A stretch of 64,000 nt of DNA from positions 177,929-241,928 of the forward strand of contig JAOZFT010000004.1 of the NCBI GenBank assembly GCA_027492035.1. Reading direction: 5' to 3'. The position numbers and the translations under genes were made by a program. This stretch comes from Thermoproteota archaeon (GTDB taxonomy: Archaea > Korarchaeota > JAOZGF01 > JAOZFZ01). Shown here in pieces: positions 1 through 64,000 of the stretch (its first letter is position 1; every line of letters starts with the position of its first letter). The notes beneath the pieces were generated by a model. It saw only the letters and a list, made by a program, of their open reading frames with translations, did not search any database and had not been told where the DNA came from.

Positions 1-776
1 ACTTAGTGGATCTGTTAATAGGTATAAGGAAGTTGAAAAAATCTTTTGCAAGCTTAAATTGGGCTCGAAAAACGATGAAGCGAATTGTTCTAGCTGAAAT
101 GAAGAAAATAAAAACAGTTAAATCCCCAGAAGAAGCCGGTAAAGTGCGTAGACATGTTTTCGGCAGAATAGCTTCCATAATGAATCAAATTGATGATAAA
201 TTGACCTTCCTTGAGGAAACAAGATTAAGAATAAAAGAAATACCTTCCGTAAAGGAAATGTTTACAGTAGTGGTAGCAGGTTACCCCAACGTCGGGAAGT
301 CAACATTCGTTAGAAACATCTCTTCCGCTGAACCGAAAGTAGATGTGTACCCCTTCACTACAAAAGAGATACATGTAGGTCACACTTACCTTGAAGGAAA
401 AGGCTCCATCCAAATAATTGATACTCCCGGCATTCTCGACAGACCAATTTCTAAAAGGAATAAAATAGAGAAACAAGCCATACTTGCGTTGAAACATCTT
501 GCCAATTCAATAATTTTCCTTTTAGATCCTTCTGAAACCTGTGGTTATAGCTTAAAGAACCAGTTACATTTATTTCATGAAATCAAAAAATTATTCAAGG
601 AGGTGCCTTTAGTACCAGTATTAAACAAAATAGACTTGAGCGAAAGAAGTAAAGTTGAGAGATTAGTGAAGGAATTAGATGCTTTAACAACAATCTCCGT
701 ACAAAGGAAAAGGGCAATAGAGACTTTCAAAGCTTGCATGTCAAATATTTTAGTTATAAAGAAGAACAGAAAGTAA
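1..776 (+). CDS. NOG1-like ribosome-biogenesis GTPase, 5' truncated by the window edge
   Basis: The frame is open to base 1, so the N-terminal part lies outside the window. Visible motifs, numbered from the GTG at base 6: the segment LLIGIRKLKKSFASLNWA typical of the NOG1 N-terminal helical bundle, P-loop GYPNVGKST at about residues 92-100, G3 DTPG at about 139 and G4 NKID at about 207. Archaeal NOG1 proteins are usually about 320-340 residues, so roughly 70 are missing. NOG1 GTPases act in large ribosomal subunit assembly in eukaryotes; the archaeal role is inferred by homology. The gene converges on the proteasome subunit gene with only 11 bases between. Confidence 0.9.
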   Translation, partial: LVDLLIGIRKLKKSFASLNWARKTMKRIVLAEMKKIKTVKSPEEAGKVRRHVFGRIASIMNQIDDKLTFLEETRLRIKEIPSVKEMFTVVVAGYPNVGKSTFVRNISSAEPKVDVYPFTTKEIHVGHTYLEGKGSIQIIDTPGILDRPISKRNKIEKQAILALKHLANSIIFLLDPSETCGYSLKNQLHLFHEIKKLFKEVPLVPVLNKIDLSERSKVERLVKELDALTTISVQRKRAIETFKACMSNILVIKKNRK

Positions 777-787
777 AGAAGGTTTAT

Positions 788-1396
788 TTATGGTTTGGGT
801 AAAGTCAACTGACTAATATTTTCAGTTTGAACCCTTATACCTTTTTGAGTTATTACCATGATATCTATATTGGCCCCTGTAATGGCATCCCTTTTCATGG
901 AGGCAAACAAAGCCTTTTTTGCCAGGTTCACTCCTTCATCAATTGAAAACCCTTTTCTGTATTCCTTTTCCATTACTCCTAGGGACACTTGGGTCCCTGA
1001 ACCTACTGCAGCAAAGTTATCGAACATTGCAGAACCCACAGGGTCTAAACTGTATAATTGAGGACCTTTTGAATCTACACCACCGACCAGAACTTGAACG
1101 TAGAAGGGATTAAGCCTCCTTGAAAAAAGGATTAAACTTAAGAGGTTTACAGCTCCTTTAACTGAAATCTCTCCCTTTTTTTCAGCGGCGTAAAGTTCTA
1201 TATTGATTTTTAGATAATCAATTGCTTTTTTCATGTCTGCCATTAAACCTGCACAAGCAGCACCTATTTTGTCGGTTACTTTAAAAACTTTTTGTCCTCT
1301 CTCACTGACAATGTAAGCACCGTAACTTATTCTTTTGTCAGCAGCTAAAACCACAGAGTCTTGACAAATTAAGCCTACAGCAGTTGCTCCGAACAT
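788..1396 (-). CDS. psmB: Proteasome beta subunit with Ala at the catalytic Thr1 position
   Basis: 202 residues of the 20S proteasome beta family: VVLAADKR, the Lys in KVFKV and the GSGTQVSLGVME segment are all present. The start ATG at 1396 is fixed by GGAGG 9 nt upstream. Mature beta subunits begin TTTVG; here the N-terminus reads MFG-ATAVG, so the nucleophilic Thr1 is replaced by Ala, although the supporting Asp17- and Lys33-equivalents remain. Beta subunits with this ATAVG start are known from crenarchaea such as Sulfolobus, where they are non-catalytic or structural partners of a second, active beta. A second psmB elsewhere in the genome is therefore expected. Family assignment is certain; loss of activity is inferred. 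Confidence 0.93.
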   Translation of the reverse strand: MFGATAVGLICQDSVVLAADKRISYGAYIVSERGQKVFKVTDKIGAACAGLMADMKKAIDYLKINIELYAAEKKGEISVKGAVNLLSLILFSRRLNPFYVQVLVGGVDSKGPQLYSLDPVGSAMFDNFAAVGSGTQVSLGVMEKEYRKGFSIDEGVNLAKKALFASMKRDAITGANIDIMVITQKGIRVQTENISQLTLPKP

Positions 1397-2293
1397 CTGC
1401 AGAAACCTCCATTAAAAATTTTTCTCACACGAATGTAGAGACAGATTTATATTTAAATTTCTCTTTTTCCTTTAAACTTTATAAAAGGGAGAAAAAGATA
1501 CGTGTGAATGCGCTGAGGCTACCTTCCACTCAGTATTTAGCCCATCTTCATTTCTGGAAAACCTAAAGAGTGTTTGATTGCAGATAAACATGGGATAGAC
1601 ATTTGTTGTCATAAGGTGACCGTATTACTTGACTATATTTTCTTTCCCTGATTGTTCATGGGAAATGGAAACCCTTTGTGTCACCATCTTTTGGAGTTGA
1701 TTTAGATGCTTATGCATTTTTACAAATAGATTTTTATTTACCATTCAGCATTTTTGTCATGGGCATTATTACTCAACTCTCTTAGAATATTTAACGTATT
1801 TGAGATTACCTTTTCCCTTCTCCCTTTACAAGATTGTACAACTAAATTGCACAATTATTGACATATTTGCGATACTTACCGTGGACAACTTTTATCATTA
1901 CTTTACTACATACACCTATACTCTTATTGGGGAAAAAGTATTACTGTGCAGTGAGCATAATATCAAAATATTTATAAATTGAAACTTTCGGGAAAAGTAG
2001 TTAGCAACTTAATAGCGGCGGTTGTATGGATTGCAGTCTGTGGAATGTCTTGGAAGTAGATGTTGGAGTTAGTAAAGGGCATGACGGATTTGGATACTCA
2101 GTAATGTTTCGCATCTTGTCCTTATTTAGGTTACTTAACAAGTGTGTACCTGGTTTGGGCTTTCAGCTCTCACCCAAATTATTTGCAGCGACTTCAGATA
2201 CCAGCCGGACGTTATGCTAACAAGAAATTAACAGAACACTTTTTCTGGTCTCTCTTTAAATCAAGTTTTTCTAAAGAAATAAAGGGGTTACTT
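1397..2293. other. 897-bp intergenic region without a convincing gene
   Basis: No sustained reading frame with a ribosome-binding site was found on either strand. Short translated stretches around 1575-1650 look faintly protein-like but are broken by stops. The right end must hold the promoter of the RNA cyclase gene. The unusual length for this compact genome suggests either an unrecognised RNA or decayed sequence. Confidence 0.4.
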
Positions 2294-3346
2294 ATGTTGG
2301 AAATAGATGGTTCATTTCTTGAAGGTGGAGGTCAGATATTAAGGACAGCGATAGCTCTTTCAGCTGTGTTGAACAAAGATGTAAAGGTTGTGAATATAAG
2401 GTCGAAAAGAAAGAAACCTGGCCTTAAACCTCAGCATTTCGCTTCAGTAAACATGGTTGCTAAGTTAACTGGAGCAGAAGTTGAGGGGTTAAGAATAGGT
2501 TCCAAAGAAATAGTGTTTAAACCTAAGACAATAAAGGGCGGGAGTTTCATAATGGACATAGGCACAGCTGGCAGTGTTACTTTAGTTCTGCAAACTCTTC
2601 TTCCTTTCATAATTTATGCACCCACAAAACTTAATTTAGTCATAAGGGGAGGAACAAATGTGGCTTTCTCCCCTCAAGTAGATTACTTCATAAACGTGTT
2701 TACCCGTTGGGCCAAAAGTATAGGAGTGGAAATGGAGCTAGAGTTAGTTAAAAGAGGAACATACCCAAAGGGGGGAGGAGTGGTTAAAGTTTCTGTTAAA
2801 CCATTAAAAACAATTCAGGGATTCTCTTTCCTGGAGAGAGGGGAAGTGAAAAAAATAAAAGGGATTTCTTGGTGTGAAAACTTACCGTTACACGTATGCA
2901 AGAGACAAAAAGAATCAGCTGAAAAATTACTTTACCAAGCCGGATATGAAGATGTAGAAATTGCAGTTCAAGCTGGAAAGATGAGTAGAAGCCCAGGAAG
3001 CGGGGTAGTGGTGTGGGCTGAAACAACAAACAAAGCCTTCATTGGGGCTGATTCCCTTGGAGAAAGAGGTAAACCTGCAGAGAAAGTTGGTAGAGAAGCA
3101 GCTAATAAACTTTTGACAGAGTTAACATTGAAAGCACCCCTAGATAAACATATGGGAGACCAAGTTATTCCCTTTATGGGTTTAGCTCAAGGAACATCTC
3201 AAGTTAAAGTTACAGAGATAACTCGCCACACTAAAACAAATATTTTCGTTACAGAAAAAATTTTGAAAGTGAATTTTGAGGTGGAAGATGATAAACCAGG
3301 GTTGATAAGGGTTAAGGGCATGGGTGCACAAAACAAATTTATTTAG
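2294..3346 (+). CDS. rtcA: RNA 3'-terminal phosphate cyclase
   Basis: 350 residues, the normal size for RtcA. The chosen ATG at 2294 begins MLEIDGSFLEGGGQILRT, the conserved N-terminus of the family; the frame runs further upstream but that part has no family similarity. AAGGGG lies 8 nt before the ATG. The C-terminal DKHMGDQVIPFMGLAQG segment contains the His (about residue 286) that becomes adenylylated in the family. RtcA converts RNA 3'-phosphate ends to 2',3'-cyclic phosphates using ATP. The 3' end overlaps the convergent neighbour by 4 bases. Confidence 0.95.
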   Translation: MLEIDGSFLEGGGQILRTAIALSAVLNKDVKVVNIRSKRKKPGLKPQHFASVNMVAKLTGAEVEGLRIGSKEIVFKPKTIKGGSFIMDIGTAGSVTLVLQTLLPFIIYAPTKLNLVIRGGTNVAFSPQVDYFINVFTRWAKSIGVEMELELVKRGTYPKGGGVVKVSVKPLKTIQGFSFLERGEVKKIKGISWCENLPLHVCKRQKESAEKLLYQAGYEDVEIAVQAGKMSRSPGSGVVVWAETTNKAFIGADSLGERGKPAEKVGREAANKLLTELTLKAPLDKHMGDQVIPFMGLAQGTSQVKVTEITRHTKTNIFVTEKILKVNFEVEDDKPGLIRVKGMGAQNKFI

Positions 3347-5502
3347 ATTTTTCTGCGCCCAATAAATACCAACAAAGCTAGAATCAACACATCCAACCCT
3401 ACTAAAGCTGCAATAACCAAATCTCTACTTTCTAGACCGAGTAGAGGAAATATGGTAAAAGTTGGTGGAACAAGAATTTTTACAGTTGCAGAATCCAAGA
3501 CTAACCCCTGATTGCTTAATTGCGCATTTAATGCTTGATAACCTTCTTTTTCAGGAATAACGGAGAATAGGTAAGTCGCTTGTTCCCCTGGCTCTATTTC
3601 AATATCCCTTTGGTGAGGGTTAATTGAGAAATTAACTGATTCTAATGTCACAGTAAAAGAGGATTTAGTTTCACCAGTATTTCTTACTGTTAAGTTAATT
3701 ATGCCTGGGCTATTTAGTTTGAGGGTTTGGGGGGAATTTATTTTGACAAATTCAGCTTTCGCTTCATAAACTAAAATTTTTGCTTCTTTCCTGGTCTGTT
3801 GACCTAAATAACTAAGTACTATGGACAATTTTTTTTCACCTCCTCCTTTTGGTCTAATGTGGAAAGATAGAGCTGTTGCTTCATCAGGTTTCAAAGTTGC
3901 TTTTTTTTGGTTAGGGGTTATTTCAAAATCAGGTGATGACAATGAAACGTTAAACTCGGTTTCGATGCCTCCATCGTTAGTTACTACCACGGTTACTTTT
4001 CCTTCTGAACCCAATGACATTTCGGAGGGTAGTTCTGAAATAGTGAAGTAGCCGTGAGCAGAAAGTACATCGATCTCCACTGTTTGCGTTGTGGTTTTAT
4101 CGCCATAAGTTAGGGTAAATTGCACCGTTTTATGTCCTTCTTTTAAAGGTGTTAACTTAAGGTAAATGGTTTTTTTGCCTTTAGGTGGGATAGAGTAGGT
4201 TTCGGTGCTTATAGAACTATTGAAATCTGCAGCTGAAACTTTTAGTAGAAAATTGCCGGATGTTTCACTTGGATTTTCAATTTCAATGCCGATTTGGTAA
4301 CTTTTCCCTTTAATCATTTCTTTGGGGTAATCTATGACGTTCAAGTTTCCTTGGAGAGAATATTCTACTTCCAAAGTGATTTGTAAGTAATTTACATAAC
4401 TGTTACCTAATTCATCGTAATAACTAACCCTGATCTGTATCAAGTGGTAGCCTGTTTCAACAGCTTTTAAATGAAATGCAACTGACTCTTTGTCTCCTGG
4501 ATCTAAATTAACTATTTTTGCTATAGGGTAAGGTGCTTCAAAACCTGGTGCAGCAGTAATTTCTAAGTAGAGATTTTTAGCAGTAGATTCTCCATCGTTG
4601 GTTAGAGTTACATAGAGATTAAAGTCTTCACCGTATTTCACAGTTGAAGGGAAACTATACCAAAGACTAATTGGCCCCGGCTTAAGCGATTTCACATTAA
4701 CAGTAACTGTTTCTGTATCTATCAATCTCGAGTAGCTGTACAGCTTAAAGGTGATGGGTATACTGCCCGTCACAGTGGGTGTGACGGAAAAACTAAGTGT
4801 TGTATCTGAGTATGGAGGTAAAGAAATTGTTTGGGAGGGAGTAGATGTCGTGAACCCGTTTCCTGAAAAATACACTGTGAACACTTTTGAAAAATACATT
4901 AAATTCCTTACATTAACTTCAACTGTGTATCCTTTGTTAACCCACATTGGAGATGGAGCATTAATGATCGTTAATTCACCTTCTTCCAAGTAATAGTTAT
5001 GATAATAAAATTGTAATTCTTGGTATCCTATTAAGTGAGAGCTTGAATCCTTTAAAGTGACATTCCAGAGATAGTAACCTTCAGAGTCGTGGCTTCCAGG
5101 GATGAAGGGGCCTATTCTGTAGGAGCCTGAGTTTGGTAAACTAATTTCCGATATGAGGGAGTAGGTGGAGGGAGGGTAAGGGTAGTTTTCTAGTATAGAG
5201 AGATAAGTGTTTGAGTGGTTAGTGGCCACGAACAACCAAACTTCATCTCCTTCATAGAAGGAGGTAGTAATTTGTCCATAACTATTTTCTAACCAGCAAG
5301 TTAAGTTAGAGTTATAATGAAAAGGACTTACATAAATTACCTGAAGGTGAGGGGAATAAAACTTACTGTTAGCGTCGGGTCTCGTTGAAATACCGTAAGC
5401 TTGTGGAACAAAAAGGGAGGTGCCGGAAAAAAGGAAAACAAAAATTAAAGATGTAACGGCGGTTTTAATTGCAGAACGTTCCTTAAAATGTTTTTCGTCC
5501 AT
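3343..5502 (-). CDS. Secreted or surface-anchored protein with about five Ig-like (CARDB/NEW3-type) repeats
   Basis: 719 residues from the ATG at 5502, chosen because GGGAGGGAGG lies just upstream; an upstream in-frame start at 5532 has no such site. A hydrophobic N-terminal segment (IKTAVTSLIFVFLFSGTSLFV) looks like a signal peptide. Five repeats of roughly 100 residues follow, each with a beta-sandwich pattern: a segment ending in TVxVxN, a middle LPPxxxxTLSFxV-like segment and a closing strand ending in xVxV. A C-terminal transmembrane helix (LVIAALVGLDVLILALLVFI) is followed by GRRKI, so the protein is probably outside the cell and anchored by its tail. Such proteins are common archaeal envelope components; the ligand is unknown. 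Confidence 0.8.
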   Translation of the reverse strand: MDEKHFKERSAIKTAVTSLIFVFLFSGTSLFVPQAYGISTRPDANSKFYSPHLQVIYVSPFHYNSNLTCWLENSYGQITTSFYEGDEVWLFVATNHSNTYLSILENYPYPPSTYSLISEISLPNSGSYRIGPFIPGSHDSEGYYLWNVTLKDSSSHLIGYQELQFYYHNYYLEEGELTIINAPSPMWVNKGYTVEVNVRNLMYFSKVFTVYFSGNGFTTSTPSQTISLPPYSDTTLSFSVTPTVTGSIPITFKLYSYSRLIDTETVTVNVKSLKPGPISLWYSFPSTVKYGEDFNLYVTLTNDGESTAKNLYLEITAAPGFEAPYPIAKIVNLDPGDKESVAFHLKAVETGYHLIQIRVSYYDELGNSYVNYLQITLEVEYSLQGNLNVIDYPKEMIKGKSYQIGIEIENPSETSGNFLLKVSAADFNSSISTETYSIPPKGKKTIYLKLTPLKEGHKTVQFTLTYGDKTTTQTVEIDVLSAHGYFTISELPSEMSLGSEGKVTVVVTNDGGIETEFNVSLSSPDFEITPNQKKATLKPDEATALSFHIRPKGGGEKKLSIVLSYLGQQTRKEAKILVYEAKAEFVKINSPQTLKLNSPGIINLTVRNTGETKSSFTVTLESVNFSINPHQRDIEIEPGEQATYLFSVIPEKEGYQALNAQLSNQGLVLDSATVKILVPPTFTIFPLLGLESRDLVIAALVGLDVLILALLVFIGRRKI

Positions 5503-5688
5503 ATTCCTCCCTCCCACGAAAAAAGCCTTCATGAAAATTTTTCACTTACATTAGTTTTTTATTTTAAAGCCTCAGAAAGAATATTAAATTTAATTCTTTT
5601 CCCCGGGAAAAAAATAAATGTTTTTTTAAGTTAAAAAGTTTGAAATGCTTTTTTGTAGATAGTTTCTTTTTAATTGTAGGTGTTGTTA

Positions 5689-6969
5689 TTGAGCGTGAAG
5701 GATGCTTTTGTTTATGGAGAAGATTATGGCACATCAAAGTTTAAGTTTGGACCCGTTTTCCTCCATGAAAAACCTGAAATGATAGATAATAGAGGATACT
5801 TCCCTTCACCTTCACAACTTTTACCTCATATGATGGAGGAAGAAGTAAAAGAAGTTGTTGTGGGAGAAGAGGTTCAGAAGTATCTGGAAACAATAGAAGA
5901 TTTATCTACTAAGTTGATTTATCCAATGAGGAAGGGAGTAGTTAGAAAAGACGATAAAAAAGCTTGGAAAGTCATAAAAGAGATAACTAAATATGGATTG
6001 TTGAAGTTCTTCCCAAAAAGAATGAAAGAATTCAACGGATTCTATGTTGTCTCCTCGCTTGCCGCTCAATCACCACGTTACATGTACGAAAGAATTTTTG
6101 AAGTGCATAAGGAAATAAATGAAGAAGAGAATGTACCCCTTGTAAATTCCATAACAATAATTCCTCAACCATTGGCTGTAGCTATTTCACATAAGGCAGT
6201 TACTTGCACCGTAATAGAGAGTGGTCACGGGAACACCCAAATCACACCAGTTAGTAGAGGATTAATAAGAGGTGCAATAATAGCTTTGAACAGAGGCGGA
6301 AGCGATGCAAATGCAATTACTGCCCAAATCCTTAAAGATATTGGATATAGTGACTTAGCTAGGGAAGAAAAATTTGTTACTTTATTTAAAGAGGAAGTAG
6401 GCTTACTTCCACTGGATTTGAATATGGCAATAGATAAAGCTAAAAGGAATCCTGAAAGATTTGGGGTTATTTTTAAAGTTCCAGGGACATCAATAGAGGT
6501 TGAACTGAAAGAGGATTCATGGCAGCGTTTCTTGATAGGGGAGTATATATTTAATCCTCAGCATGAAATTTTTGAATCATATTACCAAAGGGGGTTCACT
6601 AAGCCTAGGGATACTTATATAGCTGGTGAGGAAGTTATTCCTGGTTTAGCCTCTCTTTCTGAAGTAATAATAAAATCCGTTGAGAAATGCCCGACAGAGA
6701 TTCAGCCTATGTTATACCGGGACATAATTCTTTCAGGTGGAAATTTCCTTTGGAGAGTGCCCCTAAGTATGGTAGATGTTGCCACGAATTCTCAAACCAA
6801 GATAAAGTTGATGTTAGAGGAAAAGGGAATTCCTGATGTAATAGTACGGGCTGCTGAAAATCCTCAATATAGTGTTTGGAGAGGGGCTATAGTTTATGGG
6901 TTATCCTTCCCAGAGGAGGTGGAGTGGAACTGGGAAAAAATGGAAGGCTGGCTTAAGTTAATAAACTAG
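5689..6969 (+). CDS. Crenactin-type actin-family ATPase
   Basis: About 426 residues. The N-terminus SVKDAFVYGEDYGTSKFKFGPV contains the phosphate-1 loop of the actin fold (D-Y-G-T-S); ESGHGNTQI near residue 185 is phosphate-2 and SGGNFLWR near 345 the adenosine motif. The best start is TTG 5689 (AGGTG 6 nt upstream), though GTG 5680 and GTG 5695 are possible. Crenactins form actin-like filaments in Thermoproteales, Korarchaeota and relatives and are usually linked to arcadin genes; no arcadin-like gene is recognisable next to it here. It converges with the Rad50-like gene, overlapping by 4 bases. Family is confident, cellular role (shape or division) inferred. Confidence 0.87.
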   Translation: MSVKDAFVYGEDYGTSKFKFGPVFLHEKPEMIDNRGYFPSPSQLLPHMMEEEVKEVVVGEEVQKYLETIEDLSTKLIYPMRKGVVRKDDKKAWKVIKEITKYGLLKFFPKRMKEFNGFYVVSSLAAQSPRYMYERIFEVHKEINEEENVPLVNSITIIPQPLAVAISHKAVTCTVIESGHGNTQITPVSRGLIRGAIIALNRGGSDANAITAQILKDIGYSDLAREEKFVTLFKEEVGLLPLDLNMAIDKAKRNPERFGVIFKVPGTSIEVELKEDSWQRFLIGEYIFNPQHEIFESYYQRGFTKPRDTYIAGEEVIPGLASLSEVIIKSVEKCPTEIQPMLYRDIILSGGNFLWRVPLSMVDVATNSQTKIKLMLEEKGIPDVIVRAAENPQYSVWRGAIVYGLSFPEEVEWNWEKMEGWLKLIN

Positions 6970-9404
6970 TTCTCTAATTCACTGACTGAACTGAAACCAT
7001 TTATTTTCTTAATATGGAGGAGTTTACAGTTGACCCCTGCCTTTTTAGAGATTTTTAAAATTTTCCCTTTCAGAATATTATCTTGTGTTGCAACTAAAAC
7101 TTGATGGAATACATTGCTTTTTAAAAGGGTTGAAAGGAAGACTTCCTTACATAGTTCATCTGTACCTGGTAAGGGGTCATCAAAAGCTATGAAACCTAAA
7201 TTGTGGGGGCTTAAGGTGTATGAAGCAAGCAGGATAGACAGTGTTACTATTATTTTTTGACCGTCACTTAGTTTCAACGTAAATGGAACTACTTCTTTAT
7301 CCCGAGTTTTCACAACTAAAAACCTATAGATGCTTCTCTTGCCCCTTTTGTCCTCTATTTCTTCTATTTTAATAAGGATTTGAGAGAGGTCATTGTATGG
7401 GTAAATATGGTTGAAGAAACTATTTGCTGTTGTATTCAAGTTAGATACCACCTTCTTCCTCAATTCTGTTTGAATTGCGCGATAGCTTTCTCTGATAGAA
7501 ATTAATTCGGTAAGAAATTCTGACAACCTTTTTTCTTTGTCTCTTAATTCTTTAAGTTTACCTTTGATTTTAACGAGATGAGGTATGTTCTTTTGTAGCG
7601 TTAATATTTGTTTTCCTATGTTCCTTCTTTCATTTTTCAAAGAATTCAGTTGTTGAGTATTGAGGGAAAGCTCTTCAACTGTTTCCAAGTACTCTTCTTC
7701 ATTAAAATTAAGCATTTCTATTCTTTTTTCAACTTCGCTCAAATTTGTTTCTATCTCAGAAAGTTTCTCCTTTAGCATTTCTATTTCCTTTATCTCCAGA
7801 GAGATAGTGTCTAACTTCCTTATTTTTTGTAGGCATATGTTTCTCGATTTTATTTTTTCGTTTATTTCATCCAGTTTCCTTTTTTCGTTTTCTACCCTAA
7901 TTTCTAGCAATTTTTTGTCGTTAGTCAGTTTCTCCAGTTCTTGATTTACTTTTTTGAGGTTTAGAATGTCTAGACTTAATTTTTCAAGTCGATCTTTGGC
8001 GTCTGTAAGTTCAGTGTGGAGTTCATTGAGCTCAGAAAACCTAGCAGTTATTTTCATTATTTTCTTTTCATTTTCCCTTATTTTAGTGTTTAGTTTATCT
8101 ATTTCTGACTTAGTTACTTTATGGCCGCAAACTAGGCATTCAGTTTCATTTGTTTTCTGTAACTCGTTTGTTAGAGTAGATAGTATCTTATTTACTGCCT
8201 TAACTTCTTTTTCTTTTACTTCCAGAGTTGAAAGTTCTTGCTCTATTTTCTTAATTCTTTTCTCTATTTCGGGGAGGGAACCATACTTCATTGATAATTT
8301 TTCAGCTTCCTTCCTTAGAGATTCAGCTATTACCCTTTTCTTGGTTAAGTTATCAATTTCTCCTCTCTTCTTTTCAGCTTCTAAAGTTAATTCTTTTATG
8401 TTCCTTTCCAGTAACATCTTTTCCTCTTCAAATTCCCTTATTTTTTTATGTATTACTTCCAGTTGAAAGGGCCCCGAAGAAAATGCGTTTTCATTTATTG
8501 GTGTTAAATTGATTTCATGAAACCCAGAACAAAGTTCTCTCGTTTCTTTTATCAAGTTATCTCTTTCAGAAACTAAGTTTTCAATGTTTTTCCCACCCAA
8601 GTGTAGCAGAATTTCTTCTTTCCTGACTTCAAGGTTGGTTTTTTCCCTTATTAGACTAAAGTACTCTCCTTTATCTTTTTCTATTTCTTCTTTCTTTTGC
8701 AGCAAAGTATTGCAAATTTTTTGCAGTTCCCTTTCTTCAGCCGCCAGCTCTTCTTCCTTTTTTAAGAGGTTTTTTAATGTTTCTTTCTTTCCGGGTAAAG
8801 ATTTTACTTCTGGATAGGTAGTAACCAATTCGTTTATTTTTTGTTTAAGCTTTTCAAGTTCGTTCTTCACCGTTTTTACTGGAAAAGACTTGTAAAGGTT
8901 TTCTAATTCTGAAATCCCCATTAAGCGATCCATGATAATTGTCCGCTCAGAATCAGAACCGAAAATTAACGTTTGCAGCTCATGGTTCCTCACCAGCACA
9001 TGTTTTGAGAATTCATCTGGAGTTATTTGAACTATGGCGCCTATCTTTTTCTCCACGTTTTTCTTGATTTCTTTACCTTTAAGAATTAATTTTGTCCTTA
9101 ATGGGTTCCTTAATTTTTTTGTTCTAAGGATTTCAAGAACTGTTCCCTCCTCGCTAAAAAGTTCAAGTTCTACATCCATTTCCGTAGAGCCACTGAGCAT
9201 CAGGTCATCCACCTTCATTTCTCTTAGTTTCCTGGTTTCGTATGTATCCCCGAAAAGGGCAAATTCAATAGCGTCAAAAATAGTTGTTTTTCCTGCACCT
9301 GTTCTACCGTACAATAGAATTAAGCCAGGGCTGAGATTAATTACAGTTTTATTTTTAAAAGATTTAAAGTTCCCGATTGCTATTTTCTTTATGGTGTAAG
9401 CCAT
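6966..9404 (-). CDS. Rad50/SMC-like ATPase with zinc hook
   Basis: 812 residues. Walker A GRTGAGKTT lies near residue 32; long coiled-coil arms flank a central zinc-hook motif ECLVCGH at about residue 421; the signature LSDGQK is at about 713 and Walker B IAFDDP at about 741. This is the Rad50 architecture: a globular ATPase head formed from both ends, arms, and CxxC hook dimerisation. Two residues differ from typical Rad50: the signature is LSDGQ not LSGGQ/E and Walker B ends DDP not DEP. No Mre11 nuclease is adjacent, unlike the usual mre11-rad50-herA-nurA cluster, so it may be a Rad50 paralogue. A 53-residue gene precedes it and its stop codon overlaps the ribosome-binding site AGGTG. Confidence 0.88.
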   Translation of the reverse strand: MAYTIKKIAIGNFKSFKNKTVINLSPGLILLYGRTGAGKTTIFDAIEFALFGDTYETRKLREMKVDDLMLSGSTEMDVELELFSEEGTVLEILRTKKLRNPLRTKLILKGKEIKKNVEKKIGAIVQITPDEFSKHVLVRNHELQTLIFGSDSERTIIMDRLMGISELENLYKSFPVKTVKNELEKLKQKINELVTTYPEVKSLPGKKETLKNLLKKEEELAAEERELQKICNTLLQKKEEIEKDKGEYFSLIREKTNLEVRKEEILLHLGGKNIENLVSERDNLIKETRELCSGFHEINLTPINENAFSSGPFQLEVIHKKIREFEEEKMLLERNIKELTLEAEKKRGEIDNLTKKRVIAESLRKEAEKLSMKYGSLPEIEKRIKKIEQELSTLEVKEKEVKAVNKILSTLTNELQKTNETECLVCGHKVTKSEIDKLNTKIRENEKKIMKITARFSELNELHTELTDAKDRLEKLSLDILNLKKVNQELEKLTNDKKLLEIRVENEKRKLDEINEKIKSRNICLQKIRKLDTISLEIKEIEMLKEKLSEIETNLSEVEKRIEMLNFNEEEYLETVEELSLNTQQLNSLKNERRNIGKQILTLQKNIPHLVKIKGKLKELRDKEKRLSEFLTELISIRESYRAIQTELRKKVVSNLNTTANSFFNHIYPYNDLSQILIKIEEIEDKRGKRSIYRFLVVKTRDKEVVPFTLKLSDGQKIIVTLSILLASYTLSPHNLGFIAFDDPLPGTDELCKEVFLSTLLKSNVFHQVLVATQDNILKGKILKISKKAGVNCKLLHIKKINGFSSVSELEN

Positions 9405-9412
9405 GTAAACAC

Positions 9413-9574
9413 CTATTTTGAAAGCTTCGTTAATATTTCCTTTATTTCTTCCTCGACTCCACTAACTCCCTTACGTAAGTAGATCTCGAAAAGTTTAAAA
9501 GCCAAGTCACGTGTATGCTTATTCTCCTTAAAATATTCGTTTAATAATTTTTTTACCTCCTCTTTTACACTCAT
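9413..9574 (-). CDS. Small 53-residue helical protein coupled to the Rad50-like gene
   Basis: ATG at 9574 to TAG at 9413-9415. The product begins MSVKEEVKKLLNEYFKEN and is rich in Lys and Glu with an amphipathic helical pattern. It ends 8 bases before the ATG of the Rad50-like gene, and the stop codon is part of that gene's AGGTG ribosome-binding site, so translation is probably coupled. I do not recognise a family. It could be a small partner of the ATPase. Support is an intact frame, good codon use and the tight operon spacing; it is too short for certainty. Confidence 0.6.
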   Translation of the reverse strand: MSVKEEVKKLLNEYFKENKHTRDLAFKLFEIYLRKGVSGVEEEIKEILTKLSK

Positions 9575-9621
9575 AACTTTCTTACCTGCAGAAAATTGTT
9601 TTTTGGTTTAAGTGAGAAGTG

Positions 9622-10158
9622 ATGACTGAGAGAGGATTGTTTGTGGGAAGATTTCAACCTTTTCATTTAGGCCACAGTTTTGCCATTAAATATATTTTAG
9701 AGAAAGTTAATAATTTAATAGTTTTGGTGGGTAGCGCCCAGTTTAGCTATACATGGAGAAATCCTTTCACTGCTGGAGAAAGAATTGAAATGATTTACAG
9801 GTCTTTAGATAAACATGATTTAGAGAAAGTGTTAATTATTCCGGTTGACGATACCTATGAGAGAAATTATATCTGGGTTAGACATGTAGAAAACTACACG
9901 CCTAAATTTAGTGTTGTGTTTTCAAACGATTTTTTAACAAGAAGACTTTTCTTGGACGCGGGGTATAGTGTTTTAAATGTACCTTTTTACAACAGGAAAG
10001 AAGTTTCAGGGACAAGGATAAGGCAACTTATGGCTGAGGAGAAAGAATGGAAAAATTTAGTTCCTAATGGAAGTAGAGAAGTTATTGAGGAAATAGGGGG
10101 AGAAAAGAGAGTAAGAATGATTTTTCAATCACGTAGAATTGAGAATTTTTCCTATTAA
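9622..10158 (+). CDS. nadM: Nicotinamide-nucleotide adenylyltransferase
   Basis: 178 residues. The N-terminal GLFVGRFQPFHLGH is the nucleotidyltransferase (HxGH-type) motif, and SAQFSYTWRNPFTAGER and the late SGTRIRQL (ISGTxIR-like) motif are characteristic of archaeal NadM. The enzyme joins NMN and ATP to give NAD+. ATG 9622 is preferred over GTG 9619 directly before it. It is divergent from the small gene at 9413-9574 with only 47 bases between, so the two promoters must overlap. Confidence 0.94.
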   Translation: MTERGLFVGRFQPFHLGHSFAIKYILEKVNNLIVLVGSAQFSYTWRNPFTAGERIEMIYRSLDKHDLEKVLIIPVDDTYERNYIWVRHVENYTPKFSVVFSNDFLTRRLFLDAGYSVLNVPFYNRKEVSGTRIRQLMAEEKEWKNLVPNGSREVIEEIGGEKRVRMIFQSRRIENFSY

Positions 10159-10325
10159 CAGATTTCCTTGTTTAGCAAAGAGTTTTCGCAGTAGAAAAGG
10201 AGAATAGTTGGTTTTAGGATGTAATACATTTTTTGCAACCTTATTTATAAAAGAAAGGAAACTTTAAAATGTCAATGGAGTTAATGAAATTTTCTTGCGA
10301 ATTAAGGTTTTAACTGGGGATATAA

Positions 10326-10604
10326 TTGCTTTTGAAATGTCGAAAATGTAAAAAAATTTTTAAAGAGGAAGAACTGAAACTAGAGGGGAATCAATATATT
10401 TGCCCTAATTGTGGCTATAATTTATTCAGTGTAGTGAGGCTGCTTGATACAGTTAAAAGGTTGCAAGGTACTGTGGAGGAGAGAGAACCCTTAGAAGAAG
10501 CATTCAAAGAATTCGAATTTGAAAACATTAAAGAAGATAAAGAATTAAGTGGTTCAAAGAGGGAAAAAGCTAAGGCTAGGGAAGAAGAACTTCCTTTACT
10601 TTAA
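10326..10604 (+). CDS. Small N-terminal zinc-ribbon protein
   Basis: 92 residues starting with TTG (GGGG 9 nt upstream). The first 33 residues hold two CxxC pairs (CRKC and CPNC-G) like a one-knuckle zinc ribbon; the rest is highly charged, Glu/Lys-rich and probably helical or disordered. It resembles the many short archaeal zinc-ribbon proteins, and Rpo12/RpoP in the N-terminal part, but is too long for Rpo12. Function is not assignable. It converges with the hypothetical gene that follows, with 5 bases between. Confidence 0.65.
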   Translation: MLLKCRKCKKIFKEEELKLEGNQYICPNCGYNLFSVVRLLDTVKRLQGTVEEREPLEEAFKEFEFENIKEDKELSGSKREKAKAREEELPLL

Positions 10605-10609
10605 AAACT

Positions 10610-10891
10610 TTAATCCAGAAGCCCTGCTAAACCTTCTGTTTCCTTTTCTCTTTCTCTTTCGATTTTTTCTATAACCAATTTAGCTGTTTCTTCATCAACA
10701 CTCTTTAACTTAGGCATTTCTTTCTCTATTTCCTTCATTTTTTCTTCTGAAGCATCAACTAAAATAAAATACCCTATTTCTTCAAAATCATTTTTCAAGT
10801 TGGTAGCAGGAATGAAGTCAAAGCCTATTCTTTTTAGTAAATCATTCCTTTCCAGATATTCTAAGTCTTTAACAAAATAAATTTTTCTCAT
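10610..10891 (-). CDS. Conserved-looking hypothetical protein, 93 residues
   Basis: No recognised family. The product is acidic and charged with an alternating pattern (KEIEKEMPKLKSVDEETAKLVIEKIEREREKE) predicting a helical C-terminal half. The ATG at 10891 has GGTAAGAAG upstream. A perfect 18-bp palindrome lies about 46 bp upstream of the start, in the position where an archaeal promoter and operator would sit, so expression may be regulated. Confidence 0.55.
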   Translation of the reverse strand: MRKIYFVKDLEYLERNDLLKRIGFDFIPATNLKNDFEEIGYFILVDASEEKMKEIEKEMPKLKSVDEETAKLVIEKIEREREKETEGLAGLLD

Positions 10892-10936
10892 TTTCTTCTT
10901 ACCTTACTCCCTACTAATTTTATTCAGTGTTGCTTC

Positions 10937-10954
10937 AATTTGACGCGTCAAATT
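10937..10954. promoter_or_regulatory. Perfect 18-bp palindrome AATTTGACGCGTCAAATT, possible operator
   Basis: The palindrome lies between divergent genes, 46 bp upstream of the leftward hypothetical gene and about 130 bp upstream of the rightward membrane protein. A TATA-like stretch for the leftward gene (TGAATAAAATTAG in that orientation) lies immediately downstream of it. Dyads of this size at archaeal promoters are typical binding sites of dimeric HTH repressors. The binding protein is unknown. Confidence 0.5.
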
Positions 10955-11085
10955 TAAAGTGCAGTTAAGTAATAGTGAGCATAGGATGATATAAAAGTAT
11001 TTAAAAAAGGAAAGGTATTTAAAAAGTTAAAATTTTACCGCAAATTAAATATGGTGAAAGAGAAAATTTAAACATTTAACAAGAA

Positions 11086-11427
11086 GTGGTTGAAGTGAGG
11101 AGGCGAAGACAGAGAACAACTGTGAGCTTTTTTTTAAGTGAAGCACTTTATGGAGTCGCTTTAAGCTTAATTACGATAGCGACATCCTTTTTGATTTCTG
11201 AGTTCGGTGTATGGGTTTTTACTCAATGGTTATTTACAAGAGATGCTTTACTTTACATTTTCTTAATTTTGAACTTTACAATTTCTGGGACGATAATTTT
11301 CGTCCCATTCTATAACAAAAGATTTGTACAAGCTATTGTTGCAGTACTATTTACTACATTTTTTTGGTTTTTGCTCTTTCAGTTTTACGGCTTTCACCCT
11401 GTGGACACCTTGCTAGGTTTAATATAG
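11086..11427 (+). CDS. Small polytopic membrane protein
   Basis: 113 residues with a short basic N-terminus (EVRRRRQRT) and three hydrophobic segments at about residues 20-40, 52-74 and 84-103, so three membrane helices with a cytoplasmic N-terminus by the positive-inside rule. GTG 11086 or GTG 11095 may be the start. Upstream, two tandem TATA-like stretches (AGTATTTAAAAAAGG and GGTATTTAAAAAGT) lie around 10992-11025. No family recognised. It ends 9 bases before tRNA-Glu. Confidence 0.6.
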   Translation: MVEVRRRRQRTTVSFFLSEALYGVALSLITIATSFLISEFGVWVFTQWLFTRDALLYIFLILNFTISGTIIFVPFYNKRFVQAIVAVLFTTFFWFLLFQFYGFHPVDTLLGLI

Positions 11428-11436
11428 TCCCAGAAA

Positions 11437-11511
11437 GCCCCGGTGGTGTAGCCCGGTTAAGCATAATGGCCTCTCGAGCCATTGACGCGGGTTCAAATCC
11501 CGCCCGGGGCA
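11437..11511 (+). tRNA. tRNA-Glu (CUC), no intron
   Basis: Acceptor GCCCCGG pairs with CCGGGGC; anticodon stem ATGGC/GCCAT encloses loop CTCTCGA with anticodon CUC; T arm GCGGG-TTCAAAT-CCCGC. All arms pair and there is no intron, in contrast to most other tRNA genes in the window. CCA is not encoded. Confidence 0.93.
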
Positions 11512-11590
11512 TTATTTCTTACTTATAGAAGGTTCAGCTTAATGACAATACTTAAAATAATTTGGTTTATGCATGTTATAAAGTTTTTAC

Positions 11591-14263
11591 TTAGAGCTTT
11601 AAGGCTTGTTCAAGAAACTCTAGTATTTCTTTCCGTTGAGAAGCAAAGAATAGCACTGAATTATTAGTTTTGAACGGAATTTTGAGCAAGTTTTCTTTAT
11701 ATGGTGGCTGCGTTATCGAAAGATCCCTTAGTAATACCAGGATTTTTATCCTTGTTCCATCGTCAATTATCTCTTTTAGATTACTTTCACTTAGAGAAGC
11801 GTTGAGGGAAGTTGGTGCAATGAATTCAACCTCTACCTTCCCATCGATCAAGAGTCCGTTTCCCTTTAATTCAATTGGTACAGCGTTTTCAAAACAGAAA
11901 TCAAAAAGGTAATCTGTGACCATTTGTTTCAACAACTTTCCCTTATTGAGCAAAGTGGCAACTTCCATTGTTGATCCGTCAACGCAGACTTTCCATATTT
12001 TAACGGCGCTATCGGTTTCAATTAATTGTGTTATTATGTTTAGGGGGAGGCCTATAATATCGCGTAACTCTTTTAAAGTAAAGTATTTATATCTTTGGAT
12101 TATTTGGAGGATTTCTTTTTTCACTGCCTGCCTAAAACCATGTTTTCCTTTATTTTTCAACAAGTTTAAGTATTTTCTCAGTTCTAAATTGGAGACGGGT
12201 TCCCAATTTTTATTTCCTATAGTTTTTATTAGGAAGGGCTCATTGTAAGTAGGAGAAAAAAGAACCGCTTCGAACTTACCTAATTTAGGAAATATTTCCT
12301 TTTGAGTTTCATCTAAACCCATATTGTTAGCCATTATTGCTTTGTCTTTGTTGTCTACTGTCCTGAAACAAATTTTGGTAGAAGTGTTTCTAATTACGTA
12401 ACTACTTAGTATTGTGGGGGAAGGAGAAATGAATAACATCCCCACCCCTACTTTACGCAAATAATCCACTGCCTTCAATACTGCACTAGATTCATTACCG
12501 TTCTCAGGAACAATTACCTGCGCCTCATCCATTACAACAAGAAGTTTGAAGTTGTTCGAGATTTCTTCTGGTTTGTAATAGTGTTCAAAAACCTTTTTAA
12601 GAATAATAGCGGCGATTACTTGTTTCGAATTTCTATTAACTAATTTAGAGAAATCGAAACTGACAAGTCCGTATTCGTCAAGGTAGTTAAAGAGATCTAT
12701 CTCCCTTTCTGTATTGAGCACTTCACCTAGTTCTCCCTTCACTAAGAGATGCAGTCTCCTTATTAAGGCGTTTTTAATTTGTACAGAGGCACTATCCTCT
12801 GGCTCATATTCTAAAAGGAGATTGAGAAGTTTTCTAAATGAAACTTCATGTTTATTTTCCCTATAAAGTTTTTCAAGTAGTATTCTTAAAAATTCAGAGG
12901 TGGGTTCCGATAACTTGAGCTCTTCCGAAAGGAAGGAATGAACCCAATTGATGTGTTCATTTAAGTTATTTCCCTTGAAATTTAGGATGTTCAGGGTTAA
13001 GGGAACTTCTTCATCATTTACAACAAAGATAAAACCTAAATTTTTCATTATGACTGACCTGTACTCGCCGCTTTGATCAAGCACGATCACTTTGATTTTT
13101 AATTCGTTAAAAAGATTGTTTATGATGTTTTTAGCCAACGTGCTTTTACCGAACCCTGTACAACCTGTAATTAAGCACCTGGCTAGTAAGTCATGAATTG
13201 ATAAATAAATTGGAAAGTGCCCCCTTCCTTTATAAAGAGAATAACCTATCGATATACTATTTACGGGTTTTTTGGGTGTAGGAAGAGGAAAAACATCTTC
13301 TTCCATTATTTTTATCCCTGAGGAGCTAGGAGGTAAAGGAAATAGAAGAGATGCTTCAGGAAGGGTAAGGTTCAGTAACTTTTTTCTTGGTACACGAAAA
13401 AAAAGTTCTTTCCAGGCCAGTAAAAGCTCTTTACCTTTGAGTTCTTCGAGTTTGATGCCAGGCAGCATAGCTTCAAACACGCTCCTAACCACTTTAAGCT
13501 TTTTGTCCATTTCAATTAACTGTCTTGAAAGAGTTTGCTCCTCACAAATGTTTTGTAATACTATAAAGAGAGATGTTTCAACGAACCCTTTTGATAGACC
13601 TGTTTTTAGTCTAATAGCTTCGGTTAATTCTTTGTCTTCAGGTGGAAGCTGCGAAGTTAGATCCTCCTTTTTAGATATGGCTATATGATTTTCTAAATTC
13701 TTTAACTCGCGTAGCGCCCTCCCTTTTAGTTCTTTTGCGTTAGTGACAGGTCTTGCAAATAGGGAATAGGTACAAGGTATTTCTAGCTCTTGAATCCTTG
13801 AGAGAGCATCTTGCAATCTTGAGAAGAAATTTATGAAGTTCATTACCTTTTGAGTCAAGTATGCACCATTTTTTTCTTCTAAAAGAGGAAACTTTGGTCT
13901 TTCAACCATATTTAGTATAGAATAAATCACAATTTTATTGTTTATACGCATTAAAAGGAAAGTGTTTAATGTTCTGATGTTAAGATTCAAATTTTCGTTG
14001 TTTTTAGAATACTTTAGTAAAATATTTCTTTCGGTGGTTAAGGTTATTACTTTCCCTTTCTTAAAATAAAGAAGGAAAAAAATACCCGCTACCATACTTG
14101 AAAATAAGATACATAACTTATAGTTCCTTTGCATAAACAGGGCGATGGCGATAGCTAGGGTGGCTAGGTCGCTAAAGTTAGCTATTACAAGTATAAAGAT
14201 GAGTAAAATGATTAAGAAGTTAATTAGCCGTTCAGAGGTTCCGTAACCAAGTACCTCTCTCAT
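11591..14263 (-). CDS. Membrane-anchored HerA/VirB4-like ATPase
   Basis: 890 residues. The first 70 residues contain two transmembrane segments (FLIILLIFILVIANF and a second around residues 48-66). A long middle region precedes the ATPase: Walker A TGCTGFGKST near residue 365, Walker B LLVVMDEAQ near 578, and downstream sensor-like segments. This is the HerA-FtsK superfamily of DNA- or substrate-translocating hexameric ATPases. Membrane anchoring and length set it apart from soluble HerA (about 500 residues, next to NurA); it more resembles conjugation or DNA-transfer type ATPases. About 200 C-terminal residues follow the core and could form winged-helix modules. No nuclease or pilus gene is adjacent. 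Confidence 0.75.
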   Translation of the reverse strand: MREVLGYGTSERLINFLIILLIFILVIANFSDLATLAIAIALFMQRNYKLCILFSSMVAGIFFLLYFKKGKVITLTTERNILLKYSKNNENLNLNIRTLNTFLLMRINNKIVIYSILNMVERPKFPLLEEKNGAYLTQKVMNFINFFSRLQDALSRIQELEIPCTYSLFARPVTNAKELKGRALRELKNLENHIAISKKEDLTSQLPPEDKELTEAIRLKTGLSKGFVETSLFIVLQNICEEQTLSRQLIEMDKKLKVVRSVFEAMLPGIKLEELKGKELLLAWKELFFRVPRKKLLNLTLPEASLLFPLPPSSSGIKIMEEDVFPLPTPKKPVNSISIGYSLYKGRGHFPIYLSIHDLLARCLITGCTGFGKSTLAKNIINNLFNELKIKVIVLDQSGEYRSVIMKNLGFIFVVNDEEVPLTLNILNFKGNNLNEHINWVHSFLSEELKLSEPTSEFLRILLEKLYRENKHEVSFRKLLNLLLEYEPEDSASVQIKNALIRRLHLLVKGELGEVLNTEREIDLFNYLDEYGLVSFDFSKLVNRNSKQVIAAIILKKVFEHYYKPEEISNNFKLLVVMDEAQVIVPENGNESSAVLKAVDYLRKVGVGMLFISPSPTILSSYVIRNTSTKICFRTVDNKDKAIMANNMGLDETQKEIFPKLGKFEAVLFSPTYNEPFLIKTIGNKNWEPVSNLELRKYLNLLKNKGKHGFRQAVKKEILQIIQRYKYFTLKELRDIIGLPLNIITQLIETDSAVKIWKVCVDGSTMEVATLLNKGKLLKQMVTDYLFDFCFENAVPIELKGNGLLIDGKVEVEFIAPTSLNASLSESNLKEIIDDGTRIKILVLLRDLSITQPPYKENLLKIPFKTNNSVLFFASQRKEILEFLEQALKL

Positions 14264-14406
14264 TTCATGAAAACCGTTAGAGGCTCTCTTTATGTTTTTA
14301 ATGAAAGAAAAGTGCAGAAGCTTGGCTAGGTAAAATGTTTTGTAACATTAAAAAGTATTCTAAAAACTTTTTTACAGAGCTATGAAAAAAGGGGAGGGAG
14401 AGAGGC

Positions 14407-15252
14407 TTAAATATATTCAACAATTCGCTGTGTAATTTCCCTATACTCTTCAACAGAAACTTGAAATGGTCTTTTTTCCATCACTCCAAGTTGAGATAAA
14501 ACATTTTCTAAAATTTCTTTTGAAATATTAAAGCTTCGAAGCTTTTCTTGTAAAGTGTTAACTGAATTCCTAATTTTTTTATTTCGATTACTGAAAAAGG
14601 CAGAAGTAATAGCTGTTAAGGTTTTTTCCTCAAGGTGGGTAAGAATTTTAGGTTTAGGCTCTAGTTTAAGAAGCAAGGAATCCACCTTTGGAACCGGCCA
14701 GAAGCAGTTTTTCGGGACTTCCATAAGTTTTATGATACACGACTTCAAACGGGCATGAACCGTTAACCTACCATATTTTTTATTACCTATCTCCGCAACC
14801 AATCTCTCACCGAATTCTTTTTGAAAAGTTAAAATGGCTAATTTAAACTCTTGATTGAGCAAGTGAAAGAGAAATTTGGAAGAAATAGAGTAAGGAACGT
14901 TAGAAATAACTTTGCAAGAAGACGGAAAATTGAAACGAAGCACATCCTTTTTAATTATTTTTACTTTGGAATTGCTGGAAAAAATTTTTTTTAAAAGGTA
15001 GACAAATCTCTCATCCTTTTCAATTAGAATTACTTCTTTTGCTAGAGGTAAAATCTTGCGAGATAAAACTCCTAATCCAGCTCCTACATCCACTACTATA
15101 TCAGATTCTTTTATTTCAGCTTCCTGAATCATTTTATCCATTAAAGAAGAACAAACCATAAAATGTTGAGATAATCTTTTTAAAGGCTTGATGTGGTACG
15201 TAGCCATCGTATCTTTTATAAAATCGATTATAAGCCTGTCAGGATCGTCCAT
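14407..15252 (-). CDS. ksgA: Dim1/KsgA 16S rRNA dimethyladenosine transferase
   Basis: 281 residues. SAM-binding DVGAGLG at 55-61 and catalytic NVPYS (NxPY) at 118-122; the C-terminal helical domain ends normally. The enzyme dimethylates the two adjacent adenosines in the 3'-terminal hairpin of 16S rRNA during small-subunit maturation. The ATG at 15252 overlaps the upstream gene by 14 bases and has AAGGGGG 6 nt before it. It is the last gene of the seven-gene leftward operon. Confidence 0.95.
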   Translation of the reverse strand: MDDPDRLIIDFIKDTMATYHIKPLKRLSQHFMVCSSLMDKMIQEAEIKESDIVVDVGAGLGVLSRKILPLAKEVILIEKDERFVYLLKKIFSSNSKVKIIKKDVLRFNFPSSCKVISNVPYSISSKFLFHLLNQEFKLAILTFQKEFGERLVAEIGNKKYGRLTVHARLKSCIIKLMEVPKNCFWPVPKVDSLLLKLEPKPKILTHLEEKTLTAITSAFFSNRNKKIRNSVNTLQEKLRSFNISKEILENVLSQLGVMEKRPFQVSVEEYREITQRIVEYI

Positions 15253-15847
15253 TAATCCCCCTTCTTAATCCAAACCCATGTGTGAACAAGTAATATTTGC
15301 AGTTTCCTTTGAGTTCATCCATTATCCTTTTAATTATTATCTTTTCAGGTTTCTTCAAACGTGTCCGTTGAGAAAGATCTAAAAAACTTACGAAGGGCTT
15401 CTTTTTCCTTTCCTCCAAAATACTCCACATAAGTTTCTTTCCTATCCCGGGGAGAAGTTCAAGTTCATTTAATCTTTTGGTCAAGGGCTTTGCTGAGTTG
15501 AAAAAATCAACAAACCTACTTTCTTGCTCCTTAACTATCATCTCCAAGGCCTTCTCTAACTGATCCTTGGCTTGTGTCGTAAGTCTTTCGAAAGGAATAA
15601 CACCTTTAACAAATTTTATCTTCGACCTCACCCCTTTCCCAATGAAGAGCCTTTCTCCAACAGAAATAGGTAATCCCTCTATAGCAACCAGCTCTAAAAG
15701 CAGAAAATAATCAACACCTAATGCTTGGACAAGCGGCCTGAACCTTTTGGGTTTATTAAAATCTTCGGGATGGCCATCTGGTAAGTAATCTAGCGCATAC
15801 GCTTCATTTTCATAAAGTTTCTTAGCAACACGCCTCATTCGGTTCAC
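15239..15847 (-). CDS. DUF655 protein with helix-hairpin-helix
   Basis: 202 residues. The N-terminal DYLPDGHPEDFNKPKRFRPLVQALG and GERLFIGKG segments are typical of the archaeal DUF655 family; ELLPGIGKKLMWSILEERKKKPF is a helix-hairpin-helix nucleic-acid-binding motif. DUF655 genes are characteristically found between rpl21e/rpoF and ksgA in archaea, exactly as here, suggesting a role in RNA metabolism or ribosome assembly. The biochemical activity is unknown. Confidence 0.9.
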   Translation of the reverse strand: MNRMRRVAKKLYENEAYALDYLPDGHPEDFNKPKRFRPLVQALGVDYFLLLELVAIEGLPISVGERLFIGKGVRSKIKFVKGVIPFERLTTQAKDQLEKALEMIVKEQESRFVDFFNSAKPLTKRLNELELLPGIGKKLMWSILEERKKKPFVSFLDLSQRTRLKKPEKIIIKRIMDELKGNCKYYLFTHGFGLRRGINGRS

Positions 15848-15848
15848 T

Positions 15849-16178
15849 TTATTCCTTCACATAACTAGTTAGTAAGTCAAGAATCTCTTTTAGTTTATTT
15901 TCATCGAAAACAAAATCCACTTTTTGCAGAATATTAATCAGTTCCGTTTTAGATGACGGTTTTGTATTTACTATTTGAACTGAGATATTCCTGGGTAAGG
16001 AGTATTTTTCAGTTAAAGTGGCAATTATTTTCTTTGCGTCCTCAGCTTCGAACATAGAGAAGATGTTACAGTATTCTAGAGTCAATTTTTGGAAATGTTT
16101 ATATTCCTTTACACCCAGGTTCAGTAATAATTGTTTAACTTCAGGAATTGATATATCTTCCTCCTCTAAAATTTCCAT
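15849..16178 (-). CDS. rpoF: RNA polymerase subunit Rpo4 (RpoF)
   Basis: About 109 residues starting at MEILEEEDISIPEVK, with GGAGG 7 nt upstream of ATG 16178; an upstream in-frame start at 16208 would overlap L21e and lacks a site. The sequence matches the archaeal homologue of eukaryotic Rpb4: N-terminal tip followed by the HRDC-like domain. Rpo4 forms the stalk of RNA polymerase with Rpo7. Gene order L21e-Rpo4-DUF655 is the standard archaeal arrangement. Confidence 0.9.
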   Translation of the reverse strand: MEILEEEDISIPEVKQLLLNLGVKEYKHFQKLTLEYCNIFSMFEAEDAKKIIATLTEKYSLPRNISVQIVNTKPSSKTELINILQKVDFVFDENKLKEILDLLTSYVKE

Positions 16179-16191
16179 TTCATCCCTCCTT

Positions 16192-16488
16192 CTAATCAGG
16201 AAAAGCACGAAGATGCTCAGGTCTAACTATGATTATCTTGTTTTTTCCGCCATCTTTCACTCTAACTAAGTAAGAGGACCCCCTTTCAGAAATTACTGAA
16301 CCTAGTTTCCCATGGAAACGCGGATGAGGCATTCCTTTATGTACGGAAGGATTAATTTTTATAACCACTTTATCCTCTGGTTTATACTCATGCAGAACCA
16401 CGGAAGCTGGTATTAACCCCCTTTCCCTAACTTTTTTACTTAATTTTTTACGAGTTTTTCGCCTAGGGCCTTTACTTTTCTTAGTCAA
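16192..16488 (-). CDS. rpl21e: Ribosomal protein L21e
   Basis: 98 residues, highly basic N-terminus, and the diagnostic HKGMPHPRFHGKLGSV segment of eL21. It is a large-subunit protein shared by archaea and eukaryotes. It lies 3 bases after pus10 and 13 before the rpoF start, inside the operon. Confidence 0.96.
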   Translation of the reverse strand: MTKKSKGPRRKTRKKLSKKVRERGLIPASVVLHEYKPEDKVVIKINPSVHKGMPHPRFHGKLGSVISERGSSYLVRVKDGGKNKIIIVRPEHLRAFPD

Positions 16489-16491
16489 CTC

Positions 16492-17679
16492 TCAATAACC
16501 CCCCTTAAGCCTTTCAAGCCCAGAGCCTATATTCTCTGCAACATAAACAACGTCAAGCTCCAAAAATTTAACCTTTTTCTTTAACACATCCAAAAGACTG
16601 GGCGTTGTTCTGCCCTCATCCCCGTTAACAAATTCCTTAATGTACAGTCCACCCTCACTTAAAATTATTAACTCAAGTTCATTATTTGAAATTTTCTTAG
16701 CTCTTATGTCGTAAATCTTTTTAAATCTGACCTTATCTGTTCTATGGGAAAGAACTCTAGTCGGTGTTTTTTGTTTTATTACACAGTTTTTCAGTGTTCC
16801 CTCGATTTTTTCAAGGTCTTTACAGGAGACACCTTCCTCAACAGCCACAACGACACGATACACTTTTTTAAGTTTGGGGGATAAAGCTTTCAAGCGTCGC
16901 ATTTCATCACGAGAGGAAAAAGTTAGATTCAGAACTTGAATTTTTCCTTTTCCATATTTATTAATTTCCTTTTCGATCTTGTCTAAATCAACCTTTCTTT
17001 TTTTTGGATCAAGCAACTCAACAACAAATGGACGGCCGTTACCTAACATTCTTGCATCAACGTCTTCCCTTCCTACACCATGAAATTTAGATTTCGAGGC
17101 GTTAAAGTGGTTTATCAAAGGGGTCGTTATCAATTCTTCAACTGAAGGAAGACTGGAACTGTTTCGAAAATTTTTAGTTTGTAAGAGTCCTCTAACTAGT
17201 TTAAGGTATCTTCCCTTAATGAAAAGCGGCGCTGCTTTAACTTCCACGTCCCTTTTAATAAAATTGACAGTTATGTAAAGATCTGGTTTCCCATGAGTTG
17301 ATTCTAAATTTGTTTTTTCTCTCAGTAAATTACTAATTTTTAGATTTAAAGCAGTTTTAATACTCATTTTTGGGTATAAGTTAAACCTTGAAATAAACTC
17401 TTCCTCGCGAAAAAGCATTATTTTCGGAATTATTGAGCTGATGTTGAAGCTATTACCTTCATAGTTCTCCAATTTGGACATAATCATCTCAATAAACCCA
17501 GGAATTTCGGAAAAGTAGTTTAAACAAAAATAACATTCATTAGGTTTAGCATGGAAAGTTTTTAAACATGAATAAGAAGGAACATGTTTCTCTAAATACA
17601 AAGAAAAACAATTTCGGCAAAGAAAATGCTTTTTCAAGAAATTTTCCATTGAAGGAGAAAGCCTGGCTAAGCAAGACAT
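16492..17679 (-). CDS. pus10: tRNA pseudouridine synthase Pus10
   Basis: 395 residues. An N-terminal CxxC...C-x-x-C zinc-binding and THUMP-like half is followed by the pseudouridine synthase fold, with GREDVDARMLGNGRPF carrying the catalytic Asp and a late LSEGGLYIKEFVNGDEGRTTPS motif typical of Pus10. Archaeal Pus10 makes pseudouridine at positions 54 and 55 of tRNA, in the T loop. That matters here because one tRNA in this window carries an intron inside the T loop. Confidence 0.93.
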   Translation of the reverse strand: MSCLARLSPSMENFLKKHFLCRNCFSLYLEKHVPSYSCLKTFHAKPNECYFCLNYFSEIPGFIEMIMSKLENYEGNSFNISSIIPKIMLFREEEFISRFNLYPKMSIKTALNLKISNLLREKTNLESTHGKPDLYITVNFIKRDVEVKAAPLFIKGRYLKLVRGLLQTKNFRNSSSLPSVEELITTPLINHFNASKSKFHGVGREDVDARMLGNGRPFVVELLDPKKRKVDLDKIEKEINKYGKGKIQVLNLTFSSRDEMRRLKALSPKLKKVYRVVVAVEEGVSCKDLEKIEGTLKNCVIKQKTPTRVLSHRTDKVRFKKIYDIRAKKISNNELELIILSEGGLYIKEFVNGDEGRTTPSLLDVLKKKVKFLELDVVYVAENIGSGLERLKGGY

Positions 17680-17692
17680 AAAAAAACACTTT

Positions 17693-19030
17693 TTATAGAC
17701 TCTGTAGGGGGAGGGAGGTGAAAGGAAGTTTACCCTTTTTCAAAGATTTCTGCTTCATAATTTTCCTGATCATCTTTTTCGTCTCCTTGTAATATTTTAG
17801 GAGAGTTCTTACATCTTTAGGAGTAGTTCCAGAACCAAAAGCTATTCTTCTAATTCTGGATTTATCAATTATGTCTGGATTAATAAGTTCTGCCTTAGTC
17901 ATTGATTGCATTATAATCTTCCATTTCTCAATATTTGCCTGTATCTGTTTCTCGGTAGATCCTGGAAGAGAATACTTAAAGCCTGGCAAATACTCGACTA
18001 TTTTCTTAAAGGGACCTAACCTATACATAGCATTTATTTGCTCCATTAAATCATAAAGAGTAAACTTGCCCGAAATAATTCTCTCAATTTTTTCTTTACT
18101 AGGTTTCTCTTCCAGTTCCTCTATTTTCCTCAATAAGCCTTTAACGTCACCTAGCCCAAGCAGTCGAGAAACAAAACTTTCAGCATTGAATTGTTCAATG
18201 TCCGAAACTTTTTCTCCAGTACCTATGAAAGCTATTGTAGCGTTTGTGGCGGCTACGGCTGATATAGCCCCTCCTCCTTTAGCTGTACCGTCTAATTTTG
18301 TTAAAAATATGTACCCGAGATCCGTGTGTTTTTTGAAGGCCTCTGCTTGCTTATAAGCCTGTTGACCAATAGTTGAATCTACCACGAGCATAGTCTTATC
18401 TGGTTTTATTTTTTCAACCATTTCCTGCATTTCAGAAAATAGCTTCTTTTCCTTTCTATGTCGTCCTGCAGTGTCAATTATAAAAACATTTGATCCTTGT
18501 TGTTTAAGCTCTTTAATTCCATTCTTTACTATTTTTAAAGCGTTTTTACTGGATAGATCCCCGTAAAAGTCCGCTCCCGCTTCTTCACTTAATTGTTTCA
18601 ATTGTTCAAATGCACCAGGCCTATAAGTGTCAGCACAAATTACACCTGGTTTTCTCCCTCTAGATTTGAAGTAATACGCCAATTTAGCAGCAGAAGTAGT
18701 TTTACCAGAGCCTTGCAAACCTACAAGCAAAATAATTTTGCCATCAAAAGGTTTTCTTTCCTCCTTTTTACCAAGTAAATCAATAAGCTCTTGATATATT
18801 GTGGCGATTGTGTAAACTCTTCTATTCAAGGCTGGAGGTAACTTTCTATTTAAAACTTTATTTTTAACCCTTTCAGAGAGAGAAAAAACTAAATTGACAT
18901 CTACATCTGCCTGTATAAGAGCCCTTTGAATATCTTTCAAAGCTTCATTGATTATTCTTTCATTTAGAGTAGGGTACTTCAAAAGTTTCCTAATGGCTAA
19001 GTTGAGTTGCTTACCTAGAGCATCCAGCAT
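17693..19030 (-). CDS. srp54: Signal recognition particle GTPase SRP54
   Basis: About 445 residues from ATG 19030 (a TTG three codons earlier is the alternative). Helical N domain, G domain with P-loop GLQGSGKTT at 104-112, DTAGR and TKLDG motifs, then the methionine-bearing M domain with SGTTPKDVRTLLKYYKETKKM. It binds 7S RNA and signal peptides of nascent secretory proteins. It is the second gene of the leftward operon, 17 bases after aIF5A. Confidence 0.96.
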   Translation of the reverse strand: MLDALGKQLNLAIRKLLKYPTLNERIINEALKDIQRALIQADVDVNLVFSLSERVKNKVLNRKLPPALNRRVYTIATIYQELIDLLGKKEERKPFDGKIILLVGLQGSGKTTSAAKLAYYFKSRGRKPGVICADTYRPGAFEQLKQLSEEAGADFYGDLSSKNALKIVKNGIKELKQQGSNVFIIDTAGRHRKEKKLFSEMQEMVEKIKPDKTMLVVDSTIGQQAYKQAEAFKKHTDLGYIFLTKLDGTAKGGGAISAVAATNATIAFIGTGEKVSDIEQFNAESFVSRLLGLGDVKGLLRKIEELEEKPSKEKIERIISGKFTLYDLMEQINAMYRLGPFKKIVEYLPGFKYSLPGSTEKQIQANIEKWKIIMQSMTKAELINPDIIDKSRIRRIAFGSGTTPKDVRTLLKYYKETKKMIRKIMKQKSLKKGKLPFTSLPLQSL

Positions 19031-19047
19031 CCAAACCAACTTATAAA

Positions 19048-19446
19048 CTACTTAACCTGCATTATTTTTTGATAACCTAAAGAAGACCACACAGTCACTT
19101 CTTTGCCTATTTCTACTTGCGACTTTAACTCTTCATTATCTGGAAAAGGAACTTCAAAAACTTCATAAGTTTCTAAATCCATAACTTGAACAAATTCACC
19201 TGGAATCGCTATGACTTGACATGTCCTCTTTTTAATTATGGGAGTGTCTACAATGGCATCTACAGGGCTAACTATACTTTTTCTTTTGTTTGTAAAAACA
19301 CCTATAGCCGTTATGCGTGCTTTGGCGGCTCCATGTTTCCCTGGTTTAGATTTTTCAACCGAGACAACCCTATAAGGTTCTGACTCAATTACTATATAGC
19401 TTCCCTTCTTTAATTTTCCTACTTCGGTAGGTCTTGTTTCACTCAA
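19048..19446 (-). CDS. eif5A: Translation factor aIF5A
   Basis: 132 residues, starting with TTG 19446 (AGGGGTTGGG upstream). SKPGKHGAAKAR places Lys37 in the conserved hypusination loop; the C-terminal OB domain is complete. It promotes elongation at difficult peptide bonds after hypusine modification. A TATA-like CTTTTAAAAC lies around 19472-19483 on this strand, about 30 bases upstream of the start, so the leader is very short. It heads the leftward operon. Confidence 0.95.
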   Translation of the reverse strand: MSETRPTEVGKLKKGSYIVIESEPYRVVSVEKSKPGKHGAAKARITAIGVFTNKRKSIVSPVDAIVDTPIIKKRTCQVIAIPGEFVQVMDLETYEVFEVPFPDNEELKSQVEIGKEVTVWSSLGYQKIMQVK

Positions 19447-19516
19447 TTTTTTCCCAACCCCTAAAAAATTTAGTTTTAAAAGAGAGGAAATAGGTGAGGT
19501 TATTTAAAAGCCTGAA

Positions 19517-19527
19517 TTTTTATAACC
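19517..19527 (+). promoter_or_regulatory. TATA box of the rightward housekeeping operon
   Basis: TTTTTATAACC lies about 31-41 bases before the NAD kinase ATG. With the usual archaeal spacing of about 26 bases from TATA centre to start site, the transcript would begin only about 10 bases before the ATG, and no ribosome-binding site precedes that ATG, so a nearly leaderless mRNA is expected. Confidence 0.5.
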
Positions 19528-19557
19528 TCTTTTTATTTTTAAAATCTACGTGCTTAA

Positions 19558-20460
19558 ATGATAAAGTGGTTAAGGTTAAAGGAGATGGAAGACCTGTTTG
19601 AGAAAGTTTTCATAGTTTCAAGAGTGGATAAACAAGAAGCTAAACAAGTTTTAACTTTAGCAATTAATCTCCTAAAAAATAAAACTACAGAATTATATGT
19701 AGTAAGTGATGCTGCTGGTTTGGTGGAAAAGCCGGAATTAAGCCGCCCATTAAATGAAGTGAGGAGCATAAAGCCGAGTTTATTGGTTTCAATCGGAGGC
19801 GATGGAACTATCCTATGGCTTCACAACAGAATACAGGAAGAAACTCCCCCAATTCTACCGGTTAAAGTTGGAACCTTTGGCTTCCTAAGTGAGATAACCC
19901 CTGACCAACTGGGAAGGGCAATAGCTAAAATAGAGAAAAATTCCTTCTACATAGAAAGGAGAGCCAAGCTTAAGTTAAAAGTAAATAAAATAGAAAAGGA
20001 TTTCCTCAATGAAGCAACTATAATAACGAAAACTTGTAAATGTTCCAATTTACAAATAAGTATAGAAAAAGAAAAGCTAATCCAAGGGTTAATGGATGGA
20101 TGTTTAGTCTCGACACCAACAGGGTCTTTAGCATATAACTTAAGCGCAGGCGGCCCAGTTGTTGATCCAGAAACCGAAGTATCAATTGTTACATTATTAA
20201 ACCCTTGGCCGTTCGCAAGCTTCACCCCGATAAAAAGGATAGTAGTGCCAATGAACAAAAGAATTTCAGTTACAAACATAGATAAGAAGGAGGTAGCAGT
20301 ATTTGCTGACGGTGAGAAAGTGACTGAAATCAAGAAACTTGAAAAAGTGGAAGTGGAGAAATCTCCCAAAAAAATAAGTTTCGTAAGATTTGACAAAAAC
20401 TTTTTCTATAAGAGGTTTAGAAATTGGAGGAAGAAAATTCCGAAACGATTTATGTTCTAG
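19558..20460 (+). CDS. nadK: NAD kinase
   Basis: 300 residues. GGDGT at 80-84, the later DGCLVSTPTGSLAYNLSAGGP motif and the NPWPFASF segment identify the NAD/NADH kinase family that makes NADP from NAD. It is the first gene of the rightward operon; the ATG at 19558 follows a TATA box with almost no leader, and a second in-frame ATG at 19585 is possible. The 3' end overlaps nob1 by 37 bases. Confidence 0.93.
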   Translation: MIKWLRLKEMEDLFEKVFIVSRVDKQEAKQVLTLAINLLKNKTTELYVVSDAAGLVEKPELSRPLNEVRSIKPSLLVSIGGDGTILWLHNRIQEETPPILPVKVGTFGFLSEITPDQLGRAIAKIEKNSFYIERRAKLKLKVNKIEKDFLNEATIITKTCKCSNLQISIEKEKLIQGLMDGCLVSTPTGSLAYNLSAGGPVVDPETEVSIVTLLNPWPFASFTPIKRIVVPMNKRISVTNIDKKEVAVFADGEKVTEIKKLEKVEVEKSPKKISFVRFDKNFFYKRFRNWRKKIPKRFMF

Positions 20461-20963
20461 ACACTTCAGCATTAGCTTTCATCAACTCATTAAAAGGATT
20501 TAGGAGGGGATACATAGCAGAAGAAACAAAAAAGGAGCTGCGGCACTTCAAAACAAAATTAGTTTTTGAAGCACTAATTCATTCTCAAAGGCTTCAAGTG
20601 AAGCCTGTGAATAAAAAATTTTTGAAAGAAACAGTTAAAAAAGCAAATGAAACAGGGGAATATTTGAGACTGTCCAAAACAGACTTGTACACGGTTGCTC
20701 TCGCTCACCAAATCAAAAAAGAGGAAGGAAAGAAAGTAATCGTTCTAACAGATGATTACACAATTCAAAACTTATGCGAACACATGGAAATAGATTGGAA
20801 ACCTGTAAAGGAGCGAGGAATAAGGAAAGTTGCCAAATGGGAGCTGAAATGTACATCTTGCGGCAAAATATGGAGAAATACAGAAATAGAAATATGCCCC
20901 ATCTGTGGAGGTAAATTAAAAAAGAGAATGATCTTCCAAGACAATGGAGAGACAAAAAAATGA
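20424..20963 (+). CDS. nob1: Nob1 endoribonuclease
   Basis: 179 residues. An N-terminal PIN domain starts with VLDTSA (metal-binding Asp) and includes SKTDLYTVALA and VLTDDY; a C-terminal zinc ribbon reads CTSCGKIW...CPICGG. Nob1 cleaves the 3' end of 16S rRNA precursor. The start is TTG 20424 with AGAGG 10 nt upstream. It overlaps nadK by 37 bases and the next gene by 4. Confidence 0.94.
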   Translation: MEEENSETIYVLDTSALAFINSLKGFRRGYIAEETKKELRHFKTKLVFEALIHSQRLQVKPVNKKFLKETVKKANETGEYLRLSKTDLYTVALAHQIKKEEGKKVIVLTDDYTIQNLCEHMEIDWKPVKERGIRKVAKWELKCTSCGKIWRNTEIEICPICGGKLKKRMIFQDNGETKK

Positions 20964-21697
20964 TTATAACATATGTAATAGGGAGCGCTGGCTCCGGAAA
21001 AACCTTGTTCACTTTGGCACTAAAAACTCAGTTAACATACAGTGAAGAAAACATTATTTCAGTAAATTTGGACCCGGCAGTTAAAAAAACACCTTACTCA
21101 CCAGAAGTAGACATAAGAGACTATGTCAACATAGATAACATTGTTTTCGAAGAAGAAGTAGGGCCTAATGCCGCATTAATGCTGTCCTATGAGAAAGCCA
21201 CCACAGTCATTGACCAAATAATTAGGGACATAAATTATTACTCCCCTGAAGTAGTGATAATAGACACCCCAGGCCAGTTAGAATTGTTCATACTTAAAAA
21301 AGTAGGTTTAGACGTGATAAACAGTTTAAGAATAGATAAACAACTTGCTTTTTATTTGATAGATTCACATGCAGCCCTAGATGCAGAGGATCTCATTACT
21401 CAACTCTTACTAGCCACTATTTGCCATTTTCGGTTGAAAATGCCCATATATCTAGTGCTTTCAAAAACAGATTTGGTTACAGACAAGGAAGTAGATATAC
21501 TTTGTGAAAGAATAAAAAAACCCAGTGAACTCCTAAAGGAGTTGAACAAAAAACACGAAGTAGGAGACATAGATCTACATACAATTAGATATCTTGAAAC
21601 ATACGAAGGCTTCGGGGAAGTCTTACCTACTTCAGCATTAGCAATGAAAGGGTTCGACAATGTGTATTTAGTTATTGATTCATACAAAAATTTATAA
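20960..21697 (+). CDS. GPN-loop GTPase
   Basis: 245 residues. P-loop GSAGSGKT at 8-15, the Gly-Pro-Asn insertion GPN at 68-70, DTPGQ at 102-106 and SKTD near 165. GPN GTPases are dimeric; eukaryotic relatives (Gpn1-3) are needed for RNA polymerase assembly and nuclear import, and the archaeal protein is thought to act in complex assembly. Its position among RNA polymerase and ribosome genes fits. Confidence 0.93.
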   Translation: MIITYVIGSAGSGKTLFTLALKTQLTYSEENIISVNLDPAVKKTPYSPEVDIRDYVNIDNIVFEEEVGPNAALMLSYEKATTVIDQIIRDINYYSPEVVIIDTPGQLELFILKKVGLDVINSLRIDKQLAFYLIDSHAALDAEDLITQLLLATICHFRLKMPIYLVLSKTDLVTDKEVDILCERIKKPSELLKELNKKHEVGDIDLHTIRYLETYEGFGEVLPTSALAMKGFDNVYLVIDSYKNL

Positions 21698-21765
21698 GGA
21701 AACTTAAAATGAATTAAGAAATAAGGAAAAGTAACGGTTGAGAAAGACAAAGGAGATGTAAAAGG

Positions 21766-22299
21766 ATGCCATTAAGACCAGGTAGGAGTTACAGAAATTA
21801 TAACGGCCCAGCATTTACCAGACTAGAATATATGAACGTGAAACCTAAATCCAAATTAATGAAGGTCACCATGGGAAACCCGAACCGGGACTATGATTAC
21901 AGAGTAAAATTAGTCGCCAAAGAACAATTACAAATAAGGCATAACGCACTTGAGGCTGCAAGGATGGCTGCAAACAGGTATTTAACAACAAAAGCAAGCA
22001 AGGAATCCTTTTATTTAGTTATGAAAACGATCCCCCACCAGATCCTAAGAGAAAACCCAATACTTAACACAACCCATGCTGATAGGTGGCAGGAGGGAAT
22101 GAGGAAAGCATTTGGGAAAAACATAGGGTTAGCTGCAAGGGTTAAACCCGGTTCAGTAGTGATGGAAGCCATGATAAAGGAAGATGCACTGCCAATCGCT
22201 AAAGAAGCTCTAAGAAGAGCTGCAAGTAAACTACCTAAAAAATATAAAATAGTAATAGAGAAAATGAATGGACAACAGAAAAATGAAAATAAATCTTAA
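21766..22299 (+). CDS. rpl10e: Ribosomal protein L10e (uL16)
   Basis: 177 residues starting MPLRPGRSYR, with PAFTRLEY, MGNPNRDYDYRVKLVA and GMRKAFGK motifs of the archaeal/eukaryotic L10e (uL16) family. It is a late-binding large-subunit protein near the tRNA acceptor site. The 3' end overlaps the proposed Dph2 start by 32 bases. Confidence 0.96.
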   Translation: MPLRPGRSYRNYNGPAFTRLEYMNVKPKSKLMKVTMGNPNRDYDYRVKLVAKEQLQIRHNALEAARMAANRYLTTKASKESFYLVMKTIPHQILRENPILNTTHADRWQEGMRKAFGKNIGLAARVKPGSVVMEAMIKEDALPIAKEALRRAASKLPKKYKIVIEKMNGQQKNENKS

Positions 22300-23257
22300 C
22301 ATAGACAAAGTGATAGAAACAATAAAAGAAAAGAAATATAAGGTAATTGCTTTAGAGGGACCTGAAGGCTTAAAACCGAAAATAAAAGATGTTGCAGAAA
22401 AAATTGAGGAAGAAACGGGAGCAACAGTAATTACTGTAGGTGAACCTTGCAGAGGTGCCTGTGACTTAAAAAATGAAATTCTACCAAAAAATGTAGAAGC
22501 TATTTTCCATTTCGGCCACAAAAAGATGTTAAATACCATTAAAAACGTTTACTACCTAGAAGCAACAATAGATTGCCCTAATTGGACAAAGAAAATAGAA
22601 AGAGAAATCCAGAAACTTGATGAAACAAAAAGGATAGTTGTTGTAACAACTAGCCCTTACGAGGAGTTAGCTAAAAAGACAGCAAGATACATCTTAAAAA
22701 GAGGAATGAAAATACATACCACAGAAAAGGGGCATCCAACCGTGATAAATGTTTTAGGATGTCAAGTAAAGGAAATAGAAGGAGTTGATAAAGAAACTGA
22801 CCTTTATTTATTCATTGGAGACGGAGTTTTCCATCCTTTAGGAGTTGCGCTTAACACAACAAAGAAAGTCTACCAAATAGGCCCTGAGGCACCTATATTG
22901 AGAAACCTCAGCCAATACAGAAACAAAATACTGAAAAAAAGGCTTTTAGTTATAGAAAAGGCGAGAGAAAAAAAGAAATTTGGAGTGATACTGGGCCTAA
23001 AGCCTGGGCAAAGAAAACTAAAAGAAGCCATGCAAATAAAAGAAAAATTAAAGAAGGCAGGTTACAAAGCAGTAATTATAGCTTTAGATGAAATAAATCC
23101 AGAAAAAATAATTAATTTCCCGGACCTAGAAGCAATAGTTAACACAGCTTGTCCCAGAGTTTCAATTGACGACCAACAAAACTTCCACGTACCTGTATTG
23201 ACAACAAAAGAGGCTGAGTATATGTTAAAGCTCATAGGGAGGTATAAACCATTCTAA
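22268..23257 (+). CDS. dph2: Diphthamide synthase subunit Dph2 (2-(3-amino-3-carboxypropyl)histidine synthase)
   Basis: 329 residues. The three iron-sulfur cysteine sites are visible: GEPCRGACD (C61, with C65 nearby), LGCQVKE (about C164) and NTACPRVSIDD (about C294). This non-classical radical-SAM enzyme transfers the aminocarboxypropyl group to a histidine of EF2 as the first step of diphthamide. ATG 22268 is used; ATG 22283 is an alternative that would shorten the overlap with rpl10e. Confidence 0.94.
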   Translation: MDNRKMKINLNIDKVIETIKEKKYKVIALEGPEGLKPKIKDVAEKIEEETGATVITVGEPCRGACDLKNEILPKNVEAIFHFGHKKMLNTIKNVYYLEATIDCPNWTKKIEREIQKLDETKRIVVVTTSPYEELAKKTARYILKRGMKIHTTEKGHPTVINVLGCQVKEIEGVDKETDLYLFIGDGVFHPLGVALNTTKKVYQIGPEAPILRNLSQYRNKILKKRLLVIEKAREKKKFGVILGLKPGQRKLKEAMQIKEKLKKAGYKAVIIALDEINPEKIINFPDLEAIVNTACPRVSIDDQQNFHVPVLTTKEAEYMLKLIGRYKPF

Positions 23258-23883
23258 GAATTAAACCCCTCACCCAAAAAAATTTAGAAATAATATTAGA
23301 GAAACTGAAAAAACCTGAGAAATTAAACTACAAATTAGAACAATATGTTACGCCTTCAAAATTAGCAGCGGACTTGCTTCATTTTGCTTACATGCAGGGG
23401 GACATAGAAGGCAGAAAGGTAATCGATTTAGGTTGCGGAAATGGCATATTAAGTATAGGGGCTTGGTTACTTGGAGCTAAAACAGTTACAGGCGTAGAAA
23501 TAGATAATAAATTACTTCAATTAGCTATACAAAACAGTAAAGTATTTAAAGCCCAAATAAAATGGCTGAACTTAGATATAAGGGAGTTAAAAGGAGAGTA
23601 TGACACAGTTCTCCAGAATCCCCCATTCGGAACAAAGAAAAGATCAACCGACATTTTATTCCTTAAAAAGGCTTTACAGTTAGGAAAAGTAGTTTATAGC
23701 ATTCACAAGTCAGGCAATAGGTTATTTATAAGCAAAAAAGCTAGGGAAAACAGAGGAATTGTAACCCATGTTCTGCAACGTGAAATACAAATACCATGGT
23801 GTTATATCTTCCATATAAAACCAAAATACACAGTGGAAGTGGAAGTCTATCGCATAGTCCGGCAAAATCAAGTCAAATTATAA
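23251..23883 (+). CDS. METTL5-like N6-adenine methyltransferase with probable AUU start
   Basis: The reading frame is open from 23248 and contains no ATG, GTG or TTG until TTG 23374, but conserved sequence (EKLNYKLEQYVTPSKLAADLLHF) begins well before that. A strong ribosome-binding site GGGAGGT at 23237-23243 lies 7 nt before ATT 23251, so AUU is the likely start, giving 210 residues, the usual family size. SAM motif DLGCGNG lies near residue 59 and the NPPFG catalytic motif near 123. Eukaryotic METTL5 methylates an adenosine in 18S rRNA; an rRNA target is inferred here. The start overlaps the dph2 stop. Confidence 0.85.
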   Translation: MLRIKPLTQKNLEIILEKLKKPEKLNYKLEQYVTPSKLAADLLHFAYMQGDIEGRKVIDLGCGNGILSIGAWLLGAKTVTGVEIDNKLLQLAIQNSKVFKAQIKWLNLDIRELKGEYDTVLQNPPFGTKKRSTDILFLKKALQLGKVVYSIHKSGNRLFISKKARENRGIVTHVLQREIQIPWCYIFHIKPKYTVEVEVYRIVRQNQVKL

Positions 23884-23932
23884 GGCCTAATTAAAAGATT
23901 TATGAAGACGATGAAGAAGAGGTGGTAACGCT

Positions 23933-24535
23933 GTGTTAAAAAAGTACCCAAAAACAGGGGAGTTAGTTATACCAGGCGAAAAATTAAGCCCATTGGAAGT
24001 TTTCATGCCTGGGGAAAACGTGTACGTGGAAGACGGTTTTATTTATGCAGCCAAAATTGGCAATGTATTACAGGACTTGAAAAAAAGGAAGGTGTGGGTT
24101 TACTCCAGAACAGATAAACCTGCTTTACTCAAACCAGGGGAAATAGTACTAGGTCAAGTGACTCAAATAAAAGATAAATCCCTTACTGTCAAAATATTTG
24201 CTAAGTTAAAACCGAAGAAGACGTTGTTCAAAACCCCTTTCACCGGCGAGATTTACATTGCAAATGCAAAAAGGGAATTTCTTGAAACAATGAGCCAAGC
24301 GTTCACGGTAGGAGATATTATCAAATGCAAAGTGTCTAAAGTTACAGGTTACCTAATAGCTCTAGACACTAAAGATCCTGATTTAGGAATAGTTTACTCT
24401 AGATGCACAAAATGTTACATACCGTTAAAAGCAGTAACAATAAAAAGGAAGCAAATACTTCAATGCCCAAAATGTAAGATAATATACCCAAACAAGAAAG
24501 TAGCTAGAGATTACGGAAAAATAATCTTGCACTGA
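23933..24535 (+). CDS. csl4: Exosome subunit Csl4
   Basis: 200 residues. N-terminal domain (MLKKYPKTGELVIPGEKLSPLE), central S1 RNA-binding domain (GEIVLGQVTQIKDKSLTVKI) and a C-terminal zinc ribbon (CTKC...CPKC). Csl4 caps the archaeal RNA exosome and recruits substrates. GTG 23933 has GAGGTGG 7 nt upstream. Confidence 0.94.
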   Translation: MLKKYPKTGELVIPGEKLSPLEVFMPGENVYVEDGFIYAAKIGNVLQDLKKRKVWVYSRTDKPALLKPGEIVLGQVTQIKDKSLTVKIFAKLKPKKTLFKTPFTGEIYIANAKREFLETMSQAFTVGDIIKCKVSKVTGYLIALDTKDPDLGIVYSRCTKCYIPLKAVTIKRKQILQCPKCKIIYPNKKVARDYGKIILH

Positions 24536-24550
24536 AAGAAGGCGAAGGAA

Positions 24551-24859
24551 ATGGAAGTAAAAATATTAAACAAGGAAAAAAACAAATTGAGATTGTTAGT
24601 GAAAGGAGAAACTCACACTCTCCTCAATTTAATTGCTGACTATGGGAACAAAGACCCAAAAATAAAGTTCATCGGCTACTCAATACCTCATCCATTAAAA
24701 ACGGAAGCTGAACTAAACCTCCAAACTATAGACGAAGACCCTATCCAAGCGTTAAAAAGACAAGTCTCTAAAGCAACTATAGATCTAGAGCAACTCCAAA
24801 AAGTTTTTAATTCAGTTTTTACAAATAACAAAAGCAAAGAGAAGGGGCCTTCAAAGTGA
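24551..24859 (+). CDS. rpoL: RNA polymerase subunit Rpo11 (RpoL)
   Basis: 102 residues with the Rpb11/alpha-N dimerisation fold pattern: MEVKILNKEKNKLRLLVKGETHTLLNLI, then IGYSIPHPL, and the C-terminal helix. Rpo11 pairs with Rpo3 in the assembly platform of RNA polymerase. The stop overlaps the next start by 4 bases, so translation is coupled. Confidence 0.93.
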   Translation: MEVKILNKEKNKLRLLVKGETHTLLNLIADYGNKDPKIKFIGYSIPHPLKTEAELNLQTIDEDPIQALKRQVSKATIDLEQLQKVFNSVFTNNKSKEKGPSK

Positions 24860-25248
24860 GACACCCAAGAATAGCAGTAGATGCAGTAATAATTAACAAG
24901 AAAGGAGAGATACTGTTAATAAAAAGGAAAAATGAACCTTATAAAGGCTACTGGGCACTGCCTGGAGGATTTGTGGAATACGGCGAAAAAGTAGAAGAAG
25001 CGTTGAAAAGAGAGATAAAGGAAGAGACAGGCCTAAAAGCAAAGAAAATAGAACTTGTAGGAGTGTATTCCGACCCTAAAAGAGACCCAAGGGGACATGT
25101 AATAAGTATCGCATATTTAGTGGAAGAAACTGAAGGAAAACCGAAACCAGCTACAGACGCTCAAGACCTAAATTTCTTTTCAAAACTGCCGGAAAAAATA
25201 GCTTTTGACCATAGAAAAATACTTAAAGACACAATTAGAAAAATTTAA
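24856..25248 (+). CDS. Nudix hydrolase
   Basis: 130 residues. The Nudix box is complete: GGFVEYGEKVEEALKREI followed by KEETGL, including the metal-binding REIKEE glutamates. The size and the ALPGGFVEYGE start resemble ADP-ribose pyrophosphatase-type housecleaning enzymes; the substrate cannot be fixed from sequence. It starts inside the end of rpoL. Confidence 0.88.
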   Translation: MRHPRIAVDAVIINKKGEILLIKRKNEPYKGYWALPGGFVEYGEKVEEALKREIKEETGLKAKKIELVGVYSDPKRDPRGHVISIAYLVEETEGKPKPATDAQDLNFFSKLPEKIAFDHRKILKDTIRKI

Positions 25249-25307
25249 AAGCCACAAAATTCACCAATAGAGACCTTAACAAACAAGTAGGAAAAGGGGG
25301 GAACTGA

Positions 25308-25628
25308 ATGTTTTGCCCTATTTGTGGAAACCTTTTAATAGCAAAAAGAAAGAACGGAAAAAAAGTTTATATCTGTTCACAAGGCCACATAATAGAGAAA
25401 CTTAACGCAAAAAATTCAGCAACAATTTACCAAGCTAAAGAAGCAGAAAAAAAGGGAACAGTTATAATTGAAGAAGAGCTTATTGCACAGCCAAAAATAG
25501 AAATAGAATGTCCAAGATGCGGAAATAAGGAAGCTTATTGGACATTAGAACAAACAAGGTCAGCTGATGAAGGAGAGACAAGAATATTTACCTGTACGCG
25601 ATGCCACTATACTTGGAGGGAATATTAA
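25308..25628 (+). CDS. tfs: Transcription factor S (TFS, TFIIS-like)
   Basis: 106 residues. Two zinc ribbons: N-terminal CPICG...CSQGH and C-terminal CPRCGNKEAYW...CTRC. The C-terminal hairpin carries QTRSADEGETRIF, with the catalytic Asp-Glu pair that stimulates RNA cleavage by backtracked polymerase. It is the last gene of the rightward operon. Confidence 0.95.
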   Translation: MFCPICGNLLIAKRKNGKKVYICSQGHIIEKLNAKNSATIYQAKEAEKKGTVIIEEELIAQPKIEIECPRCGNKEAYWTLEQTRSADEGETRIFTCTRCHYTWREY

Positions 25629-25695
25629 AAAATTGTTAATATAATTTAACTTTCCCTATTGTTTTAAAGAATAAAGATAATTTGTAAAAAAGCCT

Positions 25696-26124
25696 TTAAG
25701 GTTTCGGCTGAAGTGAAAGCACCTTTTCGTTAAGTCTGTACCTGTACCCAAGCTTATTTTCTCCCCATCTTCTAATTAATTTACCACTGCTAAAGAAACG
25801 GTATAGGTAAGTTGAAGCCACATTTTTTGGGAGTTTCTCCCCAAAAAAATCTAAATAGGCCTCTCTAAGTTCTCTACTCGTAAACCAAACTTTGCTAAAC
25901 CTAGAGCAGATGATATACCAAACTCTGTCAGAAGTAGAATTAAATGAAGAAAAGCTGAAGGAAGAAAATTCATTAAGTGAAGAATTATCAACACTTGACA
26001 ATGAAAACTTTGTTAAGAAATCAAGAAGTATGGAAGGATCAACTTTCCCTTCAAGAGACATTTTAATTTCTCCATTTTCAAACAAATCAAAGATCAATCT
26101 AGCTTTCCTTTTCCTTAAATTCAT
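25696..26124 (-). CDS. Hypothetical protein with winged-helix-like C-terminus, next to the candidate origin
   Basis: 142 residues. The N-terminal half is Ser-rich and low complexity; the C-terminal half (SRELREAYLDFFGEKLPKN, then YRFFSSGKLIRRWGENKLGYRYRL) has the helix-turn-helix plus beta-hairpin pattern of a winged helix. ATG 26124 has GAGGG upstream. An AGTGGAAAT-type repeat lies only 26 bp upstream of its start codon. DNA binding is inferred; a role at the adjoining repeats is speculative. Confidence 0.55.
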   Translation of the reverse strand: MNLRKRKARLIFDLFENGEIKMSLEGKVDPSILLDFLTKFSLSSVDNSSLNEFSSFSFSSFNSTSDRVWYIICSRFSKVWFTSRELREAYLDFFGEKLPKNVASTYLYRFFSSGKLIRRWGENKLGYRYRLNEKVLSLQPKP

Positions 26125-26149
26125 TGTTTAAAACCCTCGCCTGTATTAC

Positions 26150-26158
26150 ATTTCCACT
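26150..26158 (-). repeat. ORB-like repeat copy 1 (AGTGGAAAT, minus strand)
   Basis: Reads ATTTCCACT on the plus strand, 26 bp upstream of the start codon of the winged-helix-like gene. A GGCGAGGG sequence follows about 8 nt downstream in the motif's own direction. Confidence 0.6.
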
Positions 26159-26262
26159 CTTTAATAAAATATTAATAATCGGTTTACAAAGGTAAAAAAT
26201 TTGTGAACTATAACAGAAAGGGAACCAATGTACAGAATAAAAATTTAGCTATTAAATCTTTC

Positions 26263-26271
26263 ATTTCCACT
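26263..26271 (-). repeat. ORB-like repeat copy 2 (AGTGGAAAT, minus strand)
   Basis: Reads ATTTCCACT on the plus strand within TTTCATTTCCACTGAAAA. Its own-strand flank CAGTGGAAATGAAAG shares TGAA with copy 3 but lacks the G-run. Confidence 0.6.
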
Positions 26272-26402
26272 GAAAAACGATAAGTCATCAACAAAAAGAA
26301 CTAAAGGAATTAAATTCAAACAATACTGGCAAAACAGAAGAAAATAAAGGTATATGTAATACTTCCTGTATCCTCCCTCTAAACGCTTTTTAGGTGGAGT
26401 TT

Positions 26403-26420
26403 AGTGGAAATGAAGGGGGG
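26403..26420 (+). repeat. ORB-like repeat copy 3 with G-string (AGTGGAAATGAAGGGGGG)
   Basis: The best match in the window to an archaeal origin recognition box: TGGAAA, a short A-rich spacer, then six G residues (26415-26420). Confidence 0.65.
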
Positions 26421-26482
26421 ACGTAATAGTAAACTTTCATTTAAATATGTGAATTTTAGTGAACTTTTAACATACACACCCC

Positions 26483-26502
26483 TTTATTTCAGCTGAAATA
26501 AA
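26483..26502. repeat. Perfect 20-bp palindrome TTTATTTCAGCTGAAATAAA
   Basis: Every base pairs with its mirror partner around the central AGCT. It lies between ORB-like copies 3 and 4 and about 180 bp upstream of idsA. It could be a protein-binding dyad at the origin or an operator. Confidence 0.7.
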
Positions 26503-26549
26503 TCTTCAATAAATTTTCCGAAGTTCTATTTTCTGCTGGGGTAAAGTTG

Positions 26550-26558
26550 AGTGGAAAT
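26550..26558 (+). repeat. ORB-like repeat copy 4 (AGTGGAAAT, plus strand)
   Basis: Found in GTTGAGTGGAAATAGATG, 127 bp upstream of the idsA start, same orientation as copy 3 and opposite to copies 1 and 2. No G-run follows. Confidence 0.6.
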
Positions 26559-26684
26559 AGATGAAACATACGTGTGTGCAGGTTTTTCAAACATAAATTA
26601 TTAAAACCTTTCTGTTTTAAGAGAAGGTAAAGTTTTTAAAAATAAGAGTGAATTTCTCTGTACCTTCTTAATTAAGGTGGTTTA

Positions 26685-27782
26685 ATGCGAGAGAAATCGT
26701 TGGGAGATCTTCTTGTCGAGATTGAAAAAAGAAGTAAACTCGTTTATGAAACTTATATACTCAGTAGTAAATATAAATCCATTTTTAAGCCGAAAGATAT
26801 AATGGAAGGTATTCTTCTTTACCCCTCCTATAAGGGAAAGGGATTAAGGCCCGCTGTGCTTCTTTTTGCTTGTGGCGCAGTGGGAGGGGATGAAAATAAA
26901 GCTTTACCTGCAGCTGCTGCTGTAGAACTTTTCCATACTTGGACATTAGTTCATGATGACATAATTGATAGGGATAAGAAGCGGAGAGGAGGACCTACTG
27001 TTCATATATATTTAAGTGACAAAGCAAAAAGAGTTTATGGGTGGGACCCCGAAACTTCCTTACATTATGGACTATCACTAGCCATACTAGTTGGAGATAC
27101 CCAAAAAGGCTGGTCAATAGGGGAGTTAATGTATCTACTTTATAAGGAGAAAGGAGTTAACCCTGTTTTAGTGCTTGAATTGATCCACAAATTAGATTTT
27201 ATTACTCTTAACACTTTAGTAGAGGGTGAATCCCTAGATGTTCTTTATTCTAGGAAACCAGTTAATAAACTCACCGAAAAAGAAATAATAGACATGTTAT
27301 GGAGAAAGACAGGGGCCCTTTATAGTTTTTGTGGTGAAGCAGGTGCCATGATAGGATTAAACACTATCTATGAAAACGAGTTTGTTAAGGCTTTAAGAGA
27401 TTTCACTGCAAGTTGTGGAATTGCTTTTCAACTTCAGGATGACATTCTAGGGATTGTGGGAGATGAAAATAAGCTTGGTAAACCTGTTGGTTCTGACATC
27501 CGGGAAGGTAAAAGAACGGTTATTTTGTGGTATGCTTACAAGTCTGTGGGTCCATCTGAAAGGAAATTACTGGAAAAGGTTGTAGGTAACGCCTCAGCAG
27601 AGCCGGAGGAAATTCAGGAAGTTGTTGATTTGTTAAAAGAATCAGGAGCTATTGATTACGCCAAAAATTTAGCTGTGGATTATGTAGAAAATTCTTTACC
27701 GAAACTAAATATTCTCCCTGAGACCAAGTACAAGGATCTTTTAATTTCATGGGCTAACTTCTTAATCGAAAGGAAATTTTAA
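26685..27782 (+). CDS. idsA: Isoprenyl (geranylgeranyl) diphosphate synthase
   Basis: 365 residues. First Asp-rich motif HDDIIDRDKKRRGGPTVH near residue 91 and second QLQDDILGIVGDENKLGKPVGSDI near 251, with GKGLRPAV at the start of the fold. It condenses IPP with allylic diphosphates to make C20 (possibly longer) chains for membrane lipids, feeding the G1P dehydrogenase and GGGP synthase encoded at 48-50 kb. A TATA-like TTTTTAAAAATAAG lies about 50 bases upstream. The end overlaps the convergent flavoprotein gene by 4 bases. Confidence 0.92.
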   Translation: MREKSLGDLLVEIEKRSKLVYETYILSSKYKSIFKPKDIMEGILLYPSYKGKGLRPAVLLFACGAVGGDENKALPAAAAVELFHTWTLVHDDIIDRDKKRRGGPTVHIYLSDKAKRVYGWDPETSLHYGLSLAILVGDTQKGWSIGELMYLLYKEKGVNPVLVLELIHKLDFITLNTLVEGESLDVLYSRKPVNKLTEKEIIDMLWRKTGALYSFCGEAGAMIGLNTIYENEFVKALRDFTASCGIAFQLQDDILGIVGDENKLGKPVGSDIREGKRTVILWYAYKSVGPSERKLLEKVVGNASAEPEEIQEVVDLLKESGAIDYAKNLAVDYVENSLPKLNILPETKYKDLLISWANFLIERKF

Positions 27783-29152
27783 CCTCTTCCTAATTTTTCA
27801 ATTACTCCCTCTGCGGCTATCAACCCGGTTGCACCAGCAGTTACTATTCCTCTAGAAACTCCTGCACCATCCCCTGCAACAAAAAGGTTCTCAGCCGCCT
27901 CCAAATTTTTGTTTGTCACGATTCTATGGGCTGAAAATTTTACTTCGGGTGCATAAAGTAAAGTTGATGCACTATTAATCCCGCTAATTACCTTATCTAA
28001 CATGTTAAGTCCTTCCAGTATATCTGTTAATATTCTATGAGGAAGTACAAGCGCCAAGTCTCCCGGAGTTACATCTGTTAAGGTTGGTTTCACATGATTT
28101 GACTTTATTCTTTTCCATGTAGATCTTCTTCCCCTTTCCAAGTCACCAAGTTTCTGTATTATGGGTTTTCCACCGCCTAAAATATTTGCTTGTTTAGCTA
28201 TCTGTCTTCCAAAGGCTGTTGTGTTTTCTACAGGCTCTGTTAACTTAACTCTTACCAAAAAAGCGAAGTTTGTATTCTCTGATTTCTTCTCATACATTGC
28301 GTGTCCATTGACGAGTATAAGTTCATCATAGACTTCCTTAACTACAAAACCTCTTTCATTTACACAAAATGTCCTTGTAAAGTCGTCATAGGTTCTGGAG
28401 TAAATATGGAACTTCGGATCTAAACTTACTTCCGTCACAGGGTCCATTACTAAAGCTGGCACCTCTACACGAACTCCTACATCTATAGGTTCAAATTTTT
28501 TTTCCAACCCCAGTTTCTCAGCTTGATGAGAAAGCCAATTAGCTCCATATCTCCCAGGGGCAATGACCAAAAATTTTGTTTTTATTTTTCCATTAGTGGT
28601 TTCTAACAAGTACTGTTTATTTTGCTTTTTTATTTCTAAAACCTTCGTTTTCAGGAGAAACTTAACCCCCTTTTCTCTGAGATAATTATATATGTTAGAA
28701 ATAACTTTCACTGAATTATCACTCCCTATGAACCTCTGCCTTATGGGTATAAACTTTATTCCTGCAGCTGCGGATTTCCTTTCTAAGAATTTTACTTCAG
28801 GTCGATCGCCATAAACTTTCCTTGAAGCTCCAAACTTCAAAAAGAAATTATCTACTTCTTTGATGAGGTTCCATGCTTTCTTATTTGATCCTGTTAATGC
28901 TTCAAGATCCCCTCCTATATCAGGTCTAAGGTTCAATCTCCCAGCTGATATTAAACCCGCCCCACCCACCCCGGTGAGGATTTTACATGGGTTACATTTA
29001 GTGCAAACACTAGTAACTTCTAATGGACATTTACGTTTACTTGGTTCATTCCCATAATCTATCACTAACACTCCCTTAACTTTGTTTTTAACAAGTCTAT
29101 AGGCAGCCATCAAACCTGCAGGCCCAGCTCCAATTATTGCCACCTGTTGCAT
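27779..29152 (-). CDS. FAD-dependent dehydrogenase (COG2509 type)
   Basis: 457 residues. N-terminal dinucleotide-binding IGAGPAGLMAAYRL, a Cys-rich CPLEVTSVCTKCNPCKILTG segment with GVGGAG, and a C-terminal FVAGDGAGVSRGIVTAGATGL FAD-closing motif. This matches the conserved archaeal/bacterial family of uncharacterised FAD-dependent dehydrogenases. The four clustered cysteines after the nucleotide fold are typical of this family and could bind metal. The physiological substrate is not known. Confidence 0.85.
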   Translation of the reverse strand: MQQVAIIGAGPAGLMAAYRLVKNKVKGVLVIDYGNEPSKRKCPLEVTSVCTKCNPCKILTGVGGAGLISAGRLNLRPDIGGDLEALTGSNKKAWNLIKEVDNFFLKFGASRKVYGDRPEVKFLERKSAAAGIKFIPIRQRFIGSDNSVKVISNIYNYLREKGVKFLLKTKVLEIKKQNKQYLLETTNGKIKTKFLVIAPGRYGANWLSHQAEKLGLEKKFEPIDVGVRVEVPALVMDPVTEVSLDPKFHIYSRTYDDFTRTFCVNERGFVVKEVYDELILVNGHAMYEKKSENTNFAFLVRVKLTEPVENTTAFGRQIAKQANILGGGKPIIQKLGDLERGRRSTWKRIKSNHVKPTLTDVTPGDLALVLPHRILTDILEGLNMLDKVISGINSASTLLYAPEVKFSAHRIVTNKNLEAAENLFVAGDGAGVSRGIVTAGATGLIAAEGVIEKLGRG

Positions 29153-29411
29153 TTACTCTTCCCCATAGTAAATAATAATAGAACCACATTATTTTTCAAT
29201 CTTCAATTTCATGGCATTTCCAAAAACAAAAACCATGGTTCTTCTTTTTAAAAAAGAATATAAATTTGTTTTATAGTTAATAAAGGTACAGAGTAACTTA
29301 AGAAACAAACCCTTTTAATATAAATTTCCTTTAAAATAATCTTTTTTAGCTTTAGTTTAGAAGTTGCAGTTTAGGAATTATTCCTTTTTACGTAACCAAG
29401 GGTGCTATTTT

Positions 29412-29822
29412 GTGCTGAGGTCAAAAAAACTTTACATCTATTTGCCAGAACTAAAAAAGAAACTTTATAAGGTTGGTAGATTGACTTCAAGTCTTAGGTC
29501 ATCTTTCTTTCAAAGATACGGTTCACGTTTTCAGAAAGCTGTTGAAGCAGTAAGTGAAGGCAATGTTTACAAGTATATTTTTAAACCTAGTGGAAGAGTT
29601 GTTTGGGTGGTGGTGGGAAGAGAAAGGGACTACTTACTTACTTCAGAATCTTTTTGCGGCTGTCCAGACTTCTACCTTAACGTAATTGTAAGGAAGAGGG
29701 TTGATGCATGCTATCACATATTAGCCAAGGTCCTAGCTGAATTTTTAGGAGTTTATAATTTAGTCGAAGCGGATGATGAAAGCTACTCCTCTCTAAGGGA
29801 AGAATGGAACCATGTAATCTGA
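29412..29822 (+). CDS. SWIM zinc-finger protein
   Basis: About 136 residues from GTG 29412 (AAGGGTG 6 nt upstream); the frame extends to a TTG at 29364. The C-terminal half contains the SWIM pattern CxCx(n)CxH as FCGCPDF...ACYHILA. SWIM domains bind DNA or protein partners (for example Sws1 with Rad51 paralogues). It lies 30 bases before the Lhr helicase gene and 2.9 kb before an RPA-like gene on the same strand, suggesting a DNA-repair set. Confidence 0.8.
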   Translation: MLRSKKLYIYLPELKKKLYKVGRLTSSLRSSFFQRYGSRFQKAVEAVSEGNVYKYIFKPSGRVVWVVVGRERDYLLTSESFCGCPDFYLNVIVRKRVDACYHILAKVLAEFLGVYNLVEADDESYSSLREEWNHVI

Positions 29823-29852
29823 GGAATTTTAGAAAAAGTAGGAGTTTTTGAA

Positions 29853-32648
29853 TTGCTGACAATCGAAATACTTTCTTGTTTCGGAGATCAACTAGCTAAT
29901 CTTGGTATAAAAGAGTTCACTAAGTTTCAAGTTTCAGTTTTTCGCTCTGTCTTTAAGGGCGAAAATTTACTAGTGGTTGCTCCACCAGGTGCCGGTAAGA
30001 CCGAAGCTGCGATACTGCCCATATTTTATAAATTGTTCAAAGAACCAATTAATAACCAAAAAGGTATTAAACTTCTCTACATCACTCCATTGCGGGCGTT
30101 AAATAGAGACATGGAAAGAAGACTAGTTTCTCTAGGCGAAAAAGTTAATTTGAAGGTACAAGTCAGACATGGTGATACAAGTAACGCTTTACGTCGATTG
30201 CAGGCCAGCCACCCACCTGACGTACTAATTACAACCCCTGAAACTTTGCAGGTGATCTTAGTCAGTCGAAAAATGAGGAAACACCTATCCTGTGTTAAAT
30301 TTGTCGTGGTTGATGAAATCCATGAACTTTTTTCAAGTAAGAGAGGAGTGCAGCTTTCTTTAGGGCTTGAAAGACTAAATAGATTAGTTAAAGGCTCATT
30401 TCAAAGGATAGGTTTATCAGCTACGGTTAAAAACCCATATAAATTAGGAGTCGCTCTTATGGGGACGAGTAGGCCGTTTAAGGTATTTATTGACAAAGGA
30501 AAGAAAAAGTTTTCATTCACAATAGATTTGTTCGAGGACTTTAACAAAGATTTACCAGCTCTTCTCAAGGAACATATTGCTCACCATAACGCCGTGCTTG
30601 TTTTCGTTAATACTCGTGAACTGGCAGAAAGACTTTCTTCTTCTTTGCAGCGTAAATACCCCTCTCTAGGAGTAGAAGTTCACCATGGTTCTCTTTCTAA
30701 AGAACACAGAGAGTTAGTGGAAAAAAATTTTAAGGAGGGTAAGTTGAAAGCTTTAATTTGTACATCTTCACTTGAACTTGGGATAGATATAGGAAGTGTA
30801 GACTCTGTTGTTCAAGTTCTTTCCCCAAGATCAGTCTCTAGACTTGTTCAAAGAATTGGGAGGTCAGGCCACAAATTTGGCAAGTTCCTTTATGGAGTAT
30901 CTGAAGGTTTAATATTATCCAATAGCATGATTGATTTACTAGAGTCGCTGGCCATTGTTAAATTAATGTTTAAGAACGAATTAGAGACAGGGAATCATTA
31001 TGCTGCACCCTTGGATGTTTTAGCCCATCAAATAGTGGGTCTTACACTTGAAAAACAAGAAATAAGTGTTAAAGAAATTTTTGAGGTTATCAGCAGATCT
31101 ATTTTTTTCAAGAATTTCTCAACTGATAACCTGCTGAATGTGTTATTTTTTCTTAAAAAACTTGGGCTTTTGTTTTTTGATGGAGAGAAATTGAGAAGGG
31201 CGAAGAAAGGGCTGCTTTTCTACTTTCAACATGTTTCAACAATACCAGCCATTAGACACTTCCCAGTCATCGATGTTTCTTCAAACAAAGTTCTGGGTTT
31301 TGTTGACGAGAAATTTATTGGCAGAATCGCTGATGGCACTACCTCATTCATAATTAAAGCTCAACCTTGGAAAGTTGTGAAAGTGGAAGAGGAGAAAGTT
31401 TTAGTAGAAAAGTGGAAGTGGGAAAATAATATAATACCATCTTGGATAGGGGAAATGCTTCCGGTATCATTTAAAGTGGCCCAAGAAGTAAGGTCTATCC
31501 TCAGCACTTTGATGAATGGGTCCTTGACCCAAAAGGAGGAAAAGAATTTGATAGACCTCTACTTAACTGATTATTCGAAACAAAGAATCCAGCAATTAAT
31601 TGCTGAAATTCGCAGAGAAAATTTACATGTTCCTACAAACGAAAACATTTCGGTTAAACTCTTTAAAAACCATATTTTACTTTATACTTTCTTGGGAACT
31701 AAAGCTAACGAAACACTTAAAATTCTTCTTTCTTACTTCCTAGGGCAAAAGCTTGGTTTCTCCATTGTTGCTTTCTCCGACCAATATGGTGTATTACTTA
31801 AAGTCCCTGGACTAAACATAAACTACATCTATGAGTTTCTAGATGGTTTGAACCTTAAAAAATTACAAGCCAACCTATTCAATGCCTCACTTTTACTGAA
31901 TGACTTTATTTGGCATGTTTACCAAGTTTCAAAACGTTTCGGCGTGACTGAAGAAAATGTTACCTTCTTAGAGTTCAAAAAGTTTTATGAAAAGTTTCTG
32001 AAAATTTATAAAGAGACCCCTATCTTTCTCGAGGCCTATAATGAATTTTTAGTTGGAAATATGGACCTAAAAATTGTCAAGGAATTCATTAAAAACTTCC
32101 AAGAAGGGAAAATACAGCTTCACCTCATAAAAGAAGATGAAAAAATGGCTTTTTATCCTCCTTTAATGAATTATAAAAACTTCCTCAGCTGCACCTCCCA
32201 CCAAATTCCCCTCTCGTTAATAATTGAAGAATTTAAGGAGAAAATAAAAAATAAACAGGTAAAACTCATTTGTGTTTTTTGCGGGAAATGGTTAGCAGTG
32301 CGTCGAATAAAATATATAGAAAAAGTTAAATGCCCACGTTGCAGATCAATTTTTATTGGAATAACTGATCCAAATGATGAATTAAGTTTTAAAGTCCTCA
32401 AAAAACATAAGCTGGGCCTCAGTTTACCTCAAAGGGAAAAGGAAGTCCTCAAAAAATTGATGGATTCTGCTGATTTAGTCGCTAACTTCGGCTTAAAAGC
32501 AGTAATTGCCTTGTCAGTTTTTGGTGTTGGTGCAAGAACTGCTAAGAAAATACTTTCAACAAGGCCTCTCTCTGAGGAAGATTTTTTCAAAGAACTATTT
32601 ACTGCAGAAAAAACATTTATAAGGACGAGAGAATTCTGGAAAAAATAA
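29853..32648 (+). CDS. lhr: Lhr-type superfamily 2 helicase
   Basis: 931 residues. Walker A APPGAGKTEA near residue 41, DEIHE near 153, SAT motif (GLSATV), second RecA domain with TSSLELGIDIGSVDSVVQ and QRIGRSGH, then the Lhr-specific winged-helix and C-terminal regions including a zinc ribbon (CVFCGKW...CPRCRS). Archaeal Lhr is a 3'-5' helicase acting on forked and branched DNA in repair. Start TTG 29853 has AGGAG 8 nt upstream. Confidence 0.92.
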   Translation: MLTIEILSCFGDQLANLGIKEFTKFQVSVFRSVFKGENLLVVAPPGAGKTEAAILPIFYKLFKEPINNQKGIKLLYITPLRALNRDMERRLVSLGEKVNLKVQVRHGDTSNALRRLQASHPPDVLITTPETLQVILVSRKMRKHLSCVKFVVVDEIHELFSSKRGVQLSLGLERLNRLVKGSFQRIGLSATVKNPYKLGVALMGTSRPFKVFIDKGKKKFSFTIDLFEDFNKDLPALLKEHIAHHNAVLVFVNTRELAERLSSSLQRKYPSLGVEVHHGSLSKEHRELVEKNFKEGKLKALICTSSLELGIDIGSVDSVVQVLSPRSVSRLVQRIGRSGHKFGKFLYGVSEGLILSNSMIDLLESLAIVKLMFKNELETGNHYAAPLDVLAHQIVGLTLEKQEISVKEIFEVISRSIFFKNFSTDNLLNVLFFLKKLGLLFFDGEKLRRAKKGLLFYFQHVSTIPAIRHFPVIDVSSNKVLGFVDEKFIGRIADGTTSFIIKAQPWKVVKVEEEKVLVEKWKWENNIIPSWIGEMLPVSFKVAQEVRSILSTLMNGSLTQKEEKNLIDLYLTDYSKQRIQQLIAEIRRENLHVPTNENISVKLFKNHILLYTFLGTKANETLKILLSYFLGQKLGFSIVAFSDQYGVLLKVPGLNINYIYEFLDGLNLKKLQANLFNASLLLNDFIWHVYQVSKRFGVTEENVTFLEFKKFYEKFLKIYKETPIFLEAYNEFLVGNMDLKIVKEFIKNFQEGKIQLHLIKEDEKMAFYPPLMNYKNFLSCTSHQIPLSLIIEEFKEKIKNKQVKLICVFCGKWLAVRRIKYIEKVKCPRCRSIFIGITDPNDELSFKVLKKHKLGLSLPQREKEVLKKLMDSADLVANFGLKAVIALSVFGVGARTAKKILSTRPLSEEDFFKELFTAEKTFIRTREFWKK

Positions 32649-32724
32649 TTATAAGCTATTAAAAGAGAGGAGGAGTTTATAAAGAATGTTTAGAAGCACT
32701 AACGGACGCCACGGTTGAAACTAA

Positions 32725-34305
32725 ATGAGTGAAGAAATCAATTATTTAATGAATTTAATAAAAAAGAAAACTGGGTTAACAGAAGAGTTAATTTGGGAGA
32801 AAATTAGAAATGATCCTGTCCTTTCTGGTTCCTTGATCTCAAAGAAAGGTGCACTTATTCTATTGGCCTCCGAACTAGGAGTGCCACTGCCCAAGAAAAA
32901 AACTTCCTCTACCCCCTTTCTTAAACTAAAGGATCTTATTCCAGGGATGAGAAGAGTTAGAGTTGCTGGCCGTGTAAAAAGAATATTTCCTCTTCTGTCT
33001 TTCAAAAGGAAAAACGGGGCAAAGGGTGAAGTTAAAAAAATAATTATTTTTGACAGCTCTCAGGAAGCTGTTTTGACTTTATGGAATGAAGCTGCACGTA
33101 GCTCTTCAAAAATCAGGCCAGGGGATATCGTAAAGGTTTCTAACGCCAAAATTATTCAAGGTTTAAATAATAAATTAGAAATACATGTTAATTCAGCTTC
33201 AGATTTGGAAATTAACCCGGAAAATCTTGACACTAAACTTTTTCCCTGCGTAACGTTGAAATTCCAAAAAATTCTAGATATAGAAAATGAAGCTAATGAA
33301 ATAAGTGTAAGGGGGTTTATCTCAAACAAATTTGATGTTAAGACATTTATAAGGAAAAATGGTTCTACAGGATCCGTTTCGTTCCTAGAATTAGCTGATA
33401 AAACCGGGAAAATACCTGTTATTTTTTGGAATAAAAAAAAGTTCTTTGAAAAAGTCAGAGAAGGGGATATGTTAGAATTAAGGTTTGCTAAAGTGAAATT
33501 TAACAGGGGTTACCAGCTGGAAATCCACGTGACAAATTCTACAAACATAATTCTTAACCCTTCCCAACTAATTGGGAACAAACCATTCCTTAATTTGAAA
33601 AACCTAAATCCTGGGTTTATTAGAGAAAAAGTATTCGTTAGAGTTTTCGGTGGAGCTGGTTTACTTCCTCCTGAACTTTTCTGTGCTTACGATTTACTAG
33701 GCTTTGCTCAATTACAGGGTGATAAAGAAGTTATGGAAAAGATCTCTAGTTTAAGCTTTGACACCTGCATAAGTATTTCAAATTTCCAAGTTGAATCAAA
33801 TAATCATCCCCTACTTAAAATTTTTTTGGATAAAAGATCAATTATTCAGAAAGAACACTTCCTAGATAAACTTTTTCCAACCCTGTCTGTGCTTCATAAC
33901 AGAAGATCGTTAAACGAATTAGCTGAGTCTTTTTATGAGGTGAAAGGAACATTGGTTGAGTTTAGAAAATTTAAATTTACTGGAAACAGTTTAATTCTGA
34001 ACTGTTTAATAGATGATGGTTCAGGTGTACTGATTGTTAATTTAACAGGGGTTGTTGCTGAAAAACTGCTCGGTAAAACCTTGAAACAAATAAAATCAGA
34101 GATGAATTCGATGGGGGTTGATGAGTACTCTGTAAGTGAAATTAACAAAGGTCTGCTTGGTCAAGAATTTATCTTTTCAGGGTTCGTTAAATATAACTCC
34201 CTTACGGGCTTTTTAGAAATGAACTGTGCTAAGGTAGAGAAGGCTAACCCGATTTCTGAAGCATTAATTGAGGCTTACAACTTTCTTAAAACTAGAAGAT
34301 ATTAA
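32725..34305 (+). CDS. RPA-like single-stranded DNA-binding protein with several OB folds
   Basis: 526 residues. At least three OB-fold units can be seen: one starting LKDLIPGMRRVRVAGRVKRIF, a second around EISVRGFISNKFDVKTF, and a third YEVKGTLVEFRKFKFTGNSLILNCLIDDGSG. The N-terminal 60 residues form a small helical domain as in archaeal RPA41-type proteins. No C-terminal zinc finger is visible, unlike many euryarchaeal RPAs. It probably coats ssDNA in replication and repair; the gene follows lhr by 76 bases. Confidence 0.87.
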   Translation: MSEEINYLMNLIKKKTGLTEELIWEKIRNDPVLSGSLISKKGALILLASELGVPLPKKKTSSTPFLKLKDLIPGMRRVRVAGRVKRIFPLLSFKRKNGAKGEVKKIIIFDSSQEAVLTLWNEAARSSSKIRPGDIVKVSNAKIIQGLNNKLEIHVNSASDLEINPENLDTKLFPCVTLKFQKILDIENEANEISVRGFISNKFDVKTFIRKNGSTGSVSFLELADKTGKIPVIFWNKKKFFEKVREGDMLELRFAKVKFNRGYQLEIHVTNSTNIILNPSQLIGNKPFLNLKNLNPGFIREKVFVRVFGGAGLLPPELFCAYDLLGFAQLQGDKEVMEKISSLSFDTCISISNFQVESNNHPLLKIFLDKRSIIQKEHFLDKLFPTLSVLHNRRSLNELAESFYEVKGTLVEFRKFKFTGNSLILNCLIDDGSGVLIVNLTGVVAEKLLGKTLKQIKSEMNSMGVDEYSVSEINKGLLGQEFIFSGFVKYNSLTGFLEMNCAKVEKANPISEALIEAYNFLKTRRY

Positions 34306-34323
34306 TTTATTATTTAGACTGTA

Positions 34324-35265
34324 TCACTTAAGTTTTAAGTCTTCATACGCTGACAAAGCAGCTACGGCTCCTTGTGCTGCTGCAACAATTATTTGGGCGG
34401 TTTTACCAGTAACATCTCCAGCTGCATAAATTCTAGGTAAGTTTGTTCTTTGGTTTTCATCTGTATAAATATAGCCCTTGTCGTTAATTTTAACCCCTAT
34501 TTGTTTTGCTAATTTACTCTGAGGTTTTAAACCGACATAGATGAAAACACCATCCACTTCTAAATTAAAGGATTGATTGTTCTCCTTGTTTTTTATTTTT
34601 AGGCCCTTTACCGAATTTCCACCATAAATCTCTGTTACTTGATGATTTGTCAAATAATTTATTCCCAGTTCATTTATTTTTTTCCAGTAGGCTGCTTCAC
34701 ACATTACTCTTGGCATAAACTCTACTACTGTTACCTCTTTACAAATATTGTTGAGATAAATAGCTGCTATCGCTCCTGAGTTTCCCCCACCTATTACGGC
34801 TACTTTCTTATTTTTGAAAAAGAAACCGTCGCAGGTTACACAGTAAGACACTCCCTTGCCTAAAAAATTCTTTTCCCCTTTTACATTTAATCTTTTATGG
34901 GTTGTACCAGTTGCAAAAATAACCGCCTGAGTTACATATTTCCCATTAATTGTTTTAACCACGTACTTTTTGTTTCCCTTAATCACTTGCTTAGCTTCCT
35001 CCATTTCCCTTATTTCTACGTAATTTAAAGCATGGGACTTAAACTTCTCTGCCAGTTTATTTCCTTCAATTTGTTCAATTCCCAAATAGTTCTCGATGAG
35101 TGGTGCTTCAAGGCTTAGGCCACCAGCTAGCCCCTTTTCCACAATTATTGTTTTTAATCCAGCTCTGGAGGCATATATGCCTGCTGACAAACCTGCAGGT
35201 CCGCTACCAATTATAACAACGTCATAACCACTGTTTATAGAATCTGTAGATTTTATTCTGTTCAT
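34324..35265 (-). CDS. trxB: Thioredoxin reductase
   Basis: About 313 residues from ATG 35265 (GGAGGT 9 nt upstream). FAD motif IGSGPAGLSAGIYASRAGL, redox-active CVTC at about residues 142-145, NAD(P)-binding GGGNSGAIAA and the final AAGDVTG motif. It reduces thioredoxin-like proteins with NAD(P)H. It converges with the RPA-like gene with 18 bases between. Confidence 0.92.
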   Translation of the reverse strand: MNRIKSTDSINSGYDVVIIGSGPAGLSAGIYASRAGLKTIIVEKGLAGGLSLEAPLIENYLGIEQIEGNKLAEKFKSHALNYVEIREMEEAKQVIKGNKKYVVKTINGKYVTQAVIFATGTTHKRLNVKGEKNFLGKGVSYCVTCDGFFFKNKKVAVIGGGNSGAIAAIYLNNICKEVTVVEFMPRVMCEAAYWKKINELGINYLTNHQVTEIYGGNSVKGLKIKNKENNQSFNLEVDGVFIYVGLKPQSKLAKQIGVKINDKGYIYTDENQRTNLPRIYAAGDVTGKTAQIIVAAAQGAVAALSAYEDLKLK

Positions 35266-35362
35266 TTTATTTAACCTCCAAAAACATAAGTCATTTTTAT
35301 ACAAACTTAATTTTTAATTAAAACATATTCCCTCATCTTTCACTTTCGAAGAGGTTATTTCA

Positions 35363-35593
35363 ATGGGTAGGAAAAAGAAAAGAGTTGTTATTAAGAGGGT
35401 TAAGCCAAAGTTACCTGAATTTTTTCTTTGTCCGCGTTGCGGTTCTCAAACTATCCAGGTAGAACTAAACAGAAAGGAGTTATTTGCAGTAATAAAGTGC
35501 GGCTCCTGCGGCTTAAAGGAAGAAATCAAAATAAGTAGGGGAAGCCAACCAGTTGATGCTTATGCTAAGTTTATAGATGAATACTCCTCTTAA
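35363..35593 (+). CDS. Elf1-like transcription elongation factor
   Basis: 76 residues: basic N-terminus MGRKKKRVVIKR, zinc ribbon CPRCGS...KCGSCG, and the Elf1 ending QPVDAYAKFIDEY, close to eukaryotic EPVDVYSDWID. Elf1 acts with Spt4/5 on elongating RNA polymerase. Archaeal homologues occur mainly in TACK and Asgard groups, so this gene supports the taxonomic reading. The end overlaps the convergent glycosyltransferase gene by 23 bases. Confidence 0.87.
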   Translation: MGRKKKRVVIKRVKPKLPEFFLCPRCGSQTIQVELNRKELFAVIKCGSCGLKEEIKISRGSQPVDAYAKFIDEYSS

Positions 35594-36308
35594 TTAGGGT
35601 AATGACCTTTATGATCTTGTGGAATGCTTCTTTAAATCCTTGGATTAGTAAAATGCAGTAAATAAATTTTAGGGTGTGTTTTACAGGTTTTATTTTTGAT
35701 TTTTCTCTTCCATACTTGACTGGGATCCGAACTTCTCTTATTCTAAATCCCCTTCTTATAGCCTCTATTAAGGCTTCACTTTCGGCAATGTAGTCATTTG
35801 ATTTAGTACTTACTTCCTCTATGACTTCCCTCCGATAAGCTCTGAAGCCTGACTGCGAATCCGTAGTGTTAACTCCAAAAAAGAGTTTAAGTATATTTGT
35901 GGTGATTTTGTTAGATAAAATTCTTTGCAGCGGCATATCCCCTGTCAGTTTCAATTTTCTATTTAAAAAACGTGAACCTATCACTATAGAAGTACCTTTT
36001 TCTTTGAGCCGTTCTATTAATAGAGGAATTAAGTTCGGGTCATGTTGGCCGTCTCCATCCAAGGTGACTATTGCTTCTGCCCCTAGTTCTAAAGCTTTTC
36101 TAAACCCTGTTCTTAAAGCAGCCCCCTTTCCCATATTTTTAGGATGCTTTAGAACTATGGCCCCTGTTTCTTTCGCTTTATCGAATGTGTCATCATAGGA
36201 TCCGTCATCAACTACTATAACTTCGTTGCAAAACCTCCTAGCCGACGTAACAACTATAGAAATGTTATTTCCTTCATTGTAAGCTGGAATTACGCAAATT
36301 ACCTTCAT
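35571..36308 (-). CDS. GT2 glycosyltransferase (dolichyl-phosphate sugar synthase-like)
   Basis: 245 residues. GT-A fold motifs: VIPAYNEGNNI, VVDDGSYDDT, KNMGKGAALRTGF, LDGDGQHDP (metal-binding DGD) and SQSGFRAYRREV. This is the DPM1/DPG synthase-like family that loads a sugar onto dolichyl phosphate for protein glycosylation. No extended transmembrane tail is present, only hydrophobic stretches near the C-terminus. Confidence 0.85.
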   Translation of the reverse strand: MKVICVIPAYNEGNNISIVVTSARRFCNEVIVVDDGSYDDTFDKAKETGAIVLKHPKNMGKGAALRTGFRKALELGAEAIVTLDGDGQHDPNLIPLLIERLKEKGTSIVIGSRFLNRKLKLTGDMPLQRILSNKITTNILKLFFGVNTTDSQSGFRAYRREVIEEVSTKSNDYIAESEALIEAIRRGFRIREVRIPVKYGREKSKIKPVKHTLKFIYCILLIQGFKEAFHKIIKVITLIKRSIHL

Positions 36309-36412
36309 TATATTTTGACCTTCTGCTTAAAAGAATAAATTATTAAGTTACTTCTTTCTTATAATAATTCCTCTTTTTTAAAAAAAGAATTTTTACGTTA
36401 GGTGTATCTCCT

Positions 36413-39400
36413 GTGGAACTTAGCAAATATCAAACCCTTCTTTCGGAAGAAGTAGATAAACTATATAAAATAGCTAGTGAAGCAAGAAAGAAAGGTTATG
36501 ATCCTACAGAGACGGTTGAAGTAATAAAAGCGGAAGACACGCCCGAAAGAGTGGAGAAAATCCTAAACTTGAAAGGTTTAGAGCAGGAAATACGGAGTTT
36601 ATTTGAGAAAGGTAAAGATAAGATAGAGTCAGGGTTTGTTGTAGCTAAAAAGATATTGTCAGGTGAATTCGGTAATTTTCCACTTGAAAAAGGTTTGGAA
36701 CTCGCTTTAAGGGCCGGTTTAGCGGTAATGACCGACTGTGTCACCGCTTCACCTCTTGAAGGAATTTCAGGGGTGAAAGTGAAAAATAATTTTGATAATT
36801 CAAAGTATTTAGCAGTTTACTATTTAGGACCTATAAGAACAGCTGGAGGCACAGAGGCAGGTTTATCAGTTATCTTAGCAGATTACTTAAGGAATTTAGC
36901 TCACTTGGATAGATATAAACCAACCGAGGATGAAGTTTTCCGTTATATGGAAGAAATGGTTCTTTACCAGAGAGGAAAGGGTAAATTACAGCAGTACGTA
37001 ACTGGTGACGAATTAAAGAAGCTTCTAGATTACTTACCTGTTGAAGTAACAGGCCCTGCTTCTGAAGAAAACGTGGAAGTAACTTTTTACCGTGACCTAA
37101 AAAGAGTTGAGACAAATGGTATAAGGGGGGGTGCTCTTATAGTTCTTGGTGAAGGTTTGCTTCTTAAAGCAAAAAAACTACTTCCGATAGTTAAAAAATT
37201 AAAAATGGAAGTTTCACTGAAAGGATGGGACTGGCTTAGTGAATTCATTAAAAAAGAAGAGCAGGGTAATTCTGTTTTCTCACTAAACAACGTCAAATAT
37301 CTTGACAAATTAGCTGGTGGCCGGCCTATCTTCTCAATGCCTAATTCCAAATGGGGATTCCGCTTACGTTATGGAAGGGCTAGAAACACCGGCTTCGCAG
37401 GGGTTGGCCTCAATCCCGCTACTATGTATCTATTAGATCAATACCTCGCAATTGGCACACAAATAAAAACTGAAAAACCGGGAAAAGCTGCTATAGTCAC
37501 TCCTGTGTCCTCTATCGAAGGCCCCTTTGTACTGCTTAAAAACAACTCCCTTTTACAAGTTAATACACTTGAAGAAGCTAAACTTTTAGAACCTGAAGTT
37601 AAAGAAATAATCTCACTTGGTGATATACTTATTTCAATTGGTGACTTTTTAGAAAACAATTCTCCTCTACTTCCTTGTGGATTGAATGAGGAGTGGTGGG
37701 TTCAAGAATTAGAGGAAGCCTTGAAATCGAAGGTTAGTATTTCTCTTTCCATAACCAAAGAGAGGATTTTTTCATTTATAAATAACCCCTACACTGCCAA
37801 ACCCTCCCCGGAGGAGGCTTGGGAGATATCGACAAGCTACAAAATACCGCTTCACCCGAAATACCTTTTTAACTGGCAAAATTTAACTTTGGCAGAATTA
37901 AAGGAACTTAAGGAAATTATCAAAGTGGCTAGCACCGAAAAAGATAGCGTAGTCCTTAGTTATTCCAAAAAACTTATTGATATCTTTCAAAAACTCTTGA
38001 TTCCTTACTCATTTAAAAATGGCCAAATAAAAATTCAGCATTCACTCGCATATATTCTTTTCCGTATCTTAAACTCTTTTACTGAAACAGACATTGACCA
38101 AGTATTGAAAGAAATAAAGATTAACCCCCCTGAAAAACTTTTTTCTGATACCTTAAACTTCCTTTCACAGAAAGTGAAGTTTCCATTTTATCCTAAAGGA
38201 GTTACCTTTATCGGTGCAAGAATGGGTAGGCCCGAAAAATCCAAAAGCAGGGTACTAAAACCACCCGTGCATATATTGTTTCCTGTAGGTGAATGTGGAG
38301 GCAGAGAAAGAAGCTTAAATAAAGCCTTCATTAAGGGTTACTGTAAAATAAAAATTAAGTCTAATTATTGTCCCTCATGCAAATTAGTGACACCCTACAA
38401 TAAATGTGACTTTTGTGGTTCCCCTACATTACCTGCTAGATACTGCCTAAAATGTAAATCAATAGTTCCAAATGAAACATGTCCTAATTGTGACTCTAAA
38501 ACAATCCCTTACAGTTTTGCAGTTGTGAATTTACGGGAATTAATAGAGTTATCTTTAAAAAAGCTTGGTTTATTAAGTTTAGAATCTGTAGGTGAAGTTA
38601 AGGGAGTAAAGGGCCTCATGAATAAAAGTTTAACTCCTGAATACTTAGCAAAGGGCATTTTAAGAGCTAAATATAAAATCTTTGTAAATAAAGATGGTAC
38701 GTGCCGCTTCGATGCGGTAAATGCTCCATTAACTCATTTCAAACCCAAAGAGATAGGTTTACCTATTGAAAAAGCGCATAAACTTGGATACCTTACAGAT
38801 TACAAGGGAAAACCTTTGGTTTCAGAAAACCAACTTTGCGAATTATTCGTTCAGGACGTGATTTTGCCCAGGGAAGCTGCAGCCTACTTTGTCAACGTAG
38901 CAAATTTCATAGATGAACTACTTGAAAAAATTTATGGGATGGAACCCTACTACAATATAAGTAAGGATGAAGATCTGATAGGACATATAGTGTTCGGTAT
39001 TTCACCTCACACCTTCGTTGCCATAACAGGTAGGGTTATAGGATTTACTGATTCCAAGGTTCAGTATGCTCACCCTGTCTTCCATGCTGCTAAGAGAAGA
39101 AATTGTGACGGTGACGAGGATTCCTTCATACTTGGCCTAGACGCTTTCATAAATTTCTCTAGGGAATATATTCCTTCAAAGGTTGGGGGTAAGGAAGATG
39201 TACCCCTTCTTTTTCTCGTTAAAATAGACATGAAAAATGTCGACGATGAAGTATACAGTATGGAAATATCAAACCGCCTCCCGTTAAAGTTTTATAGGTC
39301 AATTCATTCAAGGGAAGCGTTACAGGCTTCTTTAGATGGTTTAAGGAAAGTTGGTGACATATTGGATTCTGAGTTTATTCATTTCCCCTTTACACATGAA

Positions 39401-39865
39401 ACTTCATCTATTCAGGGTGCACCACTTGTTTCTCGCTACAAAAACCTAGGTTTAGAGAGTTCAATGTTTAACAAAATTATAGCTCAGCTTGAATTAGCTA
39501 AAAAATTGAAAGGCGTTTCAGTCGATACCGTTGCTTCTCTTCTTATTGAAAGCCATTTCCTTCCGGACATAATTGGGAACCTAAGGAACTTTACTCAACA
39601 GAGCTTCAGATGCGTTGTATGCAATAGAAAATATAGAAGGCCTCCCCTATCAGGTAAATGTGTTTGCGGAGGCAAGTTAATTCTTAACACCCCAAAGGGT
39701 GGTGTGTTAAAATATGTTGAAGTTGTTCAATACTTAATTGACAATTACAAAGTTCCATCTTACTTAAAAGAAAGATTTAGGTTACTTAAAGAAGAAATAA
39801 ATCAACTCTTCGCTGTTGAATTTAAAAATAAAGAGTCTAAGGGGCTACTAGAGGAATTCCTTTAA
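36413..39865 (+). CDS. polC: DNA polymerase D large subunit DP2
   Basis: 1150 residues. Characteristic segments include GPIRTAGGTEAG, VTGPASEENVEVTFYRDLKR, ESIRGG-type TNGIRGGALIVLGEG, a zinc region with several CxxC pairs near residues 650-690 and the catalytic NCDGDED near 897; a final zinc site CVVCNRK...GKCVCGG follows. The C-terminal KGLLEEFL could act as a PCNA-binding motif. No intein is present. PolD is absent from Crenarchaeota in the strict sense, so this gene excludes them. Start GTG 36413. The DP1 partner is not in the window. Confidence 0.96.
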   Translation: MELSKYQTLLSEEVDKLYKIASEARKKGYDPTETVEVIKAEDTPERVEKILNLKGLEQEIRSLFEKGKDKIESGFVVAKKILSGEFGNFPLEKGLELALRAGLAVMTDCVTASPLEGISGVKVKNNFDNSKYLAVYYLGPIRTAGGTEAGLSVILADYLRNLAHLDRYKPTEDEVFRYMEEMVLYQRGKGKLQQYVTGDELKKLLDYLPVEVTGPASEENVEVTFYRDLKRVETNGIRGGALIVLGEGLLLKAKKLLPIVKKLKMEVSLKGWDWLSEFIKKEEQGNSVFSLNNVKYLDKLAGGRPIFSMPNSKWGFRLRYGRARNTGFAGVGLNPATMYLLDQYLAIGTQIKTEKPGKAAIVTPVSSIEGPFVLLKNNSLLQVNTLEEAKLLEPEVKEIISLGDILISIGDFLENNSPLLPCGLNEEWWVQELEEALKSKVSISLSITKERIFSFINNPYTAKPSPEEAWEISTSYKIPLHPKYLFNWQNLTLAELKELKEIIKVASTEKDSVVLSYSKKLIDIFQKLLIPYSFKNGQIKIQHSLAYILFRILNSFTETDIDQVLKEIKINPPEKLFSDTLNFLSQKVKFPFYPKGVTFIGARMGRPEKSKSRVLKPPVHILFPVGECGGRERSLNKAFIKGYCKIKIKSNYCPSCKLVTPYNKCDFCGSPTLPARYCLKCKSIVPNETCPNCDSKTIPYSFAVVNLRELIELSLKKLGLLSLESVGEVKGVKGLMNKSLTPEYLAKGILRAKYKIFVNKDGTCRFDAVNAPLTHFKPKEIGLPIEKAHKLGYLTDYKGKPLVSENQLCELFVQDVILPREAAAYFVNVANFIDELLEKIYGMEPYYNISKDEDLIGHIVFGISPHTFVAITGRVIGFTDSKVQYAHPVFHAAKRRNCDGDEDSFILGLDAFINFSREYIPSKVGGKEDVPLLFLVKIDMKNVDDEVYSMEISNRLPLKFYRSIHSREALQASLDGLRKVGDILDSEFIHFPFTHETSSIQGAPLVSRYKNLGLESSMFNKIIAQLELAKKLKGVSVDTVASLLIESHFLPDIIGNLRNFTQQSFRCVVCNRKYRRPPLSGKCVCGGKLILNTPKGGVLKYVEVVQYLIDNYKVPSYLKERFRLLKEEINQLFAVEFKNKESKGLLEEFL

Positions 39866-39873
39866 AACCTTTT

Positions 39874-40041
39874 TTACAGAAAGATTCTCGCAACTATTTC
39901 AGTTATCACTACTCCTACACAGAAGAGAATAACAAATTCCGGCCTTATTTTCACTCCTTCCTTCTCTTCCTGATAGAAACTCATCAAACCAGCCATGGAT
40001 GTGGGCATGTAGGTCTTGTCCTTCTTCCTTTTCTTGGGCAT
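39874..40041 (-). CDS. secG: Sec61 beta subunit of the protein translocase
   Basis: 55 residues from ATG 40041 (GAGGGG 7 nt upstream) to TAA 39874. Basic start MPKKRKKDKTYMPTSMAGLMSF, then GVKIRPEFVILFCVGVVITEIV, one transmembrane helix at the C-terminus. The AGLMSFYQEE and IRPEFVI pattern is that of archaeal Sec61 beta. TATA-like AAATATAAAAG lies about 55 bases upstream. Confidence 0.92.
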   Translation of the reverse strand: MPKKRKKDKTYMPTSMAGLMSFYQEEKEGVKIRPEFVILFCVGVVITEIVARIFL

Positions 40042-40143
40042 TTTCTATCCCCTCAACAACATTCTCTGTTTTGAAATAAACAAATTTACTTTTATATTTT
40101 TTTTCTTTCTGATCATGTTAACTTATTGTTGGTATCACGTTTC

Positions 40144-40200
40144 GTGGATAAAAGAAGTTGAAGGCAATTTGAGCGAAGTGTAGTGAAGCCTTTTATCCAC
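40144..40200. repeat. 11-bp inverted repeat (GTGGATAAAAG / CTTTTATCCAC) with 35-nt loop
   Basis: Arms at 40144-40154 and 40190-40200 are perfectly complementary. The loop contains GAGCGAAGTG...GAAGCC, which resembles a second site at 41766-41794. Could be a structured RNA, a terminator-like hairpin or part of a decayed insertion. Confidence 0.5.
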
Positions 40201-40219
40201 TGTTGTACGACCTGTAAGG

Positions 40220-40329
40220 GCAACTCCGCCCTCTAAGCAGCTTAAATTGTTCTCAATAATCTCAAATTTTTTTAATTCAGTTTTAATAACGAGTAATTCT
40301 GGTAGTATAGAGGGCGAGGGTTGAGTTGC
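40220..40329. repeat. Imperfect inverted repeat with GC-rich arms around an AT-rich core
   Basis: GCAACTCCGCCCTCTA at 40220-40235 reappears in inverted form at 40308-40329 (TAGAGGGCG...GAGTTGC), with a 6-nt insertion in the second arm. About 70 bp of AT-rich DNA lies between. The arrangement recalls a miniature inverted-repeat element or a folded RNA; no flanking target duplication was recognised. Confidence 0.4.
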
Positions 40330-40349
40330 GAGCCCGCTAAATTTTAACA

Positions 40350-41676
40350 TCATTTTTTACTTTGGGCAAGCTCTTTTATAGTATCATAAGTATCAAATTC
40401 GGGGGCAAGAGCGTCATACCAATTATATTTTTCGTAAGATAATTTGGTTATTTTTCCTTGAGGTCCCATACAACCTCCATGAATTGGGTATATGAAAATT
40501 ATCCCTTTGAGGAAAAGAAATTATCCGCTCTTTTCAAAAATTCATTTGTTTCCTTTATACTTAACTCCTGACTAAAAACACCTAATGGGCTTCTCTCCTT
40601 TCCTCCATAATCAATGCGAGCAAAGATTGGGATATTGTATTTTTATTAATGATGGTTACAATTTCGTTCCATTCTGCTTCATTAAACTGCCCTACCTCTC
40701 CTGTTTTTTGATTAAGAATTTCATCAGGAAGCGGACTAGTCATTGCTGCATCCACATTAGATTTTTCCGGGGCACTAATTCAATAATTTTGCCATCTCTA
40801 TGTACAACAACCCATGTTATAACAAGAATATATCTCTTCTTATATATTTATGAATCCTCTCCACAAGATTCCATATCGCTGTATAACTTTCTTGAACTGC
40901 TGGGTGATTTTCATCTTTTGTTATCTCCTTAAGCAAAAATGGTTGCACATATAACATTATCAATCCAGATTGCATCAACGCCAGCGTCAATTTGTTTGTA
41001 TATTTTATTTAGAAGAATTTTTTGAAAATCAGGATTGGTAATATCAGGGAAATATGCTTTATAATATCCATGATGCGCCATCATCCATTTCAATTCTTCT
41101 TCTGAGGGGCAAGGTTCTTTTTTTGATATTACACCCCATCTTTTTGCCCAATAGCATTGCATATCTCTTTTGCTTACATTTATTCCCCATTTTGGAGGGT
41201 CCAATGCCATTTTCCATGCTTTATTTATGCGTTCTGTTTCATTTTTTCCCGAAACATCTTCAATGAAAAGAAATTCAGCTTGCACACCTCCGCTAAATAT
41301 AATATCTGGCATCTCTTTCTTTATCTTAGAAATAGCATTCCTGAGATGTTCATAACTATAGCCATTTTCTTCGCATTGTCGTCAGTGTTTCTGAGGATAA
41401 ATCTGAACAATTTTCAGGACAAGGCCACTGGGTTAGCCATCCCTGGAATATAAAATCCGTTTTTGTTTCCTTGAATATCTTTATGACTTCATCTAACCCT
41501 CTGCTTTGAGATATCCTGTCTGTCACCCATCTGTATTGAGAAGCTACCTTAATTTGAGAAAGTTCTGTTGGCTTGAGCATCTCTTTTGACTCTTTCTGGA
41601 ATCTAAAACCAATTAACCCAGATGCCAAAATTAAGACCAGAATAACCGCTATTAAAGTTTTATTTTTCATCTCCAT
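40350..41676 (-). pseudogene. Decayed gene for a secreted or membrane-anchored, glycoside-hydrolase-like protein
   Basis: The start is intact: MEMKNKTLIAVILVLILASGLIGF is a signal or anchor segment. Coding sense then continues in changing frames: to about 41360, a second frame (HHGYYKAYFPDITNPDFQK, DAGVDAIWIDNV) to about 40940, then further short coherent stretches (PFLLKEITKDENHPAVQESY, EVGQFNEAEWNEIV, LGVFSQELSIKETNEFLKRA, KLSYEKYNWYDALAPEFDTY) to a TGA at 40350. At least five frameshifts are needed. The WIDN and FPDITNPDFQ pieces suggest a TIM-barrel hydrolase, but this is uncertain. Real decay is more likely than sequencing error because neighbouring core genes are clean. Confidence 0.7.
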
Positions 41677-41765
41677 AATTTATACCTCCTTTTTTAAAGT
41701 CTTTCCAAACGTGCTCGCAATTTCGGACAACGTCCCGAGCGTATCTGAGGTCCTGTGAAGGAGGA

Positions 41766-41794
41766 TTTGGGCGAAGTGCCGGAGGCACGAAGCC
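41766..41794. repeat. GC-richer motif with small hairpin, related to 40168-40190
   Basis: TTTGGGCGAAGTG is followed by a GTGCC-GGA-GGCAC hairpin and GAAGCC. The site at 40168-40190 reads TTTGAGCGAAGTG...GAAGCC. The two sites flank the decayed gene in the same orientation and are compositionally unlike the AT-rich surroundings. Confidence 0.35.
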
Positions 41795-41869
41795 AGATAT
41801 TGAAGAAACAAACGGGAGGTAAACCTGTGCAACTAAAATTTAATCCAGAAGTTCGATACACAACTTCGC

Positions 41870-42307
41870 CTAACAGAGCGTTTTTGCAGCCTCATCCATA
41901 AATTGTACGAAGCCTGTGTAATAGTCTTCTTCGTTACGAACTTTTTGCCAAGCCTCTCTAAACGCTGGTTTGCTCATATAATATTTAATTCCTCTTTCCC
42001 ATTCTCCCCATAATTCCTTTTCAATCCATTTTTTCTTTTCTTTCAAATAAAATTCCTCAGAACAAAGATCAAAGTATCGCCGCATAAGTTTCATCAAATC
42101 TTCACTTTCTAATCTGTTAACATCGAATTTATCAGATAGTATGTCGTTAGGGAACTGCCAACGAATTTCTGCATATCTCCTATTAAATTCAAAATACAGG
42201 GTAATCCAGTGCTCTTTTCTGATAAAACGAAAATTTATTATAGCAGTAACCACTGTTCCCAAAAATAGCATAAAATTGATGACGTTTGAAATATCTAAAG
42301 TAACCAT
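41870..42307 (-). CDS. Hypothetical protein with one N-terminal membrane segment
   Basis: 145 residues. Residues about 8-28 (VINFMLFLGTVVTAIINFRFI) form a membrane helix; the rest is soluble and aromatic-rich, with RRYFDLCSEEFYLKEKKKWI and EWERGIKYYMSKPAFREAWQKVR. The pattern resembles the DUF4760-like hypothetical proteins scattered in archaea and bacteria. It stands alone between the decayed gene and an inverted-repeat element, which suggests accessory DNA. Function unknown. Confidence 0.6.
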   Translation of the reverse strand: MVTLDISNVINFMLFLGTVVTAIINFRFIRKEHWITLYFEFNRRYAEIRWQFPNDILSDKFDVNRLESEDLMKLMRRYFDLCSEEFYLKEKKKWIEKELWGEWERGIKYYMSKPAFREAWQKVRNEEDYYTGFVQFMDEAAKTLC

Positions 42308-42438
42308 ACTATCACCTGTGTAACTAAATTTCGGTTTTCTTAAATAGATAAAAAATTATTACCCCACTAGTAAAACCTATTGCTGTGTTTGTTATTATAG
42401 AGAGTACAGCAGTTACGTGCATTATAAAATATTTTTTT

Positions 42439-42478
42439 GGCTCTGTTAAGTCTTAGTATGTTAAAAAAAGTTTGTTAA
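42439..42478 (+). repeat. Left terminal inverted repeat, 40 bp
   Basis: Identical over 40 bases to the reverse complement of 42967-43006; the match ends abruptly at 42479. Confidence 0.92.
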
Positions 42479-42548
42479 GATTTGTTTGTTAGGGCTTTCT
42501 TGATTAGCCCTAGCTACTTGTTTCTTCCCAGCTCAAATCCTATGTTTA

Positions 42549-42992
42549 ATGCTTATGCTGGTGTCAGCCCTTTCAGGGAAGAAAGATTGGAAAGAAATAG
42601 AAAGAACAAGACACAAATATAGCGATTGGCACCGCAGAGCCTTACCTCGCTGGTGCTACATGACCAATGGAGACTAGTTCGAGCAGAGAATAATAGATGG
42701 GGAAGTTAGAGTGGTTGCCTACATCGAGACCATAGGAGTTCTAAGGAAGACCGTGGAAAACGCTGACAAGGACTACCAGCCTTGAGGGCTTAAACCACAC
42801 CTCTGTCGTGAAATCGAAGAGAAGATGAACATCCCAGCCTACATAGTCTGGCATAACGAAGATTGCACAGATTTCCTAGTTCTAAGGATAACAGAAACAA
42901 AACCTAAAAGAATGAATGAAAAACAGTATGTCGAGTTCCTCAAAAAACCTGAAAACCAAACCAAATTTAACAAACTTTTTTTAACATACTAA
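42549..42992 (+). pseudogene. Passenger reading frame of the element, interrupted by TAG and TGA
   Basis: One frame of 147 codons from ATG 42549 to TAA 42990-42992 stays coherent but has TAG at 42675 and TGA at 42783. Text such as DWHRRALPRWCYMTNGD, GEVRVVAYIETIGVLRKTV and EIEEKMNIPAYIVWHNEDCTD reads like a real protein. Both stops are one G-to-A change from TGG (Trp). It resembles hypothetical archaeal proteins with a possible nuclease-like core rather than a transposase; I cannot name the family. It overlaps the right inverted repeat. Confidence 0.6.
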
Positions 42993-43006
42993 GACTTAAC
43001 AGAGCC
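42967..43006 (-). repeat. Right terminal inverted repeat, 40 bp
   Basis: Reverse complement of 42439-42478 without a mismatch; its outer end is 11 bp from the stop codon of the ZPR1-like gene. Confidence 0.92.
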
Positions 43007-43017
43007 TTCTTTCTAAA

Positions 43018-43557
43018 CTAGGTTTCTCCATTAAAAATTTGACTTAATCCCTCGGGATCTTCCAAAATAACCGTAAATTTTTCATTTCCGTCAATAGCCT
43101 TAATTATTCTCTTTAGTATTTTCTCAGCTTTTTCCTTTTTTTCCTTGTCCTCATTTAAAACAAGGAAACTCTCAACGGCTTTTTTCATCCTTAACAAGAC
43201 CCCCTCGATGTTGGTTAGAAACCATTTGGCTGAAGGGCCTGGAGAAACCTCTATTTCCAATTCAGGGATCTTAATAGCTGCAAAAGGAGACCTTAATACT
43301 TTCACATATAAATCTCTTTGAGAAGTAACTACAAATTTCTGTTTCCTTCTTTCTATCCCCCTACCTGAAGGAGTTATCAAGTTGGTTTTATAACCGCAAT
43401 CGCTACACCTAAACGAAACAATTAGGATTCTATCTACGAAAGGGACCATATAGAAAACTTCAAAGAGAATAGTGTTTTTAGAGCCACAAACTGGACATCT
43501 TAGACCCTTTACTTCTTCTTTCCTTTCAACATACTTATTTTCTTCACTAAAACCCAA
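43018..43557 (-). CDS. ZPR1-like zinc-finger protein
   Basis: About 179 residues from TTG 43557 (AAAGGGTG upstream); a TTG at 43599 is less likely because a TATA-like CTTTTTAAAGG lies right there. CPVCGS...FRCSDCGYKTN is the ZPR1 zinc finger, followed by the beta-rich ZPR1 domain (SPFAAIKIPELEIEVSPGPS, TNIEGVL). Eukaryotic ZPR1 acts as an eEF1A-folding chaperone; the archaeal role is presumed similar but unproven. Confidence 0.85.
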   Translation of the reverse strand: MGFSEENKYVERKEEVKGLRCPVCGSKNTILFEVFYMVPFVDRILIVSFRCSDCGYKTNLITPSGRGIERRKQKFVVTSQRDLYVKVLRSPFAAIKIPELEIEVSPGPSAKWFLTNIEGVLLRMKKAVESFLVLNEDKEKKEKAEKILKRIIKAIDGNEKFTVILEDPEGLSQIFNGET

Positions 43558-43761
43558 ATTTTTACACCCTTTCCCCTTGTCAATTTTAGTAAGGAACAAC
43601 CTTTAAAAAGGGAATCTCATATAACTCTAAAGGGAAACCTATCCCTCTCCTCTGTTGAATGGAAATTTTTCGATTTATGAAGATTGAAAAAGATTTACTT
43701 TTTAAAGAATGGTTTAAGTAATCTTGAATTTATCGATTATTAGAAAGAAGGGGGTTCAACT

Positions 43762-43947
43762 TTGGGCAGAATAAAGCCTCGGCACATAAAAACATTAGGG
43801 AAGAAATTAAGTGAGAAATATGGTGAATTGTTCGTCGCTGATTTTGAAACAAATAAGGAAATACTTGAGAAAATAGCTGAATTTCCCGGAAAAAAATTTA
43901 AGAACAAATTAGCAGGGTACTTGACAAGAATAAAAAAGAAGAGGTAA
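43762..43947 (+). CDS. rps17e: Ribosomal protein S17e
   Basis: 61 residues, MGRIKPRHIKTLGKKL...FETNKEILEKIAEFPGKKFKNKLAGYLTRIKKK, the typical short archaeal eS17. Start is TTG 43762, with GGGGG 8 nt upstream. It converges on tRNA-Arg(UCG). Confidence 0.95.
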   Translation: MGRIKPRHIKTLGKKLSEKYGELFVADFETNKEILEKIAEFPGKKFKNKLAGYLTRIKKKR

Positions 43948-43950
43948 GAA

Positions 43951-44073
43951 TGGGCCGGGCGGGAGATCCAGAAAGGGTATGTACCCTCCTCACTTGAACC
44001 CGCGACCTAGGGCTTTCTACTCATTAAACAAAACCGAAGGCCCCCGCTCTATTCCTAACTGAGCCACCGGCCC
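43951..44073 (-). tRNA. tRNA-Arg (UCG) with two introns, one in the T loop
   Basis: Acceptor GGGCCGG pairs with CCGGCCC; D stem GCTC/GAGC; anticodon stem GGGGC/GCCCT; anticodon UCG in loop CTTCGG-A. A 19-nt intron (44015-44033) interrupts the anticodon loop after position 37. A second, 28-nt intron (43965-43992) sits in the T loop: UUCA/UGGA forms the 4-bp helix of a bulge-helix-bulge, with bulges AGU and UCU and the T stem as outer helix. Cutting inside both bulges gives the normal loop TTCAAGT between GCGGG and CCCGC. The mature tRNA is 76 nt. Confidence 0.88.
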
Positions 44074-44187
44074 ATTAGATGCAGCATCTCACGGAAGAAA
44101 TTCTCAATTTTTTATTTTCTAGGAAAAAAATTTAAATTTTTACATTTTGTAGGGAACCTATACTTTAGCAGAGTAAGGTAAAGGGAT

Positions 44188-44826
44188 ATGAATGAGCTTC
44201 CTTCTCAAAAAGGCATTTTTGTAACTGTAGATGGGATAGACGGTGCAGGTAGCACTACCATAGCAAAATATATAGTTAAATCCCTTAAAAAAAAGGGTTT
44301 CAAAGCTATTTACACAAAGGAACCCACAAACACACATATAGGCAAAATTTTAAGGAAAGACCTAGAACTTAACTTTTTCTCTCCACAGGTTGAAGCATTA
44401 CTTTTTGCAGCTGATAGACTGGTTCACCTGAACAAGGAAATAATCCCAGCACTTAAAGACAATTTTATTGTGGTTTCAGACAGATATGTTGAGTCAAGCA
44501 TTTGTTACCAATCAGCTCAAGGGATAGACATAAATTGGGTAAAGGAAGTCAACAAATTCGCTTTCAAGCCACATCTAACCCTAATCCTAGATATCTCTCC
44601 ATCTACTGCAAAAAAAAGAAAGAAAGGGTTTGGGAAAGCGAAATTTGAAAAATTAAAATTTTTAGAGAAGGTACGTAAAAACTTCAAAACCAGGGCTTTA
44701 AAAGAGGGCTACCTTCTAATAGACGCTGAACAGCCTTTAGAAGAAGTTAAGAAACAAGTAAAAATTCATGTACTTACAAAGATTTGGGAGCTAAAAGGAC
44801 GAAAACCCTCCGCTGGATCATTGTGA
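44188..44826 (+). CDS. tmk: Thymidylate kinase with Lys-less P-loop
   Basis: 212 residues. VDGIDGAGSTTIAK at the N-terminus is the P-loop, but the invariant Lys is Ser22 (GAGSTT rather than GAGKTT). The rest is normal for dTMP kinase: TKEPT, ADRLVHL, SDRYVESSICYQ (DR motif) and DISPSTAKKRKKG. The enzyme phosphorylates dTMP to dTDP. Lys-less P-loops occur in some archaeal thymidylate kinases to my knowledge, so activity is likely retained; this could not be checked here. Confidence 0.88.
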   Translation: MNELPSQKGIFVTVDGIDGAGSTTIAKYIVKSLKKKGFKAIYTKEPTNTHIGKILRKDLELNFFSPQVEALLFAADRLVHLNKEIIPALKDNFIVVSDRYVESSICYQSAQGIDINWVKEVNKFAFKPHLTLILDISPSTAKKRKKGFGKAKFEKLKFLEKVRKNFKTRALKEGYLLIDAEQPLEEVKKQVKIHVLTKIWELKGRKPSAGSL

Positions 44827-44843
44827 AACAGTTCAGGGAGGGA

Positions 44844-44971
44844 TGGGGTCGGAGGGATTTGAACCCTCGATCTACGGGTGCCTTCGAAACAACAGAAACT
44901 AATCATCCCTTTTTAGGTCATCGCACCAGTTCTCTGGAGCCCGGCGCCCTACCTGGCTAGGCCACGACCCC
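44844..44971 (-). tRNA. tRNA-Trp (CCA) with a 54-nt intron
   Basis: Acceptor GGGGTCG/CGACCCC, D arm GCCTAGCCAGGTAGGGC, loop CTCCAG-A with anticodon CCA, T arm GAGGG-TTCAAAT-CCCTC. The intron (44880-44933) follows position 37. Pair 27-43 is a C-U mismatch. Euryarchaeal tRNA-Trp introns carry a C/D guide RNA; here two GATGA sequences occur in the intron but no convincing box D (CTGA). Confidence 0.88.
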
Positions 44972-45030
44972 TATACTCTCCCAACCCTGCAAAACTTTAA
45001 AGTGAATATTCATTTTTAAAAATTACTCTT

Positions 45031-46338
45031 TCATGTTTTCTGTTTAATTGTCCCAGCAGCTTCATCTAAAGTCATATATCTCTCCTCTCTTGTCTGTAAA
45101 TCCTTTAACCTTATTACTCCCTCTCTAATTTCTTTTTCACCCAGGAAAACAGCGAATTTGACCCCCATCTTTAAACATCTTTCTAACTGGGTTGAAAATG
45201 ATCTCTCCTGCAAATCAAAATCTGCACTTATCCCCTTTCTCCTCAATTTATAGGTCACCTTCCTTGCAAACTTTCTGAATTCTTTAGCTACAGGTATTAC
45301 CAAAACCGAAACGCCAGTTTTAGGTAAAGAAATTATCCGCTTCTGTATTAAAAGGGAAGCTAATCTGGAGACACCGATGGAAATTCCTGTTGCAGGTGTA
45401 GGTCTCCCTCCAATAGCTTCAACTAAATTATCATACCTTCCTCCGCCGGCAAAACTACTCCCTCCCTTCTCCAACCTAAACTCAAAAATCAAGCTTGTGT
45501 AGTAATCAAGTCCCCGTGCAAGCGTCAAGTCAAACTTGATTTTCCCATTCATTCCCTCATCCAGCAATATTTTCAGAAACTCCTTTGTTTCTGAAAATCC
45601 TGAATCAATACTTCTCTCCTTTTCCTCAAAATGCCTTTCTAAAATATCTATTTTTTCCTCCTCCTCTTCAACTTTCCTAAGGTTGTCTGTCAATCTAAAG
45701 AAATCTTTCACGGTTTTATGTGATAATCCTGCTTCCAACATTTCTTTTTCAACTTCAACTAAAGGCTTCTTTTCAATTTTATCCACAGCCCTGCAAGCTG
45801 CCAAAAACCTTTCTTCAGATTCGGTTTCTTCACCGAAAAAGGCCTTCAAAATTTTCCTGTTGTTCACCTTCACAACGAAGCTTTTCAAACCTAACTCTTC
45901 CAAAACAGTTGAAACAGCTAAAACACATTCGGCGTCAGCCTCAACCGATTTAATACCCAAAATATCAACATCAGCTTGCCAAAACTCCCTCCACCTTTCT
46001 CTCGACTTGACTTCCTCATATCTCCAAACAGGGCCAAACGTAAATCTTTTAAAGGGAAGCTTCAAATTCTTCTTTGACGCTGCAAAACGGGCTAAACCCA
46101 AAGTATGGTCGAAACGTAAACCTAACCATCTTCCAGACTTGTCCTGGAAATAATAAATCTCCTCCCTAACTCCACCTCCTCCCTTACTCTCAAGCAACTC
46201 TAAAGCTTCAAAAGAGGGGCTAAACATAGGTTCAAAACCAAATCTCGCAAAAACCTTCCATGCAATACTTAAAACTTTACTAAAAACAAAACTGTCAGGA
46301 GGAACTATATCCCTAGTACCTCGAGGAGGCCTAAACAT
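45031..46338 (-). CDS. hisS: Histidyl-tRNA synthetase
   Basis: About 435 residues from ATG 46338 (GAAGGTG 9 nt upstream). Class II motifs: FRPPRGTRDI, motif 2 around RWREFWQADVDILG, ARGLDYYTSLIFEF, GGGRYDNLV and motif 3 ATGISIGVSRL; a C-terminal anticodon-binding domain follows. It charges tRNA-His. It lies between the intron-bearing Trp and Arg tRNA genes. Confidence 0.95.
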   Translation of the reverse strand: MFRPPRGTRDIVPPDSFVFSKVLSIAWKVFARFGFEPMFSPSFEALELLESKGGGGVREEIYYFQDKSGRWLGLRFDHTLGLARFAASKKNLKLPFKRFTFGPVWRYEEVKSRERWREFWQADVDILGIKSVEADAECVLAVSTVLEELGLKSFVVKVNNRKILKAFFGEETESEERFLAACRAVDKIEKKPLVEVEKEMLEAGLSHKTVKDFFRLTDNLRKVEEEEEKIDILERHFEEKERSIDSGFSETKEFLKILLDEGMNGKIKFDLTLARGLDYYTSLIFEFRLEKGGSSFAGGGRYDNLVEAIGGRPTPATGISIGVSRLASLLIQKRIISLPKTGVSVLVIPVAKEFRKFARKVTYKLRRKGISADFDLQERSFSTQLERCLKMGVKFAVFLGEKEIREGVIRLKDLQTREERYMTLDEAAGTIKQKT

Positions 46339-46481
46339 AACTAGCACACCTTCAAAAACAAATATGTACAACCTAACATTGAAAACTAAATAAATTTAAA
46401 AATTAACCACATAAAAAATATCCTTTGACCCTTAAAAATACTCTAAGAAAAAAGATAAAGGTGCATGAGTCTCTCAAAAAA

Positions 46482-46567
46482 GGGCCCGTAGCGTAGAAAG
46501 GAAAACGCACCGGCCTCCTAAAAACAGAGAAAGCCGGAGAACGCGGGTTCAAATCCCGCCGGGCCCG
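46482..46567 (+). tRNA. tRNA-Arg (CCU) with an 11-nt intron
   Basis: Acceptor GGGCCCG/CGGGCCC, D stem GCGT/ACGC, anticodon stem CCGGC/GCCGG, loop CTCCTA-A with anticodon CCU, T arm GCGGG-TTCAAAT-CCCGC. The intron (46521-46531, AAAACAGAGAA) is at the canonical site after position 37 and is among the shortest possible. Confidence 0.9.
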
Positions 46568-46583
46568 TTTTTGAAAGGAAAAA

Positions 46584-46691
46584 GCGGGGGTTGCCGAGCC
46601 AGGTCAAAGGCGCCAGTGAAGGGTGAGACTTAAGATCTTTTAAAGAAATCTGGTGAGAAGCTCTTCGTGGGTTCGAATCCCACCCCCCGCA
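46584..46691 (+). tRNA. tRNA-Leu (UAA) with two introns, one inside the anticodon stem
   Basis: Type II tRNA: acceptor GCGGGGG/CCCCCGC, long variable arm, T arm GTGGG-TTCGAAT-CCCAC. The anticodon stem CCAGA/TCTGG forms only if an 11-nt piece (46617-46627) is removed between stem positions 30 and 31, and a 13-nt piece (46635-46647) after position 37. The mature loop is then CTTAAGA with anticodon UAA. Exact boundaries may shift by one or two bases because adjacent bases repeat. Confidence 0.85.
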
Positions 46692-46713
46692 CTTTTATTT
46701 TTTAGCTAGTAAA

Positions 46714-46834
46714 GCCCCGGTAGCTCAAGATTAGGAGATAGAAAACCTCCAATCGGCAAGGCCTGGTGGAGCGCTGGCTTGGTATTGCAAAATCAAAAAG
46801 CCAGTGGTCGCGGGTTCAAATCCCGCCCGGGGCT
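46714..46834 (+). tRNA. tRNA-Thr (GGU) with D-loop and anticodon-loop introns
   Basis: Acceptor GCCCCGG/CCGGGGC and T arm GCGGG-TTCAAAT-CCCGC are standard. Between GCTCA and GCCTGGTGGAGC of the D arm lie about 33 extra bases (46728-46760) that can fold on themselves (GATT/AATC and GGAG/CTCC). The anticodon stem CTGGC/GCCAG encloses TTGGTA-A with a 14-nt intron (46785-46798). Anticodon GGU reads threonine codons. Confidence 0.87.
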
Positions 46835-47679
46835 TTAAACTTTTTACTCCAATAGCGAAAAACCTTTTAGAAATTACAGCTTTGTGTCCTTTTTTATACA
46901 AGTAATGACATCTATTTTCAAGGATCATTCAGATCATGTAATTCAGGGAATTAAGCATTAAATATTGTGAAGAGGAGTAAGGAATTAACCTCAAATTTTT
47001 TTACTATACCTTCACCGGTGTTTGTCCAGATTCAGGACTGGGAAATATATTATAAGCTTATTAAAATTGTAAAGATTCTAGGGAACGGTTTCAGTAAAGA
47101 AGAAGGATATACAACGTTATTGCCGAGATAGGGGGAAAAATGATTATTCTTCATATGAGGCATTGCGGAAGGTTTGTAAGCATACACAAACTAAGAAGAT
47201 TAGAAGTAGGGATAGGTAAGTTGTTGTATTCACTCAATATATTGTTTGAGATATTTGTTAGGGTCATGCGGCAATTCTATAAAAGAATTTTCTAACGCAA
47301 CGATAGCTTAAGTGAATCTAGAAAGAAGAGGGAAATAAAAAAATTTATGCTGCCAAAAAATGCTGGAAAATTTCGCTTGAAAGCTAAGGAAATTTTTCAC
47401 CGAGTGTAAGTCTAGAAAGAAGTTAGATGCACTAAATGAGTGACAATGCCTCCATTCACGAACCTTCTATAGTTTGGAGTGTCACTTGACGAAGTTTTGT
47501 AAAACTATTTTTGCATTCCACCTAAGGTTTTTCATTTACTGAATTCTCTGTTAAATAGATGTGTACAACTATCTAAGCTTAGTCTAGGTGTTGACCACAT
47601 AACTTTACTGGGATTTTTTTGGGAACAATAACGGTAGAAAATTGCGTTGCAGCTCAAAACTGGGCTATGGAAAAAACAA
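46835..47679. other. 845-bp gene-poor region
   Basis: No reading frame with family similarity or a ribosome-binding site was found. Short protein-like stretches occur around 46990-47130 (VQIQDWEIYYKLIKIVKILG) and 47140-47290 in different frames, consistent with old, unidentifiable gene decay. TCTAGAAAGAAG occurs twice (about 47318 and 47411). No tRNA, rRNA or CRISPR unit was seen. Confidence 0.4.
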
Positions 47680-47752
47680 TGGACCGGGCGGGATTTGAAC
47701 CCGCGACCACCTGGGTGCAAGCCAGGCATTCTCCCATCTGAACTACCGGCCC
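47680..47752 (-). tRNA. tRNA-Ala (UGC), no intron
   Basis: Acceptor GGGCCGG pairs with CCGGTCC, giving the G3-U70 wobble pair that defines alanine tRNAs. Anticodon stem CCTGG/CCAGG, loop CTTGCAC with UGC; T arm GCGGG-TTCAAAT-CCCGC. Confidence 0.94.
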
Positions 47753-48104
47753 AAAGTTCTTACGCCACCTTAAAACTTAGCTTTGGCAAAAACAATTGAA
47801 AAATCAGTTGTTACAATCCTCCCAAGTTAAATTCAGTTTTTCCTTTTCAACTTCCTAGTTGCCCCTTTAGTGTGGTGAGTATTTAAACTTTATCTCTATC
47901 CTGGATGCTGAAAATTGATCAGAATTGATCAGCACTCAAGATCTTAATCATTGATTGTTTTCTCATCTGGGTTCGATTCATCATGTTAAAAAAAGTCTAG
48001 ACATACTCTCAATTTTACTGATTTTCATTCCTTTCAACTGTTAAATTTAAATTTTTATCTTTTTTAAAAGAGAAATGTTGAAGTTTTTAATCGGGGTCTC
48101 AATC
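47753..48104. other. 352-bp intergenic region
   Basis: AT-rich, without a convincing gene. It holds a tandem 10-bp duplication AATTGATCAG (47913-47922, 47923-47932) and a TATA-like AAATTTAAATTTTTATC near 48042-48058, probably the promoter of the small zinc protein gene. Confidence 0.4.
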
Positions 48105-48293
48105 ATGGAAGAGAAGTGTGACGTTGTTGGTTGCAGTGAACCAGCCTTTAAATCTGTTCCGTCATCCTATTTACCCCTGTTTGAACAATTAAAAATCAGG
48201 GTTGAGGCGAAAAAGAAAAGAATTAAGCTATGCAGGAACCATTATAAAGAAATTAAAAAAATAAGGAGAAAAGTCCGTAAAACCTTTTTTTAA
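48105..48293 (+). CDS. Small Cys/His protein, probable zinc-binding
   Basis: 62 residues from ATG 48105 (frame also open to ATG 48075). CDVVGCSEPAFKSV and LCRNHYKEIKK form a C-x4-C ... C-x2-H arrangement likely to bind zinc; the tail is strongly basic (KKIRRKVRKTF). Resembles short conserved archaeal proteins of unknown function. It directly precedes egsA by 24 bases, so it is probably in the same transcript. Confidence 0.65.
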   Translation: MEEKCDVVGCSEPAFKSVPSSYLPLFEQLKIRVEAKKKRIKLCRNHYKEIKKIRRKVRKTFF

Positions 48294-48317
48294 TGCACCC
48301 AATTAAGAAGGGTTGAG

Positions 48318-49391
48318 TTGGTTGTGGAAATAACTACAAATTTACACAAGATGCAAATTCCTCGGGAAGTTTGGGTAGGAGATAACATTTTAACAAAAAT
48401 CAGTGAACTTTGTCTAAGTGTAGGTTTCAAGAAAGGGGCAGTTACGGTTCTTGTTGAAGGAGAGAAAACTAAGCATGTAGCCGGAAATACAGTAGCTGAA
48501 TCCTTAAAAAGTTATGGTTTCGAAGTGCACAGGGTTTCAATTAACAAAGCAGATTCGGAAAACATGGAAAAAACCTCTAACTTGATACAGGAAGTAAAAG
48601 CCACTTTCGCTATAGGAGTAGGGGGAGGTAAAAACATAGATGTAGCAAAAGTTGCTTCTGTCAAAAACAAAATTCCGTTCATAAGTGTACCAACAATAGC
48701 CTCCCATGACGGAATAACCTCACCAAGAGCCTCAATCAAAAACAACGGCAAACCATACTCCATCCAAGCCCAAGCTCCAATGGCTATATTAGCAGACATA
48801 GAAACAATAAGTAAATCACCTTTTCGCTTCACTGCCGCAGGTTGCGGCGACCTTTTATCAAATTTCACAGCAATAAAAGACTGGATCCTCTCCCATAAAC
48901 TAAGAGGAGAATATTACGGCGCTTACGCTGCATCTCTCTCACTAACGTCAGCTTCGCATATAGTAGAAAATGCAGAGTTAATCGGGAGCAAAAACAAAGA
49001 AGGGGTCAGAATAGTAGTGGAAGGACTCATTGGAAGCGGGGTAGCTATGGCCATAGCTGGTAACAGCAGGCCAGCAAGTGGATCTGAACATTTATTCAGC
49101 CATGCACTAGACACTATAGCCAAAAAACCAGCACTACACGGGGAACAATGCGGCATCGGAACAATAATGATGATGTACCTCCACGGAGGAGACTGGAAAA
49201 AGATCAGGCAAACACTAACAAAAATAGGGGCACCTACCACGGCAAAACAACTTGGGATAGACGAAGACACAATAATAGAGGCGTTATGTCAAGCCCACAA
49301 AATAAGACCTGAGAGATACACAATCCTAGGAGAAAAAGGACTAACTAAAACTGCCGCTAAAGAACTCGCAGAAAAAACGCTCATAATATAA
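48318..49391 (+). CDS. egsA: sn-Glycerol-1-phosphate dehydrogenase
   Basis: 357 residues. GVGGGKNIDVAKVAS (NAD binding), VPTIASHDGITSPRASI, and metal-ligand regions CGDLLSNFTA and GSEHLFSHALD / HGEQCGIG identify EgsA. It reduces dihydroxyacetone phosphate to sn-glycerol-1-phosphate, which sets the archaeal lipid stereochemistry. Start TTG 48318; GTG 48324 is possible. The GGGP synthase gene follows 15 bases later, so two consecutive pathway steps are co-transcribed. Confidence 0.95.
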   Translation: MVVEITTNLHKMQIPREVWVGDNILTKISELCLSVGFKKGAVTVLVEGEKTKHVAGNTVAESLKSYGFEVHRVSINKADSENMEKTSNLIQEVKATFAIGVGGGKNIDVAKVASVKNKIPFISVPTIASHDGITSPRASIKNNGKPYSIQAQAPMAILADIETISKSPFRFTAAGCGDLLSNFTAIKDWILSHKLRGEYYGAYAASLSLTSASHIVENAELIGSKNKEGVRIVVEGLIGSGVAMAIAGNSRPASGSEHLFSHALDTIAKKPALHGEQCGIGTIMMMYLHGGDWKKIRQTLTKIGAPTTAKQLGIDEDTIIEALCQAHKIRPERYTILGEKGLTKTAAKELAEKTLII

Positions 49392-49406
49392 AGAAGGGAG
49401 GGGGAA

Positions 49407-50192
49407 GTGAAAGGGAAAATCGAAAGATACCTAGTGGAAGAAATAAAAGAAAAAGGGATTATTCACTTCACACTCATAGATCCTGTAAAAACAACCTTGA
49501 AAGAATCAGTTAAAATAGCAAAAAATGCAGATAAAGCAGGATCAACAGCTATAATGATAGGGGGAAGCCTAGGTGTAGAACAAACAATACTGGACCAAAC
49601 AATAAAAAAAATAAAGGAGAACTGTAAAAAACCAATAATTCTCTTCCCAGGAGGAGTATCAGGGCTCTCCAAACATGCAGACGCAATATGGTTCATGTCT
49701 TTACTCAACTCAACCAATCCCTACTTTATCATTCATGCCCAAATGAGCGCAGCCCCCATTATCAAATCATTCAAAATAGAACCAATCCCACTGGCCTACA
49801 TAATTTTTGAGCCAGGAGAGGCAGCGGGCTACATGGGAATGGCGCACCCTATCCCAAGAAAAAAACCTGAAATAGCAGCAGCGTATGCCTTAGCAGCACA
49901 ATATCTAGGAATAAGATTCTTATATCTAGAAGCAGGCTCAGGGGCATCCCAAACAGTCCCCGAAAAAGCTGTTAAATTAATAAGAAAAACAGTTAACATA
50001 CCAATAATAGTAGGAGGAGGAATAAAAACTGAGCAAGACTTTAGGAAATTAGCAAAGGCTGGGGCAGATGCAATAGTAACAGGAACCCTAGGAGAAGAAA
50101 AAATAAACGAAAATAAACTTGCAAAATACATAAAAATAGCCCAGCTAACAGCTAAAACAACAAAAAACAAAACAAACCATAGTAAACTTTAA
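49407..50192 (+). CDS. Geranylgeranylglyceryl phosphate synthase
   Basis: 261 residues. TIM-barrel motifs HFTLIDPVK, MIGGSLGVE, FPGGVSGLSKHADAIWFMSLLNS, YLEAGSGAS and VGGGIKTEQDF are typical of GGGPS. It joins G1P with geranylgeranyl diphosphate in the first ether bond of archaeal lipids. It follows egsA in one operon; the C20 substrate would come from IdsA at 26.7 kb. Confidence 0.95.
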   Translation: MKGKIERYLVEEIKEKGIIHFTLIDPVKTTLKESVKIAKNADKAGSTAIMIGGSLGVEQTILDQTIKKIKENCKKPIILFPGGVSGLSKHADAIWFMSLLNSTNPYFIIHAQMSAAPIIKSFKIEPIPLAYIIFEPGEAAGYMGMAHPIPRKKPEIAAAYALAAQYLGIRFLYLEAGSGASQTVPEKAVKLIRKTVNIPIIVGGGIKTEQDFRKLAKAGADAIVTGTLGEEKINENKLAKYIKIAQLTAKTTKNKTNHSKL

Positions 50193-50222
50193 ATACTTTA
50201 TGTTTACAAAGAAAAAAATGAA

Positions 50223-50307
50223 AGCCCCGTGGTGTAGTGGTCAAGCATGACGGACTCTGGACCAGGGGAGAAATCCGTTGACCTCGGTTCGAATCCGAGC
50301 GGGGCTA
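50223..50307 (+). tRNA. tRNA-Gln (CUG) with a 12-nt intron
   Basis: Acceptor AGCCCCG/CGGGGCT, D stem GTGT/GCAT, anticodon stem ACGGA/TCCGT, loop CTCTGG-A with anticodon CUG, T arm CTCGG-TTCGAAT-CCGAG. The intron (50261-50272) follows position 37. Confidence 0.9.
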
Positions 50308-50329
50308 TACATCCTTCTTTTGCTTAATA

Positions 50330-50403
50330 GCCAGGGTAGCTCAGACTGGGAGAGCGCACGGCTGAAGACCGTGATGTCGCAGGTTCAAATCCTGCCCCTG
50401 GCA
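50330..50403 (+). tRNA. tRNA-Phe (GAA), no intron
   Basis: Acceptor GCCAGGG/CCCTGGC, D arm GCTCAGACTGGGAGAGC, anticodon loop CTGAAGA between CACGG and CCGTG, T arm GCAGG-TTCAAAT-CCTGC. G37 after the anticodon is the site for wyosine-type modification, for which Taw3 is encoded at 59.5 kb. Confidence 0.95.
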
Positions 50404-50927
50404 TTTCCTTTTTTAAAATAGTTGTTCTTTGTTATAATTGTTACATTGCTTAAAAGACTGCTTTCAGAAGATGCGTCAATAGGAAGCTGAAAAACTACAG
50501 AAATGGTTAAGAACTGGTTAATATATAACTCAAAGAGTTGTTACTTCTCTGAAAAGGTTCATGAAAAAAGGTGTTACGTTTGAAAAATTGAGGTCTGTTT
50601 TAAGAGTATTGTTTCTGGATACTATTACTCATTGTTTTGGTGATTAAGGGGTTAGAGAGAAGGGCAACTTAAGGGTTTTTCAAAAAAGTTTAGGTTTTTA
50701 AGTGTTAATAATGTCTTTTTGTTTGTTAAGCCATCTTAAAACTACCCTTATGGGTAAAGAAAATCAGAAACAAAGTTGGGGAAATGTCGCTGTATTTTTC
50801 ACCCTGTAACCATGTTTAGGCTCTAAGAGGGGTTGGTGTTAATGAAAATGTCAACTATTTTAAATACACTGATAATCCTGTAGTGGTTACTTATTGTAAA
50901 TTGTTTCGCTGCTCAAGGTGTTCAGCA
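50404..50927. other. 524-bp intergenic region without a recognised gene
   Basis: AT-rich; several frames give short peptides but all are closed by stops and none has a family resemblance. The right end carries the leader of the PfkB kinase gene. Confidence 0.4.
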
Positions 50928-51869
50928 TTGGGAAAAGTTCTTGTTGCTTCTCTTGGGGATTGCTGCATAGATTTAGTTTTTAAGGTTGCTAAATACCCCC
51001 ATGAAGGAGAAGAAAGCCAAGTTTTGAGTTTTCAGGAGTCTCTTGGCGGCTCTGCTGCTAATGTCGCTGTAGCTTTAGCTAGGTTAGGTATTAAATCAGG
51101 TTTTCTGGGCAAAATAGGGAAAGATTATTTCGGTGATTTGTTGTTTAAAGCCTTTTTAAGAGAGGGTGTGGATACTTCTCAGGTGTATTTTTCGAACAGT
51201 AAAAGAACCAACGTAATGGTTATTGTAGTGGGTTCGACGGGTGAAAGGACAATTTTTGCCTATCGGGGAGCTGCTGTTGAACATAAACCTGAAGAAATAA
51301 GCAAGGGTTATATTAGGAAATTAAAACTCCTGCACATTTCTGGTTACTCTTTCCTTGAAAAACCCCAAAGTGAAGCGGCTAAGAAAGCTGTTTATGTAGC
51401 TAAGGAAGAAAGTATCCCCGTTTCACTTGATCTAGGTTACTTTTTAGCTGAAAAAGGCCCTTGTGAAACTAAGAAAATCCTTAAACTTGTTGACATACTT
51501 TTCCCTAACAAAGAAGAGTTGGAACTTATTTCCGGGGAAAGTAGAGTTAGAAAAGCTGCAGAGAAAGTTTTAGATTGGGGAGTTAAAGTGGTTGTGGTGA
51601 AGTTAGGTGGAGAAGGAGCTTTCCTTTCAACTAAAAAAGAACATTTTTATTTACCAAGTTTAAAGGTTAAGGTTAAGGATACAACTGGGGCTGGTGACGC
51701 ATTCGATGCCGGTTTCATTTTCGGTTACCTAGAAGGCTACACTTTAAAGGAAAGTCTGAAAATAGCTAATTGGTGCGCTGCACAGAATGTTCAGAGCATT
51801 GGTGCAAGAACAGGGTTACCTTTCAGGGATCAACTAAATGACTTTATTAGGGAGAATTTTAAGCAATAA
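50928..51869 (+). CDS. PfkB-family sugar or nucleoside kinase
   Basis: About 313 residues from TTG 50928 (CAAGGTG 7 nt upstream); an in-frame GTG at 50883 would add 15 Cys-rich residues. Signature 1: GGSAANVAVALARLG; signature 2 with the catalytic Asp: DTTGAGDAFDAGF. Family members phosphorylate ribose, fructose phosphates, nucleosides or similar; the substrate is not predictable here. Confidence 0.88.
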   Translation: MGKVLVASLGDCCIDLVFKVAKYPHEGEESQVLSFQESLGGSAANVAVALARLGIKSGFLGKIGKDYFGDLLFKAFLREGVDTSQVYFSNSKRTNVMVIVVGSTGERTIFAYRGAAVEHKPEEISKGYIRKLKLLHISGYSFLEKPQSEAAKKAVYVAKEESIPVSLDLGYFLAEKGPCETKKILKLVDILFPNKEELELISGESRVRKAAEKVLDWGVKVVVVKLGGEGAFLSTKKEHFYLPSLKVKVKDTTGAGDAFDAGFIFGYLEGYTLKESLKIANWCAAQNVQSIGARTGLPFRDQLNDFIRENFKQ

Positions 51870-51883
51870 AAAGGGTTTGGTTT

Positions 51884-52969
51884 CTAAATGGTTTTTATGG
51901 GTATAGGTGAACTGTAACTAAATATTGCGCTTACATTCATATGAGGACGTAACTTTTTCTCAAAAATTTTTATTGCAGGAACTAATGAAACAACGTTCCC
52001 TATTTCAGTTTCCACTATGACTTCAAAAAGTGGGTCTACGTACGATATACTTACTATCTTTCCTTCAAGAATATTCTGACCAGTTATTGTTGGGGCGATT
52101 TCTGCGATATCTACATCCTCTGAAGGTAAACCTATCAATATCTCTTCTCCTTCCCTTAAAGGAAAATTTTCTGCAACTGTTTCACCTAAGTTAACCTTTA
52201 TTCTACATCCCCCACATTTCAGCATTAAAGAATTGGTTTTAACTTGATTAATTTCACACTTAAACAAGTTCTTTATTCCCAATATTTCAGCTATTTCTTC
52301 ATTTTTAGGTTTCCTTTTAACTAGAAACGGAGGACCCTCTAAAATTATTTCTCCTTTATAAAGAATCGCTATATTACTAGCTAAGTAAGCAACTTCCTCG
52401 AAATCAGTTGTGGCGTAAACTACTGGTTTTTTAAGCCATGAAAACAATTTCTTCATTTTTAACAAGTAGGTCCTCTTTAAATAGGCAGGAAACCCCTTCA
52501 ATGGTTCATCTAGTAAAATGGCGGATGGGTTTGCTGCTACTGCACGTGCAAGTGCTACTTTTAATTTGTTAACTCTATTAATGTCTCTGATCTTCTTTCC
52601 TTCTAGTCCTTTCAAATTGAATGACCCTATTAACTTCTTCAGAAGTTCTTCCTTAACATTTTTCTTTTCTTTAATAAGGCTGCTATTTAAAGCGAAGGTT
52701 ATGTTCTCTCTAACTGTTAAATCTTCAAATAAGCCGTAATTATGTGGTATAAAAACTATTCTTTGCCTTTGGTGGTTGGGACCTGAGGATCCCTCACTTT
52801 CAAATATTACTTCCCCCTTAGATGGCTTAATTAAGCCAGCGATAATCTTCAATAAGGTAGTTTTGCCTGATTTTTCTTTGCCAAGTAAGCCATAAATCAA
52901 ATTTGGAATCGACACATTAATCTTCTTTAGCACGTGCTTATGAGAAACTTCAACTAATTTTATTACCAT
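51884..52969 (-). CDS. ABC transporter ATPase with degenerate signature motif and TOBE-like tail
   Basis: 361 residues. Walker A GKEKSGKTT near residue 30, Walker B AILLDEP near 155, and a C-terminal TOBE-like region (TITGQNILEGKIVSISYVDPLFEV) as in molybdate, tungstate or polyamine importers. The LSGGQ signature is replaced by RVNKLKVALARA, so this is a divergent ATPase. ATG 52969 has GAGGAGG upstream and overlaps the permease gene by 20 bases. Confidence 0.8.
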   Translation of the reverse strand: MVIKLVEVSHKHVLKKINVSIPNLIYGLLGKEKSGKTTLLKIIAGLIKPSKGEVIFESEGSSGPNHQRQRIVFIPHNYGLFEDLTVRENITFALNSSLIKEKKNVKEELLKKLIGSFNLKGLEGKKIRDINRVNKLKVALARAVAANPSAILLDEPLKGFPAYLKRTYLLKMKKLFSWLKKPVVYATTDFEEVAYLASNIAILYKGEIILEGPPFLVKRKPKNEEIAEILGIKNLFKCEINQVKTNSLMLKCGGCRIKVNLGETVAENFPLREGEEILIGLPSEDVDIAEIAPTITGQNILEGKIVSISYVDPLFEVIVETEIGNVVSLVPAIKIFEKKLRPHMNVSAIFSYSSPIPIKTI

Positions 52970-53681
52970 GGAAGAAACCTCCTCTTCCCTCTTTCAAAGG
53001 AAGGAGCTTCATTCTTTTAAATGAGTAAAATGAAATGACAACTATAAGCAGAAAATAAGATACTTCCAGGTATAAAATGTAAATAAACACGGTGTTGGAT
53101 GGTTCAACACAGAAAGGTTGAGAAGAAAACCCACTAACGATGTCCATAACTACCCTTATTAAGGGGAGAAGTGACAAGAGCACTATCTCCTTTATAAAGG
53201 GCTTAAGTACCCCCTCTAAAAGAACTAATTTTCCAGAAGAGGAAACAGTTAATCCCGACTCCATGCTTTCCCTAGAAATAGAGCAATATCTTTTGTATAA
53301 AAAGAAAACAAAGTATGGGTGAGAGATATAGAATGAAGAAAAGAAAGAAAGGATTAAAAGGTTTACAGTAAGCCCCCCTCTAAGCAATGAAGAGTAAAAA
53401 AGGAAGGAAGGGACAAAAAAAGAATGGAACAGAATTGTTAAAAAAATAATTTTTCCTCTCTCAATCTTTAACAAGAACATACCTGAAAGAAAACTTAACA
53501 TTAGGGAAAAAAGGAAACCTAACAAAGCTGCAGTTATCTCTAAGCTTTTGCTTGGTAACAATTCAAGTAGGGGTAAGGATAAACCCCCCTTCCCGCACAA
53601 CATAACAACTAAATATATAATGCAGGAATACAGCAATAAGGAGAATGGCAAGATATACATGTCACCCTTTAAGCTAGACAA
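52950..53681 (-). CDS. Divergent ABC transporter permease
   Basis: 243 residues with about six hydrophobic segments and the loop LVLLEGVLKPFIKEIVLLSLLPLIRVVMDI, which aligns in position with the EAA coupling loop of ModB/WtpB-type permeases. TTG 53681 has GAGGGAGG 8 nt upstream. It is paired with the ATPase but no substrate-binding protein is adjacent, so the transported substrate remains open; molybdate/tungstate-type import is the nearest guess. Confidence 0.65.
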   Translation of the reverse strand: MSSLKGDMYILPFSLLLYSCIIYLVVMLCGKGGLSLPLLELLPSKSLEITAALLGFLFSLMLSFLSGMFLLKIERGKIIFLTILFHSFFVPSFLFYSSLLRGGLTVNLLILSFFSSFYISHPYFVFFLYKRYCSISRESMESGLTVSSSGKLVLLEGVLKPFIKEIVLLSLLPLIRVVMDIVSGFSSQPFCVEPSNTVFIYILYLEVSYFLLIVVISFYSFKRMKLLPLKEGRGGFFHGNKIS

Positions 53682-53835
53682 AATAAAACCTCCCTCTAAA
53701 TGTATCCCAGCTTAACCTTTAGCAGGTAATAATTTAAAGAAAGAGTTATTCTTTTAAAAATTATTTAAAGAAAGGGATGCCAGTTCTAAAGATGAATTTT
53801 TCCCTCTTTAAAAAAATAAGAAAAAGAGGGAGGGT

Positions 53836-54159
53836 CTAAGACGTCCTTTTTAAAGTTATTTCAATTAATGAAACGTTCCTTTCTCCTCCCTCCCCACCTG
53901 TTAAAGTTTCTGTTCCTATTGTCACATTTGACACTTCTACGGCGTCCTGCAGAAACCTATTTTTTGTTATTTCTGCTACATCCACTGCTTTGCTTATTGA
54001 TTTGCCTCTAGCCTTTATAATTACTGAATTTTTCCCTTGGTTAAATTGCAGAACAGTTGCTAATACATAATTCATAGTTGGTGTGCGCCCGTGTCTTTTA
54101 AAAACTATAGATCACGGATTACGCCCAATATAGATTTCTCCAGCTTCTTCACTAGTCAC
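53836..54159 (-). CDS. albA: Chromatin protein Alba, predicted to be interrupted by a 36-nt intron
   Basis: Two exons: 54119-54159 and 53836-54082. Exon 1 starts with GTG 54159 (GGAGGTG 7 nt upstream; ATG 54165 is possible) and encodes VTSEEAGEIYIGR plus two bases of a Lys codon. Exon 2 completes that codon and encodes PTMNYVLATVLQFNQG...ARGKSISKAVDVAE to the end. The joined protein has 95 residues, normal for Alba, and contains the conserved IGRKPTMNYVLA. Without splicing, translation stops at a TGA after GRNP. Read alone, exon 2 would give a 79-residue protein lacking the first beta strand and the DNA-binding Lys. Alba coats DNA and RNA. Confidence 0.88.
54083..54118 (-). other. Predicted bulge-helix-bulge pre-mRNA intron in alba (36 nt)
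   Basis: On the coding strand the junction folds as follows: outer helix TTGG/CCAA (exons), 4-bp helix GCGT/GCGC (exon 1 with intron end), 3-nt bulges AAT and ACA on opposite strands, and inner helix CCGTG/CACGG closing a 19-nt loop. This is the strict substrate of archaeal splicing endonuclease. Cleavage after the second base of each bulge gives AA|A = Lys. The intron has an in-frame TGA. Confidence 0.87.
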
Positions 54160-54386
54160 GTGCATACACCTCCATCTTTTTTCCTGTTCCTTTGAATGCT
54201 CTGACAATGTTTTGAAATACCTATTTATTCCTTTATAAAGGTTTCCTTTATGTTAAAAAGGTTTTATTTTCTTTTAAAAGATGAAAGATGTTATTGCCTT
54301 ACTTTCAAAATGAGCCTTTCTTCAGCAAGAAAGTAGGATATCCCTTTATGGCTTCATTAATAAAAACGTTTTGGAAGGATCTTTTC

Positions 54387-54677
54387 TTAGGCAGTGACTT
54401 GTTCCTTCTTTCTATCTTTTTCTGCCCTTATCTTTATTATACCTCTATGGACAGCACACCTTATACAAACATACTTAGTAACCTTATATCTAGGTACCCT
54501 CGACCCTTGCTTTATCAACTCTTTCTTTAACTGGTAATCAATTGGAGAGTACCAGAAAGTAACTTTCTTGATCTTGTCAGCAGGCATCCTTCTTCCGCAA
54601 AAATCGCAAGTAAGATAGCCTGATCTACCTGTTCCGTGACCTTTAGATCTTCCGCCGCTTTTTCTTTTCTTAGGCAT
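54387..54677 (-). CDS. rps26e: Ribosomal protein S26e
   Basis: 96 residues. Basic Gly/Arg-rich start MPKKRKSGGRSKGHGTGR, zinc-binding CDFCGRRMPADK and CIRCAVHRGI, the S26e signature. In archaea eS26 is largely confined to TACK and related lineages, so it helps place the organism. Confidence 0.95.
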   Translation of the reverse strand: MPKKRKSGGRSKGHGTGRSGYLTCDFCGRRMPADKIKKVTFWYSPIDYQLKKELIKQGSRVPRYKVTKYVCIRCAVHRGIIKIRAEKDRKKEQVTA

Positions 54678-54692
54678 TTTTTTCCCTCGAAG

Positions 54693-56132
54693 TTAGTAAG
54701 ATTTACCCAGGAAAATATTAAACTTTGCTTTTTTCCCGCACAGAATACATTTTTTAGATGAGGTTTCTTTTTGTTTTTCTTCCCAGGGAAAGGGGAACCC
54801 AAACACTTTAGCGTTAGTTTTATCTTCTATATCTCTTCCACATTTCTCTTCTCCACACCACCAGGTCTTAACTACGAATCCCCTACCAATCTTTTCAACA
54901 GCATCTCTCAAATCATGAACTTCAACGATCTTCTCTTGCATCCACTTATCAGCTTTTTCTTTTAATCCCTTTTGAATCTTATCAAGCAACTCCCTTATTT
55001 TTGTAACCAATATGTTTTCCTCAACTCTTACTTTCTGTCTATTATCTCTCCTCACCACCGTTACGCTTTGGTTGTTCACCTCCTCCATTCCGACTTCAAT
55101 CCTTAAAGGTATCCCCTTCATTTCCCAAAAGTAAAACTTTGAACCTGGTGTTTCTTCTTCCCTAAAATCTTCTTTCACCCTGAAGCCTGACTTTAAAAGC
55201 TTGTTTTTAATTTTTAGTGAATAACCAAGAACCTTCTCTTTCCCTTCTTTGTAATAAATGGGTATTATCACGGCATGGTAAGGAGAGATGGAAGGAGGAA
55301 GTATTAAGCCGCGTTCATCGGAATGTATAGCAATTACAGCTGCTAAAGGCCGACTAGATATTCCATAACATGTTTGATAAACATACTCATGTGAACCGTC
55401 AGGCTTTAAATACTTAATTTCAAAAACTTTAGAAAAGTTTTGCCCTAAAAAATGTACAGTTCCTATTTGTAGCCTTTTTCCATTCGGCATAATTGTATCA
55501 AAGGCTACTGAGTATTCTGAACCAGCAAATTTATCCCATGCAGGCCTTTTCAAAACAAGGTAAGGTAAAGCTAACTCATCAAAAATCTTACTATAAACCT
55601 GGACAGCTTCCTTTATTTGCTCCTCTGTCTCTTGCCTTGTGGCATGAACAGTGTGAGCTTCTTTAAATGTCGTAACTTCTCTTACTCGGATAAGAGGACG
55701 TGTTGTTTTTGTTTCATACCTAAAAATGTTTACTACCTGGTAATATTTTATTGGTAAATCTTTGTAAGATCTAATCCATAAAGCATACATTGGGTAAATA
55801 GCTGTTTCGCTTGTAGGCCTTAATGCATACTTTATTTTCAATTTATCTTTCCCTCCATGGGTTACCCAGTACACTTCCTCCTCAAAAGCTGTAATATGTT
55901 CTGATTCCTTTCTTAGGTTCGTTTCAGGTATTAAAAGTGGGAAAAGAACTTCTTGATGCCCTGTTTCATTTAAGTATTTACGAATTATTTTTAACATGTT
56001 TTCTCGCATAAGGAAACCATAGGGTCTCCAAACCCCCATCCCTTTAATAGGATACCGGTAATCATATATCTCAGCTGTTTGCAGTATTTCATTAAACCAC
56101 TCCATAAATTTGCTTTCCTTCTCAATAGCCAA
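54693..56132 (-). CDS. proS: Prolyl-tRNA synthetase, archaeal/eukaryotic type
   Basis: 479 residues. Class II motif 2 [49 protein letters not shown] motif 3 region, and the C-terminal zinc-binding domain ([12 protein letters not shown]...[10 protein letters not shown]) ending in -SY, as in archaeal ProRS. It charges tRNA-Pro. Start TTG 56132 with AGGGTAGG upstream. The S26e gene follows after 15 bases. Confidence 0.95.
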
Positions 56133-56148
56133 GGCTACCTACCCTCTC

Positions 56149-56301
56149 CTATTCCCTCCCTAAAAGAATTTTTTCGGAACAAACAGGACAGAAAACTTTT
56201 TTTCTTCTCTTCCTGGGGTTAATGTAAAAAACTGAGTTACATTTTGGGCATTTCATTTCTTTTAATTCACCTTTCGACCTAACTTTTACAGTTATTAACA
56301 T
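56149..56301 (-). CDS. Small zinc-ribbon protein, 50 residues
   Basis: ATG 56301 is preceded by GAGGCG. The product MLITVKVRSKGELKEMKCPKC...FCPVCSEKILLG has two CPxC knuckles of a rubredoxin-like zinc ribbon. It overlaps nothing and sits between the AIR-synthase-like gene and proS on the same strand, 11-16 bases from each, so it is part of that operon. Function unknown. Confidence 0.65.
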   Translation of the reverse strand: MLITVKVRSKGELKEMKCPKCNSVFYINPRKRRKKVFCPVCSEKILLGRE

Positions 56302-56312
56302 GTTACTTCGCC

Positions 56313-57323
56313 TCAAGAAAGACCTCTTTTTCCAACAATTTTCCACAGTTCATCTTGAACAGGGGAAATCTCCATCCATCCATTGTTTCGCAGAATTTTT
56401 CTTCCTCTTTCTTTTTCTAACACTTCACCTATCACGGAACAAGGTATATTCATCGATAAAAATTCTTCTGTGACTGTTTCAATTTTATTTTTAGGAATGG
56501 AAGCTATTACTACCCCTGAACTTATTAATTTTAATGGGTCAAGTTTTAGAGCTCGACATATTTCGCGTGTTTCTTCCAAAACCCTTATTTTATCCTCGTA
56601 AACCCTCAAACCAACGTTTGAAGCTTCAGCCATTTCCCACAAACCATTCAGTACTCCGCCTTCAGTGGGGTCATGCAATGCATGACTATAATGAACTAGA
56701 ACCCCTGCTTCCTTTAATACTGAAGTGTACCTTATTAAGTTTTTTGCTTTCTCAACAGTTTGAGGTGAAACCTTATTCATTAATAATTTGCTGTAGTCTC
56801 TTGCTAAAATAGCGGTTCCTTCTATTCCTGCATATTTCGTCATTAGAATGTAATCTCCAGTTTTGCAGTTTGAGGAAGGGGTTAGTTTGCTTGTTGTGGT
56901 AACCCCAACTACAGTAGCTACAATTGTCGGCTGGGTAACTGCAGAGGTTACCTCAGTGTGTCCTCCAATAACTTTAACATTTATTTTTTCAGCATTTTCA
57001 TGTATTTGCCTCATTACTTCACCTATTTCTTCAAGTTTTGAGTTTGGTGGAAACAAAAGAGTTACTAGAAGCCACTTCGGCACAGCCCCCATTACTGCTA
57101 CGTCGTTAGCGTTTACATGTACCGCAAGACGACCTAGATCTTGTTTACTACCTGTTATAGGGTCCGTACTTAATACTAGTACCTGGTTTTTCTCCTTTAT
57201 TGCTGAAGCATCTAACCCTATACCTGGTGGTACCATTATCTCTTCTCCTTTTTTTGCAGCGTATTTCAGCACTGCTTTCTTTAACTCTTGTGGTGACAGT
57301 TTCCCTCTTCTACCTTGTATCAT
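56313..57323 (-). CDS. AIR synthase/HypE-like ATP-binding protein
   Basis: 336 residues. The PurM/HypE fold is evident: GIGLDASAIKEKNQVLVLSTDPI, VHVNANDVAVMGAVPKWLL, IGGHTEVT, GDYILMTKYAGIEGTAILA and HDPTEGGVLNGLWEMAEAS. It lacks the C-terminal PRICG motif of true HypE, and no hydrogenase maturation genes are nearby, so it belongs to the uncharacterised AIR-synthase-related archaeal family. Confidence 0.85.
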   Translation of the reverse strand: MIQGRRGKLSPQELKKAVLKYAAKKGEEIMVPPGIGLDASAIKEKNQVLVLSTDPITGSKQDLGRLAVHVNANDVAVMGAVPKWLLVTLLFPPNSKLEEIGEVMRQIHENAEKINVKVIGGHTEVTSAVTQPTIVATVVGVTTTSKLTPSSNCKTGDYILMTKYAGIEGTAILARDYSKLLMNKVSPQTVEKAKNLIRYTSVLKEAGVLVHYSHALHDPTEGGVLNGLWEMAEASNVGLRVYEDKIRVLEETREICRALKLDPLKLISSGVVIASIPKNKIETVTEEFLSMNIPCSVIGEVLEKERGRKILRNNGWMEISPVQDELWKIVGKRGLS

Positions 57324-57338
57324 TTTTAATCCTTCACT

Positions 57339-59321
57339 TCATCTTGAAAACTTCTCAACCAAAAAAAGCAACAAAATTGTTGCTGTGGCATCATAAAGAA
57401 GTATTGAAAGATAGAAAAGTGTAGTATTTACTCTCTCTCTTTTTAACTGTTTCGAGATGTTTTCTGCTAATGGCGTCTTTGTCGCATTTATTTGAGGTAA
57501 ATAGATTCTTTTCCCCAAGAATTTTTTTGTTTCAAGCAATACATTACTTAAAATAAGGGATCTTGTTAAGAAAATAAATGAATTCGTTGCATCCTCACAT
57601 TTGTTCATAGACAAATAATTCTTGTAATAATTATTGCCGAATTCAAAATAAAGGATGGGTAATAAGGAATTTACTCTGTTTTTAAGAGTTAACATGAACC
57701 ATGCCACTGACTCATCCCTCAAATTCCCTAAGATATTCCGGGCATAGCTTTTATTCAGGCAAAGCGGATAAAAAATTTCTATTATCAACATGTTTGCATA
57801 AACAACTGCGTTCGCAGCTTCAATTAATGCAGTTGAGTACAACTTTTTATTTAGGGCAGTTTCAATTTCTTTGTTTCTGATGGCAATTTCCTCTCGGACA
57901 GAAACAGGCGGTTTTTGCCGTTTATATTCCTGAAGATATTCGTTCAATGTATTCAACGCGTAATCTAGCATCGTCCTGGCATATTTAACTTTTTGATTTA
58001 TATATTCCTCCACTCTTTGTGGTTTATTTAATACAGGCAACACATACTTGCCACCTGTTTCGTTTACAAGTTGGGCAGCGAAATCAGCCCACCAAATAGC
58101 TGTCCTAGCCCTTTCTTTCACAAAAACTAATTGCCCAATAGCCTTTCCTATAGATTGGTTCATCAAGTCTAATATTGTCGAGTTGTAAATTTCTGCTGCT
58201 TCAATTGCCCTCTCAAACGCTGTTGCGGAAGCTTGACCTGGTGTTGTTAGAAACATTTCTAACCCCTTTATCTTACTTGTTTTTTCCTCGATGTAACTCC
58301 ACATATAACCAAGGAACTCCTTGTCTTCTTTAACTAGTTCAGAAAGGAATTTATCTTTATTTCCTGCATAGTAGTAGTTTATTAACATAGATAAGTTTTC
58401 AGCATCCAAAATAACTTGAAAGGAGTAACTTAGGGAAGTGTAGTACATACCTTCACATATGAACTGTGAGATCTCTTGTATTTTCTTTGAAAGCGCATTT
58501 CTTTCCTTTTCAAGTTCCGTTAAATTTATTGGGAATCCATGTAGTTTCCTTTGCAGGTGTTCCAGTTTAAAAGATAAATTGTTAAATGCTTTTCGAGCCC
58601 TTGCTTCCATTTTTTCAGCTTCCTGTTTTAATAGGCATATAGGAATTTGATTCCCTGTTTTCCGGTATAAAACAGTAGGTCTATGGATAATGTATCCTGT
58701 TAAGTGATAAAAAGCACTCAAAACATTTTTAACTGGGACAATGTCTAAACCTATTTCTTTTGATATTTTCTCTCCTTCTGCAGAATTAAGGAATGGAATG
58801 ATAAGTTCTTTGAAACCATGCTCCTCCACTCCCTCAGCTTTATATTTTAGGAAACCGACAGGCCCTATGCTACCGTCAGGATTTATACTTCCAGTTATAG
58901 CTGCATCATTCCTTATGGGAACTTTAAGTATTGCTGAAATTATTCCCACAGCTAATCCAGCCCCGCCACTTCCACCTTTTATAGATTCAGCCTTAGCTAA
59001 AATATTTATTTCAATGTCATACATGGACATATCTGCTTCCAAAACAAAACCTACAGCTTCTATTGCGGTGTAAATACTTGCATTCACGCTGGAAAAAATT
59101 TTTGATTCACTGTTTACCTTAACTTTACCGATGCCCGGTTTACGGACCTGAATAATAAATTTTGCAATATCTCCCCTCTTATGTTCCACGTCCACAGAAG
59201 GAACTGAAACTTCAACCCAGTAATTCTCACTATAACCTTGCAAATTTGAGAAGTAAAAAAGAGATAACATAAGGATAAAAAGCAGCAACAAAACTTGTGC
59301 TTTCTTTCCTTTGTAAAACAT
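57339..59321 (-). CDS. Membrane/extracytoplasmic Lon-like (S16) serine protease
   Basis: 660 residues from ATG 59321 (AAAGGTG 6 nt upstream; a further ATG at 59414 lacks a site). The N-terminal hydrophobic segment QVLLLLFILMLSLFYF is a signal or anchor. The S16 domain follows: KGGSGGAGLAVGI with the nucleophile near residue 118, DAAITGSINPDGSIGPVGFLKYKAEG with the dyad Lys near 157. About 400 residues of helical sequence come next, then a C-terminal membrane helix. There is no AAA+ module. This is the COG1750 type of archaeal serine protease; substrate unknown. Confidence 0.82.
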   Translation of the reverse strand: MFYKGKKAQVLLLLFILMLSLFYFSNLQGYSENYWVEVSVPSVDVEHKRGDIAKFIIQVRKPGIGKVKVNSESKIFSSVNASIYTAIEAVGFVLEADMSMYDIEINILAKAESIKGGSGGAGLAVGIISAILKVPIRNDAAITGSINPDGSIGPVGFLKYKAEGVEEHGFKELIIPFLNSAEGEKISKEIGLDIVPVKNVLSAFYHLTGYIIHRPTVLYRKTGNQIPICLLKQEAEKMEARARKAFNNLSFKLEHLQRKLHGFPINLTELEKERNALSKKIQEISQFICEGMYYTSLSYSFQVILDAENLSMLINYYYAGNKDKFLSELVKEDKEFLGYMWSYIEEKTSKIKGLEMFLTTPGQASATAFERAIEAAEIYNSTILDLMNQSIGKAIGQLVFVKERARTAIWWADFAAQLVNETGGKYVLPVLNKPQRVEEYINQKVKYARTMLDYALNTLNEYLQEYKRQKPPVSVREEIAIRNKEIETALNKKLYSTALIEAANAVVYANMLIIEIFYPLCLNKSYARNILGNLRDESVAWFMLTLKNRVNSLLPILYFEFGNNYYKNYLSMNKCEDATNSFIFLTRSLILSNVLLETKKFLGKRIYLPQINATKTPLAENISKQLKRERVNTTLFYLSILLYDATATILLLFLVEKFSR

Positions 59322-59500
59322 GGTTTCACCTTTCCTTGCGGTTACGCGTTTTTTCTCTAGATACAAAGAGAAAATGTACTCTAATTTATTTAAAATAAGT
59401 CTAAACAATACCATTATAATTGTTTTTTAAACAGTTTAGGAACGCTACCGGCCTTCCCCTTCAGCTTTTCCAGACCTGAAAGAGAGGAAAGGTTTTTTAC

Positions 59501-60085
59501 ATGTTAATAGATGAAAAATTCTCTTCAAGAAAGAAAAACATACTTAAACAGCTTAAACATGTAATAAATAATCAGGAAACAGATTCTGACATAACCCCTT
59601 TATTAACTGAACTGAATAAAAAGGAAGGATACGTAACAACTTCCTCTTGCTCTGGAAGAACGATTCTGATCGAAATACCTCCTAAAAGCAAGAAAAAAGA
59701 GGCAAGAATTATTTGGAAGAAACATACATTAATCACCTTCTCAGAATTAAAGGAAGCAATTACGGGAATCAAAAGCGAGAAACCAATCTGGTTCATGACA
59801 CAGCCCGTTATTCTTCATGTCCTTGTTAAAGATTTGGAACATGCCAAAAAAATAATTTTAGCTGCAAGAAAAGCAGGATTCAAGAAAGTAGGTGTGTTGA
59901 GTTTATCAGGGAAAATAGTGGTTCAAATAGAGGGGCATCACTTTATAAGTTTAAAAATAATGGATAAGGGCAACTTGCTTGTAACTGACTACTACTTGAA
60001 GGATTTAGTGAAAGAAGCTAATAATAAACTCCATGAGATAAAAAGGTTTCTCGAAAGATTAATTGAGGAAATTAAAAAGTTATAG
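59501..60085 (+). CDS. taw3: tRNA wyosine-derivative methyltransferase Taw3
   Basis: 194 residues. EGYVTTSSCSGRTILIEIP carries the TYW3 family Ser/Cys motif, with later FMTQPVILHVLVKDLEHAKKII and IEGHHFISLKI segments. Taw3 N-methylates a wyosine intermediate at G37 of tRNA-Phe; that tRNA is encoded at 50.3 kb with G37. The gene is followed 19 bases later by adenine deaminase. Confidence 0.9.
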   Translation: MLIDEKFSSRKKNILKQLKHVINNQETDSDITPLLTELNKKEGYVTTSSCSGRTILIEIPPKSKKKEARIIWKKHTLITFSELKEAITGIKSEKPIWFMTQPVILHVLVKDLEHAKKIILAARKAGFKKVGVLSLSGKIVVQIEGHHFISLKIMDKGNLLVTDYYLKDLVKEANNKLHEIKRFLERLIEEIKKL

Positions 60086-60104
60086 TGTAAGGTGACTCAG
60101 GGTA

Positions 60105-61829
60105 TTGAAAGAAATATTTGACTTAGTCATAGAGAACGCTTCTTTGGTTAACGTCCTTACAAGCGAAATCCAGGAAAACGTTTCATTAGCTATTAAAAAA
60201 GGCATTATACAACACCTATATTTTGGAAATGAATATGGAAAACTAAAAACTAAAAAGACGATTTCAGCTAAGAGCTCTTTTATAGCACCTGGTTTCATGG
60301 ACGGCCATATACATATAGAAAGTTCAATGCTCTCACTGGTACGTTTCGCCCAAGTAGCTGTACCCCATGGAACAACAGCAGTCTTTATCGACCCTCATGA
60401 AATAGCTAATGTTTTAGGTATGGGGGGGATTATGCTTTTCATAAGAGAAAGCCATGCTTTGCCACTAAAAGTTTTTGTTGAGGCTCCTTCCTGTGTGCCT
60501 GCAACTAAAGGATTAGAAACCTCAGGGGCAACTATTTCAGAGAAAGAAATTGAGGATTTACTTGATAGAAAAGAAATTATCGGGTTAGGAGAGGTTATGG
60601 ACTTCCTTTCAGTAATTTCAAGGAACCCTGAAATAATGACGAAAATTTCTTCAGCTTTGGAAAGGAATAAACCAGTGGAAGGCCATGCTCCAGGATTAAT
60701 AGGTGAAGAACTTGACAAATACCTCTCCGCAGGGATTCAAAGTGACCATGAATCTACCTCAGGAAAAGAAGCATTAGAGAAAATAAGGAAGGGGATGTGG
60801 TTAGAAATAAGGGAAGGAACAGTAATGAAGAACCTCCAAGAAATACTTCCGTATTTACTTAAAAAAGGGATTAGTTTGGAGAGGTGTTTACTGGTTTCAG
60901 ATGACCGAGATGTAAATGACTTACTGGATAATGGACATTTGGATTACACCTTAAGAAAGGCAGTAAATGAAGGGTTAGATCCTGTGAAAGCAATAAAAAT
61001 GGTTACAATAAACACAGCTTCAAGATTTCATCTTGAAAACAAGTTTGGCAGCGTCTCTCCAGGTAAAGTAGCCGATCTAGTTCTACTTAATGATTTGGAA
61101 AATTTCAGGGTTCTTAAAGTCATTGTGAACGGGGAAGTAGTAGCTGAGAATTATCAGTTAAGGAAGGAAGTGAAGGAAATCTATTACCCAGAATTCGCTT
61201 TAAAAACCATAAAAGCACCTGAAATAAAGGAGCAAGACCTGTACCTGAGGAAATCCAGTCTAGGAAAAAGAACTAAAATTGTAGCTATACAAGTTAAAGA
61301 AGGAGAGGCTTATACTCGTAAATCTGTACAAGAAATAACGCTGGAAAACGGTGTAGCTCAGCCTTCAATTAAAAATGACGTTTTACCTATAGCTGTAGTT
61401 GAAAGGCATCATTACACTGGGAATATAGGCAAAGGGTTTATTAAAGGGTTACATTTGAAAGAAGGAGCATTAGCCACAAGCATAGGCCATGACGCCCACA
61501 ACATCACTGTTACAGGTTGTTCATACAAAGAAATGGCTGAAGCAGTTGATGTTCTTAAGAAAATTTCGGGAGGTCTGGTGGCAGTTGGAAATGGGAAAGT
61601 TAAAAGTGTACCTTTACCACTAGCAGGTTTAATGAGTATAAAGGATCCTGTTGAAACAGGTAAAAAAATAGGTGAGATACTAAACTTTGTCAGGGGTCTA
61701 GGTTCTCCGTTGAAGAACCCCTTTACAGTTTTAAGCTTCATACCCCTCTCCGTTATACCCGAAATAAGATTGACGGACAAGGGTTTAGTAGATGTGGCTG
61801 CCCGTAAAATTGTCAGTCCTTTCCTGTAA
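60105..61829 (+). CDS. ade: Adenine deaminase
   Basis: 574 residues. APGFMDGHIHIESSML (metal-binding HxH), VDPHE-type FIDPHEIANVLG, GHAPGL, SDDRDVNDLL and the long C-terminal domain (TGNIGKGFIKGLHLKEGALATSIGHDAHNITVTG) are typical of Ade. It converts adenine to hypoxanthine in purine salvage. Start TTG 60105. Confidence 0.93.
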   Translation: MKEIFDLVIENASLVNVLTSEIQENVSLAIKKGIIQHLYFGNEYGKLKTKKTISAKSSFIAPGFMDGHIHIESSMLSLVRFAQVAVPHGTTAVFIDPHEIANVLGMGGIMLFIRESHALPLKVFVEAPSCVPATKGLETSGATISEKEIEDLLDRKEIIGLGEVMDFLSVISRNPEIMTKISSALERNKPVEGHAPGLIGEELDKYLSAGIQSDHESTSGKEALEKIRKGMWLEIREGTVMKNLQEILPYLLKKGISLERCLLVSDDRDVNDLLDNGHLDYTLRKAVNEGLDPVKAIKMVTINTASRFHLENKFGSVSPGKVADLVLLNDLENFRVLKVIVNGEVVAENYQLRKEVKEIYYPEFALKTIKAPEIKEQDLYLRKSSLGKRTKIVAIQVKEGEAYTRKSVQEITLENGVAQPSIKNDVLPIAVVERHHYTGNIGKGFIKGLHLKEGALATSIGHDAHNITVTGCSYKEMAEAVDVLKKISGGLVAVGNGKVKSVPLPLAGLMSIKDPVETGKKIGEILNFVRGLGSPLKNPFTVLSFIPLSVIPEIRLTDKGLVDVAARKIVSPFL

Positions 61830-61847
61830 AAGCAGCATCTTTACAAG

Positions 61848-63215
61848 TTAGAAACAATTAATTATTGATTTTGGCAAAGCTTCCTTTAAACCTGGCTGCA
61901 TCTCTAAAGCCTTAGAAATGAGGTTTCTCGCTTCCTTGTCAGCTTTCTCAATAATTTTTGTTTCATTCATTTTTGTGAGTTTCCCTTCCTCAACTACGAT
62001 TTCCCCGTCGACAAATACAGTGTCTACGTCGTTTCCGTTTGCGGAATAAACAATAGATGCCTCTTCATTGAAATGAGGCGTTAAATGTGATTTTTTAATG
62101 TCTATAATTGTAATATCTGCTTTTTTCCCTTTCTCTATAGACCCTATCGAATTACTTAACCCTAGCCTTTCAGCAGCTAAAGAAGTAACCATTTCTAAGG
62201 CTTGAGAAGCAGGAAATACGGTTTCAGAAGAATAAATTGTCCTTTGAGTCATAATTAATGTTCTTAACTCCTCAATTAAGTCTATATTGTCGTTAGTACA
62301 TGGGGCATCTGTCCCTATTATTACAGGAACCCCTCTCCTCACTAACTCCGAAGAATTATATTTTAAACCGTTAAGGGCATATGTAGAGGGACAATGCACC
62401 ACTGTAGCATTGCCTTTAACTAATAACTCAATGTCTTCCTTGTCTATAAAAGTGCAATGTACAGCTAACAATCTTGAATTTAGAACACCTAACTTGTTAA
62501 GCAGGTCTATTGGGCTCCTAGCTCCTCCACCCCAGGGTCCTTTAACTTTATCTTCCTCTCTTTTTGTTTGATGAACATGCATGTGAATCAATGTATCCTT
62601 TTCTTCAGCTAAATCCCTTATTTCTCGGAGCCATTCAGGGTACACTGTGTCAGGAGCATGAGGGGCAAAACATGGAATCACTAAGTTGCTTTTTCCTTTC
62701 CATTTCTCGACGAAGGATACTCCTCTCCTGAATTCCTTCTCCCCAATCCAGGGACCATCTACACTCATGATCGTATGTCCTAAAACCCCTCTCAAACCTA
62801 TTTTTGTTAAAGCTTCAGCTATTTTTTCCATAAAGAAGTAATGATCAACAACTGTGGTTACGCCAAATTTTAATGCTTCGCTTCCACCAAGTAAGGCTGC
62901 GGCGTGAATGCCCTCAGGCGTCCAAGCTTTTTCAATGGGCCAATAAACATTATAAAGCACGTTGCTTAGGTCTGATGTGATCCCCCTTAAAAAGCACATA
63001 GCTATATGTGTATGCGAATCAATTAAACCAGGAATTGCTAGTTTCCCCTTTCCCTCTATCACCGAATCTACTGAACCTGGATTTTTAAATCTCGCCATTC
63101 TGTCGACATCAGTTATCTCATTGCCTTCCACCAAAATATAACCCTTCTCAATTTTTTTCTTTCCTTTATCCATAGTTAAGATTCTTATGTTTCTAATGAG
63201 CTTTGTTTCACCCAA
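61848..63215 (-). CDS. Amidohydrolase of the MTA/SAH deaminase (TRZ/ATZ) type
   Basis: 455 residues. PGLIDSHTHIAMCFLRG (HxH), HMHVHQT, VHCTFIDKEDI and IGTDAPCTNDNIDLIEELR (Asp ligand) show the metal-dependent amidohydrolase fold; the HTH...FLRG start and TDAPCTNDN resemble 5'-methylthioadenosine/S-adenosylhomocysteine deaminases. The exact substrate is inferred. It converges with ade with 18 bases between, another purine deaminase-type enzyme. Confidence 0.85.
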   Translation of the reverse strand: MGETKLIRNIRILTMDKGKKKIEKGYILVEGNEITDVDRMARFKNPGSVDSVIEGKGKLAIPGLIDSHTHIAMCFLRGITSDLSNVLYNVYWPIEKAWTPEGIHAAALLGGSEALKFGVTTVVDHYFFMEKIAEALTKIGLRGVLGHTIMSVDGPWIGEKEFRRGVSFVEKWKGKSNLVIPCFAPHAPDTVYPEWLREIRDLAEEKDTLIHMHVHQTKREEDKVKGPWGGGARSPIDLLNKLGVLNSRLLAVHCTFIDKEDIELLVKGNATVVHCPSTYALNGLKYNSSELVRRGVPVIIGTDAPCTNDNIDLIEELRTLIMTQRTIYSSETVFPASQALEMVTSLAAERLGLSNSIGSIEKGKKADITIIDIKKSHLTPHFNEEASIVYSANGNDVDTVFVDGEIVVEEGKLTKMNETKIIEKADKEARNLISKALEMQPGLKEALPKSIINCF

Positions 63216-63348
63216 TTTTTTCCACTTCCTTCTTTCTCAAAAAAAGAATTTTTAAAAAGTAATTAAAGGAGAATAGGTTGCTATTAAAGTTAATGTTTCT
63301 CGGTTTTAGGGAGAAGTAGAAAAAAAATTATAAGAAAGGTTGAGGGGA

Positions 63349-64000
63349 GTGAATCCTGTTTTGTTTTTGTTAGCTTTATTACAAGGGTTTTTAGAGTGGT
63401 TGCCTGTAAGTAGTGAAGGTCAAAGTATGCTTTTCCTTATCCAGCTTTTCCACATCCCTCCTGAAACAGCGTTTTCTCTTTCTATTTATTTCCATGCTGG
63501 AACTTTGCTGTCTGTCATCATTTATTTCAGGAGAATGATACTTAACCTCTTACATGCTTTCCTCCACTTAGTTCGTTCCTTGATTAAAGGAAAAATTTCC
63601 TTAAAGGAAGCTGGAACAGAAATTAATAGATTAGAAAGCAGAATGTTGCTTTTTCTGGCCGTAGGATCCTTTTCTACAGGTGCAACAGGTGTACCTTTGT
63701 TTTTTTTAATTAATGAGGGGATGTTGAATCTGAAAAGTGACATCATCTCCATCCTAATAGGGGGTCTCTTGATTTTCAGTGGTTTATTGTTGCTTTTAAC
63801 AAATAAGAAATATGGTTTAAGAAATTGTGAGGATGTAAGTGCTTTTCACGGCTTTATAGTTGGTTTACTTCAAGGAATAGCTATTTTACCTGGTATAAGC
63901 CGTTCAGGAATAACTATAAGCTCTTTGCTGTTTCTAAACTTTAATGAAGAAGCGTCACTTAAATTATCTTTTATGCTCTCCATACCTGCAGTTATTGGGG
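63349..64000 (+). CDS. uppP: Undecaprenyl-diphosphatase family protein UppP (BacA), 3' end outside the window
   Basis: 217 residues are visible, all in frame to the window end. ALLQGFLEWLPVSSEGQ is the first UppP active-site motif and LPGISRSGITISS the second; multiple hydrophobic helices separate them. The family dephosphorylates polyprenyl diphosphate carriers; in archaea it probably recycles dolichyl-type lipids for glycosylation. GTG 63349 has AAAGGT 9 nt and GAGGGG 1 nt upstream; TATA-like AATTATAAG lies near 63327. Confidence 0.9.
   Translation, partial: MNPVLFLLALLQGFLEWLPVSSEGQSMLFLIQLFHIPPETAFSLSIYFHAGTLLSVIIYFRRMILNLLHAFLHLVRSLIKGKISLKEAGTEINRLESRMLLFLAVGSFSTGATGVPLFFLINEGMLNLKSDIISILIGGLLIFSGLLLLLTNKKYGLRNCEDVSAFHGFIVGLLQGIAILPGISRSGITISSLLFLNFNEEASLKLSFMLSIPAVIG

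Follow-up and report, generated by a model that had tools for sequence, protein, structure and literature searches.

How does an archaeon make its Alba protein when the reading frame of the gene is broken by 36 nt? The question is raised by a 64,000-nt stretch of DNA from a Thermoproteota archaeon (the window; its genome is called G000 here), where alba lies on the minus strand at 54159-53836. As the preliminary description had stated, the frame is interrupted at 54118-54083 and the insert contains an in-frame TGA (54114-54112). Read along the minus strand from 54173 to 53836, the locus consists of GGAGGTG, a GTG start, 13 codons, two bases of a Lys codon, the 36 nt, and 247 nt up to the end of the stop codon. 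We conclude from the sequence, with a probability of about 0.9, that the 36 nt are a bulge-helix-bulge (BHB) intron in the alba mRNA, which would be cut by EndA and joined by RtcB.

Table 1. Features of the alba locus and of an intron-containing tRNA gene in the window. A slash within a bulge marks the predicted cut.
Feature	Position	Strand	Evidence or remark
GGAGGTG ribosome-binding site, 7 nt before GTG	54167..54173	(-)	G001 has the same site and spacing
alba 5′ exon, likely starting at GTG	54119..54159	(-)	encodes MTSEEAGEIYIGR and the first two bases of a Lys codon
Outer helix, 5′ strand TTGG, exon 1	54125..54128	(-)	fold, register analysis
Central 4-bp helix, 5′ strand GCGU, exon 1	54121..54124	(-)	fold, register analysis
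5′ bulge AA/U, predicted cut after 2nd base	54118..54120	(-)	fold, register analysis
Predicted 36-nt BHB intron	54083..54118	(-)	fold, cut register, shuffle test
Inner helix, 5′ strand CCGUG, intron	54113..54117	(-)	fold, register analysis
Inner helix, 3′ strand CACGG, intron	54089..54093	(-)	fold, register analysis
Central helix, 3′ strand GCGC, intron	54085..54088	(-)	fold, register analysis
3′ bulge AC/A, predicted cut after 2nd base	54082..54084	(-)	fold, register analysis
Outer helix, 3′ strand CCAA, exon 2	54078..54081	(-)	fold, register analysis
alba 3′ exon including the stop codon	53836..54082	(-)	contains a 79-aa open frame from an internal ATG (54075)
tRNA gene, 12-nt anticodon-loop intron	50223..50307	(+)	regular BHB: 4 central pairs, two 3-nt bulges

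Together with its flanks, the insert can form a regular BHB: the outer and central helices have 4 pairs each and the inner helix has 5, the two 3-nt bulges are opposed, and the central helix includes one G.U. The three pairings and both bulges had been named in the preliminary description; all are present, and the minimum-energy RNA fold keeps them at each of the three lengths tried (52, 67 and 101 nt). Fold energy alone is weak evidence: it is modestly better than that of shuffles at 52 and 67 nt (6/200 and 5/200 shuffles as good) and unremarkable at 101 nt (42/200). The register of the cuts, in contrast, constitutes strong evidence at the level of the sequence. Among 684 BHB-like pairings in 301 nt, that of alba ranks first by its sum of inner and outer pairs (9, the next having 8). 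The single cut pair tried that yields GEIYIG[RK]KPTMNYVLA, a product judged from the sequence, is the pair of standard bulge cuts, bearing out the earlier claim that joining AA/A at these positions rebuilds the Alba N-terminus. When the exons were held fixed and the intron letters were shuffled (mononucleotide), the central and inner helices reappeared in the same register in 39 of 200,000 shuffles. An insert of 36 nt is too short for a ribozyme intron, and no Rfam match to a group I or II intron was obtained, all eight matches in the window at the gathering score being tRNA. A second copy of the alba intron was not found in the stretches searched, where the best other match spans 17 nt (E 0.002).

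With the 36 nt removed, the joined frame encodes 95 residues that cover positions 2-66 of the 66 in PF01918 and score 112.4 bits on NCBIfam TIGR00285 (cut-off 88.25), as a member of the Alba family does. The junction-spanning peptide is predicted to be IYIGRKPTMNYVLATVLQF. The product of the 5′ exon matches MASEAEIGEIYIGK of G001, a genome of the same family, and MASDVGEIYIGRK of the protein P0002. The ribosome-binding site of the preliminary description stands, but its ATG start at 54165 lies just 1 nt after GGAGGTG; the GTG at 54159-54157 is the likelier start, since G001 has an ATG at equal distance from an identical GGAGGTG. The predicted intron splits the codon of residue 14. Query residues 7-93 align with chain residues 10-96 of 1y9x and 2bky, an offset that places residue 14 at position 17 of Sulfolobus Alba 1. 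In Alba, Lys16 and Lys17 contact DNA, and Lys16 is acetylated.

We compared Alba genes across genomes. Among 61 genomes, 56 gave a total of 63 Alba matches. All but two of these start at profile position 1-4, the late-starting pair belonging to G000 (position 8) and G001 (position 12). Two further screens, both covering small phyla only, gave 10 matches in 5 genomes (4 already counted) and 33 matches in 33 of 36 genomes (1 already counted), all starting at position 1 or 2. In the named-genome collection scanned, 43 of 44 alba loci are uninterrupted in the region of the G000 site, a scan that used second-exon peptide patterns and thus sampled only close relatives. The exception (L044) is JAOZFL010000110.1 of Thermoproteota archaeon isolate Flange_M5_B4, the same sequence region as in G001.

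The alba gene of G001 is interrupted too, by a different insert of 62 nt, not a multiple of three, which follows the A of the ATG after KPT, 8 nt downstream of the G000 site. Here a BHB with central helix CCAC/GTGG and bulges AAA and UAU matches one in-frame cut pair, although three cut pairs give the identical protein because of repeated letters. This BHB is weaker, with two inner pairs and one outer pair beside the central helix and a strong hairpin further in. The minimum-energy fold contains the central helix at 86 nt, while another pairing is preferred at 106 nt, and 121 of 200,000 shuffles were as good. A close relative, P0002 (94 aa, 81% identical), lacks an interruption and has the full N-terminus MASDVGEIYIGRKPTMNYVLA. 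Over 78 shared positions, identities number 65 between G000 and P0002, 66 between G000 and G001, and 69 between P0002 and G001, so that the uninterrupted P0002 falls among the interrupted albas. The inserts of G000 and G001 may represent separate gains, or a gain followed by sliding and loss; the sequences fit both.

The proposed enzymes are encoded in G000, RtcB at full length and EndA (C9:442893-444032) as a single 379-aa frame with two N-terminal and two catalytic Pfam modules. The first half of EndA matches 2zyz_A and NEQ261, and the second half is closest by sequence to the archaeal splicing endonuclease chains 2cv8 and 3p1z. Endonucleases of Korarchaeota are alpha4 or alpha2 according to the available part of PMC4090602. 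The RtcB gene of another genome, G017 (L102/L104, contig C181), shows a frame break near the contig end that none of the top BHB pairings inspected restores, and which is probably a sequence error. Five extra-long tRNA genes of G000 were tested for an anticodon-loop intron. Regular geometry was found in one (50223-50307), likely a substrate of EndA by its predicted structure; the tRNAs at 46482-46567 and C9:447817-447911 have 3 of 4 central pairs, and those at 44844-44971 and 46584-46691 gave no convincing anticodon-loop intron arrangement. The extra stretch of the 128-nt tRNA match at 44844-44971 (-) contains GATGA motifs, which we take to resemble C/D-box elements.

Two other genes of G000 are broken in a similar manner. 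Outside the window, glyA, encoding serine hydroxymethyltransferase (L132), is interrupted by 34 nt at C9:442602-442569 (-). Its BHB, GCAG[AG/U]...CUGC[AG/G], joins HRYAE/GWPGERVYAGCKYIDE and so restores a conserved motif, and none of 200,000 shuffles was as good. The insert is absent from G001, where the site reads GCAGAGGGCTGGCCCGG and differs from the joined G000 DNA by a single base. The glyA gene is unbroken in the 11 other genomes having a match (1 of 13 genomes has none), and the protein alignment took in 5 of 12 relatives. The cbf5 gene is broken by 23 nt at C9:310022-310044 (+), with a BHB that joins GTL/DPNVTG and a cut that falls between bases 1 and 2 of the aspartate codon, which is the crenarchaeal cbf5 intron site as given in the accessible text of PMC2738675. 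In G001, G002 and G017, inserts of 15, 15 and 22 nt, respectively, lie at this site and have a BHB (loci L106, L107, L108 and L111 cover cbf5). Possible introns are indicated by a frame break at this site in G024 and by stop codons within the cbf5 match in G009, G011 and G023, and the cbf5 gene of G004, a phylum-mate, is uninterrupted. From their sequences, the glyA and cbf5 breaks are likely to be of the same kind as that of alba. Together with the different insert in the G001 alba, these breaks of the same geometry strengthen the intron reading of the preliminary description.

We scanned the assembly for BHBs that rejoin a reading frame. On a 666-kb contig, alba and glyA share the top score. 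Over 1,317,917 bases, the true register exceeded shifted registers only at scores of at least 33 (5 versus 0-2), with no excess at scores of 25-31. Over 1,566,566 bases with introns of up to 100 nt, glyA and alba were the top two, no threshold gave an excess over shifted controls, and cbf5 was absent among the 60 matches listed. As they show no overall excess over controls, the scans single out individual cases without establishing such introns as a genome-wide class. They covered 84% of the assembly and yielded no further confident BHB case in a coding sequence among the candidates that were read, which are a minority of the lower-scoring ones. A homology screen with 425 G004 frames above 80 bits, covering half of G004 with its glyA outside that half, returned cbf5 as the sole excess insert besides a fused-gene case; this screen is blind to alba, whose first exon is too short. 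The fused-gene case, a 134-nt excess at C9:106577-106460, arises because G004 has as one fused gene what are two genes in G000. Other candidates were also rejected: C9:121424 (third in the first scan, 31.0) and C9:569596 (29.0) were judged from reading the sequence to be two neighboring genes each; C16:18950, C9:374466 and C9:280047/280057 are colinear open genes; and split matches at C9:318-322.4 kb were judged from the sequence to be spurious frames on rRNA. Two other high-scoring sites stand as candidates, C21:41340-41469 (34.0, 130 nt), which scores slightly above alba and glyA in the 1.32 Mb scan, and C12:95352-95276 (33.0).

Could the gene be expressed without splicing? Translation might begin at the internal ATG (54075), leaving the upstream piece as a relic. 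The resulting 79-aa frame is open and passes the NCBIfam Alba cut-offs alone, but it begins at PF01918 position 12 (covering 12-66) and thus lacks positions 1-11, including those of Lys16 and Lys17. No GGAGG-like site precedes this ATG, whereas GGAGGTG stands at the same 7-nt spacing before the upstream start in both G000 and G001. The first exon keeps GEIYIG[RK]K in these two genomes, and the longer GEIYIG[RK]KPT is retained in G000, G001 and P0002, which argues against a relic. We consider unspliced expression of this form quite improbable. Recoding is less probable still: because 36 is a multiple of three, ribosomes reading through one TGA would remain in frame, and alternatively they might hop over the 36 nt, but read-through cannot explain the frame-shifting 62-nt insert of G001 or the 34-nt insert in glyA, and neither form of recoding accounts for a BHB in exact register. 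Hopping is compatible with the sequence, if improbable.

The least probable account is an assembly or sequencing error, or a gene decaying in one strain. The assemblies are indeed fragmented (42 contigs for G000 and about 220 for G001), but the 79-aa protein is recorded from six contigs, and errors do not leave a base-paired insert that sits in exact register and joins cleanly. Decay is countered by the substitution pattern. Over 75 joined codons compared between G000 and G001, pN is 0.115, pS 0.803 and dN 0.124, with synonymous sites saturated, and this sequence comparison indicates that the joined alba frame is under purifying selection. The preliminary description had raised an intact second alba beside a decaying copy as one result that would speak against an intron. 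No second Alba gene was found in G000, which has one Alba match and is 93.29% complete, so that a missed second alba is possible but not indicated; the joined frame, with its dN of 0.124 against a pS of 0.80, does not resemble a decaying copy.

By far the best reading of the sequence is that the alba insert belongs to a known kind, the archaeal pre-mRNA BHB introns: a coding sequence is interrupted, and the joined protein matches its family. Splicing of crenarchaeal cbf5 has been established experimentally; the introns in Sulfolobales and Desulfurococcales measure 16-44 nt, and cDNAs agree with the predicted bulge cuts (PMC2738675, available part). The same source mentions putative introns predicted by others in further protein-coding genes and lists cbf5 of Korarchaeum cryptofilum without an intron (its Table 1). 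In the accessible portion of a 2020 report, cbf5 is the only known archaeal mRNA BHB intron besides that of the HVO_1309 leader (PMC7714728). As far as these two partial sources go, they agree with the earlier statement that coding BHB introns are rare and that cbf5 is the classic case. Our search of titles and abstract openings, whose coverage leaves out most subscription journals, turned up no paper describing an alba or glyA intron in archaea.

Like the cbf5 introns described in the available text of PMC2738675, the predicted alba intron is short, lies in coding sequence, has BHB borders, splits the codon of a key residue and is predicted to be cut between bulge residues 2 and 3. It differs in its host gene and in having a regular BHB with both helices, whereas most crenarchaeal cbf5 BHBs are unconventional (PMC2738675, same part). 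The crenarchaeal splicing enzyme is hetero-oligomeric, while both EndA modules of G000 reside in one 379-aa frame. In Haloferax volcanii, EndA removes 46 nt from the 5′ UTR of HVO_1309, likewise through a BHB in an mRNA; unlike in alba, that intron sits in an untranslated leader and breaks no reading frame (PMC7714728, as far as available). Archaeal tRNA introns at 37/38 share the 4-bp central helix between two 3-nt bulges but sit in a non-coding host RNA.

On the intron reading, EndA would cut each 3-nt bulge after its second base, and RtcB would join AA/A, rebuilding the Lys codon at the Lys17 position of Sulfolobus Alba 1. Whole Alba would then be made only from spliced mRNA, and the cell would presumably depend on splicing. 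Translated without splicing, the mRNA would yield a peptide of about 15 residues if the upstream start is used; the best alternative would be the 79-aa protein from the internal ATG, without the first beta-strand region and the Lys16 and Lys17 positions. Gene callers do begin alba at the internal ATG and miss the real N-terminus (79-aa P0001, 78-aa P0003).

New here are alba and glyA as hosts, the presence of three introns of this kind in G000, the finding that the cbf5 intron extends to relatives of G000, and a sign that alba gained introns separately. Should the introns of alba and glyA be spliced, tRNA-splicing enzymes maintain the messages of a chromatin protein and of a core metabolic enzyme, at least one genome has three coding BHB introns, and related genomes that have or lack such introns can be compared to study their gain. 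Tentatively, and at slightly less than even odds, we propose that coding introns of the tRNA type are now being gained in this lineage: twice independently in alba, in two genera of the same family at positions separated by 8 nt, and once in glyA, in G000 alone. EndA and RtcB might then constitute an evolving mRNA-splicing system, and the introns might persist at essential residues, in their codons or motifs, positions at which an imprecise loss would not be tolerated. As a minor observation, the intron-bearing glyA and endA are divergent neighbors in G000 (C9:441543-444032), and in G001 (C209) and G017 (C7), too, they are found near each other on one contig.
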